From Thiomargarita sp. (GTDB lineage: Bacteria > Pseudomonadota > Gammaproteobacteria > Beggiatoales > Beggiatoaceae), in NCBI GenBank assembly GCA_020721005.1, contig DYNP01000005.1, positions 1-64,000 of the forward strand: DNA of 64,000 nucleotides, in the 5' to 3' direction. The notes beneath the pieces are model-generated. The model worked only from the letters and a program-made list of their open reading frames with translations. It was not told where the DNA came from and searched no databases. A program made the translations under genes and the position numbers. Below are positions 1 through 64,000 of this stretch, one piece after another. Position 1 is the stretch's first letter, and the number at the start of each line of letters is the position of its first letter.

Positions 1-340
1 TGGTTGGCAAATTCAATGGCAAATTCAATAGGGAATGAACTTGTACGATTCCCGGCGAAACTTGCTCAATTTTCGATTGAAATTGACTTTGAGACTGAGA
101 TTGACTTTGGGATTGAGATTGACTTTGAAACTGGGATTGACCTTGGGATTGAGACTGACTTTGAGACTGGGATTGACCTTGGGATTGGTTTTGAGTTGAA
201 CCAGGTTTAGACATGGGTTCTGGAAAAGGTTCCAAAGGGGGCGGATCATTGAGTTTCCCACGCGAATGAAAAAGATGATAATAGAGCCAAATTCCCAACA
301 AACTAAATAGGCCTCCAATGACAGCCGCAATGATTTCCAT
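1..340 (-). CDS. Membrane-anchored SQ-rich protein, cut by window edge
   Basis: The minus-strand frame opens with ATG at 340, preceded by a strong AAGGAGG (complement of 347-353), and stays open to base 1, so the C-terminus lies outside the window. Residues 1-24 form one hydrophobic segment (MEIIAAVIGGLFSLLGIWLY), then a proline-rich stretch, then from about residue 51 to 92 a low-complexity tract of alternating Gln and Ser. This suggests a single-pass inner-membrane protein with a flexible polar domain. The DNA under the tract is an imperfect tandem repeat that could change length by slippage. I do not recognise a family. Two overlapping ORFs in other frames (4-210 plus, 25-330 minus) are shadows of this repeat. 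Confidence 0.7.
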   Translation of the reverse strand, partial: MEIIAAVIGGLFSLLGIWLYYHLFHSRGKLNDPPPLEPFPEPMSKPGSTQNQSQGQSQSQSQSQSQGQSQFQSQSQSQSQSQSQSQFQSKIEQVSPGIVQVHSLLNLPLNLPT

Positions 341-520
341 AAATAACCTCCTTATAATTATGTTTGGTAAATCACCCCCCTCTCTTGAGGAGCAGAAAGG
401 GATAAAATTAAAAGCAAAACTCAAATTATTCCGTAAAATTGATATTTTAACAGGAAATTTAACTCATGTTAATCAGAATCTGTCCAATTGTGCGAAACTC
501 ATTAGTGAGCTTCCTACGGG

Positions 521-1624
521 TCAACCCCCAGGTCCCATTGACTGTTCGCTTAAAATTGCTTGGACCTGTTTGGGATCGGTGAAAATCATCCACAATTCTG
601 CAGGCAATCCTCGAAAAATTTCCTGATAACGAGGGGAATCTGCGGGTTCCTGAGTCACATCTCGCACTACAATGGCCAACACTTGATCAGGAAAACGTCG
701 GGCAATCTGGGCATAAATTTCAGGATCGCGTTCCCCAGAATCGCCGACTAAGATAAAGCGTCGTGTCAAATGACTGGCAATCAAATGTTCAATGATTTTG
801 GTCTTATGAGTTTCTGGTGATTTAAGAAAAGTTAGAAAACTGCCATCTCGCCACCGAAACGGGCGCAAGTGAAAACTGCCCAGAGGAAATTGAGCTTCTT
901 TAAGCAATTCCCACAACGGCAAGTAAAGTTGCCAAGGACTGCCAGAAACGTAGTGAAATTGAGCACCTTGCTTTGTTTGCCAATGGGAATATAATTCATT
1001 CATCTGAGGCACTGCTCGAAATAGATGTTGAAAGGTATTGGCAAATAAAGCTGTTTTATCAGTGACTTCTGAAATCTTAATCGTGTCATCAATGTCAGAA
1101 ATCACTGACAAACCGGATGGATTTAACAGTTGAATTTGTCCCCGAAATTGACGTTGATCTTGCGCAGACAACACCGCCACAAACGGTAAAAATTCACCCT
1201 GCCGCCCCGCCTCAACCTCTTCAGGACTCAAATGCAAAACTGTCTGAAAATGTCCATTCTCAGCCGAGGTGGGAAGTGGGAATAATTTCTCCCCCAGCCG
1301 AATAACCACCTGTTTGCCACCTTGATTGTCCACAAAAAACTGCCCCAATCTCTCATTAGGGGAAATCTCTGCTTTATCCAGCGGGGTATCCGAAAACCAC
1401 TCATTCCAGTGACGTCGTATATCTCCAGTCAGTTCAGGTTCATAAATCCAACCATGTACGGGCAAATGCCATAAATTGGCTTCGCTGGAGAAATAACCCA
1501 ATGTAGTAAAAAAGACCACCACCTCATCTGAATCCACAGAAGAGGTATACGCATAAACTGAATTTATCATATTGATAATCAACAAGAAAGTAAAATATAC
1601 TTTTGAAAAGTATTTGGGGTTCAT
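521..1624 (-). CDS. App1-type phosphatidate phosphatase-like protein (DUF2183), exported
   Basis: A 367-residue protein starting at ATG 1624, chosen because AGGA lies about 8 bases upstream and the N-terminus (residues 1-25, ending NSVYA) looks like a signal peptide; the frame extends to 1660 without a better start. The motif SDIDDT (D177, D179, T181) is the DxDxT nucleophile signature of HAD-type phosphatases, and the surrounding sequence matches the App1 catalytic domain (DUF2183) known from yeast actin-patch phosphatidate phosphatase and bacterial relatives. A second acidic motif, LVGDSGERDPEIY, fits the HAD metal site. The likely role is dephosphorylation of phosphatidic acid or another phosphate ester outside the cytoplasm; the bacterial substrate is not established. 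Confidence 0.8.
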   Translation of the reverse strand: MNPKYFSKVYFTFLLIINMINSVYAYTSSVDSDEVVVFFTTLGYFSSEANLWHLPVHGWIYEPELTGDIRRHWNEWFSDTPLDKAEISPNERLGQFFVDNQGGKQVVIRLGEKLFPLPTSAENGHFQTVLHLSPEEVEAGRQGEFLPFVAVLSAQDQRQFRGQIQLLNPSGLSVISDIDDTIKISEVTDKTALFANTFQHLFRAVPQMNELYSHWQTKQGAQFHYVSGSPWQLYLPLWELLKEAQFPLGSFHLRPFRWRDGSFLTFLKSPETHKTKIIEHLIASHLTRRFILVGDSGERDPEIYAQIARRFPDQVLAIVVRDVTQEPADSPRYQEIFRGLPAELWMIFTDPKQVQAILSEQSMGPGG

Positions 1625-1723
1625 AAAAAAAATTCCTATCCAGGGGTTTACAATTGCCAATCATTGCAACATACTATTATCATAAACTGAATTCAAGCAA
1701 AAAGTCATCCCTCCTAATTGATT

Positions 1724-1799
1724 GCTCCCTTCGTCTAGTGGCCTAGGACATCGCCCTCTCACGGCGGTAACAGGGGTTCGAGTCCCCTAGGGAGCGCCA
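1724..1799 (+). tRNA. tRNA-Glu (anticodon CTC)
   Basis: A complete 76-base cloverleaf. Acceptor arms GCTCCCT (1724-1730) and AGGGAGC (1789-1795) pair fully, followed by discriminator G and an encoded CCA (1797-1799). The anticodon stem GCC/GGC encloses the loop CTCTCAC, giving anticodon CTC (reads GAG). The TTCGAGT T-loop is present, and the body strongly resembles the common proteobacterial tRNA-Glu apart from the C at the wobble position. Confidence 0.95.
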
Positions 1800-1828
1800 T
1801 TCATTCGACCTTTCACGATCACAGCGCC

Positions 1829-2377
1829 ATGAATTACTGCAGTCACTGCGGTGCCGATCAGCTTATCACCACCATTCCCCCTGGCGATCACCATTCCCGC
1901 ATCGTTTGCCAACACTGTCATACTATCCACTACCAAAATCCCAAAATTGTCACCGGTTGTCTGCCGATTTGGCAAGACCAAGTGCTATTATGCAAACGAG
2001 CCATTGAGCCTCGCTATGGACTTTGGACCTTGCCAGCTGGATTTATGGAAAATGCAGAATCCCTAGAGCAGGCAGCCCAACGGGAAACTTTGGAAGAAGC
2101 ACACGCTCAAGTTGCTGATTTGGCTCTATATACAGTAACCAGTCTCCCCCATATTCATCAAGTCTACATCCTATTCCTCGCCCAGTTACAAAACCTCAAC
2201 TTTAGGCCGGGGACCGAAAGTTTAGAAGTGACATTATTCACCCAATCCCAAATTCCCTGGGACCAATTAGCCTTCAAAGTGATCAAAAACACCTTGCAAC
2301 ATTACTATCAAGATCGTTTAACTGGCCATTTCCCTGTCCACGTTGAAGAATTACAGCGGCCATCCCCTGCCCAATGA
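1829..2377 (+). CDS. Nudix hydrolase with N-terminal zinc ribbon
   Basis: A 182-residue protein. Cys4, Cys7, Cys27 and Cys30 form a zinc-ribbon (Nudix_N_2 type). The Nudix box starts at GFMENAESLEQAAQRETLEE and fits G-x5-E-x7-R-E-x-x-E-E, so the metal-binding glutamates are present. Members with this architecture hydrolyse nucleoside diphosphates linked to another group (for example FAD, ADP-ribose or NADH); the substrate here cannot be read from sequence. The stop overlaps the dcd start by 4 bases (ATGA), so the two are translationally coupled, which suggests a shared role in nucleotide-pool maintenance. Confidence 0.85.
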   Translation: MNYCSHCGADQLITTIPPGDHHSRIVCQHCHTIHYQNPKIVTGCLPIWQDQVLLCKRAIEPRYGLWTLPAGFMENAESLEQAAQRETLEEAHAQVADLALYTVTSLPHIHQVYILFLAQLQNLNFRPGTESLEVTLFTQSQIPWDQLAFKVIKNTLQHYYQDRLTGHFPVHVEELQRPSPAQ

Positions 2378-2946
2378 AACTTTCCGATGTTCACATTCTT
2401 GAAAAAATAACTGCTGGCGAAATCATCATTTCCCCAGAAGTTCCAGAAGATCACATCGGATCCTTCTCCATCGATTTGCGACTGGGCAACCATTTTCGAG
2501 TATTCAAACCTCGAGAATATCCTTTCATCGACCTGAGTCACGATTCCTTATTCGCCATGTCTGATGAACTCATGGAAGACGTCATTCTCACTCCCAACCA
2601 AGCCTTCTATCTCCACCCTGGAGAATTGGCACTGGGCATCACCCTAGAATCCGTTCGTTTGCCCCCACACATTGCTGGCTGGTTGGATGGACGCAGCAGC
2701 TTAGCTCGCTTGGGACTGATGGTACACATCACCGCCCACACCATAGATCCTGGCTGGGAAGGACAAATCACTTTAGAATTTGTCAATGTGGGCAGACTGC
2801 CACTGGCTCTACAACCCGGCATGAGAATCTGCGCCATCAGTTTTGAACCCCTGTCCGGTCCCAGCAGCAAACCCTACTGGCAAAAAAAGGGCGCCAAATA
2901 CTGTCATCAACACAGTCCCTTGAGCAGTCGCATTGAAAAAGACTAA
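2374..2946 (+). CDS. dcd: dCTP deaminase
   Basis: A 190-residue protein with the full dCTP deaminase pattern: GSFSIDLRLGNHFRVF near the N-terminus, the substrate-loop segment DGRSSLARLGL, then HTIDPGWEGQITLEF carrying the catalytic glutamate region. It converts dCTP to dUTP and ammonia, feeding dTMP synthesis through dUTPase and thymidylate synthase. Length matches the usual 190-195 residues. The start overlaps the upstream Nudix gene by 4 bases. Confidence 0.95.
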   Translation: MKLSDVHILEKITAGEIIISPEVPEDHIGSFSIDLRLGNHFRVFKPREYPFIDLSHDSLFAMSDELMEDVILTPNQAFYLHPGELALGITLESVRLPPHIAGWLDGRSSLARLGLMVHITAHTIDPGWEGQITLEFVNVGRLPLALQPGMRICAISFEPLSGPSSKPYWQKKGAKYCHQHSPLSSRIEKD

Positions 2947-3036
2947 ATGAGATATTTCAATATAATGAATGGGACTTATGCCTTGGCACCCCCGACTAAA
3001 ATACTATAACTCATTGTTTCATCGACTGTTTTTAAC

Positions 3037-4641
3037 TTGAACACTTTAGTACTTACCCCAATCCCTCCGCCCACTATACACTCCTTCGCCCATTCCCAAT
3101 TTTTTACTTCCCCAGCCATCGTAAAAACCTTGGGCCAACAACTGTGGAACATTCTGGAACTGCCAAACACCTTAGACCCCTGTCATCTGATCATCAACAC
3201 TCCTGATTCCTGGAGCCAACAATTGCCTTGGGAATGGCTCTATCATCCCCACATCGGCTTTTTGGGCCAACACCCCAATTACAGCATTTCTCGAACGATC
3301 CCTTCTCCAAATCCCTCCCTTCCCAGCTTCAGTCCCAACTGTCCTCTTCAATTACTACTCTTTTCCAGTCAACCTAAGTGGTCCCAACTCAACAGTGAAT
3401 TTGATCGAGACTACTTGTACAACACCGTGAACCCTCACCTATGCAACCAAACTGTGCAGTTGCATTTGCCCAGCACCGGGACCTTTTCCAGTCTCACGAC
3501 CCTTTTGACCCGCCAATCTTGGGACTTGGTCATCCTAACTGGACACAGCACTGTAAAACAAGGTCAATTTCATTGGATTTTTGAAAATTCCCAAGGACAC
3601 AATGAAGCCATTCCCGTCGCTCAACTTAAAACTCTATTCCAAACAACAACCATTAACTGCTTGATCCTGGCGGCCTGCCAAACCGCCTACCCTTTGGCCT
3701 ATCAATTGGCCCAATTGGGCATTCCCACCATCATTGCCATGCAAGGGACCCTGCTGGATCGAGCCGGCAGTGTGTTTATTCAACAATTTGTTCAAGTTTG
3801 GCTGAGCGGATTATCCATTCATAGCGCGGTCCAACAGGCTCGCCAAGCCTTGATGCACCTATTAAAATCTCAAGAAATCTGGCAATCTTCAGAATCCCAA
3901 AATTGGGCAATAACCCAATGGTGGCGCCCCCTGCTGATCACTGCCAATCTCCCTAAAGAGCATAATTCCCAAACACTTTTCCCACAAAAGACCCAACAGA
4001 ATGGCCGGTCAATTCCTCAAAACCCTTCATTTCTCGCTCATTCTCATACTTCCATACCATTTTTTGGACGTCGTCAAGCCCTACAAATCTTGGAACAGTC
4101 CCTAAATTCTGAACAGATACGTGGTATCTTGATCAAAGGTCGAGCTGGGCTTGGTAAAAGCAGTTTAATTTGGCAATTGGGAAAAATTTTGACCGCCCAA
4201 AGCTATCGGGTGATCCATGCCACTCAAGTTACAGAAGAGTTACTTAACAACCGTGCCCACACTCAATTTTCTGATAAAATTCTCATCTGGGACCGCAACC
4301 TGACTGCCAATTCCCAATGGCTAACACAACTTGATCATTGGCAGTCCCAACTGCCCAAAGCCCGCTTGATATTCAGCACTCAAGACACACAATTGTCCTT
4401 ACCCCATTTCCAAGATTATCCATTAGGGGCGTTAGAATACTTTGATTTTTATCGATACATTCGTTATCTGGGCTTTCCCCATTCCAACGCCCAAATTCGT
4501 GCGATGTATCAAATATTGGGAGGAAATCTGCAAGGTATTCAATTACTTTACAGTTTACCTTTTTACACACAACCGAGTTTATTTAAACAACAATTGGCTG
4601 TGGTCAAACGCTATTTACAGGCACTGTCATCTTCTCTTTGA
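3037..4641 (+). CDS. CHAT-domain protease-like protein with P-loop domain
   Basis: A 534-residue protein. Residues about 100-300 resemble a CHAT (caspase HetF-associated) domain: the candidate catalytic dyad is His170 in LVILTGHS and Cys214 in LILAACQTA, followed by the typical GIPTIIAMQGTLLDRAG segment. Residues 340-534 hold an NTPase-like module with a Walker A motif GRAGLGKSS (368-376) and a possible Walker B ILIWDRN near 415-421. No TPR or WD repeats follow, so this is shorter than usual STAND/CHAT receptors. The start is uncertain: TTG at 3037 lacks a clear ribosome site, the frame is open only from 3010, and no ATG occurs in the first 230 codons. Its role is unknown; CHAT proteases in other systems act in defence or stress-triggered proteolysis. 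Confidence 0.65.
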   Translation: MNTLVLTPIPPPTIHSFAHSQFFTSPAIVKTLGQQLWNILELPNTLDPCHLIINTPDSWSQQLPWEWLYHPHIGFLGQHPNYSISRTIPSPNPSLPSFSPNCPLQLLLFSSQPKWSQLNSEFDRDYLYNTVNPHLCNQTVQLHLPSTGTFSSLTTLLTRQSWDLVILTGHSTVKQGQFHWIFENSQGHNEAIPVAQLKTLFQTTTINCLILAACQTAYPLAYQLAQLGIPTIIAMQGTLLDRAGSVFIQQFVQVWLSGLSIHSAVQQARQALMHLLKSQEIWQSSESQNWAITQWWRPLLITANLPKEHNSQTLFPQKTQQNGRSIPQNPSFLAHSHTSIPFFGRRQALQILEQSLNSEQIRGILIKGRAGLGKSSLIWQLGKILTAQSYRVIHATQVTEELLNNRAHTQFSDKILIWDRNLTANSQWLTQLDHWQSQLPKARLIFSTQDTQLSLPHFQDYPLGALEYFDFYRYIRYLGFPHSNAQIRAMYQILGGNLQGIQLLYSLPFYTQPSLFKQQLAVVKRYLQALSSSL

Positions 4642-4692
4642 TTTTGGCCAATACTTATAATTTGACCCGATTACACTATTTTGGAGCTATTT

Positions 4693-6066
4693 ATGTCTAT
4701 TTTCCGTGCTTATGATGTGCGAGGCATTGTCAACCAAACTCTCACTCCCGCCATTGTCAGCCAGTTGGGACAGGCAATTGGCAGCGAGGCCATCAGTCAG
4801 GGCAATGCAGAAATTGTGGTGGGACGCGATGGACGCCTTTCTGGTCCCAGTCTATCAGAAGCACTGATTGAGGGATTGATGAAGGTGGGCTGTCAAGTCA
4901 TTGATATTGGCTTAGTTCCCACTCCACTGTTGTATTTTGCCACTTATTATTTGAAAACTGGGAATGGGGTAATGATCACTGGCAGTCACAATCCACCTAA
5001 TTATAATGGTTTTAAAATCGTGATCAATGAGCAGGCCTTGTCCGGGGCAGCTATTCAGGCCTTAAAAACTCGTATTGAGCAACAGAATTTTACCCAAGGT
5101 CAAGGCAGTTGCCATCAAGCAGACGTTCATCATGCTTACATTTCTCGAGTGCATAAAGATGTCAAATTGGCGCGGCCATTTAAAATTGTAGTGGATTGTG
5201 GGAATGGAGCAGCAGGCATCATTGCCAAACATTTATTTCATGCTTTGGGCTGTGAAGTGATTGAATTGTATTGTGAAGTGGATGGTCATTTTCCCCATCA
5301 TCATCCCGATCCCAGTGTGCCAGAAAATTTAGTGGATTTAAGGGAATGGGTGCAAGAGCAACAGGCTGATTTGGGCATTGCATTTGATGGGGACGGGGAT
5401 CGTTTGGGAGTGGTGGATGCACAAGGTAAGATCATTTGGCCCGATCGGCAGTTGATCCTATTTGCCACTGATATTTTAAAGCGTCATCCCGGCGCTAGCA
5501 TTATTTTTGATGTCAAATGTACCCGGTACCTACCCCAAATTATTCGGGAACAGGGAGGGGAAGGAATTATGTGGAAAACGGGTCATTCTCTGATTAAAGC
5601 CAAGATGAAAGAGACCGGAGCTTTATTGGGGGGAGAAATGAGTGGGCATTTGTTTTTTAAGGAACGTTGGTATGGATTTGATGATGCTCTATACAGTGCG
5701 GCTCGCTTGCTGGAAATTTTATCTCAAGATCCGCGTTCCCCCACTGAAATTTTGGCCACTCTGCCAGAAGCAGTGAGCACTCCGGAATTGAAATTAGAAT
5801 TGGCGGAATATGGGGAACATTTTGCGCTGATGCAAACTATTTTGGAACGTTTCCAGTTTCCAGAAGCTGAAGAATTTTATCGAATTGATGGTCTGCGCGT
5901 TCATTTCAAACAGGGATGGGGACTGATTCGTCCCTCAAACACCACTCCCAGTTTGATCATTCGGTTTGAAGCTGATGACGCTTTCGCTCTAAGCCATATT
6001 CAGGCACAATTTCGACAACAATTTGCGCAATTGCCCCTGGATCATTCGTTAACTTTACCTTTTTAA
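4693..6066 (+). CDS. Phosphomannomutase/phosphoglucomutase
   Basis: A 457-residue alpha-D-phosphohexomutase. The start at ATG 4693 is preferred over an upstream in-frame TTG because GGAG sits 6 bases before it and the protein then begins MSIFRAYDVRG, as in family members. The active-site serine is Ser98 in TGSHNPPNYNG, and the magnesium loop reads FDGDGDRLG. The enzyme interconverts hexose 6- and 1-phosphates (AlgC-like, mannose or glucose), supplying sugar nucleotides for polysaccharide synthesis. Length agrees with AlgC (about 460). It precedes the glycan island by about 2 kb but is separated from it by repeats and two unrelated genes. Confidence 0.9.
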   Translation: MSIFRAYDVRGIVNQTLTPAIVSQLGQAIGSEAISQGNAEIVVGRDGRLSGPSLSEALIEGLMKVGCQVIDIGLVPTPLLYFATYYLKTGNGVMITGSHNPPNYNGFKIVINEQALSGAAIQALKTRIEQQNFTQGQGSCHQADVHHAYISRVHKDVKLARPFKIVVDCGNGAAGIIAKHLFHALGCEVIELYCEVDGHFPHHHPDPSVPENLVDLREWVQEQQADLGIAFDGDGDRLGVVDAQGKIIWPDRQLILFATDILKRHPGASIIFDVKCTRYLPQIIREQGGEGIMWKTGHSLIKAKMKETGALLGGEMSGHLFFKERWYGFDDALYSAARLLEILSQDPRSPTEILATLPEAVSTPELKLELAEYGEHFALMQTILERFQFPEAEEFYRIDGLRVHFKQGWGLIRPSNTTPSLIIRFEADDAFALSHIQAQFRQQFAQLPLDHSLTLPF

Positions 6067-6110
6067 ACGCAGCCACTTTACTGGATCGAATGGGATTTGC
6101 TATAATAAAT

Positions 6111-6775
6111 TTCTTGCAAAAGAAAATGATGCGGTAAAGATGAGATACGAAAAAAAGGCTCTAAAAGGCACTTTGGAGTGGAGGCTTTAGCCAGAGTGAA
6201 GGCTCTAGAATATACGTTGGAGTAGAGGCTTTAGCCGGTCAACCGTAGGCATCAGCCCACATACACAAATTGCAAGAGACTGCCGCTGACCGGCTAAAGC
6301 CTCCACTCCAACGTATCTTAACTGAGCGACAACTCTCATTTTTTCATTAGACCTCCTGCAAAAGAAAATGATGCGGTAAAGATGAGATACGGAAAAGTAG
6401 CAGGGAAATCCCCGTTGGAGTGTAGGCTCTAAGAAGGCACGTTGGAGTAGAGGCTTTAGCCGGTCAACCGTAGGCATCAGCCCACATACACAAATTGCAA
6501 GAGACTGCCGCTGACCGGCTAAAGCCTCCACTCCAACGTATCTTAACTGAGCGACAACTCTCATTTTTTCATTAGACCTCCTGCAAAAGAAAATGATGCG
6601 GTAAAGATGAGATACGGAAAAGTAGCAGGGAAATCCCCGTTGGAGTGTAGGCTCTAAGAAGGCACGTTGGAGTAGAGGCTTTAGCCGGTCAACCGTAGGC
6701 ATCAGCCCACATACACAAATTGCAAGAGACTGACGCTGACCGGCTAAAGCCTCCACTCCAGAGTATCCTAACTTT
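6111..6775 (+). repeat. Tandem array of the palindromic MITE-like repeat, about three copies, period 225 bp
   Basis: Three head-to-tail units: one from 6111 ending near 6350, one 6351-6575, and a last partial unit from 6576. The shift of matching bases between units is exactly 225. Each unit begins TGCAAAAGAAAATGATG, holds an inverted pair (GGCTTTAGCCGGTC / GACCGGCTAAAGCC) around a spacer, and ends CAACTCTCATTTTTTCAT. The last copy loses its right end near 6770. Because 225 is a multiple of three, the repeat produces a spurious 191-residue minus-strand ORF (6205-6780). The family recurs at 28845, 36985, 48833, 54709 and 60776. Confidence 0.9.
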
Positions 6776-6817
6776 GGCAAATTGCCCGATTTGATTTAAA
6801 CACAGGAGCGATAATTT

Positions 6818-7447
6818 ATGGGACATGATTCATCACACTTGCGTCAGGAAATCGCCCAGGTCAGTGCCAGATTGATTGTGCAAGAGGGTATCACTGACTA
6901 TCACTTAGCCAAGCGTAAAGCAGCGGCTCAACTGGGAATATCTCAACGTCAACATTTGCCCAGCAATGAGGAAATTAGAAAGGAAGTTTTGATTTATCAA
7001 CGTTTATTTCAGGCCAAACAACATCCCCAACAGTTGGCTACATTACGCGCCACTGCGATGGAAGCAATGCGTTTATTGAGTCAATTTCAACCGCGTTTGG
7101 TGGGAGAGGTGTTGGAGGGAACAGCACATCGTCATTCGGGAATCACGTTACACTTGTTCACTGATTCTCCAGAAGAAGTGGCTTTCTTTCTGATGGAAAA
7201 GGGAATTCCCTATCAATTGGGTGAACGACGTTTTCGATTGCCAGGGACTGTCAATTATCCCTGTTATCAATTTGTAGCGGGGACTGAGACTGTTGCGTTA
7301 ATTGTATTTAAAATCAATGATATTCGTTGGTCTCCCCCCGATCCCATCGATGGTAAACCCATGCGTCGTGCAGATTTATCAGCTGTACGTGAACTCATGA
7401 ATTTGGACAGTTTGGAGCATTCTTTTTATGACAATTCTTCAATTTAG
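6818..7447 (+). CDS. Conserved hypothetical protein, nucleotidyltransferase-like
   Basis: A 209-residue soluble protein with no signal peptide or membrane segment, preceded by AGGAGCG. The helical N-terminus (LRQEIAQVSARLIVQEGITDYHLAKRKAA) and the later LVGEVLEGTAHRHSGITLHLFTDSPEEV segment resemble a family common in gamma- and betaproteobacteria that databases label variously as nucleotidyltransferase or, misleadingly, as UDP-N-acetylmuramate-alanine ligase. I cannot point to a catalytic triad, so the function is left open. It overlaps the next gene by 20 bases, so the pair is probably cotranscribed. Confidence 0.7.
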   Translation: MGHDSSHLRQEIAQVSARLIVQEGITDYHLAKRKAAAQLGISQRQHLPSNEEIRKEVLIYQRLFQAKQHPQQLATLRATAMEAMRLLSQFQPRLVGEVLEGTAHRHSGITLHLFTDSPEEVAFFLMEKGIPYQLGERRFRLPGTVNYPCYQFVAGTETVALIVFKINDIRWSPPDPIDGKPMRRADLSAVRELMNLDSLEHSFYDNSSI

Positions 7448-7859
7448 AGAACACTTTCAAGGTGCCTTCACAAATATGTTGCGCTGGCCACAATTGAGGC
7501 AATTGTGGACGGTTGTGCAAAATTCTCCAGAAGGTTGGTATATTTACTGTGTGGGCCAGGAATTGCCCACCCAACCGGTGCAAGTTGCTGAATTACAACG
7601 TTTTATTCAGGAGATTGATGAATTGTTGCATCGGGAACATGAGCATGATTATTGTGGGATTGTATATGCTGATAATCCAGAAGCACCGCAAATGGTGAAA
7701 ATTTTTGACCCTAACAATCTAGGGGTAGTCTGCGGTCCCTCTAAGGGAACGGTATTACCTGGCTGGATTTTAAGTCGTATTCCGCCACAGTCACTTGACA
7801 ATCCAGGTATTTTACCGGAAAATAGAAAACGATGGTGGCAACGATTATTTCCAAGCTGA
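7428..7859 (+). CDS. Conserved hypothetical protein
   Basis: A 143-residue soluble protein whose start lies 20 bases inside the preceding gene. It contains YIYCVGQELPTQPVQVAELQRFIQEIDELLHREHEHDYCGIVYAD and ends in a basic, tryptophan-containing tail (RKRWWQRLFPS). No known domain or catalytic motif is recognised. The pairing with the upstream nucleotidyltransferase-like gene suggests a linked function. Confidence 0.65.
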   Translation: MTILQFREHFQGAFTNMLRWPQLRQLWTVVQNSPEGWYIYCVGQELPTQPVQVAELQRFIQEIDELLHREHEHDYCGIVYADNPEAPQMVKIFDPNNLGVVCGPSKGTVLPGWILSRIPPQSLDNPGILPENRKRWWQRLFPS

Positions 7860-7897
7860 AGGAGAGGAAGATGGACGGTCTAAGGCAGGAGGTTGTC

Positions 7898-7930
7898 GGT
7901 ACCTTGAGTGTGACCAGCACTCAAAGTACC
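7898..7930 (+). terminator. Hairpin after the conserved gene pair, possible terminator
   Basis: Arms GGTACCTTGAGTG and CACTCAAAGTACC pair with one mismatch around a 7-base loop, 38 bases after the stop at 7859. No T-run follows, so it is either a Rho-type barrier, an RNA 3'-end protector, or a protein-binding inverted repeat. Confidence 0.4.
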
Positions 7931-8134
7931 TTGCCAATCAGAACTAGGTAGGAGTAGTTTTCTAACGGCTGTCTTGATATAGGCAATTAAGATGCCAAGT
8001 TAGAAATCCCAATTGAATCTCCATTTAGAGTGATTAACTTATTCTGATATTTTAAGGGTATTAGCAGTCTAAATGAGCTATGCACTTGATTTGGATAAAT
8101 AATTGTTATATTTTCCAACTGGTTTTTTGAAGTG

Positions 8135-8140
8135 TATAAT
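8135..8140 (+). promoter_or_regulatory. Candidate -10 box upstream of the leg operon
   Basis: A consensus TATAAT at 8135-8140, with only a weak -35 (TTCCAA at 8113-8118, 17 bases apart). It would give a leader of about 160 bases before legB. The whole 7860-8309 interval is AT-rich and contains no convincing gene. Confidence 0.3.
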
Positions 8141-8232
8141 TTTTAGACAGGTGTGCATAAAATGACAGGGGCTGTGTCCTAGATTTTCAATAGTCAAAGT
8201 AGTTAGGACATAGGTATTTATGTAGAACGAAT

Positions 8233-8270
8233 TTAGGGTGTACTATCAAATCAAGTGATACTCGCCCTAA
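8233..8270 (+). promoter_or_regulatory. Stem-loop in the leader of the leg operon
   Basis: Outer arms TTAGGG (8233-8238) and CCCTAA (8265-8270) and inner arms TATCA/TGATA pair around the loop AATCAAG, with a small internal bulge. It sits 40 bases before the legB start. A second, looser inverted repeat TGTCCTA/TAGGACA lies at 8175-8181 and 8204-8210. No T-run follows, so it is not a standard terminator; it may be an RNA control element or a binding site. Confidence 0.4.
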
Positions 8271-8309
8271 TAACAAAGCAGGTTAGCCAAGGGAAATGGG
8301 ATTTAAGCC

Positions 8310-9320
8310 ATGATGGTATCTTCATCCAAAATTTTAGTGACAGGGGCCGATGGTTTTATTGGCTCTCACTTAACGGAAAAATTGGTGAGGCAGGGTTATT
8401 CTGTAAAAGCTTTTGTTTTATATAATTCTTTCAATTCTTGGGGCTGGCTAGATCATTCTCCAAAGGAAATTTTAGAAAACTTGGAAGTGTTTTCGGGCGA
8501 TATTCGCGACCCTTATGGAGTTAAAGAAGCCATGAAAGGCTGCGATATCGTGTTACACTTGGCGGCATTAATTGCGATTCCTTATTCTTATCATTCACCC
8601 GCAACTTATGTGGATACGAATGTAAAAGGAACGCTAAATGTGGTTCAGGCAGCCAGGGAATTAGACATTGAGAAAGTTGTGCATACTTCCACTAGTGAAG
8701 TTTATGGCACGGCTAAATTTGTTCCCATTACCGAGGAACATCCCTTGCAAGGTCAGTCTCCTTACTCTGCCAGTAAGATAGGGGCTGACCAAATTGCCCT
8801 GTCTTTTTACCAATCTTTTAATACCCCTGTATCAATTATTCGTCCTTTTAATACCTATGGACCTCGACAGTCAGCACGGGCTGTGATTCCTACAGTGATT
8901 ACTCAGATTGCTAATGGAACACGGAAAATTAAGCTGGGTGCATTGCATCCCACAAGAGATTTTAATTACGTCAAAGATACAGTTCGAGGATTTATTGCCA
9001 TAGCGGAGTCAGAAAAATCCATCGGCGAAGTGATTAATATTGGCAGTAATTTTGAAATTTCTATTGGTGACACGGTGCAACTTATTGCCGAGGCAATGGG
9101 TGTAGAGGTTGAGATCGAGACGGATGAGGTTCGTTTACGTCCTGATAAAAGTGAAGTGAATCGTTTATGGGCAGACAATGCCAAGGCCAAAGAGCTTGTG
9201 GGGTGGGAACCTTTATATGGTGGACGTGAAGGGTTTAAGCGGGGTTTGGCAGAAACGGCAGAATGGTTTATGAATCCAGCAAATTTGGCAGGATATAAGA
9301 GCGATCGCTACAATATTTAG
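8310..9320 (+). CDS. legB: NAD-dependent nucleotide-sugar 4,6-dehydratase, legionaminic acid pathway
   Basis: A 336-residue extended SDR. The N-terminal Rossmann motif is TGADGFIGSHL, the catalytic region has HTSTSEVYGTA and YSASKIGAD (Tyr-x3-Lys), and RPFNTYGPRQ completes the dehydratase-like fold. Sequence and gene order match LegB, which in Campylobacter converts GDP-GlcNAc to the 4-keto-6-deoxy sugar, the first committed step towards legionaminic acid. It heads a tight run of seven genes. A HIP1 octamer lies near its 3' end (9301-9308). Dehydratases of related nonulosonate or bacillosamine pathways are the alternative, but the neighbours favour legionaminate. Confidence 0.85.
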   Translation: MMVSSSKILVTGADGFIGSHLTEKLVRQGYSVKAFVLYNSFNSWGWLDHSPKEILENLEVFSGDIRDPYGVKEAMKGCDIVLHLAALIAIPYSYHSPATYVDTNVKGTLNVVQAARELDIEKVVHTSTSEVYGTAKFVPITEEHPLQGQSPYSASKIGADQIALSFYQSFNTPVSIIRPFNTYGPRQSARAVIPTVITQIANGTRKIKLGALHPTRDFNYVKDTVRGFIAIAESEKSIGEVINIGSNFEISIGDTVQLIAEAMGVEVEIETDEVRLRPDKSEVNRLWADNAKAKELVGWEPLYGGREGFKRGLAETAEWFMNPANLAGYKSDRYNI

Positions 9321-9333
9321 GGGTATTTGAAAA

Positions 9334-10509
9334 GTGGACAAACTAGAACAGGATTTTTTACGGGGGCTGCAAACTGTCTTAGGACAGCCGAATCCTTTTG
9401 TGCCACTCCACGAACCTGAGTTTATGGGCAATGAGTGGGAACTCGTCAAAAATTGCCTTGATTCCACCTTTGTTTCATCTGTTGGTAAGTACGTCGATCG
9501 TTTTGAAGTCATGCTGGCGGAATATACAGGAGCGAATTATGCCGTAGCGGTGGTAAATGGCACGGCTGCCCTGCATATTGCGTTATTGTTGGCAGGGGTT
9601 AGACCCGGAGATGAGGTCTTAATTCCGGCTTTATCTTTTGTGGCGACAGCAAATGCGGTGTCTCACTGTGGAGCAATTCCCCATTTTATCGATAGTGAAT
9701 TTAAGACCTTGGGGATAGATCCTCATGCTTTGAGTGACTATCTCAAGCATTGTAGCTTGTCTAGTTCAGAGGGATTAACGAATCGATTGACAGGGCGGCG
9801 GATTGCTGTGGTTGTGCCTATGCACACTTATGGTCATCCAGTAGATATGGGTTCTCTGCTTGATGTGGCAGATCGTTATCATTTGCCTGTGGTGGAAGAT
9901 GCGGCGGAATCTTTGGGCAGTTGTTATCGGGGTCAACATACGGGAACGTTTGGGCAGTTGGGAACGCTAAGTTTTAATGGCAATAAGGTGATAACGACTG
10001 GTGGAGGCGGAGCGATTTTAACCAATAATGCAAAATTGGCTCAACAGGCTAAACATTTGACGACAACTGCGAAACAGCCTCATCGTTGGGAGTTTTTCCA
10101 TGATGCCGTTGCTTGGAATTATCGCTTGCCGAATTTGAATGCTGCTTTAGGATGTGCTCAGATGGAGAAGTTACCTAGTCTTTTGAATCGCAAACGATTA
10201 TTAGCGCAGAAATATCAGGAGGTATTCCAAGATGTTGAGGGAGTCGGTTTTGTCGTTGAGCCTGCCAATAGTCAGAGTAATTATTGGTTAAATACTCTGC
10301 GGTTAGAAGAGCCTAGTTTATTAGTCCGTGATCGCCTCTTAACCGTTGCCAATGATGCAGGGTATCAATGTCGTCCTACTTGGACATTGCTCCATAAGCT
10401 GCCAATGTATGCTGATTGTCCTCATGCTCCTTTGCCTGTTGCGGAACAGTTGGAAGTCAGTTTAATTAATGTGCCTAGTAGTGCAAAACTTGCGGGGGTG
10501 GCAAGATGA
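9334..10509 (+). CDS. legC: PLP-dependent aminotransferase, legionaminic acid pathway
   Basis: A 391-residue DegT/DnrJ/EryC1-family aminotransferase starting with GTG at 9334, 13 bases after legB. The PLP lysine lies in LSFNGNKVITTGGGG, and VEDAAESLGSCYRG supplies the conserved Asp. It should transaminate the 4-keto sugar made by LegB. The length and the N-terminal extension before LHEPEFMGNEWELVKNCLD match the LegC type found in bacterial nonulosonate clusters. Its stop overlaps the next start by 4 bases. Confidence 0.85.
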   Translation: MDKLEQDFLRGLQTVLGQPNPFVPLHEPEFMGNEWELVKNCLDSTFVSSVGKYVDRFEVMLAEYTGANYAVAVVNGTAALHIALLLAGVRPGDEVLIPALSFVATANAVSHCGAIPHFIDSEFKTLGIDPHALSDYLKHCSLSSSEGLTNRLTGRRIAVVVPMHTYGHPVDMGSLLDVADRYHLPVVEDAAESLGSCYRGQHTGTFGQLGTLSFNGNKVITTGGGGAILTNNAKLAQQAKHLTTTAKQPHRWEFFHDAVAWNYRLPNLNAALGCAQMEKLPSLLNRKRLLAQKYQEVFQDVEGVGFVVEPANSQSNYWLNTLRLEEPSLLVRDRLLTVANDAGYQCRPTWTLLHKLPMYADCPHAPLPVAEQLEVSLINVPSSAKLAGVAR

Positions 10510-11675
10510 TGGCACAGCGCAAAATCTGTATTGTCACTGGGACTCGGGCTGAGTACGGTTTGCTGTACTGGCTGATGAAAGAAGTTGCTGATGATGATGA
10601 CCTAGCGCTACAGATTATCGCTACGGGGATGCATCTTTCTCCTGAGTTTGGTTTGACCTATCAGCAAATTGAGGCAGATGGTTTCAGTATTGATGCCAAG
10701 GTGGAGATGCTGTTATCGTCTGATACGCCTGTGGGAATTGCGAAATCTATGGGTTTGGGAGTTATCGGCTTTGCTGATGCTTTGGATCGCCTGAAGCCTG
10801 ATATTTTGGTGGTGTTGGGCGATCGCTTTGAAATTCTCGCCGCAGCTCAAGCGGCAATGGTTGCTAGAATTCCTATCGCTCATATTCATGGGGGAGAGAC
10901 GACGGAAGGGGCATTCGATGAGCAAATCCGCCATGCCATCACCAAATTTGCCCAATGGCATTTTGTTGCCGCAGAGCCTTATCGTCAGCGTGTGATTCAA
11001 TTGGGAGAATCCCCCGATCGCGTTTTTAACGTTGGTTCTCCAGGACTAGACCATCTTCAATATATGGACTGGCTCGATCGCTCTACTTTAGAACGATCAC
11101 TAGGACTGGAACTGCGATCGCCCCTCTTCCTAGTGACTTATCATCCGGTTACGCTAGATCAACAGTCTCCGTCAATCGCCATGCAGGAGCTATTAGCGGC
11201 TCTGGATGGTTTTCCAGAGGCAACGGTCATCCTGACCTATCCCAATGCTGATACAGGAGGGCGCATTTTGATTGAGCAAATCGATCGATGGGTGAAGTAC
11301 AATCAAGATCGAGCAAAAGCATTTGTTTCCCTTGGTCAGCAACGTTATTTAAGCCTGATGGGTGAAGCAGATGTCATTATTGGGAATTCCTCCAGTGGAT
11401 TAACCGAAGCACCCGCCCTAAAAAAAGCAACCGTGAATGTTGGTGATCGCCAAAAGGGTCGTCTCAAAGCCAAATCAGTGATTGATACGCCAGAACGCAG
11501 CCAAGATATTGTAGCGGGTATTCATCAAGCCCTATCTGACGAGTTTCAATCGATGCTACCCTCAGTCAAATCTTTGTATGGAACAGGAAACGTGAGTCAG
11601 CAAATCAAGGAAAAACTAAAAGCTGTGCCACTGCAAATCCAAAAAGCCTTTTTTGATATTCAGCATAATTTCTAA
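10506..11675 (+). CDS. legG: Hydrolysing UDP/GDP-GlcNAc-type 2-epimerase (NeuC/LegG family)
   Basis: A 389-residue protein of the NeuC family: it starts KICIVTGTRAEYGLLYWLM, with HIHGGETTEGAFDEQIRHAITK in the middle and VIIGNSSSGLTEAPALKK near the C-terminus, all typical of hydrolysing 2-epimerases. In the legionaminate route it inverts C2 and releases the nucleotide to give 2,4-diacetamido-2,4,6-trideoxymannose. It overlaps legC by 4 bases (ATGA). Two HIP1 octamers lie inside it (10819-10826 and 11114-11121), together with many GATCG hexamers, unlike genes outside the island. Confidence 0.9.
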   Translation: MMAQRKICIVTGTRAEYGLLYWLMKEVADDDDLALQIIATGMHLSPEFGLTYQQIEADGFSIDAKVEMLLSSDTPVGIAKSMGLGVIGFADALDRLKPDILVVLGDRFEILAAAQAAMVARIPIAHIHGGETTEGAFDEQIRHAITKFAQWHFVAAEPYRQRVIQLGESPDRVFNVGSPGLDHLQYMDWLDRSTLERSLGLELRSPLFLVTYHPVTLDQQSPSIAMQELLAALDGFPEATVILTYPNADTGGRILIEQIDRWVKYNQDRAKAFVSLGQQRYLSLMGEADVIIGNSSSGLTEAPALKKATVNVGDRQKGRLKAKSVIDTPERSQDIVAGIHQALSDEFQSMLPSVKSLYGTGNVSQQIKEKLKAVPLQIQKAFFDIQHNF

Positions 11676-11676
11676 A

Positions 11677-12750
11677 ATGTCCACATTTATTATTGCCGAA
11701 GCAGGGGTTAATCATAATGGCAACATCGATCTAGCCCAGCAACTCGTCGATATTGCTGCTGATGCGGGGGCAGATGCCGTTAAATTCCAAACTTTCCAAG
11801 CGGATCGGGTCGTGAGTCGTTATGCTCCCAAGGCTGAGTATCAAGCTCAAACGACAGGGAAAACGGAAAGTCAGTTGGAGATGGTTCGCAAACTGGAATT
11901 AAGCGCGTCGGATCACGAGGTTTTAATTCGTCATGCTCAGTCTAGAGGGATTCAATTTCTCTCAACCCCCTTTGATGTTCCTAGCTTATATCTCCTAACG
12001 CGAGATTTTGGTTTAAAAACGATTAAAATCCCCTCTGGAGAGATTACTAATGCCCCTTTTTTACTAGAAATTGCTCGTTCTGCTGAAAAGATCATTCTCT
12101 CGACGGGAATGAGTACCTTAGCAGAAGTAGAAGCAGCGTTAGGGGTCTTAGCCTTTGGGTTTACGACGGATCAGACGATTCCCCAGCGGGGAGATTTTGA
12201 GCAATCTTTTGCTTCAGACCAAGGACAGCAGGAGTTGCACGATCGCGTCACCCTCCTCCACTGCATTACTGAATATCCAGCCCCCTTTGCGGAAGTGAAT
12301 TTACGGGCAATTGATACTCTGTCGGCAGCTTTTGGGCTTCCGGTGGGTTATTCTGACCACACTCCGGGAATTCATATTTCCTTGGCGGCAGTAGCACGGG
12401 GTGCTAAAGTTATCGAGAAGCATTTTACAAGCGATCGCACTCTTCCAGGTCCCGATCATCAAGCATCCTTAGATCCCCAAGAATTAAATCAGCTAGTCCA
12501 ACAAATTCGGGAAATTGAGCAGGCATTAGGGGATGGTATTAAACGACCTACAGCCTCAGAGTGGAAAAATCGAGAGGTTGCCCGTAAAAGTTTGGTGGCT
12601 GCTAAGGCGATCGAGGCTAGTGAAGTATTTACGGCAGAAAACTTAACTTGTAAAAGACCAGGGACAGGCGTTTCTCCTTTTAGCTATTGGCAAACAATTG
12701 AGCAAGTAGCAACTCGAAGTTACGATATAGATGAAACTCTTGATGTCTGA
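11677..12750 (+). CDS. legI: N,N'-diacetyllegionaminate synthase (NeuB family)
   Basis: A 357-residue NeuB-family synthase. ATG 11677 is chosen because the protein then begins MSTFIIAEAGVNHNG as family members do; the longer in-frame start at 11653 would overlap legG. The TIM-barrel signature DAVKFQTFQADRVV and the IEKHFT...LPGPDHQASLDP segment are present, and residues about 295-357 form the SAF antifreeze-like domain. It condenses the mannose-type precursor with phosphoenolpyruvate. A HIP1 octamer lies at 12431-12438. The family also includes sialic and pseudaminic acid synthases, but the cluster lacks pseB/pseC-type neighbours. Confidence 0.88.
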   Translation: MSTFIIAEAGVNHNGNIDLAQQLVDIAADAGADAVKFQTFQADRVVSRYAPKAEYQAQTTGKTESQLEMVRKLELSASDHEVLIRHAQSRGIQFLSTPFDVPSLYLLTRDFGLKTIKIPSGEITNAPFLLEIARSAEKIILSTGMSTLAEVEAALGVLAFGFTTDQTIPQRGDFEQSFASDQGQQELHDRVTLLHCITEYPAPFAEVNLRAIDTLSAAFGLPVGYSDHTPGIHISLAAVARGAKVIEKHFTSDRTLPGPDHQASLDPQELNQLVQQIREIEQALGDGIKRPTASEWKNREVARKSLVAAKAIEASEVFTAENLTCKRPGTGVSPFSYWQTIEQVATRSYDIDETLDV

Positions 12751-13384
12751 AACTATCTATATTTTAGGTGCAGGTGGTCATGGGCGAGTTGTTTTAGATG
12801 CACTACTGGCTAACGGGATTCAAGTGACAGGTATTCTCGATGCCAATGCTCAGTTCTCAGGGCAACTACTTGGAGTTCCCATTTTAGGGGGAAATGAATA
12901 TTTAGATGGTGTGACAACTGCTCAAACATTTTTAGTGAATGGGTTGGGTGCTAATCCTAGAATATTGAGACGCCGCAATATATTTACTGTTATGAAAACA
13001 CGGGGATTTATATTTAAGTCATTTAAACATCCCTCGGCAATTGTGAGCAGTGCCATCAGTATGGGAGAAGGGTGTCAGGTTATGGCTGGAGTCGTTATCC
13101 AAGCTGGAGTGACTCTGGAGGAGAATGTGATCATTAATACAAGAGCCAGTATCGATCATGACTGTATGATTAGCTCCCACTCCTTTATTGCCCCCGGGGT
13201 AATACTGTGTGGCCATGTCACGGTCGCCTCATCTGCTTTTATTGGAGCGGGTGCCGTAGTAATTCCCAATATTCACATTGGAGAAAATGCGATTGTTGGC
13301 GCTGGTGCAGTGGTGACAAAACCCGTCCCAGATGGTTGGATTGTCGCCGGAAATCCTGCGGTTAAGATTGGGGTCAATAACTAA
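12743..13384 (+). CDS. legH: Sugar O/N-acetyltransferase, NeuD/PglD-like
   Basis: A 213-residue protein from ATG 12743 (an in-frame ATG at 12731 is also possible; both overlap legI). The N-terminal half is a Rossmann-like domain (YILGAGGHGRVVLDALLANG), and the C-terminal half is a left-handed beta-helix of hexapeptide repeats (VMAGVVIQAGVTLEENVIINT, AFIGAGAVVIPNIHIGENAIVGAGAVV). PglD/NeuD/LegH-type enzymes acetylate the amino group at C4 of UDP/GDP sugars, the step between LegC and LegG. The gene is tightly embedded between legI and ptmE. Confidence 0.82.
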   Translation: MSETIYILGAGGHGRVVLDALLANGIQVTGILDANAQFSGQLLGVPILGGNEYLDGVTTAQTFLVNGLGANPRILRRRNIFTVMKTRGFIFKSFKHPSAIVSSAISMGEGCQVMAGVVIQAGVTLEENVIINTRASIDHDCMISSHSFIAPGVILCGHVTVASSAFIGAGAVVIPNIHIGENAIVGAGAVVTKPVPDGWIVAGNPAVKIGVNN

Positions 13385-14433
13385 TGACTCAAGCGAATTG
13401 GAAAGATATCGTTATTTTTCCTGAAACATCGTTGGGAGAGGTGATCGCCAAAATAGACAAATCAGCCCTTCAAGTTGCGGTAGTTTTAAATCCTGACCAA
13501 ACCCTAGCGGGAATTTTGACCGATGGCGATATCCGTCGAGCAATATTAGCAGGAAAGAGTCTTGATGTTAGTGTTTCCGAGGTGATGAATCCTAGACCGA
13601 CTGCGGTTCCTATGTCCATGCCTCGTAGTAAAATGCTGACATTAATGCGTCGTAAAACACTCCACCACTTACCGCTCACTGATGAGAATCATCGGTTGGT
13701 AGGTTTAGCGACTTTAGACGATCTTATTGGTGCAGTCGACCATCCTAATTGGGTTATTCTCATGGTAGGAGGTCTAGGAACAAGACTACATCCATTAACC
13801 AAAGAATGCCCGAAGCCTCTGTTAAAAGTGGGGGGGAAGCCTATTTTAGAAATTATTATCGAGAGTTTTGCGGAACAAGGCTTTAAGCAGATATTTTTAT
13901 CTGTCAACTACAAGGCAGAGATGATCCAGGACTATTTTGGGGAGGGCAATCGCTGGGGCATACAAGTTAGTTACATCCATGAAAAAGAGCGTCTAGGCAC
14001 TGCGGGAGCTTTGTCTCTTTTACCAGAACGACCCACCACTCCCATGATTGTAATGAATGGGGATATACTAACTCGCACCAGCTTTGACAGTCTGCTCAAA
14101 TTCCACGAAGCACAAGATGCTGTGGCCACGATGGCAGTGCGCGAGTATGATTTTCAAGTGCCTTATGGTGTAGTGCGGATGGATGGTTCAAAAATTGAGG
14201 CAATTGAAGAGAAACCTTTACAACGTTTTTTCGTCAATGCAGGAATATATGTTCTTTCTCCAGAAGTTTTAAAGTATATACCTAAAGACGCTTTTTTTGA
14301 TATGCCGACATTATTTGAAAATCTAATTGCGGCTAATCAAGCAACTGCTGCCTATCCCCTGCGAGAATATTGGTTGGATATTGGCAGAATGAGCGATTTA
14401 GAAAGAGCCAATCAACAGCTTATTGAAAAATAA
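13384..14433 (+). CDS. ptmE: CBS-domain sugar-1-phosphate nucleotidyltransferase (PtmE-like)
   Basis: A 349-residue protein starting one base inside the legH stop. Residues about 8-115 contain two CBS motifs (LAGILTDGDIRRAI and LVGLATLDDLIGAVD). Residues 120-349 are a nucleotidyltransferase with MVGGLGTRLHPLTKECPKPLLKVGGKP and NGDILTRTSF. This two-part layout is that of Campylobacter PtmE, which makes GDP-glucosamine for legionaminate synthesis. Its presence supports a GDP-linked rather than UDP-linked route here. The last gene of the tight run; a 184-base AT-rich gap follows. Confidence 0.85.
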   Translation: MTQANWKDIVIFPETSLGEVIAKIDKSALQVAVVLNPDQTLAGILTDGDIRRAILAGKSLDVSVSEVMNPRPTAVPMSMPRSKMLTLMRRKTLHHLPLTDENHRLVGLATLDDLIGAVDHPNWVILMVGGLGTRLHPLTKECPKPLLKVGGKPILEIIIESFAEQGFKQIFLSVNYKAEMIQDYFGEGNRWGIQVSYIHEKERLGTAGALSLLPERPTTPMIVMNGDILTRTSFDSLLKFHEAQDAVATMAVREYDFQVPYGVVRMDGSKIEAIEEKPLQRFFVNAGIYVLSPEVLKYIPKDAFFDMPTLFENLIAANQATAAYPLREYWLDIGRMSDLERANQQLIEK

Positions 14434-14617
14434 GGAAATAGGGGTTATATATTGACGAAACTGTATGTTTTTAAAATCTAATAAATTAGAAGAAAATTTG
14501 CGTCTCAAAATGTGTCGTTTTTTTGTTTGTAAGTCGTTAACTTTACAATTTTAAAATTTGTTAAACTGTAGCTTGAAAATTCTTATGACGAAACACCAGT
14601 GACAAGGAATTGATATC

Positions 14618-15343
14618 ATGATCAATGGAAAATCTGTGTTGGCCATTATCCCTGCTCGGGGGGGATCAAAGGGGTTGCCGGGCAAAAATGTAAGAAGGTT
14701 GTGCGGGAAACCACTACTTATTTGGTCACTGGAACAAGCGATGAATAGTACTTACTTGGATACAGTATTTGTATCTACCGACAGTAATGAGATTTCAAAC
14801 ATAGCTGAAAGTTATGGAGCAGAAATACCCTTTTTACGTCCATCAGAATTGGCGATGGATTGTTCCCCAACTTCAGATGTGATTATTCATGTTTTAACAA
14901 CTTTTGAACAACAGGGCAAAAAATATGATTATGTTGTGCTTTTGGAACCGACATCTCCATTAAGAAAGGACAGGGATATTGATGATGCTCTTGAGTTGCT
15001 AATGGAACATTCAGATCGTGCGGATTGTGTAGTCAGTGTAGGGGAATTGCACATGGAACATCCTATGATTGTCAAAAAAATTAATGCCAAAGGTAGATTA
15101 ACTCCTTATATCGAGACCACAGAAAAAATTTATCAACGGCAGCAAGTTGATAAAGCTTATTTCCCCTATGGGGTTATTTATATCAGCAGTGTTTCAGCAT
15201 TTAAAAGAAATCTGACTTTTTATACACAGGAAACCATACCTTATCTCATTGAGAGATGGCAAAATTTTGAAGTGGATGATGAAATTGACTTCATGATCAT
15301 AGAAAAAATAATGATGAGAATGATGATTGCTGTCAACAATTGA
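14618..15343 (+). CDS. legF: CMP-legionaminic acid synthetase (NeuA/LegF/PtmB-type)
   Basis: A 241-residue cytidylyltransferase with an AAGGAA ribosome site. It starts SVLAIIPARGGSKGLPGKN (the CTP-binding loop), with LLEPTSPLRKDRDIDDALELL and DYVVLLEP typical of the CMP-nonulosonate synthetases. It activates the free nonulosonate for transfer by a glycosyltransferase. It lies after a gap from ptmE, and its base composition is more AT-rich than legB-legI, so it may belong with the second module of the island. CMP-sialate or CMP-pseudaminate synthetases are close relatives. Confidence 0.85.
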   Translation: MINGKSVLAIIPARGGSKGLPGKNVRRLCGKPLLIWSLEQAMNSTYLDTVFVSTDSNEISNIAESYGAEIPFLRPSELAMDCSPTSDVIIHVLTTFEQQGKKYDYVVLLEPTSPLRKDRDIDDALELLMEHSDRADCVVSVGELHMEHPMIVKKINAKGRLTPYIETTEKIYQRQQVDKAYFPYGVIYISSVSAFKRNLTFYTQETIPYLIERWQNFEVDDEIDFMIIEKIMMRMMIAVNN

Positions 15344-15374
15344 CAATTTATAATAGAAACATAAAGGGAAAGAA

Positions 15375-16120
15375 ATGACTGATGCCAGTTACGTTAATGC
15401 CTTAAAGCAAGATGGGCAAGGAGTTGTTGAATATTATCAGGTTTCTGTCCAGAATAAGACAGAACAACAAAAATTCCTGGAAAAACTGCTTGCCCGTTCC
15501 CTAAACCCAAATGACATCCAAAAAGTTGCAGATATAGCATGCGGCGGGGGGGGGTAACCTATCATATCAGTTCTATTTATCCTCAAGCAAAGTTCACATT
15601 AGTGGACTTAAACAAGGAGGCTATTACTCTTGCCAAACAAAATTTGCAACACTTAAGGGCGACTTTCCTTGTCGAGGATATGAACAAACTTTCGTTACCT
15701 GACGATGAATATGACCGGGTATTTTGTTGGCAAACTCTTTCCTGGACTGATTCTGAACTGGAAAAGTCCCTCGCAGAATTAGTACGTATCTGTAAACCAG
15801 GTGGGTTGATATATTGCAGTTCTCTATTCAACTTGGAGCACGAAGTGGATTTAAAAACAGAAGTATTTGACTGGACTCGGCCTTCTTGTGTCCAATCGGG
15901 CCACTGTTTTACTTATAAGACTTTTTCCTACCGAACTCTCCAGACTATACTTGAAAAATTGGTAAAACACTTCACAGTGCATAAATTTGATATGCCTATA
16001 GATTTGACATTCAAACCCAAAGGACTGGGCACCTATACTGTACGCTTGATTGATGGCTCAAGACTACAGATTTCTGCAGGAATGTTAATGAATTGGGGAA
16101 TCCTGGAGATAGAAAAATAG
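15375..16120 (+). CDS. SAM-dependent methyltransferase, out of frame at a G9 tract (OFF state)
   Basis: Two overlapping frames, 15375-15557 and 15539-16120, together encode one class I methyltransferase. The first ends at TAA directly after a run of nine G (15546-15554), in the SAM-binding motif I (VADIACGGG). With one extra G (ten), or two fewer, the frames join into a protein of about 248 residues. With ten G, motif I and the following IYPQAKFTLVDLN have exactly the usual family spacing. Later features include DEYDRVFCWQTL and LVRICKPGGLIYCSS. AAAGGGA precedes the ATG. The substrate is unknown, presumably a sugar of the surface glycan. A phase-variable contingency gene is my preferred reading; a sequencing error or simple pseudogene is possible. 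Confidence 0.75.
15546..15554 (+). repeat. Poly-G tract (G9) inside a methyltransferase gene
   Basis: Nine consecutive G in the codons for SAM motif I, followed at once by an in-frame TAA. One extra G restores the downstream frame. Homopolymeric G tracts of this size are classical slippage sites. Confidence 0.9.
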
Positions 16121-16207
16121 TTTTGGAAACAAACAGTGAAATCAAATTGGGTAGATTAAACTTCTAGTTTCTGCTCAAAAATTCAATGAAAAAATTGGAG
16201 GTAATTA

Positions 16208-17413
16208 GTGGGCGATTTATCTTGGCGATTTGACGAAAGAGAGTATAACTACATTAAAGAAGTTTTAGATTCCGGGTTTGCCAGCGGAACCTCTGGAAAC
16301 ATGAACACTCGATTGGAAAGGGCATTTGCTGAGAGGTTTGGGCGAAAATATGCTATTACCTTCAATTCTGGTACAACTACCCTCCATGCTGCTCTGTGGG
16401 CTTTGGGGGTAGGATATGGAGATGAAGTGATCATTACCCCTTTAACAGTAATTTCCTGTATGAATGCAGTATTATATTGCAATGCCATTCCTGTTTTTGC
16501 AGATGTTGACCCGAATACTTTCCTTTTGGATCCCGAAGATATTCGCAGAAAAATTACTCCGAAGACGAAAGCTATTATGCCGGTTCATTTGTACGGGCAG
16601 GTATGTGATATGACGGAAATTATGTCTATTGCAAGAGAATACGGTCTTTCTGTGGTTGAAGATTGCGCCCAATGTTATTTGGGGACTCATAAAGGAAAAA
16701 TCGGCGGAACATTCGGAGATGTAGGCAGTTGGAGTTTTGAAAATTCCAAACATCTGACCACAGGCGACGGCGGCATTGTTACCTGCAATAATGAGGAGTT
16801 GGGAGACAAAATCCGAAAATTGAATTCTCAGGGATTTCGCAATGCCACGGCAATTAGCGGAAAAATACGAGTGTCGAGAGATATTTTTCAGAATCCGTCC
16901 TATAAACGTCATGACAGGTTGGGATTTATGTATCGGCTTCCCGAAGTCGCTGCGGCAATGGGCTTGGCGCAGTTGGAAAAATTGGAGTGGTTTGTGGAAA
17001 AAAGAGAGAAGATGGCTCAACTCTATAAACAAGTCCTGAAAGATACGAATTGCAGTTGGCTTGCGCCTCAGCTTATACCCAAGGGAGACAGAAACAGCTA
17101 TTATACATTTGCCGCAAAGTTTTTAAGGGAAGATCTGAAGTGGGAGGATTTCAGAAAAAAGCATATTGAAAACGGTGGGGACGGAGCTTATGCTGCATGG
17201 ACCTTGTGCTATCAGGAAGATTCTGTTCCGGATGTCAAAAGAATACTGGAAAGTATGCATCTGGGCGGAAGATTGAACACTGACAGGGGAATTTGTCCGA
17301 ATGCTGAGGCTTTACAGCCCAAACTGATGCAATTCACGACAAATCAGAAAGATGAAGATGAAATGAAGGTACAGGCTGAAGCATTGTACAAAACAATCAA
17401 ATATTTTTCCTGA
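16208..17413 (+). CDS. DegT/DnrJ/EryC1-family sugar aminotransferase
   Basis: A 401-residue PLP enzyme starting with GTG at 16208, six bases after a GGAGG. The PLP lysine is in WSFENSKHLTTGDGG; VVEDCAQCYLGTHKG supplies the Asp that binds the pyridine nitrogen; an early TFNSGTTTLHAAL motif binds phosphate. It is distinct from LegC upstream and so probably installs an amino group on another sugar, or on another position, in the same glycan. Sequence alone does not give the substrate. Confidence 0.85.
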   Translation: MGDLSWRFDEREYNYIKEVLDSGFASGTSGNMNTRLERAFAERFGRKYAITFNSGTTTLHAALWALGVGYGDEVIITPLTVISCMNAVLYCNAIPVFADVDPNTFLLDPEDIRRKITPKTKAIMPVHLYGQVCDMTEIMSIAREYGLSVVEDCAQCYLGTHKGKIGGTFGDVGSWSFENSKHLTTGDGGIVTCNNEELGDKIRKLNSQGFRNATAISGKIRVSRDIFQNPSYKRHDRLGFMYRLPEVAAAMGLAQLEKLEWFVEKREKMAQLYKQVLKDTNCSWLAPQLIPKGDRNSYYTFAAKFLREDLKWEDFRKKHIENGGDGAYAAWTLCYQEDSVPDVKRILESMHLGGRLNTDRGICPNAEALQPKLMQFTTNQKDEDEMKVQAEALYKTIKYFS

Positions 17414-17429
17414 AAAAGAGGGATGAGAC

Positions 17430-18209
17430 TTGAATTTTTTTACGAAAATGCTTGACTTCAGTGATAAAGTTGTCATTGTAACCGGAGGACTGGGGTTAAT
17501 TGGGAAGCAACTTGTCTTAGCCTTTAACGAGTTTAATGCGACTGTCATTGTACTGGATTTGCTTTCTGAACGCTTTGAGGAATATTTTTCTTCGTGTGAA
17601 AATATCCATTTTTTTAAAACAGATATTGCCGAACCAAAGGAAATTCAAACATCTGTTGAACGGATCATAAAAGATTTCCGGAAAATAGATGTCTGGATAA
17701 ACGCTGCTTATCCCAGAACAACGGATTGGGGAAAAGCGATTGATGAGGTCTCTTTTGAATCATGGAATGAGAACCTGAAACTGCACTTGGGCAGTTATTT
17801 CTGGAGTTCTAAAACCGTATTGGAAGTGATGAAGGAGCAAAAAACCGGAAATCTGATTAATTTCAGCTCGATTTACGGCGTGGTAGGTCCCAATTTTGAT
17901 GTTTATAAGGGGACAGATATGACCATGCCGGTTGCATATTCTGCTATCAAGGGAGCTATCACGAATCTGACCAGATATTTTGCAACACTTTACGGCTCCC
18001 ATAATGTTAGGGTGAACTGTATTGCTCCAGGGGGAATATACAATCATCAGCCTGAAAAATTTGTTGAAAAGTACAATGAACTGACCCCATTGAAACGAAT
18101 GGGCAGGGATTATGAAATTGCTATGCCGACTCTTTTTTTAGCTTCCGAGGCTGCTTCTTATATAACTGGGCAGACAATAATAGTGGATGGAGGATGGACG
18201 GCTCAATGA
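17430..18209 (+). CDS. ptmA: SDR-family oxidoreductase (PtmA-like)
   Basis: A classical short-chain dehydrogenase of 259 residues. TTG 17430 has GAGGG about 8 bases upstream; ATG 17448 (protein MLDFSDKVVIVTGG) is the alternative. Motifs: TGGLGLIGKQL cofactor site, NFSSIYGVVG with the catalytic Ser, YSAIKGAI (Tyr-x3-Lys), and a C-terminal GQTIIVDGGW. Campylobacter PtmA, which acts in making the GDP-glucosamine precursor of legionaminate, is the closest functional parallel I recognise. The stop overlaps the next start (ATGA). Confidence 0.75.
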   Translation: MNFFTKMLDFSDKVVIVTGGLGLIGKQLVLAFNEFNATVIVLDLLSERFEEYFSSCENIHFFKTDIAEPKEIQTSVERIIKDFRKIDVWINAAYPRTTDWGKAIDEVSFESWNENLKLHLGSYFWSSKTVLEVMKEQKTGNLINFSSIYGVVGPNFDVYKGTDMTMPVAYSAIKGAITNLTRYFATLYGSHNVRVNCIAPGGIYNHQPEKFVEKYNELTPLKRMGRDYEIAMPTLFLASEAASYITGQTIIVDGGWTAQ

Positions 18210-18781
18210 AGAAACATGGTCTATTGAAAACAGCTTTCTGTTTGCATGATGATTCTATCTTTCTTTATCCTTTTACAAAAAAGGAACTTTATTCAGAGTG
18301 TTACCTTCGATGGATGAATGACCCCATAGTTACAAAAACACTGGGACGACTTGATTATCTTATGCCTGTAACTCGAAAGAAACTTATAGCATATTATCAT
18401 AATTTGGATTTTCAATATACCATTTTTTTAGCTATTTATCATTTAGAAAAAGATGGAAATGAGAAGAAATTTATTGGTACTTTAAAAATATTAGACATGG
18501 ATTTTATAGCAAGACGAGCTTCCATTGGGATTATGATTGGAGACAGGGCGAGTTGGGGGAAAAATTTTGCCACAAGGGCAATTGGAATAGCAAGCAATTA
18601 TATATTTGATGTTCTTGGATTCCGTAAAATTACAGCAGGATATATTGCCAATAATGTTGGGATGGAAAAAGCGTTTCTGAAAAATGGGTTTCAGATAGAA
18701 GCTAGATTTAAAGAGCATTTGATTTTTGATGGTAAATTCGTAGATCATGTGTTTGTTTGTAAATTTAGAGATAACTTGTGA
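18206..18781 (+). CDS. GNAT-family N-acetyltransferase
   Basis: A 191-residue protein from ATG 18206, which overlaps the SDR stop as ATGA; an earlier ATG at 18194 sits directly against the ribosome site and is less likely. LRWMNDPIVTKTLG, IGIMIGDRASWGKNFATRAIG (acetyl-CoA loop) and FRKITAGYIANNVGMEKAFLKNGFQ follow the RimJ/RimL or PseH-like pattern. In a glycan cluster it most likely acetylates an amino sugar. Confidence 0.75.
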   Translation: MKKHGLLKTAFCLHDDSIFLYPFTKKELYSECYLRWMNDPIVTKTLGRLDYLMPVTRKKLIAYYHNLDFQYTIFLAIYHLEKDGNEKKFIGTLKILDMDFIARRASIGIMIGDRASWGKNFATRAIGIASNYIFDVLGFRKITAGYIANNVGMEKAFLKNGFQIEARFKEHLIFDGKFVDHVFVCKFRDNL

Positions 18782-18803
18782 AAAGAATGTGTAAGGAGTT
18801 CTA

Positions 18804-19916
18804 ATGAAGAAAATAAGGCATTGTGCAAAATGTTTGATGCTGGAAACAAGACCAAGAATCACCTTTAATGATAAAGGTGTATGTGGTGCGTGTCAGTGGG
18901 CAGAAGAAAAAAAAACCTCCGTTGATTGGGAAGCAAGATGGAAAGAATTGGAATATTATTGTGACAAATATCGCTCAAAATCGGGTAATTTTGATTGTAT
19001 AATTCCGGTGAGTGGTGGAAAAGACAGTTGCTATGTTTCCTATATGATGAAAGAGAAGATGGGAATGCATCCTTTACTTCTTCATGTTTGTCCTCCGCTT
19101 CCATTTACCATTGGAAATGAGAATTTGGAAACGCTAATCCAATATGGATTTGATTGTATTAAAATCCAGCCTAATCCGCAAATTGATAGGATGCTTGCCA
19201 AGGAAACTCTCGTTAATTACGGTCAGCCCCAATTTCCTTGGATGCACTGTGTACAGGTGGCCGCTCTAAAAACAGCAATCAGTTATAATATTCCGCTCAT
19301 CATGTGGGGGGAAGAAGGAGAAACGGAATATGGCGGTACAAAAAAAATAAAAAATACACCAACTTATGATGCTGAATATATTATCGGTGTATATTTGAGC
19401 GGAGTTAATTTCAATCAATATCTTAAAAAATTTTCTGAAAATCAACTGTTTTGGTGGCTATTTCCTACCGGCGAGGAGATTAGAAGAGCTGATTTAGTTT
19501 TCACACATTGGTCATATTTCGAGAATTGGGATCCGTACAGAAACTATTTGGTTTCCAAAGAAAAAATTGGTTTGAAGAGTGAGAAAAAAGCCTGTGTGGG
19601 GACCTACAACAATTTTGCTCAGACAGACACCCCGCTTTATGATTTACACGCCTATTTTATGTTTCTCAAATTCGGTTTCGGGCGTACTTCTCAAGATGCC
19701 TGCATTGACATTCGCCGAGGCGCACTGGCAAGAGAACAGGCAATAGAATTAGTTAGACGCTTCGACGGTAAATATCCCGAACCTTATATTGACACTTATC
19801 TTGATTATTACGGGATGACGCGGGAAGAATTCGAGGCAGTGGTTGATCAATGGGCAAACAAGGATATACTCATCAAGAAAGACGGAAGATGGGTAAAAAA
19901 TTTTGAAATCGGTTAA
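18804..19916 (+). CDS. N-acetyl sugar amidotransferase (WbpG/PseA/PtmG family)
   Basis: A 370-residue enzyme of the PP-loop ATPase superfamily. Two CxxC pairs (Cys7/Cys10, Cys27/Cys30) form a zinc knuckle. The ATP-pyrophosphatase loop is IIPVSGGKDSC (SGGKDS at 70-75), and LIMWGEEGETEYGG is characteristic of the N-acetyl sugar amidotransferases. These convert an N-acetyl group to N-acetamidino using ammonia made by HisH2/HisF2 partners, both of which occur downstream (23013-24414). This predicts an acetamidino sugar in the product. AAGGAG precedes the start. Which sugar is modified cannot be read from sequence. Confidence 0.88.
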   Translation: MKKIRHCAKCLMLETRPRITFNDKGVCGACQWAEEKKTSVDWEARWKELEYYCDKYRSKSGNFDCIIPVSGGKDSCYVSYMMKEKMGMHPLLLHVCPPLPFTIGNENLETLIQYGFDCIKIQPNPQIDRMLAKETLVNYGQPQFPWMHCVQVAALKTAISYNIPLIMWGEEGETEYGGTKKIKNTPTYDAEYIIGVYLSGVNFNQYLKKFSENQLFWWLFPTGEEIRRADLVFTHWSYFENWDPYRNYLVSKEKIGLKSEKKACVGTYNNFAQTDTPLYDLHAYFMFLKFGFGRTSQDACIDIRRGALAREQAIELVRRFDGKYPEPYIDTYLDYYGMTREEFEAVVDQWANKDILIKKDGRWVKNFEIG

Positions 19917-19931
19917 ATTGGAGGTAATAGC

Positions 19932-20846
19932 ATGGCTGAACATCATGAAACAACGCGAAAAATTTATCACGAACAACATAAGCGGCTCTCTGCCGACGAA
20001 TCTGCCAAACGCCGTATTGTTGATATGTATTCCGAAAAATATTTCGGATTGGGCGATAATTGGTTCAGAGGTAAAAAGGTGTTTGATGCGGGCTGCGGAA
20101 ATATCGCCTCATTGATGATCCGAATGGCTCAGTTCGGCGCAGAAAAGGTTTACGGCATGGATGTCGGGGAAGAATGGATACCGCTTGTAAGGGAAGAAAT
20201 GAGAAAATCCGGAATATCGGAAGACAGTTATGTTCTGAGAGCCGGAAATGTTCTTGATATTCCTTTTGCTGATGGAACATTCAATTTTGTTTCCTGTAAC
20301 GGCGTGTTGATTCACCTTCGTGATCTTGAAGAAGTGCGTAAAGGGTTTCGAGAATGCTCTCGTGTTTGTGCTGGGGGGGGGGTACTGTACACTTCCTTTG
20401 GCGTAGCCGGAGGACTTTTTGAAGAAGCTGTTTTTCCGGCTATGAGACGGTATTATTCCGAGAATAAAGAATTCAAACAACTCATTGATAATATCAATCC
20501 TTCAATGATTCATGATTTGTTCTCGAAAATCGAATCCGATATAAAGATTCATACCGGTGAAGATGCTGACTTGTCTTTTCTCAAACCCTTGATAGATGAG
20601 GAGTGGTGTGTTTTTTGGCAAAATGCTCTTCAACCTCCCACAAGATACATGGTTGAATGCTCGCCGGAGTTTGTCGAAAAGCTTTATCGGGAAAACGGAT
20701 ATAAGGAAATTCGGCGGCTGAAAAGATACGTAACACGCTACAATATCCGAAAATTTTTTGCTCCGCTTCATTATGACTTACAACATCCGATTTCCAAGAT
20801 TCTATATGGGAATGGAAGCGTTGAGTATATTGCTAGGAAATATTAA
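19932..20846 (+). CDS. SAM-dependent methyltransferase with in-frame G10 tract (ON state)
   Basis: A 304-residue class I methyltransferase with GGAGG seven bases before its ATG. Motif I is VFDAGCGNIASLMIRMAQFGA, and FNFVSCNGVLIHLRDLEEV follows. The segment CSRVCAGGGVLYTSFG is encoded by a run of ten G (20373-20382). The frame is open through it, so the gene is on as sequenced; a change of one or two G would truncate it near residue 150. The target is unknown; the context suggests methylation of the glycan or of its amino sugar. Confidence 0.82.
   Translation: MAEHHETTRKIYHEQHKRLSADESAKRRIVDMYSEKYFGLGDNWFRGKKVFDAGCGNIASLMIRMAQFGAEKVYGMDVGEEWIPLVREEMRKSGISEDSYVLRAGNVLDIPFADGTFNFVSCNGVLIHLRDLEEVRKGFRECSRVCAGGGVLYTSFGVAGGLFEEAVFPAMRRYYSENKEFKQLIDNINPSMIHDLFSKIESDIKIHTGEDADLSFLKPLIDEEWCVFWQNALQPPTRYMVECSPEFVEKLYRENGYKEIRRLKRYVTRYNIRKFFAPLHYDLQHPISKILYGNGSVEYIARKY
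20373..20382 (+). repeat. Poly-G tract (G10) inside a methyltransferase gene
   Basis: Ten consecutive G within an open reading frame, encoding Gly-Gly-Gly and the first base of Val. It is the longest homopolymer I noticed in the island. Confidence 0.9.
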
Positions 20847-20847
20847 A

Positions 20848-22910
20848 ATGTTTGGCAGTAAACTTAAAATAGCACTCGGTGATTTGAGGCATTCGACTAT
20901 AGGCAGAAATAACTTTTCTATGCCCTTGGCCATCGGCTATATCGGCGCCTATATAAATTCTCAATTCGATTCAGACAACATTGATTTGCGCCTTTATACG
21001 GAACCTGCCGATTTTATGAATTGCATTGAGGAATGGAAACCGAATATTATCGGTTTATCCAACTTTTGTTGGAATAGCGAATTATCAATGTTGATGTGCA
21101 GGAATGCCAAGAAAAAGATTCCCGGCGTGTTGTGTGTGTGCTGGGAGGAGCAGAATTTCCTGCCACAGTCGAGGAAAGACGGACTTATCTCACACAAAGA
21201 CCCGAGATAGATTTGTATGTCTATGGGGAGAGCGAGTTGGCTTTTCTGAATTTGGTGCAGGTATTTATCGAGAAGAATTTTGATATTGACAAAGTCAAAT
21301 CCGATCCCAATAAGGGAACAGCCTCCATTCATCCCAAAACAGGGGAAATCCTTATTGGAGAACATATCCCTCGTCTCAAGGATATGGATATCATACCCTC
21401 TCCATATCTTACCGGTCTTTTTGACACATGGTTCAGACAGGATAATGTTCCTTCGGTTCAATTTGCAAGGGGATGTCCTTTCACATGTGGTTTTTGTCAT
21501 GGAGGACGGACAGATGAAAAATGTATTGGTATGTTTTCTTTTGAGAGAATCAAGGAGGAACTGAATTATATAGCAGAGCGGATAAAGGAAACAAATGGTA
21601 ATAAGATGCTTCAGATATGTGATACGAACTGGGGCATGTACAAAAGAGATGAAGATATTGCAAAACATCTTGCCTGGCTTATTGAAAAATATGATTGGCC
21701 CATGGCTTTTGATGTAAACAGCGGTAAAGAAAATCATGATCGGATCGTTTCCATTGCCAAAACACTCAAAGGCAGGTTTGTCGTTACTATTTCGCCTCAG
21801 TCTCTAAATGACTCTGTTTTAAAAGTAATAAAAAGAAAAAATGTATCAACAAATCGGTATTTTCAGTTAGTAGATCAACTCCAAAGTATCGGACAAAAAC
21901 CTTCTTGTGAACTTATAATCCCTTTGCCGGAAGAAACAAAAGATTCTCATTTTCAAGCATTGAAAACCCTGATAGATAATGGCATTTATACCGGATGCAC
22001 TTACACAACTATGATGCTGAAAGGCACTGCGTTAGCCTCGAAGGAATTTCGTGAAAAATATCGAATGAAGACAAAATACAGACTTATTCCGAGGCAGTTC
22101 GGTGAATACGCATCTGAAAAATGTTATGAAACTGAAGAAGTTTGTATTGAGACAAATACTATGCCGTTTTCAGATTATTTGGATTGCAGAGGCTTTGCCT
22201 TTATTGTGGCAATATTCACCGATATACAGTTCGATGTGATCCAACTTCATTTGAAAGAATTAAATAAAAGTCCTTTCGATTTTATCCGTTATTTGTGGGA
22301 ATCAACTAAATCCGAAAATAATTATCTGACAGAGATTTTCGATGAATTTATGGATGAAGCCAAGAGTGAACTTTTTGATTCAAAAGAACAATTGTATGAA
22401 TATTTTTCCTTTGGTGATCACTATAATGAACTATTCTTCGGAAAGAGAGGAGACAATCTCTTAAGAAAATATAGGGCAAAGGTAATGATAGAGGGGGAAA
22501 CTCGGCTTATAGAGTTGGCATATACAAGTCTCAAAAAAATAGCCGGTAAAAATTTTACAGATCAAGCGTCGAAAAGTTTGGATGCGGCAAAACACTGGGC
22601 TATGGCCACAAGAAACATCAGCAGCCTGTTCAGCAATGACGAATCTATTTTTGAAAAAACGGAAATTTTGAGACTTCCTTATGATGTTTTAGGATGGTAT
22701 AACAACAGAAATAATAAAAACGAGCCACTTACATCTTACAACACGCCTGTGGAATACAAAATGTTCTATGAGAAGAATGTACTGCAAATGCTTGTTGAAG
22801 GTGCCAGATTACATGGTAGTGATAAAGTTTATATGCTCGGCAAGCTTTTGGTCAATTGGAGGACAAGTTTGTTTTGGCGATCTTGCAGTTACAATTCCGA
22901 AGTGAAATAA
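20848..22910 (+). CDS. B12-binding-type radical SAM protein, frameshifted at a (TG)5 tract
   Basis: The N-terminal frame (ATG 20848, stop at 21210) and the larger frame 21096-22910 form one protein of about 686 residues when one TG unit is removed at 21131-21140, giving IPGVLCVLGGAEFP across the junction. Residues about 5-150 resemble a cobalamin-binding domain (SMPLAIGYIGAYI, VLGGAEFP, DLYVYGESEL). A radical SAM domain follows, with FARGCPFTCGFCHGG (C-x3-C-x2-C, binds the 4Fe-4S cluster). Such proteins often methylate unreactive carbons or rearrange substrates. It lies between the methyltransferase and hisH2. As given, it is out of frame; slippage, decay or a sequence error are all possible. 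Confidence 0.7.
21131..21140 (+). repeat. (TG)5 dinucleotide tract at the radical SAM frameshift
   Basis: Five TG units (preceded by GTGT) lie exactly where the two reading frames meet. Losing one unit rejoins them. Confidence 0.75.
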
Positions 22911-22927
22911 AGATGAGGGGCAGTATA

Positions 22928-22977
22928 AGTCCTTCTTAAGGAGGACTGCATGAGGAAAATTTCCCTCTTATAGAGGG
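22928..22977 (+). repeat. Two short hairpins between the radical SAM gene and hisH2
   Basis: A near-palindrome AGTCCTTCTTAAGGAGGACT at 22928-22947 and CCCTCT-TAT-AGAGGG at 22963-22977. They belong to the CCCTCCTT/AAGGAGGG style of repeats common in this window. No T-run follows, so attenuation is possible but unproven. Confidence 0.5.
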
Positions 22978-23012
22978 GTAGCATTTTTCAAACAATAACC
23001 AATCAGATACTT

Positions 23013-23639
23013 ATGATCACCATTGTAGATTATAAAATGGGCAATCTGCGTTCAGTGCGGAATGCTCTTGGATTTTTAGGATATGAATCTCGTGTAAGCG
23101 GAAACCCTGATGAAATTGCGGATAGCAAAATGCTTATTCTTCCCGGCGTGGGCTCGTTCCGGGAAGCGATGAAGAACATTCGTGAGACAGGTTTGGAAGA
23201 GGCTCTGAATGAGGGCGTGCTGAATAAAAAAAGACCGATTCTTGGTATTTGTCTCGGAATGCAACTTCTGGCTTCAGAAGGTACAGAGGACGGCATTACC
23301 AAAGGGCTTAATTGGATTCCCGGAACAGTTCAAAAATTTCGATTCGATGACCCGTGGATACGTTTACCTCATGTTGGTTTCAATGCGGTGCATTTCAAGG
23401 AAACTGGTCGGAATTTATCTGAAGGACTGGGTGAGTCTGTAGATTTCTATTTTGTTCACAGCTATCATTTTGTCTGTGAAGATAAGTATGTTACTGGAGA
23501 AACAGATTATCATCAATTATTTGTTTCGAGCGTAAAGAGAAACAATATTTGTGGAATGCAGTTCCATCCCGAGAAAAGTCAATGCAACGGTCTGAAATTG
23601 TTAAAAAATTTTATAAACACACACTTAAATCATGCTTAA
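23013..23639 (+). CDS. hisH: Glutamine amidotransferase subunit HisH2-type, for sugar amidination
   Basis: A 208-residue class I glutaminase of the HisH type. The catalytic triad is complete: Cys80 in GICLGMQLL, His185 and Glu187 in FHPEKS, with the oxyanion loop LPGVGSF. It releases ammonia from glutamine. The location in a glycan cluster with a WbpG-type enzyme and the absence of any other his genes argue for the HisH2 role, as in Pseudomonas O-antigen synthesis. It overlaps hisF by 8 bases. Confidence 0.88.
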   Translation: MITIVDYKMGNLRSVRNALGFLGYESRVSGNPDEIADSKMLILPGVGSFREAMKNIRETGLEEALNEGVLNKKRPILGICLGMQLLASEGTEDGITKGLNWIPGTVQKFRFDDPWIRLPHVGFNAVHFKETGRNLSEGLGESVDFYFVHSYHFVCEDKYVTGETDYHQLFVSSVKRNNICGMQFHPEKSQCNGLKLLKNFINTHLNHA

Positions 23640-24414
23640 AAAACGGCTTATATTTGCTTTATTGCTAGATGAAGGATATTTTCAACTGAGCAGAAATTTT
23701 ACACTGCAATCTGTGGGTGATTTGGAATGGTTATATGAAAATTATAATTTGAAAGCTATTACCCAGTCTGTTGACGAATTGCTCTTACTGAATGTAGGAA
23801 GAGGAAAAAAAGATACAAAGGAATTTTCGAGGCAGATTATAGAAATCACAAAAAAGTGTTTTATGCCCATTGCTGCGGGCGGTGGATTGCGGACCATAGA
23901 AGATGCTTATCTTATCCTCAATTCAGGAGCTGACAAACTGGTCGTTAATACCTCTCTTTTTACTCAGCAATCGTATATTTCGGAATTGATCAAGATTTTC
24001 GGCAGTCAGTCTATTGTCGCTTCTATTGATTATAAAAGGACAGAAAAAGGTACGGACGTTTTCATAAACAATGGGACCCTGTCTTTGGGGATAAGCATTG
24101 AATATGCAATTTCCGAAATCCAAAAACTTAATGTTGGAGAAATTTATTTGACTTCAATAGAGCAAGATGGAACTGGACAAGGGCTGGATTTAAAGGTCTT
24201 GTCAAAAGCCACTATGGCTACAAACATTCCAATTATTGCTTCTGGTGGTGTGGGTAAATTAGAACATTTTATTGAAGGATTCAATATTCCTTTTATAACC
24301 GCGGTTTCGACGGCAAACATCTTTAATTTTATTGGGGATGGATTAATCACAACAAGGCTTAAACTTAAGCAGGAAAAAATTCCTCTTGCAGAATGGTTAG
24401 ATGAATGTAATTGA
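23632..24414 (+). CDS. hisF: Imidazole glycerol phosphate synthase-like cyclase subunit HisF2-type
   Basis: A 260-residue TIM-barrel HisF homologue: AAGGGLRTIEDAYLILNSGADKLVVNT, YLTSIEQDGTGQGLDLKVL and IIASGGVGKLEHF follow the family pattern, including the SIDYKR and DGTGQG phosphate-site regions. Its start lies inside hisH. In WbpG systems HisF2 is thought to channel ammonia from HisH2 to the amidotransferase. A true histidine-pathway role is less likely since hisA, hisI and hisG are absent. Confidence 0.85.
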   Translation: MLKKRLIFALLLDEGYFQLSRNFTLQSVGDLEWLYENYNLKAITQSVDELLLLNVGRGKKDTKEFSRQIIEITKKCFMPIAAGGGLRTIEDAYLILNSGADKLVVNTSLFTQQSYISELIKIFGSQSIVASIDYKRTEKGTDVFINNGTLSLGISIEYAISEIQKLNVGEIYLTSIEQDGTGQGLDLKVLSKATMATNIPIIASGGVGKLEHFIEGFNIPFITAVSTANIFNFIGDGLITTRLKLKQEKIPLAEWLDECN

Positions 24415-24519
24415 AGTTTATAATTCTAATTATAACGATATTGTCCAGTTAATTGGGAATTTTATGAATTAGATAAATTTGTAATTTGTTTACATGAAGT
24501 TGATAAATGGTAGCTTAAT

Positions 24520-25479
24520 ATGAAAACCGATAAATTGTTTTATCGAATATTTTTGTCTCAACCGGATTTGATTAAAGAATTATTGCCAGAAATCCCTGCC
24601 GATTGTGAATTTAGCTACAGTGCTCCTGTGATTAAAGAGCAGGGATTGGCGTTGGATGGGTTATTAACCCCAATTGGGGATGATTTAAATTTGCCACTGG
24701 TGATTTTAGAAGCTCAAATGCAGCAAGATCAGCAATTTTATGGACGATATTTTGCGGAAATATTTTTATACTTATATCAATATCGTGTCGAAAGACCCTG
24801 GTATGGACTGTTAATTTTGCCAAACCGCAAACAGGATTTGGGGTCTCGAGTGCCTTATGAAGCCTTATTGGGCGAACAAGTAAAGGAATTCTACCTGGAA
24901 GATTTAAAGTCCCTAACAGAGGAAAAATTGACTCCAAATTTGGGTTTATTAAAATTGCTGACAGTGAAGAAATCAGAGGCATTCCAATTGGCAAAATGGA
25001 TTCTCAACAGTGTGGAGAATGAAGCAGAATTGCAACAACGGTTGAATCTGGTAGAGATCATACTGACTAACAAGTTCCCACAATTAACTACCGAGGAGAT
25101 TTTAAAGATGTTAGATTTGAAAACGGCGGACATCACTCAAACTCGCTTTTATCAGGAAATTTGGCAGGAAGCTCAGGAAAAAGGTCTGGAGAAAGGTCTA
25201 GAAAAGGGAATGGAGAAAGGTCTGGAGAAGGGCCTGGAAAAGGGAATGAAAGAAGGTCGTAAGGATGGTCTTCAGGAAGGTCGCAAGGATGAAGCGATCA
25301 ATTTGGTTATGCGATTGATTCGGAAACGACATGGTATTTTGTCAGTTGATCAAGAGGTGCGCATACAACAATTAACAGTTTTACAGTTAGAAGCCTTGGC
25401 TGAAGCGGTGTTGGATTTTGTCAGTAAGAGTGATTTGGAACAGTGGCTAACTCGTTGTGATTTCAAGAGAGATGAATAA
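24520..25479 (+). CDS. DUF2887 PD-(D/E)XK nuclease/transposase-like protein
   Basis: A 319-residue protein. The N-terminal half (LFYRIFLSQPDLIKELLP, YSAPVIKEQGLALDGLLTP, LVILEAQMQQDQQFYGRYFAEIFLYL) matches DUF2887, with the likely nuclease residues Asp46 and Glu64-x-Gln66. Residues about 210-260 form a charged repeat of EKGLEKGMEKG-type units, probably an extended helix. These genes occur in many copies in cyanobacteria and Beggiatoa-like genomes and are thought to be related to recombination-promoting nucleases. Here it sits inside the glycan island, as a likely insertion between hisF and an acetyltransferase. Confidence 0.78.
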   Translation: MKTDKLFYRIFLSQPDLIKELLPEIPADCEFSYSAPVIKEQGLALDGLLTPIGDDLNLPLVILEAQMQQDQQFYGRYFAEIFLYLYQYRVERPWYGLLILPNRKQDLGSRVPYEALLGEQVKEFYLEDLKSLTEEKLTPNLGLLKLLTVKKSEAFQLAKWILNSVENEAELQQRLNLVEIILTNKFPQLTTEEILKMLDLKTADITQTRFYQEIWQEAQEKGLEKGLEKGMEKGLEKGLEKGMKEGRKDGLQEGRKDEAINLVMRLIRKRHGILSVDQEVRIQQLTVLQLEALAEAVLDFVSKSDLEQWLTRCDFKRDE

Positions 25480-25501
25480 ACCCTGATTAGGAGGTTATAT
25501 T

Positions 25502-26191
25502 GTGAATAACCCTTTTGATATGCTTCACCCAACAGTTATGATAAGAAATGCCGGGTTTCGAGGAAGAAACATGATTAATAGGAATACTATTATCAATGGT
25601 TATGGGCAAATGGCCAAAATTGGTTATGGAACAACTGTTGGGGGAGATTGTATCATCACTGGTGATATAGAAATAGGTAACTATTGTCAATTTGGGTGGA
25701 GAATATCAATCAGGTCGGGAGATCATCCTCTTGACAAAGCAACCGTGTTTTCAAATAGTCGGTTACTAAATGGAGTAGTAGGAAGTGGGAGGGAAGGAAA
25801 AATATCAATCGGAAATGATGTGTGGATTGGGGACAGTGCAATAATCCTTAAAGGTGTAAAAATAGGAAATGGAGTTGCCATTGGAGCCGGGGCAGTTGTA
25901 GTAAAGGATGTTCCTGATTATTCAGTGGTAGTTGGTAATCCTTCCAGAATAATAAGAAAGAGATTCGACAGCGAAATTATAGCTTTGTTCAATCAACTTG
26001 GATGGTGGGACTTTACATTTGAGCAAATTGAATCTCTTGTCGAGACGCATGAATTATTCACATTCTCAATCATGGAGGATCGTGAAAGGGCTGTTCAAGT
26101 ATTAACTCGTTGCATTATGCTTAAAAAGCACTTGTTTGCATTGGGCAACCTATTTACCACCCCCCTCATGGTAGTAGAATCTTTTGGTTAA
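25502..26191 (+). CDS. Hexapeptide-repeat acyltransferase
   Basis: A 229-residue protein starting with GTG 25502, seven bases after AGGAGG. Residues about 35-160 form a left-handed beta-helix (VGGDCIITGDIEIGNYCQFG, ISIGNDVWIGDSAIILKGVKIGNGVAIGAGAVVVKDVP), the catalytic histidine candidate lies in RSGDHPLD, and a short helical tail follows. It resembles CatB/WbbJ-type O-acetyltransferases that acetylate sugars. The context predicts O-acetylation of the surface glycan. Confidence 0.82.
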   Translation: MNNPFDMLHPTVMIRNAGFRGRNMINRNTIINGYGQMAKIGYGTTVGGDCIITGDIEIGNYCQFGWRISIRSGDHPLDKATVFSNSRLLNGVVGSGREGKISIGNDVWIGDSAIILKGVKIGNGVAIGAGAVVVKDVPDYSVVVGNPSRIIRKRFDSEIIALFNQLGWWDFTFEQIESLVETHELFTFSIMEDRERAVQVLTRCIMLKKHLFALGNLFTTPLMVVESFG

Positions 26192-26270
26192 TTTCAAAGG
26201 TTTTAAATTCCCCAGTTGGTCTCCTGCAAACCAATGTTAATGTCAATTCACTTGTTCATGGAGAATTGTT

Positions 26271-28799
26271 ATGTCAAAACAATCACTAAAGATTGTTATC
26301 ATCTTAAATCATGCTGATCGGGAAAGGAAAACACTACAAAAAGTTCAATCCGCCATTAATCAAATCAACCCAGAAGCAGAAGTTCATTTGCTTGAGTTTC
26401 GTAACCCCAATTTCATGTTGGAGACTTTGGAAATTAGACCTCAAGTGATCATGACTTTTCCTTTTACTGCTATTTCAACTGCCAGTTATTTTTATATTTT
26501 GAAGCATTTATTGGATTGTGTGTTGGTTTGTTTTCGAGCGGAAGGAGTTTTGAATTATAACTCTGCTAATCACGTTCAATTATTCACGGGACTGGAAAAT
26601 TATGGGAGTAATTTTGTTGATTATGAAGTCTTTTGGGGCCCCAAAACTGCTCACACCGTAGGTGACAGCTTATTGAGGCAAAACAAACTTTCTTCCCAGA
26701 AGAGAATTAAATATTTTGGTTCCCCATTTATTGAGGATTATATCAACAGTGCCGATGAACGTAATGTTGCTTTGCCTCAAGAAATTAAAAATAAATTCTC
26801 AGCTTACTCAAAAGAAAGAATTGTTCTGATAGTTACGGGTTTTTCACTCGCCAATTATTCCCCGCAAGATATTCTTGGGGCAGGTGATATTGTAGACAGT
26901 AATAGCCAAACTGCAGAGCAAGATTTTCAGGAAGCTTTAGCAGGCGTTGAAATCACCAAACAACTTCGTCAAAAATGGATTGAAACAATAATCGCTGGGG
27001 CTGTTAACAGTCCTCAACTGTTGTTGATAGTCAAAATACATCCCATAGAAAGCATTCAATTCAAAAGGGGCATTCCCAATCCTTATGGTATATTCAATAA
27101 TTATCCCAATATTTTTCTGATAGCTGATCCTATTCCCTTCCGGGCAATTGTTCCCTATTGTGGACTGTTGCTCCACTATGGTTCAACCAGTGCATTGGAG
27201 GCTTATTTATCTAGTGTGCCCAGCATTTTTGTTAAGACTGAAATTCCCGGGATCAATACAAACAAGTTTACCTCGTTTGAGGAGATGACTTTTCTATCTT
27301 CCTCATTTATCAACTTAACTCAAGTTCCAGAATTGATTCATCAACATGCAATTACCCCACTGATTTTTCAGAGGAATGATAAGATAGAACAGGTTTTACT
27401 GGACCTGTTTAATTTAAAGTTGAATGAGGATTACCAACCCTCTCGCCAGATTGCGCAATTTTTGCTCTCATTGGTTGAAGAAATGCCTCAGTCCATCGCA
27501 ACCGATGATCAACATTTGGGCACTGCCTTTCGACAATCAGGCAATAGAATTATACCTACACTGATTGAGAAGGGAATTGCTCAGTTGAATAAGCAAAACT
27601 ATCAAATTGCCTTAGAGCCTTACCTTAATTTTTTGAAGAAATTGGCATTGACTGGTTTTGTACAAATACAGCAACTATATCTCATGAGATCAGTGTGCCT
27701 GTTTAACTTGGGACTGTTAAAGGAGGCTCTTATTGAAGTAGAACAAGAACTTACTTCTAATCCCCAAGATGAACAGGCTCAAAATTGGCGTCAACAAGTG
27801 ATGGCCAAAATGGAATCTTCTCAAGTCATGGAAAAACCTCATTCCCTCCCTACCTCTGCTGATCTTACTGAATTTGATTTGTTATTGCCAAAAATTTTCA
27901 CCATCGAAACAGTTTTAGCTTGTAGTCTCAAATGTCCTGAATGTGCTATTGGAGGGGATATCATTGAAAGACAGCATACAGTCATGAAGTTGGATCGGTT
28001 TAAACTGATTGCAGATAAAATTCGACCTTTTGTCAAATATTTATATCTGCATCTGTGGGGTGAGCCCATGTTGAATAAGCAGATCATCCCTATGATTCAG
28101 TATGCCGCTCAATTCACTCGCACAAATATCAGCACTCATGCTCAAGTGTTGTCTAAGGAAATGGCTGACTCTTTAATCACTTCTGGGGTCAGCGATATTA
28201 TTGTGTCTATCGATGGGGTCAGCCAGGCTGTTTATGAACGGTATCGGGTGGGGGGAGATGTCAAAACGGCTTTGTCTAACTTGGCTTTATTGCAGCAGTT
28301 GAATCAGCATTATGGGGGGAAAGTTAACATTATGCCCCAGTTTATCATGTTTAAGCACAATCAACATGAAAAACCATTGTTTGAGGACTATTGTCACCGT
28401 TTGGGACTGAAACCTTTTTTTAAGCCGCCTTATATCCGTATGAAAGAATCCAAGTTTGCTTATTCTGATTTTTCGGAATACATACGTCCCCATTATCCAA
28501 CTTTGGAGACTTTGCGCCAAGCCATGCAGACTTGTAATGCTCCTCGAGACAATTTGGTCGTCACCGTCGATGGCTCAGTGATTGTATGTTGTCACGATTA
28601 TAATGGGTTAACGACTTTTGGGAATATTTTTCAACAAGGCGTGTTGGAGATTTGGGACAGTCCCAAATATCGGGAATTTCGTTACAAGGTGCTTGCCGGT
28701 GCAGCCCCTGAATTTTGCGTTGATTATTGTATGACTTATTTACCCCAATTTGAGACTCGTAGCAGTCGGAAAGTTATTCCTATTGTGCCGGGAAAATAG
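26271..28799 (+). CDS. Surface-carbohydrate protein fused to radical SAM/SPASM domain
   Basis: An 842-residue protein. Residues 1-380 resemble a surface-polysaccharide biosynthesis domain with a two-lobed glycosyltransferase-like layout (LLIVKIHPIE, LLLHYGSTSALEAYLSSVPSIFVKTE). Residues about 430-510 are helical and TPR-like. Residues 540-840 form a radical SAM domain with Cys551, Cys555 and Cys558 (CSLKCPEC), then SIDGVSQAVYERYRVGG, and a SPASM-like C-terminus with CNAPRDN, CCHDYNG and FCVDYC cysteines for extra Fe-S clusters. I know the parts separately but not this fusion as a characterised enzyme. It follows the acetyltransferase by 79 bases and closes the island. Confidence 0.75.
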   Translation: MSKQSLKIVIILNHADRERKTLQKVQSAINQINPEAEVHLLEFRNPNFMLETLEIRPQVIMTFPFTAISTASYFYILKHLLDCVLVCFRAEGVLNYNSANHVQLFTGLENYGSNFVDYEVFWGPKTAHTVGDSLLRQNKLSSQKRIKYFGSPFIEDYINSADERNVALPQEIKNKFSAYSKERIVLIVTGFSLANYSPQDILGAGDIVDSNSQTAEQDFQEALAGVEITKQLRQKWIETIIAGAVNSPQLLLIVKIHPIESIQFKRGIPNPYGIFNNYPNIFLIADPIPFRAIVPYCGLLLHYGSTSALEAYLSSVPSIFVKTEIPGINTNKFTSFEEMTFLSSSFINLTQVPELIHQHAITPLIFQRNDKIEQVLLDLFNLKLNEDYQPSRQIAQFLLSLVEEMPQSIATDDQHLGTAFRQSGNRIIPTLIEKGIAQLNKQNYQIALEPYLNFLKKLALTGFVQIQQLYLMRSVCLFNLGLLKEALIEVEQELTSNPQDEQAQNWRQQVMAKMESSQVMEKPHSLPTSADLTEFDLLLPKIFTIETVLACSLKCPECAIGGDIIERQHTVMKLDRFKLIADKIRPFVKYLYLHLWGEPMLNKQIIPMIQYAAQFTRTNISTHAQVLSKEMADSLITSGVSDIIVSIDGVSQAVYERYRVGGDVKTALSNLALLQQLNQHYGGKVNIMPQFIMFKHNQHEKPLFEDYCHRLGLKPFFKPPYIRMKESKFAYSDFSEYIRPHYPTLETLRQAMQTCNAPRDNLVVTVDGSVIVCCHDYNGLTTFGNIFQQGVLEIWDSPKYREFRYKVLAGAAPEFCVDYCMTYLPQFETRSSRKVIPIVPGK

Positions 28800-28844
28800 C
28801 AGTCAGTAACCTAGATTGGCCTGGCATAACTCAATGTTTTACTG

Positions 28845-29237
28845 GACCTTTTGCAAAAGTAAATGATGAGATACAAAAAAGTAAGATTGCTAAAAGTCTA
28901 ATGGTAGGGTGGGCAATCGCTTTATCGTTGCCCCCCAATTCCTGCCATGCTATTCAGTGAGGGAAATCCCTGTTGGAGTGGAGGCTTTAGCCGGTCAGCC
29001 GTAGGCCCTTGTAATTTGTGTATGTGGGGTGATGCCTGCCGCTAGCCGGCTAAAGCTTCTACTCCAACCTACCGGCTAAAGCCTCCACTCCAACCTACCG
29101 GCTAAAGCCTCTATTCCAACCTACCGGCTAAGGCCTCTATTCCAACCTACCGGCTAAAGCCTCTATTCCAACGGGAATTTCCCTTTTATTTTTTCGTATC
29201 TCATCTTTATCGCATTATTTACTTTATGCAAGAGGTC
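28845..29237. mobile_element. Palindromic MITE-like element, long terminal inverted repeats (393 bp)
   Basis: The left end GACCTTTTGCAAAAGTAAAT and the right end TTATGCAAGAGGTC are inverted. The inner arms continue the match: GAGATAC...GGGAAATCCCTGTTGGAGTGGAGGCTTTAGCCGG on the left has its complement on the right. The centre holds five reiterated CCGGCTAAAGCCTC(C/T)A units. The right end abuts TA. A small inner inverted repeat, GGTGGGCAA...TTGCCCCCC, lies near 28906-28934. There is no coding capacity. Confidence 0.8.
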
Positions 29238-29325
29238 TAGTTTTTGTTGAGTTATGGTGTAAGAGAGGCACTTAATTCAATCTACTCACTGCCAATTTAT
29301 TCCCCATTGTAGATTCAACACCATT

Positions 29326-29841
29326 ATGCAAATACAAACTTGTCGCGATGATCATCGGATTGCTTGGTTAGCGGCTTTGGCGATCACCATTCATATAGTA
29401 GAAAGTGCCTTGCCCAGTCCTTTACCTGGGATAAAACCAGGGTTGGCCAATGTCATAGTCATAGTAGTAGCTATGCGTTTTGGTTGGCCTATGGGAATCT
29501 GGATCAGTGGGTTGCGAGTTATCGCAGGCAGTTTGTTGATGGGCACTTTCTTGTCACCCACGTTTATTCTAAGTTTGAGTGGGGCAGTGGGTAGTCTGTT
29601 GGTAATAATAGGGTTGAGTTATCTGCCAGGACGAGGATGCACTGCTATTGGTTATGGAGTGGCATCGGCAATCGGGCATGTACTTGCCCAGTTTTGGGTG
29701 GCTTATCAAATGTTTATTCAACATGAAGGACTGTTGCGAATATTGCCGATATTGGTCACGGCTGCTTTGGGTTTTGGTTTGATGACCGGTTTTATTGCAT
29801 CCAAGGTATTAGAGCAATGGGAATCTCCTGCCTTGAAATGA
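29326..29841 (+). CDS. Gx transporter-family membrane protein (HepI-like)
   Basis: A 171-residue hydrophobic protein with about five membrane segments. LPGIKPGLANVIVIVVAMRFGWPMGIWISGLRVIAGSLL and FILSLSGAVGSL are typical of the Gx_transp family, once called heptaprenyl diphosphate synthase component I. In other bacteria this family often sits beside electron-transport or flavinylation genes; no such partner is present here. The substrate is unknown. Confidence 0.8.
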   Translation: MQIQTCRDDHRIAWLAALAITIHIVESALPSPLPGIKPGLANVIVIVVAMRFGWPMGIWISGLRVIAGSLLMGTFLSPTFILSLSGAVGSLLVIIGLSYLPGRGCTAIGYGVASAIGHVLAQFWVAYQMFIQHEGLLRILPILVTAALGFGLMTGFIASKVLEQWESPALK

Positions 29842-29852
29842 AGCGTCAAAAC

Positions 29853-29864
29853 GCGATTAATCGC
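29853..29864 (+). terminator. Palindrome plus T-run after the Gx transporter gene
   Basis: Perfect palindrome GCGATTAATCGC followed by TTTTCT, 11 bases after the stop. It has a short stem, so it would be a weak intrinsic terminator. Confidence 0.45.
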
Positions 29865-29924
29865 TTTTCTATGGCTTTTTAGAACGATAAAAAGTCTTTA
29901 TCATTTCACATCTTAGGTCACGTT

Positions 29925-30959
29925 ATGAATATTTCAAAGAAAGATTTAGAAGATGCCATAATACAACAATTACTCTCTGCGGAACAAGCCCAAAAACTCT
30001 GGGCAATCTGGGAGGAGCGTGATCGGCAACAACCTAAGTTTGATTTTGCACATGTTGCCTATTATTTTGGCGCAATCTTGGCAATAAGTGCAATGACTTG
30101 GTTTATGACTGAAGCTTGGGAAGCCTATGGTGGGGCTGGTATTTTTACCATTGCTACCCTCTATGCAATTTGCTTTGGGATCGCCGGTTATTTTTTGTGG
30201 AACGACCCACCCTCACGAATTCCCGGCGGTTTACTTTTTACACTCATGGTTTGCATGGTCCCATTAGCGGTTTATGGTTTGGAACGAGAGTTCGATTTTT
30301 GGCCGCAAGGCGATCCTGGTGGATATCAGGATTTTTATATTTGGGTTAAAGGCAGTTGGTTTATCATGGAAGTTGCGACCATTCTTGCTGCAGCTATCAC
30401 TTTGATTTTTATCCGCTTTCCTTTCTTAACTGCACCCATTGCATTTGCTCTATGGTATATGTCCATGGATTTAACCCCTTTATTGGTAGGGCAAAATGAA
30501 TTCAGTTGGGACAATCGGTTATGGATTTCTTTATGGTTTGGTTTAGTCATGATCCTGATCGCTTACTTCGTTGACCGACGAACCCGAGAAGATTATGCTT
30601 TTTGGCTATATCTGTTTGGTTTAATTGCCTTTTGGGGTGGATTAAGTCTGATGAAAAGTGACAGCGAATTGGGCAAATTTCTCTATTTTCTAATTAATTT
30701 AGGAATAATTTTTCTCTCAATTTTCCTGCAACGTCGCACTTTCATTGTCTTTGGAGTCACTGGCGCATTTGGTTATATTGGATATCTGGCCTTTCATGTT
30801 TTTCAGAACTCCTTACTATTTCCAGTCATTCTAACTGTGGCCGGTCTTGCCATTATTTATATTGGCGTTTTGTATCACCGCTATCATGCTCAACTTGAGC
30901 ATTACGTACTGGGACATTTACCGATGGAAATTAAGGCATTAATGCCTGCTAATCGGTAA
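29925..30959 (+). CDS. Polytopic membrane protein, DUF2157-like
   Basis: A 344-residue protein with a soluble N-terminus (about 40 residues, ISKKDLEDAIIQQLLSAEQAQKLWAIWEE) followed by roughly nine to ten hydrophobic segments. The short helical head that recognises a Leu/Gln-rich start and the many-helix body resemble DUF2157 proteins. No transport motif or charged intramembrane site stands out. Function unknown. Confidence 0.65.
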   Translation: MNISKKDLEDAIIQQLLSAEQAQKLWAIWEERDRQQPKFDFAHVAYYFGAILAISAMTWFMTEAWEAYGGAGIFTIATLYAICFGIAGYFLWNDPPSRIPGGLLFTLMVCMVPLAVYGLEREFDFWPQGDPGGYQDFYIWVKGSWFIMEVATILAAAITLIFIRFPFLTAPIAFALWYMSMDLTPLLVGQNEFSWDNRLWISLWFGLVMILIAYFVDRRTREDYAFWLYLFGLIAFWGGLSLMKSDSELGKFLYFLINLGIIFLSIFLQRRTFIVFGVTGAFGYIGYLAFHVFQNSLLFPVILTVAGLAIIYIGVLYHRYHAQLEHYVLGHLPMEIKALMPANR

Positions 30960-31040
30960 GATCATTAAGATGTGTCATCAAACCAATAGTACAAGAAGAA
31001 TCCGCTGACGAAAGGAAGTCCATTTCACTCATGTTCCCCT

Positions 31041-31147
31041 CCTTACCAAGGAGGGGGATACACTCCCTTCCTTACCAAGGAGGGGGATACATTCCCTTCC
31101 TTACCAAGGAGGAGGATACATTCCCCTCCTTACCAAGGAGGGGCAGG
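31041..31147. repeat. Tandem repeat, 29-bp unit, about 3.7 copies
   Basis: Copies of CCTTACCAAGGAGGGGGATA plus a TCCC-rich tail start at 31041, 31070, 31099 and 31128, exactly 29 bases apart. Each unit carries a small palindrome (CCTTACCAAGG). The array lies between convergent genes and ends at the kinase stop, so it may act as a transcription barrier. Confidence 0.85.
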
Positions 31148-31154
31148 GGGTGGT

Positions 31155-34100
31155 TCAATTTCCTTCCTTTAAACTGTAGTGTTCAACCAATTCCATGATT
31201 TGTTGCTCTTGGAAATCTTTTGCCAATTGACGAATCTGGCGGGCAAAGAACTCTAAATCTTTATCTGTTTTCTCTAACTCATTGACTTTTTGCACTATTC
31301 CAGAAATATCTCCCTGCATAGCCAAGTCCAATAACACCGCTACCTCCTTTTTAGAAGGACCCTTGATCTCCTTAATATCAAAGTAACCTCGTTTTAAGGT
31401 TTCTGCCTCATTTTCCTTACTTAAGCAGGGAAATTCATACAACCAGCTTAGTCCCAGTTGAATTTGCAGTAACTCCAGTAGTTCCTCAAATTTAAAAGGT
31501 TTTACTATAAATGCACTGCAACCTGCGCTTAAACTTTCCTGAAAGTGCGCATCGAACACACTCGCTGAAGCTGCAATGATGGGAATCGAATCCCCTCCTT
31601 GTAGTTTTCGAACTTGGCGGGCAAATTCAAAACCGTCCATAACCGGCATCACCAAATCCGTAATCACCAAATCGACCCCACCCTGACTTAGCACCAATAA
31701 TCCCGATTCACCTTGATCTGCCTCTTTCACGACAAAACCGAGGGGCTTGAGGAGATTGGTTAAAACAGAACGATTTTCCCACTTATCGTCAATCACTAAA
31801 ATAGTCTTTTCTTTACCTTCGTATCCTATGACGACTGGCAAATGTTTCTTTTTCGCTTTTACCACCGTGACTTCTGGCAAATCCAAAGAAAACCAGAAAA
31901 TGCTGCCTTGATCCGGCTCACTTTCGACGTTCAATTCTCCCCCCATCATTTCTACCAATCTTTTGGTGATTGACAAACCCAACCCGGTCCCTTCTGCTCG
32001 ATACTTATGGTCACCCACCTGTTGAAAAGGTTGAAAAATTTTACCCAAATCTCCGTATGATATACCTACTCCAGTATCTTCCACTTGAAAACGAATTCTC
32101 CCGTTGTCATACCCTATTTTAAGAACAACGCCCCCTTGCTGGGTAAATTTCACTGCATTTCCCAGGAGGTTGATCAAAACTTGCCGCAGACGTTTCTCGT
32201 CAGCACGCACACCGTCCGGTAAATGGGAGAGAAGTTCGTAGTTGAAGGCTATCCCTTTTTGATGTGCCCGCATCTCAAATAGCTCGATCAAACCTGCAAT
32301 AAAGTCTTTAAATGTGAACTCTATGGGCAGGACTTCAATTTTCCCGGCTTCAATCTTAGACAGATCTAATACGTCATTAATCAGTGTCAGCAGATATTCT
32401 CCACTGCGATGAATGATATTTACTCCGTCCAACTGTTTGATCGTTAAGGATTTATCCCTTTGCAGAATTTGCGTATAGCCCAAAATGCCATTCAGGGGAG
32501 TTCGCAATTCATGACTCATATTTGCCAAAAATATACTTTTTGCTTGATTGGCCAGTTCAGCGCTTTCTTTTGCCTGCCGTAGGTTATCCTCAAACCGCTT
32601 GCGTTCGGAAATATCTCTGGCTATGGCAACTAAATATTGTTCATCCTCTACTTCAATGTATTGAAGAGTGATTTCAGCAGGGTATAGCTCTCCCCCTTTT
32701 TTACGGTGCACAGTTTCAAAGCGAATGGGGGATTGCCCTGTAGAGAGGGAGTTAATAGAGTCAGAATCATTATTCGCCGCTTTACGCATTAATTTTTGTA
32801 GTATTTGTTGAGTGCCCTCGGCTTTTCCCTCCAGGACTGGATTCAAGTCCATAGGGGTCATTTGTTGTAGTTCATCATGGCTGTAGCCAAGTTGTTGAAC
32901 AGCGGACTGATTCGCATATAGAAATCGCAGGCTTTGTATGTCATGCAGGGATACATGGTCGGCTGCTTGGTCTAAGATTATTCTGAAACGCAGGGCTTCT
33001 TTGTAGAGTAGCTCGGTTCGCTCTTTGGCTTGTTGCAGGTTATTTTCAAATTGCTTGCGTTCGCGGATATCTCTCGCTACTACCACCAGGTACTCATTCT
33101 GTCCGACAGTCAAACGTTGAATTCGCAAGTCGACTGGCACCAAATTGCCGTTTCTATGCTGATGAACAGTTTCAAATCTGACGGAAATACCTTCCTTTAA
33201 GGTGTCAATAAACGCTTCGACCTTAGTACGTGCCTCAAAATCTGGATTTATATCCCAAGGAGTCATACTCAAAAGTTCTTCTCGGTTGTATCCAACTTGC
33301 TCAACTGCAGCTTGATTGACGTAAATAAAGGAGAAGGTTTGCGGATTATGCAGTGCCACATAGTCTGCGGTTTTGTCTAAAATTACTTTGAAACGGAGGG
33401 CCTCTAAATACATCCTTTCCGCGGTCTCTTTTGCCCAGCGCAAACTTTCTTCAAACCGCTTGCGTTCGGTGATGTCTCGGGCCGTGGCTACCAAATAGCG
33501 TTGTTGACCAATGTCTATATACTGTAATTGCAGATCAATGGGGATAAGTTGCCCCTGCCGGTGACGGTGATGACTCTCGATTCGCACAGTATTGACGTTG
33601 TGTAATGGTTCGAGATACTCGGAGATAGTTTGGTGTGCCAAGTCAGGATTGAGTTCCCAAGGGGTCATTTCTAATAACTCTTCTCGAGAATATCCAACTT
33701 GATTGACGGCACCTTGATTGGCATAGAGTATTCGTAAAGTGTTGGGATCGTGCAAGGCGATATAGTCGACGGCTTTATCCAATACCTCTTTAAAGCGATG
33801 AGCTTCAAAATAGAGTTGTTCCGCCCGCTCTTTGGCCTGACGCAATTCCTCCTCTGATTCTTGTTGGGCGGTGATGTCCATAACGGTGCCTACCACCCGA
33901 TGAGGTTTTCTTTGGTCATCCCAAACAGCAGTGGCTCGCATAAAAGCCCAGCGCACTTTTTGTTCTGAATTCAATAGGATACGAAATTTTTTTTGATAGC
34001 TGCCTTCTGCTTTTTCCAAGTACTGGTCGATTTCCTTCCAAAATTGCTGGGCTTCTTCGGGGTGCATGATCGCCGTGAACTGCCCCAAAGTGAAATGTTC

Positions 34101-36866
34101 TTGTGTACCAAGTCCCGAGATTTCCCGCAGTTTTGGTGAGCAGTAGATCCCACCGGTTGCCAAGTTCCAATCCCATACGCCATCATTGCTGGCCTGCATA
34201 GCGAGACTAAATCGTTCTTCACTTTCTCGCAAAGCTTTTTCGATCCGTTTACTTTCGGTAATATCTTCAATACTGGCCCAAATCATTTCCCGTCCTTGTT
34301 TTTCGAGGGTCACGGCCGAGATTCTGACAGGGACTAAATGCCCATCGCGATGAAGATATTCTTTTTGGAGGGGTCCACAGCGTCCGGTTGCTTTCATAGT
34401 TTGCATGGCTTGTCGGTCCATTACTTCATAGAGTCCTTTGGGGGTGATCTGTTCAAAGGTGAGTTGCCGAATTTCTTCTAAGGTATAACCAACAATTTTG
34501 AGGAAGGCGCGGTTGGCGTCGATAAATTGGCCATTGAAGTCAAGTAGTACAAAACCAATAGGAGATTCTGCAAGGAGTAGCCGATTGTGGGCATCACTTT
34601 CCTTCAAGGAGATGTCCAGTTCCTTTTGTAGGGTTAAGTCAGTGTGTGTCCCTACCATGCGATAGGGTTGCCCTTGCGAATTCCAGAGGGCGATGCCGCG
34701 GGTTAATATCCAGATCCAATGCTCTTCTCGATGTCGCATACGGAATGTGATTTCGTAGTTGGGAGTTTTGCGTTCCAAATAGGCGGTCATGGCCTCCCAA
34801 ATGTGAGGTTTGTCATCTGGATGAAGACGGCTGTCAAAAACGTCGATATTGGAGGCAGTGGAGTTTTCTGGCAGGCTCAGCATGCTTAACCAGCGGGGTG
34901 AAAAATAAACGTCACCCGTGACTAGGTTCCAGTCCCAGATACCGTCATTGCTGCCGCGCATGGCAAGGTCAAAGCGTTCTTCACTTTTACGCAGGGCATC
35001 TTCTGCGCGTTGATTGTCGGTGATGTCGATGATAAATCCAGTAAGATCAACGACTTTGCCTTGTATATTGCGGCGGGGTGAAACATAGAGGTGTCCCCAA
35101 AATAGGCTGCCATCTTTGCGCAGATAGCGTTTTTTGAGGTGATAGGAGTCAATCGTTCCTGCAATTAAGCGTTGTAGATGGGAGCGACTGATTTCGATGT
35201 CGTCAGGATGGGTGATGTCGAGGTTGGTGAGTTGGCTAAATTCGGAGGAGGTGTATCCAAATAATTGAAATAGTTTGTGATTGCCTTCTAAATATCGTCC
35301 GGTTTGGTCGGTGACGAGGATACCCATGGCAGCATTGTTGAATATGAGTCTGAAGCGGGATTCATTTTCTAAGGTTGCGGCTTGGGCCTGTTTTATTGCG
35401 GTGATGTCAGTTGCGACTTCAAGACGAACCCAACGTCGATTGGTCCAGAGAATGGCGCGGTCTTGGATGTAGAATTGTTGTTGGGTGAGGGCGTTTTTAA
35501 ATTCCCAGGTGTAGACTCCAGTGGATTGCCCGTCTGAAGTGAGTAGATGGTGATTGGTACAAAATTCACAGGGGCCAGTTTGTCCTTTATGGAGGGTTTC
35601 CCAGCAGTGTTTGCCAGTTAAGTCGTCGGTGATTTTGAATTGGTTATAGGTGTATTTGTTTGCAAAGAGGAATTGATGGGTTTGCATGTCAGAGACGTAA
35701 ACAACAGAGTCAAGTCCATCCAAAACGGCTAGGAATTGTTGATGGGCTTGGCGCAGGTCTTGTTCTGTGCGCAGACGCTGCTGAATTTGAGTTTGTAATT
35801 CCTGGGTGCGTTGGGTGACTTGTTGTTCAAGGGTTTCTTTCAAGGTCTTCAATTGATGGACTTTTTCTCTAAGTTGCCCTTGTACAGTGGTAAGTCGTAA
35901 ATTGCCTTTCATGAGTAAGAGGAATAGAAAAGAGAGGAGGATGCCCACTCCCAGCAGGATGTTTGCCGTGTGGTTTGGGAGGTCAAATGTCGGGAGTGTG
36001 TCGACTTTGAGGGTCCAAGTGTGTTCGCCTATTGATAAATGGAGTTGTTGGGTCCATTGGGGAGAATTTGGGGGGTGAGGAATACTGGCATATAGTAAAG
36101 CTGTGGATTCAGAGGTGAGGCCATCATAGAGTTCAAAACGCAGATCTAAGTGTTGGGTGAAGAGGTGCTGCATTAAGTCGTGGGCGCGAAATGGTGCATA
36201 GACATAGCCTAATAGAGCGGCCCGTTTTTGTTGGGGGGTTTGAGTGGGCTGGTCTTGGCGATAAACTGGGAGGTACATGAGGAAGCCAGGTTGTTGTTGT
36301 TTATCGATTTCCTGGAGAAGTGTGACTTTGCCGGAGAGGCTGGCGTGACCGGTATCCCGAGCTCGGATCATGGCGGCTCGTCGCGTGGGTTCAGAAAACA
36401 TGTCGAAGCCTATGGCGGCGAGATTTCGCGGATTTACGGGTTCAAGGTAAATGATGCTGGTGTATTCGTCTCGCTCTCCGGCAGGTTTTATGGTGTAGTT
36501 GGGGGAGAGGCTGCGCATTTGGGCTATGTGGGTGTTTTTTTGAGCCGCGGGTATTGCTTGACTGAAGCCGATGCCCTGAATACCAGGATAATGGCGGTCA
36601 ATGGCAAGGTGCTTTATATAGCGATGCCAGTCTTGATGAGTTACCGTGGGCAAAGTATTAAATAGGGCAATGCCGCCCTGCAATACTTGTTCATAGGCTT
36701 TCATGCGGTGGATAATGGCAGTGCGGATGTGTTCTACTTTTTGTTCAAATTGATAGTAGTGAGATTGGATGAGATTTTGTTTTACAAGATACCAAGTGGT
36801 AATGGTTAGAATAAGTATAAGAAAGAATACGAGATAGGGTAGTTGTCTATGAGGTAGAAGTATCAT
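31155..36866 (-). CDS. Hybrid sensor histidine kinase: CHASE, eight PAS, HisKA, HATPase, REC
   Basis: A 1903-residue membrane sensor. TM1 is at 9-28, a periplasmic CHASE domain at about 40-295, TM2 at 302-320 and a coiled coil at 325-385. Eight PAS domains begin near 376, 503, 628, 757, 882, 1021, 1153 and 1291; the last three are close copies of one another (ALRFK.ILDK.ADY.ALH...LLYANQ.AV.Q.GY). HisKA has His1452 in MSHELRTPLN; HATPase has NLLGNAVKFT and GTGLGLS; the receiver has Asp1737 in VITDLVMPVMDG. A helical tail of about 100 residues follows. Phosphorelay from His to Asp is expected; no separate output protein is adjacent. The signal is unknown, but the upstream YfiR and TonB-receptor genes suggest envelope sensing. 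Confidence 0.92.
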   Translation of the reverse strand: MILLPHRQLPYLVFFLILILTITTWYLVKQNLIQSHYYQFEQKVEHIRTAIIHRMKAYEQVLQGGIALFNTLPTVTHQDWHRYIKHLAIDRHYPGIQGIGFSQAIPAAQKNTHIAQMRSLSPNYTIKPAGERDEYTSIIYLEPVNPRNLAAIGFDMFSEPTRRAAMIRARDTGHASLSGKVTLLQEIDKQQQPGFLMYLPVYRQDQPTQTPQQKRAALLGYVYAPFRAHDLMQHLFTQHLDLRFELYDGLTSESTALLYASIPHPPNSPQWTQQLHLSIGEHTWTLKVDTLPTFDLPNHTANILLGVGILLSFLFLLLMKGNLRLTTVQGQLREKVHQLKTLKETLEQQVTQRTQELQTQIQQRLRTEQDLRQAHQQFLAVLDGLDSVVYVSDMQTHQFLFANKYTYNQFKITDDLTGKHCWETLHKGQTGPCEFCTNHHLLTSDGQSTGVYTWEFKNALTQQQFYIQDRAILWTNRRWVRLEVATDITAIKQAQAATLENESRFRLIFNNAAMGILVTDQTGRYLEGNHKLFQLFGYTSSEFSQLTNLDITHPDDIEISRSHLQRLIAGTIDSYHLKKRYLRKDGSLFWGHLYVSPRRNIQGKVVDLTGFIIDITDNQRAEDALRKSEERFDLAMRGSNDGIWDWNLVTGDVYFSPRWLSMLSLPENSTASNIDVFDSRLHPDDKPHIWEAMTAYLERKTPNYEITFRMRHREEHWIWILTRGIALWNSQGQPYRMVGTHTDLTLQKELDISLKESDAHNRLLLAESPIGFVLLDFNGQFIDANRAFLKIVGYTLEEIRQLTFEQITPKGLYEVMDRQAMQTMKATGRCGPLQKEYLHRDGHLVPVRISAVTLEKQGREMIWASIEDITESKRIEKALRESEERFSLAMQASNDGVWDWNLATGGIYCSPKLREISGLGTQEHFTLGQFTAIMHPEEAQQFWKEIDQYLEKAEGSYQKKFRILLNSEQKVRWAFMRATAVWDDQRKPHRVVGTVMDITAQQESEEELRQAKERAEQLYFEAHRFKEVLDKAVDYIALHDPNTLRILYANQGAVNQVGYSREELLEMTPWELNPDLAHQTISEYLEPLHNVNTVRIESHHRHRQGQLIPIDLQLQYIDIGQQRYLVATARDITERKRFEESLRWAKETAERMYLEALRFKVILDKTADYVALHNPQTFSFIYVNQAAVEQVGYNREELLSMTPWDINPDFEARTKVEAFIDTLKEGISVRFETVHQHRNGNLVPVDLRIQRLTVGQNEYLVVVARDIRERKQFENNLQQAKERTELLYKEALRFRIILDQAADHVSLHDIQSLRFLYANQSAVQQLGYSHDELQQMTPMDLNPVLEGKAEGTQQILQKLMRKAANNDSDSINSLSTGQSPIRFETVHRKKGGELYPAEITLQYIEVEDEQYLVAIARDISERKRFEDNLRQAKESAELANQAKSIFLANMSHELRTPLNGILGYTQILQRDKSLTIKQLDGVNIIHRSGEYLLTLINDVLDLSKIEAGKIEVLPIEFTFKDFIAGLIELFEMRAHQKGIAFNYELLSHLPDGVRADEKRLRQVLINLLGNAVKFTQQGGVVLKIGYDNGRIRFQVEDTGVGISYGDLGKIFQPFQQVGDHKYRAEGTGLGLSITKRLVEMMGGELNVESEPDQGSIFWFSLDLPEVTVVKAKKKHLPVVIGYEGKEKTILVIDDKWENRSVLTNLLKPLGFVVKEADQGESGLLVLSQGGVDLVITDLVMPVMDGFEFARQVRKLQGGDSIPIIAASASVFDAHFQESLSAGCSAFIVKPFKFEELLELLQIQLGLSWLYEFPCLSKENEAETLKRGYFDIKEIKGPSKKEVAVLLDLAMQGDISGIVQKVNELEKTDKDLEFFARQIRQLAKDFQEQQIMELVEHYSLKEGN

Positions 36867-36984
36867 TTTAAAAATAAAGATTTTTAGGTAAATTAGTGCT
36901 TAAGAGCAGTTTTGAAAAGTCAGTAGGATGGACAGTAACTTTGTCGTTGCCCACCCAAATACAACTGTTTTATTCAGAGAGAGA

Positions 36985-37151
36985 AATTCCCCTTGGAGTA
37001 GAGGCTTTAGCCGGTCAGTTTGGAGTAGAGGCTTTAGCCGGTCAGCCGTAGGCATCATTCCACACAGACAAATTACAAGGCATTTGAATGTTCTGGAGTG
37101 CAAATCTTGATTTGCATTTGAATGTGAGAATGTGCAAACCAAGGTTTGCAC
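36985..37151. repeat. Solo arms of the MITE-like family and a GTGCAAACC palindrome
   Basis: Two copies of TTGGAGTAGAGGCTTTAGCC at about 36992 and 37020, without the matching right arm, then a perfect 20-base palindrome GTGCAAACCAAGGTTTGCAC at 37132-37151 and a related TGCAAATC-TTG-ATTTGCA at about 37099-37117. The 321-base interval 36867-37187 between the receptor and kinase genes holds no gene that I can support. Confidence 0.7.
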
Positions 37152-37187
37152 TCCATTTGAATGCCTCCACATTTCCGGAACGAGATT

Positions 37188-39374
37188 TTAAAAACGATAT
37201 CGAAATTCGCCAAAGAAAGATCGCCCTGCTCCGGGCAAATCGTTTGGGATGTTGATAACACCATTGCCGCCAGGTCCTGGTGAAGGGTAACTGAACTCGG
37301 CATCAAATAAGTTGCGAATTCCCAAGGCAAAATTCGTATTTCCTTTCCGAATATCTTTTTGACGCAAGGTCAAATCTAGTGTAATGGAACTGGCCATGTC
37401 CGGACGCGGATCAGTGGTGATTCTAGGCCAATCATCTACCCAGTTGAGTTGTGTGTTGATATACCAAGATGATCCGAGTAGATAATCACTCCGTAAAAAA
37501 GCGGTTTGTTTGGGTGCATTGGTCAAGGTTACATTGGTCTTGTCATCTCGGGAATCTTGATAACTGTAATTGAGTAATAGACTGGATTTGGAACTGGTTT
37601 TCCAACGCAACTCTCCTTCAAGTCCTTGCCCCTTCCAGTTGGAAGCATTGGCATATCCTCGTTCACCTTTGCTCATAGGTACCAGGATGATCTTGTCAGT
37701 AATATCATAGTGATACAGGTTCAAAGACAAATGTAAATCGGAGGTGGCTCGGTAATCAAAAGCAACCTCCCAAGATGCCATGTTTTCGGGTTTTAAATTG
37801 GGATTGCCCAAGACAACGGGGTTGTTTTGATTATACAATTCTTGAAATGAGGGCGCACGAAAAGCACTCCCATAAAGTAATTTGGTGGTGATTTTTTCAA
37901 AGGTTTTCCAGACTATTCCCAATCGAGGATTGATCGTGGATCCAAAGTCGGAATAGTCATCATAACGAATTCCACTGGTCAGTTCCCAATTGTCATTAAA
38001 AACCCAAGCATCTTGTAAAAACAAGTACTTATTATTTCTAGCAACTTCTGGAGCAAATACACCTGGACTGTCACTGGTGTCTATCATTTGAGTGGGTGGA
38101 ATTGGCAGTCCCGTAAACGGGTTAAGGCCAAAGTTGCGAATTTGACGAGTTTCATACAAATCATAATTGGAATATCCAATTCCCATGCGAATCAAGTGAT
38201 CCGTGAAACCTCGATAAAATCCCGACAGACTGAGTTGAGTTTGGTGTTCCGAACCTGTGGGGCTTCCGAAGTGTCCAATAGGAAATGCCCCTCCAAAGGC
38301 TCCCGGGGGGAAGGTCATAAATTCTGCAGCAAAGGTAGTACGCAAATAACTGAGTTGGGCTTGTAATTCCCAATTGTCAGAGAATTGAGGTTGATAGTAA
38401 GTGAGATCCGCATTGATGCGTTCCTCTGCCAAGGGTTTGGTCGGGTCTAAAGCTTGGGAAACCCCCGCTCCCACTCCCATGTCCTCACCCCGATGAATTC
38501 CTGCTCGCAATTGCCAGGGCTGTTTGGCAAGATCAATGCGGACGTCATATAAAGTATTTTCAGCACTGTAGGGACCTGGCGCTAAAGAGGCTTGAGTTTT
38601 GTAAACTTTATCTAAAGCAGTTTGGGCATCGATTTCCACATTTTCCTGATGACCTTTGGTGCGACTGACTTCCGCCGTAGCTGCTATCTCCCAACCCTGC
38701 CACTGTTGACCATGCAATATCCAAGCGTCTTGGGTATTGAATTTACCCACCCTGAGTCCTACTTCTGTACCACCGATCTCAGAGGCTGATTTAGTGACGA
38801 TATTAAGCACTCCGGCAAAGGCGTCAGCTCCATAAACTGCTGAACCTGGTCCTCGAATAACCTCAATTTGAGAAATAGCACTGACGGGGAAACCACTCCA
38901 ATATAAGCCTTTAGCCCCGCGGAATGAGTCATTGACTCGAATGCCATTGATCAATACCAATAATTCTGGATCGGCTGAAGGAGCAGAAGATATGCCACGA
39001 ACCGTATAAATAGGGATATTAAATACACTGTAGGCCACCTGTAACCCCGGGACACTTCGTAAAATTTCTTCTAAATTCCTAGCCCCCATGGCTTCAATAT
39101 CTTGTGAAGTGATAACCGTTGTGACAGCGGGAGCAAGATCGGTGGATTGCTCTGTCCCAGTGGCTATCTTGGTACGTTTTGCCTTCACCAACCCATCAAA
39201 TACATTAAATACTTCATCTAATGTAACTTCAACCTCCATTAACTCCTCTATATTTAAGGCATTCAAGAATTCGGCAGTGTGAAGTTCAACGTCAGATTCA
39301 ACCGCTTCGCTAGGGATACTGAGAAGAATTATTAATAACAACATGGTTCCTTGAACCCATTTAGTGAAGTGCAT
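37188..39374 (-). CDS. TonB-dependent outer-membrane receptor
   Basis: A 728-residue protein with a signal peptide (residues 1-24), a short N-terminal extension, then a plug domain from about 70 to 185 (APAVTTVITSQDIEAMGARNLEEILRSVPGLQV, IEVIRGPGSAVYGADAFAGVLNIVTK) and a beta-barrel ending in the aromatic C-terminal FRYRF required for outer-membrane assembly. It is closest in style to BtuB/CirA-type receptors; the ligand is not identifiable. It starts 14 bases after yfiR-like on the minus strand, so they form an operon, with the hybrid kinase further downstream. No TonB/ExbBD genes are nearby. Confidence 0.9.
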   Translation of the reverse strand: MHFTKWVQGTMLLLIILLSIPSEAVESDVELHTAEFLNALNIEELMEVEVTLDEVFNVFDGLVKAKRTKIATGTEQSTDLAPAVTTVITSQDIEAMGARNLEEILRSVPGLQVAYSVFNIPIYTVRGISSAPSADPELLVLINGIRVNDSFRGAKGLYWSGFPVSAISQIEVIRGPGSAVYGADAFAGVLNIVTKSASEIGGTEVGLRVGKFNTQDAWILHGQQWQGWEIAATAEVSRTKGHQENVEIDAQTALDKVYKTQASLAPGPYSAENTLYDVRIDLAKQPWQLRAGIHRGEDMGVGAGVSQALDPTKPLAEERINADLTYYQPQFSDNWELQAQLSYLRTTFAAEFMTFPPGAFGGAFPIGHFGSPTGSEHQTQLSLSGFYRGFTDHLIRMGIGYSNYDLYETRQIRNFGLNPFTGLPIPPTQMIDTSDSPGVFAPEVARNNKYLFLQDAWVFNDNWELTSGIRYDDYSDFGSTINPRLGIVWKTFEKITTKLLYGSAFRAPSFQELYNQNNPVVLGNPNLKPENMASWEVAFDYRATSDLHLSLNLYHYDITDKIILVPMSKGERGYANASNWKGQGLEGELRWKTSSKSSLLLNYSYQDSRDDKTNVTLTNAPKQTAFLRSDYLLGSSWYINTQLNWVDDWPRITTDPRPDMASSITLDLTLRQKDIRKGNTNFALGIRNLFDAEFSYPSPGPGGNGVINIPNDLPGAGRSFFGEFRYRF

Positions 39375-39388
39375 TCAAGTAATCTCCT

Positions 39389-39940
39389 TTACTTAAGAGG
39401 ACTTTCTTTAATTTTAGCAATTTGCAATAGACGAGAACTGATCACCAGTCCTGCTTCTTTTGCAATTGTTGGGTCAATGATGAAACCCACTCTATTGTTC
39501 GATACGTACAGTTCAATCATACCGCCTGAAGAAGTAAAATTTGGCAGATCACTGACGGTGAGAATGGGTTTTCGTTGAAGTTGATTCAGAATATTTTTCA
39601 TTTGTCTCTGTTCGGATTTGCTGACAAAGATAATATGACATTTTTGCCCGGTATTAAGAGTGCGGATATAATGATTCCTCAAAAGAGGACCCTGTGTATC
39701 CCTTACTTGGGCACTGCTGGTTAAAGTGTCCAAAAAACCTTGGAAGGGATCATCACCCAATACACAGATATTGATTTCTCCGTTAGAACCTCCTTCATCA
39801 GGATAAGCTACAAATTTGATGAATTTCAGTAAAAAACTGGCCTTGATCTGAAATTCAGAGAAAACGAGCTCCTCTTTTCCATAGCAAGTTGTCCAACCGA
39901 GGAGAACACTCATAGCTAAACTAAGTATCCATTTAAGCAT
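39389..39940 (-). CDS. YfiR-family periplasmic protein (DUF4154)
   Basis: A 183-residue protein with a signal peptide (cleavage likely after about residue 21, TTCYG). The body FSEFQIKASFLLKFIKFVAYPDE, INICVLGDDPFQ, CHIIFVSKSEQ and LTVSDLPNFTSSGGMIELYVSNNRVGFIID matches YfiR, the periplasmic regulator of the YfiN diguanylate cyclase in Pseudomonas. Here no YfiN follows; instead the gene leads a TonB receptor and a CHASE hybrid kinase, a combination seen in several environmental proteobacteria. It may bind the periplasmic domain of that kinase; that is inference. Confidence 0.85.
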   Translation of the reverse strand: MLKWILSLAMSVLLGWTTCYGKEELVFSEFQIKASFLLKFIKFVAYPDEGGSNGEINICVLGDDPFQGFLDTLTSSAQVRDTQGPLLRNHYIRTLNTGQKCHIIFVSKSEQRQMKNILNQLQRKPILTVSDLPNFTSSGGMIELYVSNNRVGFIIDPTIAKEAGLVISSRLLQIAKIKESPLK

Positions 39941-40358
39941 GATACTTTACTAACTCCCATAGATTAAGATTTAAAAAAAGACCGCCCTGCATAAATTCAC
40001 CCCTCCCAATCTCAAGCCTTTGCCCAAGCCCAGGATGAATAACAGAGACACCAATTACTCAAAAATTAAAAACATCGTAATTTACCGTAGCTCGCAGAAC
40101 CTGAAACCAAGCCTTTACTGCCTCCAAGAACCAAGTCGGTCTCATCACTTCAATGACACCACAGGCCCATACCAAAAATAATCAAGTTGACAGTGTATGC
40201 GTTTACTCTAGCCATTTCAACCCAACCTGAATTTGTCTCCATATTTATTTTTACGTTCAATCTCAAGCCACTGCTGTCCTTTTCATTGCCCCAACACTGT
40301 CTTACCCGCTAAATTTTATGCTATACTTCTCTCTTTTTCCAACACTGAGGACCCCACA
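39941..40358. other. Divergent intergenic region (418 bp)
   Basis: Lies between the divergent starts of the YfiR-type and CopD-type genes, so it should hold both promoters. I see no riboswitch signature and no repeat family. A minus-strand stretch can be translated as a short Trp-containing peptide (ending NYDVFNF) but has no ribosome site, so I do not call it. Confidence 0.5.
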
Positions 40359-40811
40359 ATGGGCATTCTACTCACTTTGCATATACTGGCGTTTACCCTA
40401 TGGATAGGTGGCCTATTTTTTGCGCACCTGATTTTGCGTCCAGTCCTCAACCAATTACTGGACCCTCCCCTACGACTGACCATTCTGGGTCAAGTGCTAC
40501 AACGCTTCTTTCACTGGATTTGGATCAGCATCTTTATCCTCTGGACCACCGGACTGGCACTGATTTTCGGCTATCACGGTGGCATGGCTGAAGTCCACTG
40601 GTCAGTCCACACCATGCTCACTTTAAGCCTGATCATGACCCTGCTCTTTATCTACGTTGTCTTTATTCCCTTCCCACATCTGAAATCCATGGCAGATTTA
40701 CCCAAAGCCAGTCAAGCCTTGGGAACCATCCGCAAAATTGTAGTCATCAATTTGTCATTGGGAATAATCATCATCTTGATAACCTTGCTGGGCAAGTGGA
40801 GCCCGCTCTAA
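40359..40811 (+). CDS. CopD-domain membrane protein
   Basis: A 150-residue protein with four hydrophobic helices. ATG 40359 is chosen because TGAGGA lies about 8 bases upstream and the protein then starts MGILLTLHILAFTLWIGGLFFAHLILRP; the frame extends upstream to 40233 without similarity. The His in helix 1 and the WIGG...F motif are typical of CopD/DUF-type four-helix proteins, some of which bind haem or copper. The 3' end overlaps the convergent queA by 57 bases. Confidence 0.75.
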   Translation: MGILLTLHILAFTLWIGGLFFAHLILRPVLNQLLDPPLRLTILGQVLQRFFHWIWISIFILWTTGLALIFGYHGGMAEVHWSVHTMLTLSLIMTLLFIYVVFIPFPHLKSMADLPKASQALGTIRKIVVINLSLGIIIILITLLGKWSPL

Positions 40812-41816
40812 AAACATAGCATCCCCATAACTGAAAAATCGATACCCCTGAGCAACGGCATACTGATAAGCAGTCAATACCGTTGCGGTGCCAGCCAAAG
40901 CACACACCAAGATCAAAAGCGTGGATTCTGGCAAATGAAAATTAGTCAACAAAGCATCCACAGTACGAAATGAATAACCCGGTCGGATAAACAACTTTGT
41001 CTCCCCAGTCAAAGGTTGAATCTGCCCAGTTACTGAAGCTGACTCCAAAGCGCGTACTGAAGTGGTCCCCACTGCAATCACCCGCCCTCCCCGTTCTTGA
41101 GTTGCTTTCACCTGCTGACAAAGCTCCCCAGATACTTTAACATATTCGGCATGCATTTCATGTTGCTCCAACGCCTCAACCCTGATCGGTGAAAAAGTTC
41201 CAGCCCCCACATGTAAAGTAACAAACCCCAACTCAACCCCTAAACTCTGCAACTGACACATCATCTCCTCATCAAAATGCAAACCGGCAGTCGGAGCGGC
41301 CACCGCTCCTGGATGACACGCATACACAGTTTGATAACGCTCCTGATCCCAACCCTGATCCGGGCGCTGCACATAAGGTGGCAAAGGTACATGACCCACC
41401 CTATCCAATATTTCCAATAAAGATACAGAATTAACCACTGACAACTCGAAAAATGCCCCCTTTTTTTGCACAACCTGCACCCGGAACCCCTGATCCAAAC
41501 CAATTTCCATCCCAATTTTTGGCAAACGACTGGCCCGCAACTGAGCCAAACAACACCGTTCATTAAGGATACGTTCTACTAAAATTTCTACCCGACCGCC
41601 AGTAGACTTATGACCCCACAACCGGGCAGGAATGACTCGTGTATCATTAAACACCAACAAATCTCCCTTACGTAACAATTGGGGAAAATCAGCAAATTGC
41701 AAGTTCTGCAACTGCCCGGCCCGCACATTCAACAAACGACTGCCACGCCTCAACTTACTTGGGAATTGAGCGATTAAATGTGGGGGAAGAACATAAGAAA
41801 AATCACTGCGTTGCAT
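40755..41816 (-). CDS. queA: S-adenosylmethionine:tRNA ribosyltransferase-isomerase
   Basis: A 353-residue enzyme, start ATG 41816 so that it begins MQRSDFSYVLPPHLIAQFP like known QueA; a GTG at 41840 is the longer option. Conserved blocks: GDLLVFNDTRVIPARL, AAPTAGLHFDEEM, VTLHVGAGTFSPIR, and FIRPGYSFRTVDALLTNFHLPESTLLILV. It transfers ribosyl from SAM to 7-aminomethyl-7-deazaguanine in tRNA to give epoxyqueuosine. queF of the same pathway lies 14 kb away. Its 3' end overlaps copD-like on the opposite strand. Confidence 0.95.
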   Translation of the reverse strand: MQRSDFSYVLPPHLIAQFPSKLRRGSRLLNVRAGQLQNLQFADFPQLLRKGDLLVFNDTRVIPARLWGHKSTGGRVEILVERILNERCCLAQLRASRLPKIGMEIGLDQGFRVQVVQKKGAFFELSVVNSVSLLEILDRVGHVPLPPYVQRPDQGWDQERYQTVYACHPGAVAAPTAGLHFDEEMMCQLQSLGVELGFVTLHVGAGTFSPIRVEALEQHEMHAEYVKVSGELCQQVKATQERGGRVIAVGTTSVRALESASVTGQIQPLTGETKLFIRPGYSFRTVDALLTNFHLPESTLLILVCALAGTATVLTAYQYAVAQGYRFFSYGDAMFLERAPLAQQGYQDDDYSQ

Positions 41817-41907
41817 GAATTCATTCTCACTTAAAGTCACAAATTTAAATTAAACGATGGCCATTTTTCAATCACGATGGAATTTCATTAAATACAACCA
41901 CCCCCTG

Positions 41908-42148
41908 CCCCTCCTTATTAAGGAGGGGAGTGAAGCAGGCAGACACAAGTTCCCCTCCTTACTAAGAAAGAGAATGAAGCAGGCAGACACAAGTTCCCCT
42001 CCTTACTAAGAAAGAGAATGAAGCAGGCAGACACAAGTTCCCCTCCTTACTAAGGAAGAGAATGAAGCAGGCAGACACAAGTTCCCCTCCTTACTAAGAA
42101 AGAGAATGAAGCAGGCAGACACGAGCTCCCCTCCTTTTCAAGGAGGGG
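41908..42148. repeat. Tandem repeat, 44-bp unit, about 5.5 copies
   Basis: Units beginning CCCCTCCTTACTAAG and ending GCAGGCAGACACAAGTT start at 41908, 41952, 41996, 42040, 42084 and 42128, exactly 44 bases apart. The first and last copies keep an intact CCCCTCCTT/AAGGAGGGG palindrome; the middle copies have decayed to AAGAAAGAG or AAGGAAGAG. The array fills most of the interval between divergent queA and the FimV-like gene. Confidence 0.9.
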
Positions 42149-42201
42149 TTAGGGGTGGTTAATTACCAACTCACCATTTCACATTTTAAACCCGTATACT
42201 T

Positions 42202-43494
42202 ATGCGACAACTCATCCTTATACTTTCCCTCATACTCCTGAATTCCCCCGTCGCTGCCAATGAATTCTATGGGCCAATTCAACCTGGGGACATACTGTGG
42301 GACATCGCCAAACAAATCACTCCGGATCCCACAGTCAATCGTTACCAAATCATGTTGGCCCTATTAAAAATCAATCCCCATGCTTTTCGAACTCCCTGCA
42401 ATTTAAATACCCTGAAAGTCGGACAACGGTTGCGCAAACCCAACTTGCTGGAAATTCAAGCCCTAACCCCTCAACAAGCCAAACAAGAATATGAGCAACA
42501 AACTAAATTGTGGAGAAATTACCGGCTTACCAAGCAACCTATCCAATGCCCCAAAGAATTAATTACTGTTCCCACAACAATTGACGATCCCGTTAAAAAA
42601 TCGATTTCAACCCCCCAATCTATTCCAACTTCCATTGGCAAAACTGCTGAAATTATTGTCCAAAAATACATGAGGCAACCCCAAACACCTCCAGAAAATA
42701 TTTCAATAGAATCAACCATTAACGAACGTATTGCCAACCTATTTTCCGAAACAATGACTTATTTGGGCACGATGATTCAACAAATTCCCCTTTCACAATG
42801 GACACTGACCAGTGGTATTAGCATTATTCTCCTGATTCTAGTCATCATTTGGATTGTACAAAGGCATTTGCGACGAAAAACCATAACTCAAGAACATTCA
42901 TTCGCCGTATTGACCGAACAAACTTGGCCCCCGGGAAATAAAATCACCATTCCACACCTGACCTCTTTATCCACGGCGGAAGATTCAAAACTGTCCTCTT
43001 CTTCCCTTTCTTCCCCCTTGGCCGATGTGCAGAACAAACTCACCTATCTTCGTACCTATCTGGCTGATGGGGAAGAGCAAGCCCGACAACTGTTACTAAA
43101 AACTATTCTTGAAACAGGCAGTCTCGAACAAAAAGAGGAGGCCAGGCAACTCAACGATATCTTCAATAAAATCAACTCTCTGTCCTCAACTCCAGCCCAA
43201 TCTGCCGTACTTGAGAATCGTTGGCAAACCATTCTCCACCAACTGCTGCCCTTTCCTTTATCCAAAGATTTCCCCAACAATCAACAAGAACTTTTTACCC
43301 TGATTGATCGAGTGTTTATGCTCTTGGACGAAGCAATCAATGCCAAAGGACAATTGCTGGAAACTTATCGTCAACGAGTATATAATTCCTGCTTAAATGG
43401 ACAAGACTATCAGGTTGTACCGGTCTCTGATGAAAATGCTGAATCTTCGGATAATGCTCCCATTTCTGCCCACCAAACTACTCGATATTTATGA
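42202..43494 (+). CDS. FimV/TspA-like protein with N-terminal LysM-type domain
   Basis: A 430-residue protein with a signal peptide (residues 1-19). The mature N-terminus EFYGPIQPGDILWDIAKQITPDPTVNRYQIMLALLKINPHAF...LKVGQRLRKP is the FimV-type LysM-like domain that binds peptidoglycan. One membrane helix lies at about 206-224 (GISIILLILVIIWIV), and a helical cytoplasmic part follows. FimV/HubP proteins organise the cell pole, type IV pili and twitching. It is shorter than Pseudomonas FimV. A 76-base gap without a terminator separates it from ppk1. Confidence 0.8.
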   Translation: MRQLILILSLILLNSPVAANEFYGPIQPGDILWDIAKQITPDPTVNRYQIMLALLKINPHAFRTPCNLNTLKVGQRLRKPNLLEIQALTPQQAKQEYEQQTKLWRNYRLTKQPIQCPKELITVPTTIDDPVKKSISTPQSIPTSIGKTAEIIVQKYMRQPQTPPENISIESTINERIANLFSETMTYLGTMIQQIPLSQWTLTSGISIILLILVIIWIVQRHLRRKTITQEHSFAVLTEQTWPPGNKITIPHLTSLSTAEDSKLSSSSLSSPLADVQNKLTYLRTYLADGEEQARQLLLKTILETGSLEQKEEARQLNDIFNKINSLSSTPAQSAVLENRWQTILHQLLPFPLSKDFPNNQQELFTLIDRVFMLLDEAINAKGQLLETYRQRVYNSCLNGQDYQVVPVSDENAESSDNAPISAHQTTRYL

Positions 43495-43570
43495 ATTTCT
43501 TTCTCCTATCTCTCCTTGCAAAAACGGAGAGGACATCTATTTCCTTCCTTAATTTAACCAAGAGGTTTCC

Positions 43571-45700
43571 ATGACAGCAATGGGAATTAGCCCAATATCT
43601 TCTTCTGAAACAGTAATTTGTGAAGAAAAAAAAGACATCGATCTCAGTCGACCCGAATACTATATCAACCGGGAATTGAGTTTACTGGCCTTTCATCGAC
43701 GAGTTCTCGCCCAAGCCAAAGACCAAACCATGCCTCTTTTGGAAAGATTGCGCTTTTTATGTATTGCCAGCACCAATTTGGACGAATTTTTTGAAGTCCG
43801 GGTCGCCATCTTCAAACAACAAGCTGCCTTTGGTTCCGTGCAAGCCGGTCCCGACAATTTATCTCCCCAAAAAGTTCTCGATCAAATCGGCCCGGCTGCC
43901 CATGAATTCGTGGATGAACAATATCGACTGCTCAATGAGCACATTCTACCTGTATTGGAACAGGAAGGCATTTACTTTCTGAAAAGAGATCGTTGGAATG
44001 CCAAACAGAGTCAATGGATACGAGAATATTTTGAGGATGATTTATTGCCCATACTCAGTCCCATCGGTCTTGATCCTGCGCACCCATTCCCGCGCATTTT
44101 AAATAAGAGTCTCAACTTCATCATCTCTCTCAAAGGCAAGGACGCTTTTGGACGAGACAGTGGTATGGCTGTGGTACAAGCTCCCCGTTCGCTACCCCGT
44201 TTTGTACAATTGCCCGAGGATTCTTCCGATCACCCTTACGATTTTGTATTTTTATCTTCCATCATTCATGCTTATGTAGAAGACTTATTTCCTGGCATGA
44301 AAGTGACCGGTTGTTACCAGTTTCGCCTGACCCGCAACAGTGAATTGTTTGTAGACGAAGAAGAGGTTGATGATTTATTGCGGGCTTTAGAAGGAGAATT
44401 GCCGGGGCGTCGTTATGGAGATTGTGTCCGACTTGAAGTGGCAGATAATTGCCCGGAACAAATGATTAATTTTCTACTTAAACAATTCAAGTTGGAACAC
44501 ACTGATCTCTATCAAGTCAACGGTCCAGTCAATCTCAATCGCCTCTTACCTTTACCTGATTTACTCAACCGTCCGGATTTAAAATATCCCAGTTTCACGT
44601 CTGGATTGCCCAAAAATATCTCGCGCAACCTTTTTACCAGTATCCGAGAAGGGGATATTTTGCTGCATCATCCCTTCCACTCATTCACCCCGGTCATTGA
44701 CTTTGTTCGACAAGCAGCCGTCGATCCCCAGGTGTTGGCGATCAAACAAACTTTATATCGCACTGGAGCTGGATCTGTGATGGTGGATGCTCTGGTAGAA
44801 GCCGCCCGCGCTGGCAAAGAAGTGACCGTGGTGATCGAATTGCGAGCCCGTTTCGATGAGGAAGAGAATATTCGCTTAGCTACTCGTTTACAAGAAGCCG
44901 GAGCGCATGTGGTTTATGGAGTGGTTGGGTATAAAACTCATGCCAAAATGTTGCTTGTAGTGCGTCGAGAAGGTAAAAAGTTGAAACGCTACGTGCATTT
45001 GGGTACCGGAAATTATCACGCTCGTACAGTACGAGTCTACACTGACTATGGATTACTGACTTGCGATAAGGAAATTGGGGAAGATGTCCATAAAATGTTC
45101 ATGCAACTGACCACTCTGGGCCGGGGCGCTAAATTGAGCAAAATGTTACAGTCTCCATTTACATTAAAAGCCGGTCTCATTGAACGCATTGAACGAGAAG
45201 CAAACAATGTCTTACAGGGAAAAAATGCCCATATCATTGTCAAAATCAATGCGATCACCGAACAAGAAATCATCCAAGCTCTCTACAAAGCTTCCATCAG
45301 TGGGGTAAAAATTGATCTGATTGTGCGTGGCATTTGCTGCTTGAAACCGGGAATCAAGGGAATATCAGAAAATATCAAAGTCCGATCGATTGTAGGGCGA
45401 TTTTTGGAGCACACACGCTGTTACTACTTTTTGAATGGAGGAAAACCAGAAGTATTTTGTGCCAGCGCAGATTGGATGGACCGTAACTTACTGAAACGAG
45501 TCGAAGAATGTTACCCGATCGAAGATCCTCAACTCAAAAAACGTATCATTGAGGAAGGTTTAAACTTGTACCTACAAGACAATACCCAAGCCTGGATTTT
45601 AGACAGTGAAGGGAATTATACCCGATTGGTACCACAGGAAGATGAAACGCCCATTTCTGCTCAGCAAACCCTGTTACAAATGTTAGCAGAAAAAGCCTAG
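43571..45700 (+). CDS. ppk1: Polyphosphate kinase 1
   Basis: A 709-residue enzyme with the four PPK1 domains. N-terminal YINRELSLLAFHRRVLAQA and STNLDEFFEVRVA, the active-site blocks KQTLYRTG, GVVGYKTHAKMLLVVRREG and VHLGTGNYHARTVRVYTDYGLL (catalytic His), and the C-terminal CLKPGIKGISENIKVRSIVGRFLEH are all present. It reversibly transfers the ATP gamma-phosphate to polyphosphate. Polyphosphate storage is a known trait of large sulphur bacteria. The length is near the usual 690-720. Confidence 0.95.
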   Translation: MTAMGISPISSSETVICEEKKDIDLSRPEYYINRELSLLAFHRRVLAQAKDQTMPLLERLRFLCIASTNLDEFFEVRVAIFKQQAAFGSVQAGPDNLSPQKVLDQIGPAAHEFVDEQYRLLNEHILPVLEQEGIYFLKRDRWNAKQSQWIREYFEDDLLPILSPIGLDPAHPFPRILNKSLNFIISLKGKDAFGRDSGMAVVQAPRSLPRFVQLPEDSSDHPYDFVFLSSIIHAYVEDLFPGMKVTGCYQFRLTRNSELFVDEEEVDDLLRALEGELPGRRYGDCVRLEVADNCPEQMINFLLKQFKLEHTDLYQVNGPVNLNRLLPLPDLLNRPDLKYPSFTSGLPKNISRNLFTSIREGDILLHHPFHSFTPVIDFVRQAAVDPQVLAIKQTLYRTGAGSVMVDALVEAARAGKEVTVVIELRARFDEEENIRLATRLQEAGAHVVYGVVGYKTHAKMLLVVRREGKKLKRYVHLGTGNYHARTVRVYTDYGLLTCDKEIGEDVHKMFMQLTTLGRGAKLSKMLQSPFTLKAGLIERIEREANNVLQGKNAHIIVKINAITEQEIIQALYKASISGVKIDLIVRGICCLKPGIKGISENIKVRSIVGRFLEHTRCYYFLNGGKPEVFCASADWMDRNLLKRVEECYPIEDPQLKKRIIEEGLNLYLQDNTQAWILDSEGNYTRLVPQEDETPISAQQTLLQMLAEKA

Positions 45701-45708
45701 TAATATAG

Positions 45709-45735
45709 GGCGCAATAGCGTGAGCGTATTGCGCC
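45709..45735. terminator. GGCGCAATA/TATTGCGCC palindrome after ppk1
   Basis: Nine-base perfect arms GGCGCAATA and TATTGCGCC around GCGTGAGCG, 9 bases after the ppk1 stop. It lies between convergent genes and may terminate ppk1. A second copy is at 45834. Confidence 0.6.
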
Positions 45736-45833
45736 GTATGAAAACAGGATAGACAAGGCAACCCCTCTAATCTTTGATTTTATGATGGGTTAACGAGATG
45801 AAGAGAGTGAACGTAAATTTGGGGTAAACATGC

Positions 45834-45860
45834 GGCGCAATACGCTAACGCTATTGCGCC
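45834..45860. terminator. GGCGCAATA/TATTGCGCC palindrome after gshB
   Basis: The same nine-base arms around CGCTAACGC, directly adjoining the gshB stop. The pair of copies frames the convergent ppk1-gshB interval, as expected of repeats used as transcription ends; no T-run is present. Confidence 0.6.
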
Positions 45861-46820
45861 CTACATTGTGTGGCTTACCATTTTTTGTTCAATCACATCC
45901 AATAGTTGACCGGCAATATCCAAGCCATACAAAGCATCCAATTCTCGAATGCAAGTGGGACTGGTCACATTGATTTCAGTCAAATAATCCCCAATGACAT
46001 CCAAACCCACAAATATTAACCCCTTGTCCCGTAACCAAGGTCCCACTTGGACACAAATCCAACGGTCTCGTTCAGTTAAATTCAACCCCTGACCTTGACC
46101 CCCCGCTGCCAAATTACCTCGCAATTCCCCAGCCGCTGGAATTCTAGCCAAGGCATAAGGCACAGGTTCCCCATTCACCAGTAAAATTCGCTTATCACCT
46201 TGATTAATTTCAGGAATAAAACGTTGTGCCATCACAAAACGTTGCTGATAATTCGTCAGAGTTTCAATAATCACCGACGCATTGACGTCGCCCACCGCCA
46301 CATAAAATACTCCCTGTCCTCCCATGCTGTCCAATGGTTTGATGACAATACGTTCCTGCTCATGCAAAAAATTCCGCAACTGTTGGGCTTGACGAGTGAC
46401 CAAAGTTGGAGGACAACAGTGGGGAAACCAAGTTGCAGCCAACTTCTCATTGGCATCCCGTAGACTCTGTGCCTTATTGATCACCCAAGTCCCTTGTGCT
46501 TCCGCCTGTTCCAACAAATGGGTAGCCATCAAATACTCCAAATCAAACGGGGGATCTTTGCGCATTAAAATCACTTCCAAACTGGCCAAATTAGCCCATC
46601 TAATCGGACCTAATTCAAACCAATGTTGAACAGTGTCCAATACCGTTAATTCTCGCATAGAAGCCACCGGTCGCCCATCTCTTAACGCCAAATCGCCAAT
46701 TTCCATATACCACAACTTCCACCCCCGCTTTTGAGCAGCCAATAACATGGCAAAACTGCTGTCTTTAACAATTTTGATTTTATCAATGGGGTCCATTACA
46801 ATGCCCAACTGAACTGTCAT
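45861..46820 (-). CDS. gshB: Glutathione synthetase
   Basis: A 319-residue ATP-grasp ligase that joins gamma-glutamylcysteine and glycine. ATG 46820 is preferred since GAGG lies about 10 bases upstream and the protein then starts MTVQLGIVMDPIDKIKIVKDSSFAMLL; an ATG at 46829 is too close to the ribosome site. ATP-grasp residues are in IVIKPLDSMGGQGVF, LPVNGEPVPYALARIPA-type and the C-terminal FVGLDVIGDYLTEINVTSPTC. gshA is not in the window. Divergent from pdxB. Confidence 0.95.
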   Translation of the reverse strand: MTVQLGIVMDPIDKIKIVKDSSFAMLLAAQKRGWKLWYMEIGDLALRDGRPVASMRELTVLDTVQHWFELGPIRWANLASLEVILMRKDPPFDLEYLMATHLLEQAEAQGTWVINKAQSLRDANEKLAATWFPHCCPPTLVTRQAQQLRNFLHEQERIVIKPLDSMGGQGVFYVAVGDVNASVIIETLTNYQQRFVMAQRFIPEINQGDKRILLVNGEPVPYALARIPAAGELRGNLAAGGQGQGLNLTERDRWICVQVGPWLRDKGLIFVGLDVIGDYLTEINVTSPTCIRELDALYGLDIAGQLLDVIEQKMVSHTM

Positions 46821-46904
46821 CACGATCATCCTCAGTCACTTAAATTAAAAAAATCAACCCATTCACTGTCCATCGTCCACCTTTCATTGTCAACCCCATT
46901 TTCC

Positions 46905-48047
46905 ATGTATATCATTGCCGACGAAAATATCCCCTTTGTAACCACAGCCTTTGCCCAATTCGGTCAAGTTCGAACCCTTGCCGGTCGTCAACTGACTCCA
47001 ACTGACCTTGCCCCAGCTGACCTTGTACTGGTACGCTCTGTTACCAAAGTGGACTCTCATCTTCTAAGCCACAGTCAACTCCGTTTTCTAGGCACTGCCA
47101 CCATTGGCTACGATCACATTGATCTCACCTATCTACAACAACGCCAAATTGGCTTTGCTTATTCTCCAGGCTGCAATGCCACTGCTGCTGCGGAATACGT
47201 GATCAGCGCCCTACTCATCACCGCTGAGCAACAACAGTTTTCCCTTTCCAACAAAACAGTGGGCATCATTGGTTGTGGGAATGTGGGCAGCCGGGTGCAC
47301 CAAAAACTGACTGCTTTGGGAATAACTTGCCTTCCCTATGATCCGCCCTTACAGGAAAAAACTGGCCGCACCGACTTGGTTGATCTTGCCACTGTATTGG
47401 AAGCTGACATCATTACCCTTCACGTTCCCCTTGAAAAAACCGGTCCCCATCCCACTTATCACCTGATCAATTCCTCATTCCTGGCCCAGACGCGTCCCAA
47501 CCTCATTTTAATCAATACTTCTCGAGGTCAAGTCATTGACGAAACTGCTCTCCTAAACCACGCCTCCATTCACCCTCAACTGACCCTCATTCTCGACGTC
47601 TGGGACCAAGAGCCCACCCCCAATTCACAATTGTTGCACAGAGCCTACCTGGCCACTCCTCACATCGCTGGCTACAGTGTGGAAGGCAAATTGCAGGGGA
47701 CCAACATGATTTACCAAGCGGCCTGTCATCACTTTCAATACATTCCCACCTGGGAAATGGCCACAGTTTTACCGCCTCCACCAGTAACCCATCTCACTTT
47801 TTCTGCCACCATTCCCGCTCAACAAGCTCTCATGAGTGCGGTATTAAGTTGCTACGATGTCCGTCGAGATCACGCTAATTTTCGCCTCATCCAACAACAT
47901 TCTGCCCCGGGCACCTATTTTGATCAGTTGCGAAAGAATTACCCAATACGTAGGGAATTCAGCAGTTTATCCATTTCACTGCCTCGGGAAAAAACTCACC
48001 TGGCTCAACAACTTACTGGACTTGGTTTTCAGGTTTCTCAATTCTAA
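46905..48047 (+). CDS. pdxB: Erythronate-4-phosphate dehydrogenase
   Basis: A 380-residue D-isomer-specific 2-hydroxyacid dehydrogenase that oxidises 4-phosphoerythronate in pyridoxal phosphate synthesis. ATG 46905 gives MYIIADENIPFVTTAF as in family members. The NAD-binding loop is VGIIGCGNVGSRVHQKL; INTSRGQVIDETALL and DVWDQEP carry the catalytic region; and a C-terminal dimerisation domain of about 90 residues distinguishes PdxB from other family members. No clear ribosome site precedes it. Confidence 0.93.
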   Translation: MYIIADENIPFVTTAFAQFGQVRTLAGRQLTPTDLAPADLVLVRSVTKVDSHLLSHSQLRFLGTATIGYDHIDLTYLQQRQIGFAYSPGCNATAAAEYVISALLITAEQQQFSLSNKTVGIIGCGNVGSRVHQKLTALGITCLPYDPPLQEKTGRTDLVDLATVLEADIITLHVPLEKTGPHPTYHLINSSFLAQTRPNLILINTSRGQVIDETALLNHASIHPQLTLILDVWDQEPTPNSQLLHRAYLATPHIAGYSVEGKLQGTNMIYQAACHHFQYIPTWEMATVLPPPPVTHLTFSATIPAQQALMSAVLSCYDVRRDHANFRLIQQHSAPGTYFDQLRKNYPIRREFSSLSISLPREKTHLAQQLTGLGFQVSQF

Positions 48048-48308
48048 GTTTCAATTTAAATGAGTAAGATGGAATGGTGCAACGGGATGTGAAATTCTAC
48101 TGTAGATTGCCAGTGAGGATTGTCATCATTGTTACGTGGAGAGATTGAGCCGCAGATTATCGAGACCGGAAAAATAGCCCTCGTCGTTTTTGCCGAGGGA
48201 AAGAAAAGGTATTTTGGGTATTTCACCTCTTGCTGTTACAAAATCTGATGATGATACTGTCTACAACCATTGCAAGAGGTTTGCTATAACATTTCCTATA
48301 CTGTTTTA

Positions 48309-48828
48309 TTATACCCCAGCGTCTTCTAGGATTCTACGCTTCAAAGCAATGATACGAGATCTTCCTTTTCTGGCATATTCAAACCCCAGTCCCGCTCGAA
48401 ATATCTCAGGCACATAAAAACGTGCCTTCTCCTTCTTAGTGTCTGTATCTTCGTAGATAACACCCAAATATTGAAGTATCTCTATGGTGGATGGTTCCAT
48501 ATCAAAATCATGCGGATTAAAAGGTATCTTGCGTTTCTTTATACGGACCCTTTTTTACCAAATCCTAGTCAGGCATCATGCTGGCCAATGATTTAAGCAC
48601 CAAGCAAGTCCCACTGACTGATTGTTCAGACAAGGTAGTAACCAAGTAACGTTCTAATCGAGGATCAAAGAGCAACGGACTGGCCAACTCGCTCAATCCA
48701 GCTCGCAAATCAATCAAAACAAAACTGGTCCCTAAAGCCTTTGCCAACTCTTCAAAGGCTTGAAATAATAATAGGCGATGGGCATTCTGGCGTTTTTCAG
48801 CATTTGAAACTTCCAGATTTTTGCGCAT
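48309..48828 (-). pseudogene. Remnant of a large P-loop ATPase gene (KGGVGR-type)
   Basis: Two separate open stretches on the minus strand. The upstream one (48828-48565, 87 residues) contains FVLIDLRAGLSELASPLLFDPRLERYLVTTLSEQSVSGTC, recalling the Walker B region of large KGGVGR-motif ATPases. The downstream one (48500-48309, open back to 48555) contains MEPSTIEILQYLGVIYED and VPEIFRAGLGFEYARKGRSRI, a coherent domain end. They lie in different frames, lack the N-terminal P-loop, and stop where the palindromic element at 48833 begins. This looks like a decayed gene truncated by deletion. Confidence 0.6.
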
Positions 48829-48832
48829 CAGT

Positions 48833-49044
48833 TAAGGTACGTTGGACTAGAGGCTTTAGCCGGCCAGCGGTAGGCCTTGGAGTGGAGGCTTTAGCCGGCC
48901 GGCGGTAGGCCCTTGCAATTTGTGTATGTAGGGGGATGCCTACGTCTAACCGGATGAAGCATCTACTCCGATTGAAGATTCTACCCCAATGGGGATTTCC
49001 CTTTTATTTTTTCGTATCGCATCATTATACTTTTGCAAGAGGTC
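48833..49044. mobile_element. Palindromic MITE-like element, left end truncated
   Basis: Starts in the inner arm (TACGTTGGACTAGAGGCTTTAGCC...) and runs to a complete right end, CTTTTATTTTTTCGTATCGC then ATACTTTTGCAAGAGGTC, followed by TA. The left end is missing; the decayed ATPase gene adjoins it. Confidence 0.75.
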
Positions 49045-49087
49045 TATTTTTTGCGAAGCACATCTGTCGCATTTCCCTTTACGTCTA

Positions 49088-49657
49088 TCACTCCTTAGCG
49101 CGAGACAAATATTCTCCCACTCGAGTATCAACTTTTACCAAATCCCCCACGTTTAAGAACAACGGGACTCGAATTGTGGCGCCAGTTTCCAAAGTAGCAG
49201 ATTTGCTTCCTCCTCCAGAAGTATCTCCCCGCACCCCAGGTTCAGTCTCCATGATTTCAAGAGTGACAAAATTGGGGGGAGTGACTGCCAAGGGTTCGCC
49301 ATTCCACAGCATTACAATGCATTCTTCTTGACCTTTCAGCCATTTTGCTGCGTCCCCTACAATGGTGTCATTGGCTTCATGCTGCTCACAAGTATCAATA
49401 GCCATGAAGTGATAAATATCTCCGTCCTTGTATAGGAATTGCATGTTGGTTTCCACAACATCCGCTCCCTCAGCTGTATCTCCAGACTTAAAAGTACGTT
49501 CAATAACACGTCCCGTTTTTAAGTTACGCAACTTGACTCGATTGAAAGCTTGTCCCTTACCTGGTTTTACAAATTCATTGTCTATGATGGAGCAGGGATC
49601 ATTGTCCATCATCAACTTTAATCCTGCCTTGAATTCGTTGGTACTAAAAACGGCCAT
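49088..49657 (-). CDS. efp: Elongation factor P
   Basis: A 189-residue protein in the standard three-barrel EF-P layout: [18 protein letters not shown] with the modifiable Lys34, then [24 protein letters not shown] and the C-terminal [39 protein letters not shown]. It relieves ribosome stalling at consecutive prolines. Lys34 would be beta-lysylated by EpmA/EpmB, which are not in this window. Divergent from trxB; the 232-base gap should hold both promoters. Confidence 0.96.
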
Positions 49658-49859
49658 AAAGTAACTCCTCTGAGAAATAGTGATAAATTTATACTTTATA
49701 ACAGCCCAAAATGAATAATTTCACTTTGGCATAACGAGTATATTTGATATGATAACTGAAATCTGGGGTCAGTGGATAGATATACTTATATGAAATATAC
49801 GCTACTTTTATTATCCTCAAAACCGGCAATCAATCCGAATACTTGGTTGACATTATTAA

Positions 49860-50843
<984 letters not shown>

Positions 50844-50930
50844 TACGCATTCCCATTTAGAGCAATGTTATGCTCATCGTTGCCATATTATGAGCATGGG
50901 GAAAGGGGATTGACGAAAAAATCACTCCTA

Positions 50931-50951
50931 CCCCTCCTTGATAAGGAGGGG
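50931..50951. repeat. CCCCTCCTT-GAT-AAGGAGGGG palindrome
   Basis: Perfect nine-base arms around GAT, in the 329-base interval between convergent trxB and a hydrolase gene. Same family as at 31041, 41908 and 54079. I see no gene in the rest of the interval. Confidence 0.75.
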
Positions 50952-51172
50952 GCAGCATGCGGTCTCTTTTTATGGTTCGTTAGCTATATCTATCGTTGTA
51001 TGCAGACCAGACTATCTGAATGTGACATTCGAGAAAGAGTCTGTTAATGGAGCGTAGGGTGAACAGAGGAAGTTTTTAGGGGGTAAGAAGAAGTTTTTTT
51101 CTATCCCTTAAGTAGGATAGTATCTCAAAACCTGTAGGTCTGCTTTGGATTTCTTTAACTGCTTCAACAGGA

Positions 51173-52012
51173 TTAAGAAGGAAGTTGGGAATCTAACCAA
51201 TTGACCAAATAATCGATCACTTGTTCCCGCTCTGGTTCCTGGTGAATTTCATGATAGAGACCTTCCCAAAGTCGGAAAGTAGCCCGTTTCCCAACGCGTC
51301 GGGCAAATTCCTCATTGGCTTGCACCGAAACAATTTGATCTGCTCCTCCTTGCATCAACAGCAGCGGTTTGCTAAATTGAGCCGCCCGTTCCAAAGCCCA
51401 CTGTCCCGTCTCAATCAGGTCCCAAGCCAGTCGGACCGAGATTTGATTATGCACGAGAGGATCGGCTCGCAAATTTTGTATGACTTGCAGGTCCCTTGAC
51501 AGTTGATCAGGATGAATGCCATTGGATAGGGAATAGCTGGGCAAAAGGTAGTATAAGCTGCGGGCAAAATTTACCTTCCAACGGGGAGGCTGCGTCGCAA
51601 GTTGTAGAGCCGGGCCCGTGGCAATAATTCCTTTTACCAAAGGTCCTATATGGCGCAGAGTCCAGTTGAGTACCAAATTGCCGCCAAAACTGTGTCCATA
51701 TAAGAAGCAAGGTAATTTGGGATAACGTTGGTAAATGGTGTTTAAAAAGAGTTCTAGATCGGTCATAAGGGTGCTGTAATGAGGGGAATGTCCGCGTTTA
51801 CCGGTAGAACGACCATGGCCTCGCAGATCTATGGCAGCGACTAAATAGTGTTTCTGATTGAGATCATGGGCGAATCGGGTATAACGACTGCTGTGTTCGC
51901 CAAGACCGTGGATGAGGACAATAACGGCTTTGCAGTCAATTTGTGGATACCAAATTTGAGCATACAGGGTATTTTGATCGGGGGTAAGGAGAGTCAGTTG
52001 GATAGGATTCAT
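51173..52012 (-). CDS. Alpha/beta hydrolase, monoacylglycerol lipase-like
   Basis: A 279-residue hydrolase. The start ATG 52012 gives MNPIQLTLLTPDQNTLYAQIWYP as expected; the frame extends to 52102 without similarity. Catalytic triad candidates: Ser in LYGHSFGGNL, Asp in MQGGADQIVS, His in WEGLYHEIHQEP; the oxyanion region is IHGLGEHSSRY. This pattern is typical of bacterial monoglyceride lipase/lysophospholipase (Hydrolase_4, PldB-like). It probably hydrolyses membrane- or storage-derived glycerides in the cytoplasm. Confidence 0.85.
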   Translation of the reverse strand: MNPIQLTLLTPDQNTLYAQIWYPQIDCKAVIVLIHGLGEHSSRYTRFAHDLNQKHYLVAAIDLRGHGRSTGKRGHSPHYSTLMTDLELFLNTIYQRYPKLPCFLYGHSFGGNLVLNWTLRHIGPLVKGIIATGPALQLATQPPRWKVNFARSLYYLLPSYSLSNGIHPDQLSRDLQVIQNLRADPLVHNQISVRLAWDLIETGQWALERAAQFSKPLLLMQGGADQIVSVQANEEFARRVGKRATFRLWEGLYHEIHQEPEREQVIDYLVNWLDSQLPS

Positions 52013-52305
52013 GATGGAAAATAGCCTGAATTGTTTGAAATATTGAAGGGGATTATTTTCCCCCATTTTCTCAAAATTTGCTATAAGGAGACTATTTTCC
52101 AATTAGATCATAGACAGCATGCGCAAAAGAGTATACGATCAGTAGAGCTGCTAAGTTTTTAAAAACCTGGCAGATCTTTTAGGATGAATTGATGAATTAA
52201 CGAGAGTAGGATGGGCTGACCAATGGGGTCCATCAGTCGTGATTCTTTTTAACCATATGTATTATGGGACTGTTGCTGCATAAAACTGTACGAACTGTTG
52301 AGGTT

Positions 52306-52893
52306 TTAAAATACCATTTTAGAAATTTTATCGTTTTGGGTGGTGATTGTTTCCAATTCAACTTTCGACATGTATAGAATCAAACTCGGAGTATCTATAG
52401 TAAAATATTCATCTATGTATTGATAATCAAATTGTTTAAACCCAAATTTTTGAAGCAAATTGTGGGTAACACTGCCTTTAAAAACATCGGTAAACACATA
52501 GGAGTAATCCTTGTTCCCAATAAATTTTAAAATGGTATTTAGGACCAGCAAAATAGATTTTGAATTTCGCTTGTCTCTCCTTATCATAAATTTAGTAATT
52601 TCAATATTATTACTTAACTTACTGAATGGACAGTATAATTCTATATCACTTTTGGTATTAAAAGGTAAATGACTGCCAAAATTAAGTCGCGCACTGCCAA
52701 CTATTTCGTTGTTATATCTTAATACTACAAAATAAGCCTCCTTATCAAATTCATCAAATTCCATTTTCAGTAGATCATACACGTTATTTTTCTTTACATA
52801 AGCAAGTTCCTCACTAAAAATGGCATAACGAAGTTGCAATGCCCCTATAAAGTCGCTATAGTCCTTGCTGGTTATAATTGATGTTTTGAACAT
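52306..52893 (-). CDS. FeeM/LuxI-like acyl-transferase (putative N-acyl amino acid or AHL-type synthase)
   Basis: A 195-residue GNAT-fold protein. ALQLRYAIFSEELAYVKKNNVYDLLKMEFDEFDKEAYFVVLRYNNEIVGSARLN follows the pattern shared by FeeM-type N-acyl amino acid synthases, PEP-CTERM-linked acyltransferases and LuxI (conserved Arg, Phe, Glu, Asp, and GSARL). Such enzymes use acyl-ACP as donor. GGGAG precedes the ATG. The gene starts 20 bases after the end of the GNAT-fold neighbour, so they form an operon. No LuxR-type gene or exosortase is in the window, so signalling is a hypothesis. The DNA is much more AT-rich than its surroundings. Confidence 0.6.
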   Translation of the reverse strand: MFKTSIITSKDYSDFIGALQLRYAIFSEELAYVKKNNVYDLLKMEFDEFDKEAYFVVLRYNNEIVGSARLNFGSHLPFNTKSDIELYCPFSKLSNNIEITKFMIRRDKRNSKSILLVLNTILKFIGNKDYSYVFTDVFKGSVTHNLLQKFGFKQFDYQYIDEYFTIDTPSLILYMSKVELETITTQNDKISKMVF

Positions 52894-52913
52894 ACATTTT
52901 CTCCCTGAATAGG

Positions 52914-53846
52914 TTAATGGGTTGATAAATTTTTGTAAAACAGAGCATATCTTTTTGCAAAGTTGAAATCTTTAGAAAATTTAAACGATGCATTATTTTG
53001 TTCATGTATAAAATGATGAGCACCTTGAGTGCAACCGTTTTCAAGTGCATAAGCGTGTATGAAGTATCTCACTGCAGCAGCTACTCCGTTTAATCGATAT
53101 TTTCCATCTGCTGCTCCCATCATAAGTATCCATAATTTATCATTGCCCACATTCTTATAGGTAAAAAAATATGCACATAGATTTCCATCTTTATGACAGG
53201 TAGAAATAACAGGTTGAATCCGACTGAATTTAGAATGATAATATTCTAAATACTCAGGTAAAAGTGGTTCGTGTAAGGGTTCCCTTGTAAATAATTTTAC
53301 TGACATCGCATATACTTCACCAATAACAGCATTCAGTTCTAAACCAGTATAATGCTTAAAAATATAGCCCTGCGATGATAACTTATGATATTGATTTTTA
53401 TATTTATGATGTTGCTGATCCTCCAAATTTACTATTCTGCTCACATAAGAAATATATTCCGCATAACCCAATGTCCTACATAATTCCACATGATATTTCT
53501 CATTTTGGGGTTCCGGATACAGTTTGGGCAATTCCCAACCCTCAACTGTCCATTTGCTATCCAACCACGGTGCAAAATTCATGGGACCTATTAATTTTTC
53601 AGCCCCCATTTGTAATGCTTCACTTTCCAAGGCATGAAATAATGCAGTTGCTATTTCCAAATCGTTTGGAAAATCAATATAACCAAATAACAGTTCCTTC
53701 TTCCCAACAATCTGATTTCTAAATAAAACCGCCGAAGCCCCGTTGACTTTTATTAACTTCCAAAACTTAGCAAATTTTAAAATTTCGGCTTGCTTGCCCC
53801 ATTTTTGAATACAAAAATTCAAATCCATTTCTACAGTTGCGTTCAT
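52914..53846 (-). CDS. GNAT-fold acyltransferase-like protein
   Basis: A 310-residue protein with a strong AGGAGG eight bases before its ATG. FGYIDFPNDLEIATALFHALESEALQMGAEKLIGPMNFAPWLDSKWTVEGWELPKLYPEP matches a family of large GNAT-like proteins (GPxN and the following EGW.xPP block); the second half also has a GNAT-like fold with ILMMGAADGKYRLNGVAAAVRYF. The substrate is unknown. It leads the operon with the FeeM/LuxI-like gene, so it may modify the same acyl product. AT-rich, likely acquired with its partner. Confidence 0.6.
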   Translation of the reverse strand: MNATVEMDLNFCIQKWGKQAEILKFAKFWKLIKVNGASAVLFRNQIVGKKELLFGYIDFPNDLEIATALFHALESEALQMGAEKLIGPMNFAPWLDSKWTVEGWELPKLYPEPQNEKYHVELCRTLGYAEYISYVSRIVNLEDQQHHKYKNQYHKLSSQGYIFKHYTGLELNAVIGEVYAMSVKLFTREPLHEPLLPEYLEYYHSKFSRIQPVISTCHKDGNLCAYFFTYKNVGNDKLWILMMGAADGKYRLNGVAAAVRYFIHAYALENGCTQGAHHFIHEQNNASFKFSKDFNFAKRYALFYKNLSTH

Positions 53847-54031
53847 TCTATTTACCTCCTAAAAAATAAATTGAATACTTATCAGTCACTTTACGTAAGA
53901 ACCCAATTATGCGGGTCAATTTATAAACATTCCGAAAGTTGGAGTAGTTTCATTAATAAATAGTTGCAAGACTTATACCAAAATTTATACATTGACTACC
54001 CCAATTTGATTGGACAATTGACCAAAAAAAA

Positions 54032-54060
54032 ACCTGACCGATCTCTGCGATCGGTCAGGT
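54032..54060. terminator. Strong bidirectional intrinsic terminator
   Basis: Twelve-base perfect arms ACCTGACCGATC (54032-54043) and GATCGGTCAGGT (54049-54060), loop TCTGC, flanked by nine A on the left and TTTTT on the right. It ends transcripts from either direction; the minus-strand PPC-like gene is the obvious client, and it also isolates the AT-rich operon. Confidence 0.85.
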
Positions 54061-54078
54061 TTTTGGGTAGAAATAAAT

Positions 54079-54163
54079 TCCCTTCTTTAAAAAGGAGGGG
54101 GTTAGGGGTGGTTAATTCCCCAGCCGTGAACCACCCCCTGCCCCTCCTTGATAAGGAGGGGAG
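54079..54163. repeat. Pair of inverted CCCTCCTT/AAGGAGGG repeats
   Basis: CCCTTCTTTAAAAAGGAGGGGG then GGGGTGGTTAATT on one side, and AACCACCCCCTGCCCCTCCTT...AAGGAGGGG on the other, form one larger inverted pair. The remaining part of the 410-base interval 53847-54256 holds the terminator and no gene. Confidence 0.7.
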
Positions 54164-54256
54164 ATTGATAAACTTCCCGTGGGTCAGCCCATCCTACATA
54201 TGCTGATCCTCAACTGATGAACGAAAAGATCAGGAAGAATCATCCCGATTCAAGAG

Positions 54257-54637
54257 TTAAGGAGAATTGATCGTCAATTCGTAATCACTATCCCCGATTA
54301 GAGAAGTAATTGCGATCAAATAGGTAGCATTCTCAGGTAAATTCCCGCTCCATTCAGTGGCAGTTTTATCGCCCATGAGCGATTGTGATTGTCTCCCTGA
54401 ACCTTGCTGATAAAGTTGAAACACTGGATTTCTGCCGTCAATCTCCAAATGGATTTTTTGGCCTGCCGAACCCGAGAACTGATATTCATGAGTATCGACT
54501 TCTTTAACTAAACCAGCCACTTGTGTGGGCTGGCCCTGAAGTTGTAAATTGCCCTTATTGACCACTTCAGCACTGCTTGAATAAGGGAATAGAATGAGAG
54601 AAATAATTAGACTAACGTATTTAAGATAACAATTCAT
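54257..54637 (-). CDS. Secreted PPC-like domain protein
   Basis: A 126-residue protein from ATG 54637, nine bases after AAAGGA; the longer frame to 54730 starts inside a repeat element and is not used. The signal peptide covers residues 1-22 (SLILFPYSSSA). The mature domain YQFSGSAGQKIHLEIDG...NPVFQLYQQ...WSGNLPENATYLIAITSLIGDSDYELTI matches pre-peptidase C-terminal (PPC)-like beta-sandwiches, also seen in inhibitors of lysozyme. Single-domain and exported; the function is unknown. Confidence 0.75.
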   Translation of the reverse strand: MNCYLKYVSLIISLILFPYSSSAEVVNKGNLQLQGQPTQVAGLVKEVDTHEYQFSGSAGQKIHLEIDGRNPVFQLYQQGSGRQSQSLMGDKTATEWSGNLPENATYLIAITSLIGDSDYELTINSP

Positions 54638-54708
54638 GATAATTTCCTTTAAAACGAGAAGTTGATTGGGACAAGGTTTGCATAATTCGATCCCAGGCAT
54701 TGACAATA

Positions 54709-54883
54709 GATCCCTTGCAAAAGTATGCAATCATGAAAAAATGAGAGTTGCCCATTGGTTAAGATACCTTGGAGTGGAGGCTTTAGCCGGTCAGCCGTAG
54801 GCATCCCCCTACATACACAAATTGCAAGGACCTACCGCTGACCGGCTAAAGCCTCCACTCCAAATTTACTGTTGCAAGAGGTC
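54709..54883. mobile_element. Short palindromic MITE-like element (175 bp) between TA dinucleotides
   Basis: The left end is GATCCCTTGCAAAAGTATGC; the right end is GTTGCAAGAGGTC. Inner arms GGAGTGGAGGCTTTAGCC and GGCTAAAGCCTCCACTCC are perfect inverses. TA precedes the left end and follows the right end, as expected for a TA target duplication. It lies just upstream of the PPC-like gene. Confidence 0.8.
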
Positions 54884-54912
54884 TAATAATAGACACCGTC
54901 CAGACACAGGAT

Positions 54913-55641
54913 CTAGGGTAAAAAGGGAAACATTTTCAAGGGACTGGCTAAACGATTCATATTATTACCCATCCCTCCAACCTTATTATTTAAACCGCTA
55001 AACTGATAACTCATATTCTCCATGTCAACACTCATCAGTCCCATACTCTTTTCCATGGACATCATGCTGTCATTCATGGTTTTTATATGACGACTCATTT
55101 TAGACATATCTTCGGTCATTTGTTTCATCGAAGAACTGATTACTGGCATGACGGCAATCTGTTTATTGGCCTCATCAATTGACTTTTTCATGGCCCGCAT
55201 ATTATCTGCCACCACCACCATTTGCTGATTCATATTGGTAAAATCATGACTCATACTGAAAATGGAAGCATTCATATTGGTCATAAGACTCACATGTTGA
55301 TTTATCTCAGTCAGCGATGACTGCATAGTCTCAACTGCGGTCCTCATTGCTCCCATGTTAACCGCCACTGACACGAAATTGCTGTTCATCTTCTCCATAT
55401 AACCTGCCATCTCACTCATACGTCCTGTTATCTGATTCATATTACCAGTTAGGGTATAAATAAGATAAAACATTAAACTACTGAGTGCCAACATGGCAAC
55501 CATACTGACTCGGATAATCTGAGTAGTTCGATTGCTGATTTTGATCGTCAACGCATCGCGAAACCTCATTGCAGAATGAAATTCCCGCATTGCATCCTGA
55601 ACGATTTCAGCGACTTCATTAAATTGCTCGTTTGTGGCCAT
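54913..55641 (-). CDS. Met-rich coiled-coil membrane protein
   Basis: A 242-residue protein; start ATG 55641 (MATNEQFNEVAEIVQDAM), chosen because the upstream extension to 55845 is encoded in repetitive non-coding DNA. One membrane helix at about residues 47-66 (MVAMLALSSLMFYLIYTLTG) is followed by a long helix with methionines at heptad-like spacing (MNQITGRMSEMAGYMEKMN and so on), predicted as a coiled coil outside the membrane. It resembles the shaft of a chemoreceptor but has no HAMP or signalling tip. The function is unknown. Confidence 0.7.
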   Translation of the reverse strand: MATNEQFNEVAEIVQDAMREFHSAMRFRDALTIKISNRTTQIIRVSMVAMLALSSLMFYLIYTLTGNMNQITGRMSEMAGYMEKMNSNFVSVAVNMGAMRTAVETMQSSLTEINQHVSLMTNMNASIFSMSHDFTNMNQQMVVVADNMRAMKKSIDEANKQIAVMPVISSSMKQMTEDMSKMSRHIKTMNDSMMSMEKSMGLMSVDMENMSYQFSGLNNKVGGMGNNMNRLASPLKMFPFLP

Positions 55642-55810
55642 AGTTTGGAATTGACAATGAAAGGTGAATAATAAACAATTATCAATGATCAATCCCCCCT
55701 TGTCAATTCCAATAACTGATATGAAAATTGATACTCCCTGTTGAATAATTGACAACCTCTGTTTAATAATTGACAATAGAAATCCTAATCCACCTTGACG
55801 ATACCCTAAT

Positions 55811-56194
55811 ATGCCCTCCATAAAAGTACTTGAAACCTTCATCAATCCAAATCCGGAACGAGACTATACCATTCACATCGAAATTCCAGAATTTACCTGC
55901 CTCTGTCCCAAAACTGGCCAACCTGACTTTGCCACCCTCTTTTTAGATTATGTACCCGATAGATACTGTGTTGAGCTAAAATCTCTTAAAAACTACATCT
56001 GGTCTTACCGACAAACAGGCGCCTTTCACGAAGCCGTGACCAACCAAATCCTCGCCGACTTAGTGACGGTCCTTACCCCTCGATTCATGCGCTTACGGGC
56101 AGAATTTAACGTAAGAGGCGGTATTTATACCACAGTAGTCACAGAACACTGCCTCCCAGATTGGATACCTCCTTCCTTCATAGAGCTCCCCTAA
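55811..56194 (+). CDS. queF: NADPH-dependent 7-cyano-7-deazaguanine reductase
   Basis: A 127-residue short-type QueF. The catalytic Cys32 and Asp39 sit in [43 protein letters not shown] is the substrate/NADPH site. It reduces preQ0 to preQ1, feeding queuosine synthesis through Tgt and QueA (queA is at 40755). The 5' region is divergent from the Met-rich gene. Confidence 0.95.
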
Positions 56195-56349
56195 ACCCGA
56201 TCAACCAAGCGACTCACACCTTGTAAAATGGGAATTAACAAGTTACATTTTGCATGGACCTTTCAACCCCAACAACTCTCTTATCCCAAACCGATTGCGG
56301 GAACATTCCCAAATCTCAACTCAGAATCACTTGACACACAATCCCCCCG

Positions 56350-57948
56350 GTGAGCATAATCAATCTCCTTCCCAAACTCCCAACTGTCACGCCCTCTGAC
56401 TGCCCTACCGAACAAGAACTAAAACAATGGGCTCATAGCCATTGGGTGGAGTATCAAGCTTGGCTATTTCACCACAGCTTCCTAACCCTGCACGACTGGC
56501 AAATCTTGCGACATTCCATCCAAACTTGGACCTATCAACCTCTCATCAGCCTGATCACCCCCGTTTTCAACACACCAATCACCTACCTACAAGACTGCAT
56601 TTACTCTGTCCAAACCCAAATTTATCCCCATTGGGAACTCTGCCTAGTCGACGATGGCAGCTCAGCAAACTCTACCCTATCCTATCTAAAAACAGTAGAA
56701 ACCCTCGACAAACGCATTCGACTTCACCACTTTCCCCACAACCAAGGCATCTGTCAAGCCACCAATCAAGCCATTCTCATGAGTCATGGCGACTATCTGG
56801 TATTTTTAGACCACGATGACCGTTTAGCCCCAGACGCCCTATATCACCTGGTCAACACCTTACAAACCGCACCAGACACTCACATTCTCTATTCCGATCG
56901 GGACATGCTCTCACCCACTGGCTTAAGATTCATGCACTTATTTAAACCAGATTGGTCCCCAGAAACTCTACTATCCGGCAACTATCTATTCCACTTAGTC
57001 GCCTATCAACGAACTATTATTGACCAATTGGGCGGAGTACAGACCGAATTAGAAGGTTCTCAAGACTATGACCTGATTCTAAGAGCCACAGACCGTAACC
57101 TCAAAATACACCACATTCCCAAGGTACTCTATCACTGGCGACAACACCCCCAATCTGTTGCTCTGCAACACGATGCCAAAGAATATGCCTATACAGCTGG
57201 ATTACAAGCCCTAGAAAACACTCTAAAAAGACGCGGATTACGAGGCAGAGTCACAGAAAATAAATTACTGTGGCGCGGAAACTACCGAGTACAATTCTAT
57301 CCATCCCCCAACAGTGACTACGCCATATTACACCTGGACAACTTTACCCACTGTGCCGATCACATCAATCAAACCTTTGCCAGCCACTCACAATCAGCCC
57401 TCATCATTCTAGGTCCCTCAGTACAACCCTCAAATTCCCAATCCCTAATGGAACTCCTCTCTTGGCTGCAAATTCCCAAAGTAAGCCTGGTAACTGGCAA
57501 AATTCTCAACCCACAACGCCATTTAATTCATGCGGGACTGGTGCAACGAATCACAGGTATTCCCCTGGCAATCTACGCTGATTTTCCAGAAACTACAAAC
57601 AGTTACATGGCAGTTACTGCAATCTCGCGCAATGTCAGCGCCCCTCACCCTGGCTGCTGCTTGATTCGTCGTTCCCTGTGGGAAGAACTTGGAGGACTTC
57701 ATTCAGATTACTTGGGACCACATGCCTTACTGGACTTTGCCCTACGTGCCCTAACCCAAGGTTATCGCACTGTATACACCCCATTTGCCCAATTTTACGC
57801 AGATCAAAGCCCTTTTTCCGAAATCTGGTCCATTGAAACTGATATCCAACATTTCACCCAACAATGGGCCGCTTGGTTGATTCAAGGTGACCCCTACTAT
57901 AGCCCACATCTTACCCTAGAATTGGCAGATATGGGACTTAAATTTTAA
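56350..57948 (+). CDS. Family 2 glycosyltransferase
   Basis: A 532-residue protein with GTG at 56350 as the best available start (no strong ribosome site). Residues about 65-300 form a GT-A domain: ISLITPVFNTPITYLQDCIYS, CLVDDGSS, VFLDHDDRLAPDAL (the DxD metal site) and LEGSQDYDLILRATD. The C-terminal half also has a GT2-like outline (CCLIRRSLWEELGG). Its donor and acceptor are unknown. It runs directly into the GspL-like gene (14 bases), an odd pairing. Confidence 0.85.
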   Translation: MSIINLLPKLPTVTPSDCPTEQELKQWAHSHWVEYQAWLFHHSFLTLHDWQILRHSIQTWTYQPLISLITPVFNTPITYLQDCIYSVQTQIYPHWELCLVDDGSSANSTLSYLKTVETLDKRIRLHHFPHNQGICQATNQAILMSHGDYLVFLDHDDRLAPDALYHLVNTLQTAPDTHILYSDRDMLSPTGLRFMHLFKPDWSPETLLSGNYLFHLVAYQRTIIDQLGGVQTELEGSQDYDLILRATDRNLKIHHIPKVLYHWRQHPQSVALQHDAKEYAYTAGLQALENTLKRRGLRGRVTENKLLWRGNYRVQFYPSPNSDYAILHLDNFTHCADHINQTFASHSQSALIILGPSVQPSNSQSLMELLSWLQIPKVSLVTGKILNPQRHLIHAGLVQRITGIPLAIYADFPETTNSYMAVTAISRNVSAPHPGCCLIRRSLWEELGGLHSDYLGPHALLDFALRALTQGYRTVYTPFAQFYADQSPFSEIWSIETDIQHFTQQWAAWLIQGDPYYSPHLTLELADMGLKF

Positions 57949-57962
57949 ACTGAAGACACACC

Positions 57963-59225
57963 ATGAAACTGTCCATATTCTCTGCGAAAAAATCTTTTAA
58001 ACCAATGTATTGTGACGTTTGCTTGATTGTCTACAATCAAACTTTATTACACATCGAACACAAACACCTCATTGCTCAACCCGACGAATCTTTATTCAAA
58101 TTGACCGCCACTGAATTGGCTGAAGCCACGCGTCGTCTATTGCCTAACTTAGACAAACGTTACAAAATAGCCCTGGCCCTGCCCAACTCAGAATTTGTCA
58201 CCACCACCTTGGTATTACCAGCCATTGCCGAACAAAATTTGAAAAACGCCGTATTATTACAACAACTGACGCTATTACCAGGGACCACAGAACCCCTCTT
58301 AGTTGCAGTGCAACCCCAACTCCAAGGGGAAACCACTTCTGCTATTTGGATGTCAGTTAAACGAGCAGAAGAAATTTATCAAGCATTTGACAAACAAGGA
58401 CTTTTTCTAACTCACCTCATTCCCAGAGCTCTCCTGGCTCTCACCTCTCCTACCAACAGCTGCCAAGTGTATGATGAGGATGAAGAAACCATCACCTGTT
58501 TTGAATGGACAGGTAAGGCGATCAAACGGTGGCTGCAAGTACCCAAAGTGGACTTGCAACAACCCGAATTTCATCTGCAATGGGAAAAATCATTAGAAAG
58601 TCTTAAAAATGAAATTGAACAACAAACTAGAAATAATTTGGAAGATTGGAAAAGTGTGGCCATGCCCAACAAAACTATTTATGGCTATGCGTTTACTCCC
58701 CCTTCTACCACTGCCAAATTATTGAAAGTTACCCAACGTAGGAAAAAACGGGCATTGCAAGTTATAGCAGTGCTTCTCATGATTGCTTTTGGAGCAGGAG
58801 TAATGACTGTTTTCAATTACGAACAACAACTTGAGAAACGTTTGGCCAGAATCAAAAATCGAACTGTGGATGTGCGAAAACTACAGTCAGAAGTATTGAA
58901 AATTGAAGATCATATCGCTCCGGTAAGAGATTTTCCGGAACAACAAGTGATTGAGGTATTAAGCCGCTTAAACCAATTGATTCCCAAGGACAGTTGGATT
59001 ACTCACTTTCAAATAGAAACTGGCGTTGTCAAAATTGAAGGTTACAGTCCAAATCCTGCAGAGCTGATTGGCATCCTATTGACTGAGCCCCGCTTTACCG
59101 AGGTAGCACCCAGCCAAGCCACCCAACTCGAGGGAGGAAAACGCAATCGTTTTGGTATCAGTTTTAAATTGCAAGGGGTTAATTTCAAAGAATATTGGCT
59201 GCAACATTTCCCAATTGAACGATAG
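57963..59225 (+). CDS. GspL/PilN-like secretion or pilus assembly protein
   Basis: A 420-residue bitopic protein. Residues 1-255 form a cytoplasmic PilM/GspL-like domain (FKLTATELAEATRRLLP, VTTTLVLPAIAEQNLKNAVLLQQLTLLPG). One membrane helix lies at 265-284 (ALQVIAVLLMIAFGAGVM). Then come a coiled coil and a periplasmic PilN-like ferredoxin fold (VLSRLNQLIPKDSWITHFQIETGVVKIEGYSPNPAELIGILL). This is the layout of type II secretion GspL. Its usual neighbours (gspK, gspM) are absent in the window. Confidence 0.75.
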   Translation: MKLSIFSAKKSFKPMYCDVCLIVYNQTLLHIEHKHLIAQPDESLFKLTATELAEATRRLLPNLDKRYKIALALPNSEFVTTTLVLPAIAEQNLKNAVLLQQLTLLPGTTEPLLVAVQPQLQGETTSAIWMSVKRAEEIYQAFDKQGLFLTHLIPRALLALTSPTNSCQVYDEDEETITCFEWTGKAIKRWLQVPKVDLQQPEFHLQWEKSLESLKNEIEQQTRNNLEDWKSVAMPNKTIYGYAFTPPSTTAKLLKVTQRRKKRALQVIAVLLMIAFGAGVMTVFNYEQQLEKRLARIKNRTVDVRKLQSEVLKIEDHIAPVRDFPEQQVIEVLSRLNQLIPKDSWITHFQIETGVVKIEGYSPNPAELIGILLTEPRFTEVAPSQATQLEGGKRNRFGISFKLQGVNFKEYWLQHFPIER

Positions 59226-59674
59226 AATTTTCTTCCTTGTTTTGCCACTATTTAAGAGTGCCGGAAGGAAGGTTGAGTTACGATTTTTTTTGAAATTTTT
59301 GTATGTGGATGTGGAAACAAAAATTGAAAATGACTTCCAAGTCCCTGTATACAAACCTGGGAATGAGAACTAAAAGGGCTAGGTGGAGTGAATAACTTCG
59401 TGTTTCTTGCGATGACAGAGGGGAATTGCACTTGCTAAACAACGTGAAATGGAAATTGGAAATCGCCTATAAACTTCAGTCCCAGAGGATGTCGGTTGCA
59501 TTGATCGAACAAATTACAGGAACTTTTTCGGGAACAATGGCAGTGAGCCAAGCCGAGTTTGTTGCTCAGCATTTCACTGCCTTTATTATTTTTGGTTTCA
59601 AAACCATATTTTGGTAGGTGCCCAAATCTTGCATAGTTCTATAATAGGTCAATTTTTATGGATTTTTAAACATT
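59226..59674. other. Intergenic region without recognised content (449 bp)
   Basis: No repeat of the families seen elsewhere, and only short frames without ribosome sites. It should hold the alr promoter. I see nothing else. Confidence 0.5.
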
Positions 59675-60763
59675 ATGAGCCGTCCAACCCAAGCTGTTAT
59701 TAACCTTGCTGCTCTTCAAAATAACATTGATAAAATTAAACAGTGTGTTCCCTCTCAAAAAATCATGGCCGTGGTTAAGGCAAATGCCTATGGTCATGGA
59801 GCATCAGAAATTGCCAAAGCTCTTGCCCCGGCAGTGCAAGCATTTGCAGTATGTTCCTTGGAAGAAGCGCTTGGATTAAGACAAGCAGGAATTCAATTGC
59901 CCATTTTATTGTTGGAGGGTTTTTTTGATCCCAAGGAATTGCCAGAAATTGTACAACAAGGATGTGAAATTGTCGTTCATTCTCCGGAACAAGTGGCGGT
60001 TTTGCGCCATTATTCCCAACCATTGCCATCACTGTGGATCAAGGTGGACACTGGCATGCACCGATTGGGCTTTAGTGTGGAAACTCTGCCCACAGTTTAT
60101 CAACAGTTGCAGGATTTACTGGTGAAAAGACGATTGTTTAGTCATTTGGCCTGTGCTGATGATTTGGATTCTGAGATCACATTTGAACAGATTGCCCGTT
60201 TCAAAAAATTGGTGCAAACTTATAATTTGGAAGCCAGTTTGGCTAATTCAGCCGGCATTTTGGGTTGGCCAACTACTCACTGGGACTGGGTGCGACCTGG
60301 TATTATGTTGTATGGTGCCTCTCCAATTTTGGGTACAGTGGCTTATCAGCATCATTTGCAACCAGTTATGACTTTGCGATCAACATTGATCAGTATTAAA
60401 TATTATCGGCAAGGTGATAGTATTGGTTATGGGGCCAGTTGGCAATGTCCAAAAGATACGAGAATTGGAATAGTTGCTATAGGTTATGCAGATGGTTATC
60501 CTCGACACGCTCCAGTAGGTACTCCAGTCTTAGTCAATGGACAGCGAGTGCCCTTGGTGGGGCGGGTGTCTATGGATATGATTACGGTGGATTTGCGCAA
60601 GGTGCCTGAGGCTCAAGTGCATGATCCTGTGGTATTATGGGGAGAAGGATTGGCGGTGGAAGAAGTGGCCAATTCGGCAGGAACAATCGCCTATCAGTTG
60701 TTATCTGGAATTACTTCTCGAGTCAAGAGAATTGTTGTTAATTGCCCTGAGGCATGTTGTTAA
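59675..60763 (+). CDS. alr: Alanine racemase
   Basis: A 362-residue fold-type III PLP enzyme. The PLP lysine lies in MAVVKANAYGHGA; IKVDTGMHRLGF, SIGYGASWQCPKDTRI (Tyr base) and GYADGYPRHAP complete the active site, with VPLVGRVSMDMITVDL near the C-terminus. It makes D-alanine for peptidoglycan. The length is typical. Confidence 0.95.
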   Translation: MSRPTQAVINLAALQNNIDKIKQCVPSQKIMAVVKANAYGHGASEIAKALAPAVQAFAVCSLEEALGLRQAGIQLPILLLEGFFDPKELPEIVQQGCEIVVHSPEQVAVLRHYSQPLPSLWIKVDTGMHRLGFSVETLPTVYQQLQDLLVKRRLFSHLACADDLDSEITFEQIARFKKLVQTYNLEASLANSAGILGWPTTHWDWVRPGIMLYGASPILGTVAYQHHLQPVMTLRSTLISIKYYRQGDSIGYGASWQCPKDTRIGIVAIGYADGYPRHAPVGTPVLVNGQRVPLVGRVSMDMITVDLRKVPEAQVHDPVVLWGEGLAVEEVANSAGTIAYQLLSGITSRVKRIVVNCPEACC

Positions 60764-60775
60764 ATAAGTAGAGTA

Positions 60776-61109
60776 GACTTCTTGCAAAAGTAAATGATGC
60801 GATAAAGATGAGATACGAAAAAATAAAAGGGAAATCCTTGTTGGAGTGGAGGATCTAGAAGATACGTTGGAGTGGAGGCTTTAGCCGGTCAGCAGTAGTC
60901 CCTTGCAATTTGTGTATATGGGGTAATGCCTACCGCTGGCCGGCTAAAGCCTCCACTCCAATGTATCTTCTAGATCCTCCACTCCGGCTAAAGCCTCCAC
61001 TCCAACGTATCTTCTAGACCCTCCACTCCGGCTAAAGCCTCCACTCCAACGTATCTTAACTGAGGGGCAACTCTCATTTTTTCATGATCGCATACTTTTG
61101 CAGGAGGTC
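60776..61109. mobile_element. Palindromic MITE-like element (334 bp)
   Basis: The left end GACTTCTTGCAAAAGTAAAT follows TA; the right end is ATACTTTTGCAGGAGGTC. The left arm is of the GATGCGATAAAGATGAGATAC type, and the right arm of the CTCATTTTTTCATGATCGC type, so the element joins two sub-families. The centre carries reiterated CGGCTAAAGCCTCCACTCC units. Confidence 0.85.
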
Positions 61110-61411
61110 GAATAGATTTTGATGACAGGGACTAGGGTGTGTCATGAAATAAGTAGAATGGGTTTTGATAACAAGATTTTGAGTGTAATTCATTGAAATT
61201 GTGCCCTCTGACATGAATGATGGGCTTCCCGTGGGTCAGTCCATCCTATGTGTTCTAATCATTCATCATTCTTGTGAAGAGGCTATCATAATTTGATGAC
61301 ACGTTTCAGTGAATTCAGTAAAAGCGTGTTTTCTTTTTTGAAGGACGTAATAAGTTATTGATGGGTTGCTGTGTGTGACTCGTCACCAATCTTACAATTC
61401 CCCCCTTACAT

Positions 61412-61427
61412 TGTTACCTTTGTAACA
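61412..61427. promoter_or_regulatory. TGTTAC-N4-GTAACA inverted repeat upstream of the HAO-like gene
   Basis: Perfect six-base arms around CTTT, about 145 bases before the cytochrome gene. The geometry (arms separated by four bases) is like Crp/Fnr-family sites, but the half-site TGTTAC is not the FNR consensus. The regulator is unknown. Confidence 0.45.
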
Positions 61428-61485
61428 GTGAATATGCCATTCTGGCTATACTGCTTCAAAATAAATTCTTTGTTAAACAATAAGA

Positions 61486-61491
61486 TATAAT
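61486..61491 (+). promoter_or_regulatory. Candidate -10 box for the HAO-like gene
   Basis: Exact TATAAT 81 bases before the coding start, with no good -35 at the normal spacing (AAATTC), which would fit an activator-dependent promoter using the inverted repeat at 61412. Confidence 0.4.
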
Positions 61492-61574
61492 ATGCTTTAA
61501 AAATACATGTTTTGGCATTGCGCTTGCTAAGTGGTGAACTGGCTATTTTTTTGACTAACTAAAGGAGTGCAATG

Positions 61575-63041
61575 ATGAAACAACGAGTGGTGTGGTGGTT
61601 AAGTAGATTGGGCGTGGTATTGCTGTTGTTGCCGTTGCCGTGTATGGCGGTGGAACAGATGGCAGAGGAAAAACCGGTGGAGGTGTTACAAGGATTTAAT
61701 CATTTAAGCCGTGAAAGTGCAACTTGTGTGTCCTGTCACCGTGAGAAAACGCCAGGAATTTATGAGCAATGGGGGGATTCTAAACATTTTGGCGCAAATG
61801 TGGGCTGTTATGAGTGCCATAAAGCTGAGTCGGGTGATAAGGATGCTATTAAGCATAAGGATTTTACGATTGCGGTGATTGTGTCGCCTAAGGATTGCGC
61901 GCAGTGTCATGAACGGGAAGTGGAGGAATTTGATGTCAGCCATCATGCGTCTGCAGGGAATATTTTGGGTTCTTTGGATAATCATTTGGCGGAAGTCATT
62001 GAAGGTGCACCCCTGCTAAATGGTACTTCACCGGTGGTTACGATGGGGTGTGCAGGTTGTCATGGTTCGATCGTGCGGGTGAATTCTGATGGAACACTGA
62101 ATACTGCCACTTGGCCAAATACGGGTGTTGGTCGGATTAATCCTGATGGTTCTAAGGGTGCGTGTTCGGCCTGCCATTTGCGCCATAATTTTGATTCTGA
62201 GCAGGCACGCCATCCTGATAATTGTGGGCGTTGCCATTTGGGACCGGATCATCCACAAAAGGAAATTTATGAAGAATCTGCGCATGGAGTGGCATTCCGT
62301 GCGCATATGGATGAGATGAATCTTGCCTCTGATAAGTGGATTGTGGGGGAAGATTATACGGCTGCACCCACTTGTGCGACTTGTCATATGTCACGCACTA
62401 AAGATTTGCCGCTGACTCATGATATAGGTTCACGAATTTCTTGGGATTTACGTTCGCCAGTGTCGGTTAAAATTGATGAGAAAGCGCTGAAAGAGGGTAA
62501 ACCCGTGAAGCCTTGGCTAGAGCGTCGAAAGGATATGAAGAGTGTGTGCACTGCTTGCCATGGACGAAATATTCCCGATGCGCATTTTGAGCAATTGGAT
62601 GCTTTTGTTCAACTTTATAATGATAAATTTGCCATTCCCTCTAAGAAGTTATTTGAGGTGATGCTGGAAGCCGGTTTGCGTGATAAAGTGCAGTTTAACG
62701 AAGAGGTGGAATGGACATATTTTTACCTTTGGCATCATGAAGGTCGTCGTGCCCGCCACGGTGCGGCAATGTTCGCACCTGATTATGTGCATTGGGAAGG
62801 GATGTATGAAATTGCGCACCGTTTCTATATTGAAATGGTCCCGGAAGTGAAAGAGGCAATTCAACACGCACGAGAAAATGGTAACGAGGATGGGGCAGCT
62901 AAGGTGCAAGCGCTATTGGATGATATTCTCAATTCAGAAATGCATCGTTGGTATTTGGGACAGCAACCGCCAGCTTATTGGAAGCCGACTGATGACGACA
63001 GTCATGGCTTTCATATCAATAAAAGCAGTCCTGGAAAATAA
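61575..63041 (+). CDS. Octahaem cytochrome c of the hydroxylamine oxidoreductase (HAO) family
   Basis: A 488-residue exported multihaem cytochrome; ATG 61575 has AGGAG seven bases upstream (a tandem ATG at 61572 is too close). Signal peptide: about residues 1-26 (LLLPLPCMAVE). Eight CxxCH haem sites start at Cys52, 79, 109, 160, 198, 218, 268 and 326 (numbering from ATG 61572). The C-terminal WHHEGRRARHGAAMFAPDYVHWEGMYE matches the HAO core, and Tyr405 may be the residue that crosslinks to the P460 haem in oxidative HAOs. Such proteins oxidise hydroxylamine or reduce nitrite; in sulphur bacteria nitrite reduction to ammonium is often inferred. The ammonium channel that follows fits either case. 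Confidence 0.85.
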   Translation: MKQRVVWWLSRLGVVLLLLPLPCMAVEQMAEEKPVEVLQGFNHLSRESATCVSCHREKTPGIYEQWGDSKHFGANVGCYECHKAESGDKDAIKHKDFTIAVIVSPKDCAQCHEREVEEFDVSHHASAGNILGSLDNHLAEVIEGAPLLNGTSPVVTMGCAGCHGSIVRVNSDGTLNTATWPNTGVGRINPDGSKGACSACHLRHNFDSEQARHPDNCGRCHLGPDHPQKEIYEESAHGVAFRAHMDEMNLASDKWIVGEDYTAAPTCATCHMSRTKDLPLTHDIGSRISWDLRSPVSVKIDEKALKEGKPVKPWLERRKDMKSVCTACHGRNIPDAHFEQLDAFVQLYNDKFAIPSKKLFEVMLEAGLRDKVQFNEEVEWTYFYLWHHEGRRARHGAAMFAPDYVHWEGMYEIAHRFYIEMVPEVKEAIQHARENGNEDGAAKVQALLDDILNSEMHRWYLGQQPPAYWKPTDDDSHGFHINKSSPGK

Positions 63042-63051
63042 GGCCAGATAG

Positions 63052-63088
63052 GGTGCGTTAGGCGCATTTCTCCGTGTCATAACGCACC
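63052..63088. terminator. Inverted repeat after the HAO-like gene
   Basis: Arms GGTGCGTTA (63052-63060) and TAACGCACC (63080-63088) with a 19-base spacer, between the cytochrome and amtB genes. No T-run follows, so it could reduce rather than stop read-through. Confidence 0.5.
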
Positions 63089-63122
63089 ATTCCCAAACAT
63101 CCCCACTATAAGAGTTAAATAT

Positions 63123-64000
63123 ATGGAGACTTCTCAAACAATCCAACTTGCATATGCTCTGGATACTTTTTATTTGCTGATTTCCGGCGCATTGATGATG
63201 TGGATGGCCGCAGGGTTTGCTATGTTGGAAGCCGGTTTAGTGCGCAGCAAAAGCGTGGCAGAAATTCTCACCAAAAACGTTGCTTTGTATGCCGTTGCAT
63301 GCGTTATGTACATGCTCATGGGCTATAACATCATGTACGATATCAGCTCCAGTTCGATCATCCCATCTTTCAGTCTATTTCTGGGCGGTGACCACAGCAT
63401 TGCCCAGGTAGGCGCATCAGACGGTTCAATTACCCATTCCAAATTGGCAGATTTCTTCTTTCAAGTCGTATTTGCCGCCACCGCAATGTCCATTGTCTCC
63501 GGTGCAGTGGCAGAGCGGATGAAACTCTGGTCATTTTTAGCCTTTGCGATAATAATGACGGGATTTATTTATCCAGTACAGGGCTTCTGGAAATGGGGCG
63601 GTGGCTTTTTACAACAATTGGGATTTTTGGATTTTGCGGGATCAGGACTGGTACATTTAACCGGCGCAACCGCTGCACTGACTGGTATCTTACTGCTGGG
63701 AGCTCGCAAAGGCAAGTATAATCGTCGTGAAAGTGGGACTGTCCATGTTAAAGCCATTCCTGGTTCCAGTATGCCATTGGCAGTATTAGGTACCTTGATT
63801 TTATGGCTGGGTTGGTTTGGCTTCAACGGCGGTTCAGAATTGCGCATCAGCTCGATCAGCGAAGCCAACGCAGTATCACTGATTTTTGTCAACACCAATA
63901 TGGCAGCGGCAGGAGGTTGTCTCGGTGCATTGCTATTGGCGAGACTTTGGTTTGGTAAAACCGACTTGACCTTGGGCTTAAACGGCATCTTATCCGGTCT
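63123..64000 (+). CDS. amtB: Ammonium transporter, cut by window edge
   Basis: ATG 63123 opens a frame that stays open to the last base (292 complete codons). GALMMWMAAGFAMLEAGLVRSKSVAEILTKN, FFFQVVFAATAMSIVSGAVAERM, GSGLVHLTGATAALTGILLLGAR and LGWFGFNGGSELRI follow the Amt/Mep/Rh family, including the pore-lining Trp/Phe segments and the conserved His in the VHLTG helix. Inner-membrane channel for ammonium. The remaining C-terminal helices lie outside. It follows the HAO-like gene by 81 bases. Confidence 0.92.
   Translation, partial: METSQTIQLAYALDTFYLLISGALMMWMAAGFAMLEAGLVRSKSVAEILTKNVALYAVACVMYMLMGYNIMYDISSSSIIPSFSLFLGGDHSIAQVGASDGSITHSKLADFFFQVVFAATAMSIVSGAVAERMKLWSFLAFAIIMTGFIYPVQGFWKWGGGFLQQLGFLDFAGSGLVHLTGATAALTGILLLGARKGKYNRRESGTVHVKAIPGSSMPLAVLGTLILWLGWFGFNGGSELRISSISEANAVSLIFVNTNMAAAGGCLGALLLARLWFGKTDLTLGLNGILSG

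Follow-up and report, generated by a model that had tools for sequence, protein, structure and literature searches.

The methyltransferase gene that starts at position 15375 of the DNA analysed here (the window, a 64,000-nucleotide stretch of a Thiomargarita sp. contig) is probably a phase-variable, PtmH-like component of a cluster for amidated legionaminic acid (a nonulosonic acid), caught in its OFF register. We consider it most likely that the tract turns modification of a cell-surface sugar on and off reversibly, because relatives of this gene in two other phyla are broken at G-runs at the same spot. Poly-G contingency switching is best known from Campylobacter. The host is probably a free-living gliding sulfur bacterium and belongs to the Beggiatoaceae, for which GTDB holds 25 genera (PMC11172852). 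The assembly contains no 16S gene, but ValRS, RsxA and other genes look gammaproteobacterial, and a family of 25 genera with genome sizes of 2-8.5 Mb agrees with this placement.

The features that define the break are as follows.

15375..15557, + strand: methyltransferase gene, 5' part, coding for 60 aa up to motif I and closed by TAA
15546..15554, + strand: G9 tract in SAM motif I, in the out-of-frame register, with G-runs at the homologous site of L052 (G9) and L068 (G16)
15539..16120, + strand: methyltransferase remainder in the -1 frame, a 193-aa ORF (Methyltransf_25, E=1e-15)

The preliminary description had placed a stop codon directly after nine G in motif I, and this was confirmed: the TAA at 15555-15557 lies immediately 3' of the G9 and in frame with the ATG at 15375, which is itself preceded by a ribosome-binding-site-like AAAGGGAAAG. 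The 60-aa fragment ends in ...VADIACGGGG, which corresponds to the first strand and motif I of class I SAM methyltransferases, and it aligns with the first 60 residues of the homologues (53% identity to L051). The claims that the rest of the enzyme follows in another frame and that the family spacing is kept across the tract held up equally well. The frame of the remainder opens just 5' of the G9, its Methyltransf_25 match spans profile positions 9-97 and thus lacks no more than strand 1 and motif I, and its ~190 residues are open and conserved to the C-terminus, with 43-45% identity to L051, L052 and L068 through the last residue. Once the protein is read across the G9, it aligns with intact homologues from end to end, and motif I has the same length as the ACGGGGLSYH of an intact homologue from a Bacteroidales MAG. 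Methyltransf_25 and Methyltransf_11 scores were above the gathering scores and the profile matches solved SAM methyltransferases, in agreement with a class I fold. The locus thus has a long homopolymer within a coding sequence whose frame is lost exactly at the tract.

The gene lies within a run of genes on the same strand, which we assigned as listed below; "above cut-off" refers to the NCBIfam cut-offs, which were passed by LegB, LegC, NeuC, NeuB, NeuD, WbuX and HisH.

8310..9320, + strand: LegB 4,6-dehydratase (TIGR04180, 549 bits, above cut-off)
9334..10509, + strand: LegC aminotransferase (TIGR04181, 540 bits, above cut-off)
10506..11675, + strand: LegG/NeuC 2-epimerase (TIGR03568, above cut-off)
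11653..12750, + strand: LegI/NeuB synthase (TIGR03569, above cut-off)
12731..13384, + strand: LegH/NeuD acetyltransferase (TIGR03570, above cut-off)
13384..14433, + strand: CBS-nucleotidyltransferase, PtmE-like by synteny (syntenic, 40-44% identity in the L052 and G081 clusters)
14618..15343, + strand: LegF/PtmB-like CMP-sugar cytidylyltransferase (CTP_transf_3 of Pfam, E=2e-26)
16208..17413, + strand: LegC/PseC-type aminotransferase
17430..18209, + strand: PtmA-like dehydrogenase (NF050062, E=1.5e-54, below cut-off; syntenic in L052 and G081)
18194..18781, + strand: GNAT acetyltransferase
18804..19916, + strand: WbuX/PtmG-type N-acetyl sugar amidotransferase (TIGR03573, above cut-off)
19932..20846, + strand: second class I methyltransferase, intact (Methyltransf_11, E=2e-14)
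20848..22910, + strand: B12 radical-SAM C-methyltransferase-like gene (KedN5-like), frame broken (Radical_SAM, E=1e-11; KedN5 family, E=3e-41, below the curated cut-off)
23013..23639, + strand: HisH-type amidation partner, WbuY-like (TIGR01855, above cut-off)
23632..24414, + strand: HisF-type amidation partner, WbuZ-like (TIGR03572, E=4e-61, below cut-off)

A full CMP-Leg pathway is therefore present together with a PtmG-type amidotransferase, with the HisF/WbuZ and PtmA-like matches falling below cut-off, and as judged from these profile matches the gene set is that for acetamidino-substituted (amidated) legionaminic acid. No NCBIfam PtmH model gave a match. At the downstream edge of the cluster (24520-25479 of the window) there is a DUF2887/DUF4351 gene (Rpn-like transposase/nuclease), which is consistent with a mobile origin of the cluster.

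Comparing the tract length in related genomes, as the preliminary description had proposed, sets this G9 apart. In the spirochaete MAG Turneriella sp. Bin_83R (L052) the homologue carries a G9 at the same motif-I codons, and in a Campylobacterota genome (G081; L068) it carries a G16 there; both genes are out of frame exactly at the tract, the latter with a frame offset opposite to that of the G9 at 15546-15554, and both sit in syntenic Leg clusters. Tracts at the homologous site thus differ in length and register between relatives, as for a contingency locus, and the three tract-bearing proteins share only ~45% identity. Eleven other copies of the gene, from seven genomes, encode the same glycines by mixed codons, have no run and are intact at motif I, so the G run is not forced by the protein. 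Long motif-I G-runs in three phyla, with the gene broken each time, are difficult to account for unless a switch is selected for or tolerated. In a tree of nine homologues the three tract-bearing sequences lie on long branches and do not group as one clade, a topology that may be compatible with a single origin. In Helicobacter copies, G9-G12 runs are often found not at motif I but towards the 3' end or immediately next to the gene. Two of them (L053 and L054) are near-identical in their N-terminal half and divergent afterwards, with G-runs near the 3' end, a pattern that looks like gene conversion combined with C-terminal switching.

The same comparison bears on the idea of recoding, in which slippage of the ribosome or of RNA polymerase at the G run would let one allele give both the short and the full-length protein. 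A G run is indeed slippery, the downstream frame is the -1 frame, and such recoding could coexist with switching at the DNA level. Nevertheless, tract length and frame offset differ among the homologues (G9, G9 and G16, the G16 with the opposite offset), so no fixed recoding signal is conserved, and the downstream fold is modest (z = -2.1) with its hairpin ~35 nt away. We regard recoding as very improbable, and a conserved programmed frameshift was rejected, since the offset is not conserved and a strong stimulator is lacking.

The gene itself is sparsely distributed. Homologues were present in 8/397 sampled Campylobacterota genomes, in 1/247 genomes of the Turneriella phylum and in 1/297 genomes of the Bacteroidales phylum, and G081 is the only carrier among the 153 genomes of its family. 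Among the 369 genomes of the own-class sample only the present one has the gene, which was not found in any close relative in that sample; the gene is therefore probably foreign. No homologues were found on plasmids or in viral contigs.

Two neighbouring methyltransferase genes also contain simple repeats.

20373..20382, + strand: G10 tract inside the second methyltransferase, in frame
21131..21140, + strand: (TG)5 repeat exactly at the radical-SAM frame break

For the second methyltransferase no homologue was found in 190 relatives. In the radical-SAM gene two open frames meet near 21126-21144, and with one TG unit fewer the protein would read PGVLCVLGG, as long as the PDVLAIMGG and PDTLVVMGG of intact homologues. 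This (TG)5 is the only period-2 run of at least 10 nt in 464 kb (the window plus a 400-kb sample), where ~1.2 per 400 kb are expected, and from its position we consider it a candidate second switch. With the G9, G10 and (TG)5, each of three methyltransferase genes within 8 kb contains a rare simple repeat, at which two of the genes are out of frame. The Turneriella Leg cluster (L075-L076) likewise has a G10, in frame, in its LegH/NeuD-like gene (joined coordinates 11582-11591); apart from its G9 and G10, that 40 kb has no G/C run of at least 8.

We also determined how unusual such tracts are in this genome, a single assembly of 4.05 Mb in 133 contigs that is 99.7% complete. It contains 25 distinct G/C runs that reach at least 9, of which twenty have a length of 9 and five a length of 10. 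Markov models trained on 400 kb of its sequence put the expected number at about 10-16, so a G9 per se is only mildly enriched genome-wide. Many of these runs are intergenic and some lie within repeat elements. Intergenic G9/G10 runs were seen in recurring elements at L009, L011, L012, L019, L025 and L030, which include CCCCC..TTGAAAAGGGGG-like palindromes and TTTGTGTATGTGGGGGGGGG.TGCCTACGGCTGAC copies, and the genome count of long G runs is inflated by them. At L027 (1501-1510) a G10 lies at the extreme 3' end of a large ORF; a change of register there would alter or lengthen the C-terminus, so that this tract may be a C-terminal switch. A genome-wide excess of long G tracts, a trait typical of Campylobacter genomes and not needed for a single switched locus, was not found, and we rejected a Campylobacter-like genome-wide poly-G system because the 25 tracts are at most 2.5x expectation and lie mostly between genes or within intact ORFs. 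Since ten of the runs lie in intact ORFs and 25 were counted against 10-16 expected, the G9 alone is not evidence of switching in this genome. A 400-kb sample of the genome has 45 Gly-Gly-Gly triplets, and for none of them do the codons form a run of G7 or longer; by a post hoc count the cluster holds 2 of the 25 tracts, 5 kb apart, where the genome rate predicts ~0.06 per 10 kb.

The intact tract-bearing genes are informative about assembly quality as well. Homopolymers are the classical site of miscounts, and if the G9 is one, the true gene would be in frame and constant; the (TG)5 break might then reflect another error. However, only one of the eleven tract-bearing long ORFs examined is broken at its own tract, namely the methyltransferase at 15375; the other ten have G/C runs of 9-10 in frame and include ValRS, TrkA, PntB, a PDH E2 subunit, a RecB-like helicase, a fatty-acid hydroxylase and a transglutaminase. 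The assembly therefore does not habitually miscount G/C runs, and moreover two unrelated assemblies also lose the frame of this gene at that site, which makes an assembly or sequencing miscount quite improbable.

A fixed loss deserves somewhat more weight, though we judge it unlikely as well. In that case the gene would have arrived by transfer, its tract having perhaps been a working switch in the donor, and would by now be a pseudogene next to a radical-SAM gene that is also decaying. The uniqueness of the gene in the own-class sample and its probable foreign origin fit such a history, as do the out-of-frame state of the adjoining radical-SAM gene and the near-chance tract numbers genome-wide. 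Against this, neither gene has a second lesion, the ~190 residues past the tract have stayed open and conserved, both breaks fall exactly on rare simple repeats rather than at random places, and the remaining cluster genes are intact.

Altogether, the points that count for a phase-variable switch are the intact and conserved remainder, the same-codon tracts, the full amidated-Leg gene set and the repeat-bearing neighbours; those that count against it are the lack of Campylobacter-type genome-wide poly-G enrichment and the absence of the gene from close relatives. Our best reading is a laterally acquired, phase-variable cassette for sugar methylation. Replication slippage in the G tract would alter its length; in the present register the product would stop in SAM motif I and not bind SAM (OFF), and another register would yield the full enzyme (ON). 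The ON enzyme would N-methylate the 5-acetamidino group of CMP-Leg5Am7Ac before transfer of the sugar to a surface glycan, so that through switching the surface sugar would be methylated in some cells and unmethylated in others, with escape from phages or grazers as a possible benefit. Reversible slippage at this site is our inference, as are the precise substrate, the glycan that accepts the sugar and any such benefit.

As to the acceptor, a profile search of the 99.7%-complete genome gave no Flagellin_N (PF00669) match, and four control genomes were positive. A flagellar role of the cluster was rejected on this basis, and because flagellin is absent by profile search the acceptor is likelier to be LPS, a sheath or slime polymer, or pilins, which we take as the most likely targets of the sugar. 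A PilM-like gene was recognised by eye in the genome (L018). The preliminary description had drawn an analogy to the phase-variable flagellar methyltransferases of Campylobacter; of this, the match of cluster and enzyme to the PtmH/Cj1325 pathway stands and is strengthened by the same-codon tracts in two phyla, and the word "flagellar" finds no support.

Poly-G switching of surface sugars has been studied mostly in pathogens and attributed to host immunity. The kind of switch is already known from Campylobacter; new are its occurrence in a lineage without detectable flagellin, the presence of a G tract at this motif in two further phyla, and neighbouring genes with repeats of their own. If it operates in a probably free-living sulfur bacterium and in the spirochaete MAG, the likely selective cause would be phages, predators or biofilm life, and the Gly-Gly-Gly motif of SAM enzymes would be suggested as a recurrent seed for such switches. 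More tentatively, and with rather less confidence than we place in the switch itself, amidated Leg clusters could move between phyla as phase-variable cassettes. In the present sulfur bacterium, for which no animal host is known, the G9, G10 and (TG)5 methyltransferases would then each switch on their own and allow as many as eight methylation states of the surface sugar, presumably as a defence against phages or grazers. A Beggiatoa phase-variation paper concerns other repeats.

The closest known system is PtmH (Cj1325) of Campylobacter, which N-methylates CMP-Leg5Am7Ac and has a homologue among the Legionella LPS genes (PMC3766260). Cj1325 and Cj1326 were two genes in the first annotation and were later merged as phase-variable, because a homopolymer separates the two ORFs (PMC1899501). 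Their tract has been observed at G8-11 with one length in frame (PMC3025981), and ON and OFF alleles have been told apart by Ribo-seq (PMC11955535). As in C. jejuni and C. coli, the present locus is a methyltransferase in a Leg5Am biosynthesis cluster that is split into two ORFs by a poly-G tract. The putative orthology to Cj1325 rests on gene content, synteny and family likeness, not on sequence alignment. In contrast to PtmH, the host here is gammaproteobacterial and apparently flagellin-less, and the tract is known from one assembly. We know of no poly-G tract in the ORF 8 methyltransferase of Legionella pneumophila Sg1. This LPS-locus enzyme, a PtmH homologue, shares the gammaproteobacterial type of host and serves legionaminic-acid N-methylation of LPS, not flagellin (PMC3766260). 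The tandem Helicobacter homologues (L053, L054, L065 and L066) belong to the same methyltransferase family and several have G-runs in the gene; unlike here, these runs are in the last third and not in motif I, and the tandem copies share their N-terminal half. The Turneriella sp. MAG Bin_83R cluster (L052, L075-L076) differs in being from a spirochaete and in having no second and radical-SAM methyltransferases at the homologous place, but it has the same genes in a similar order, with a G9 at the same codons and the gene out of frame.
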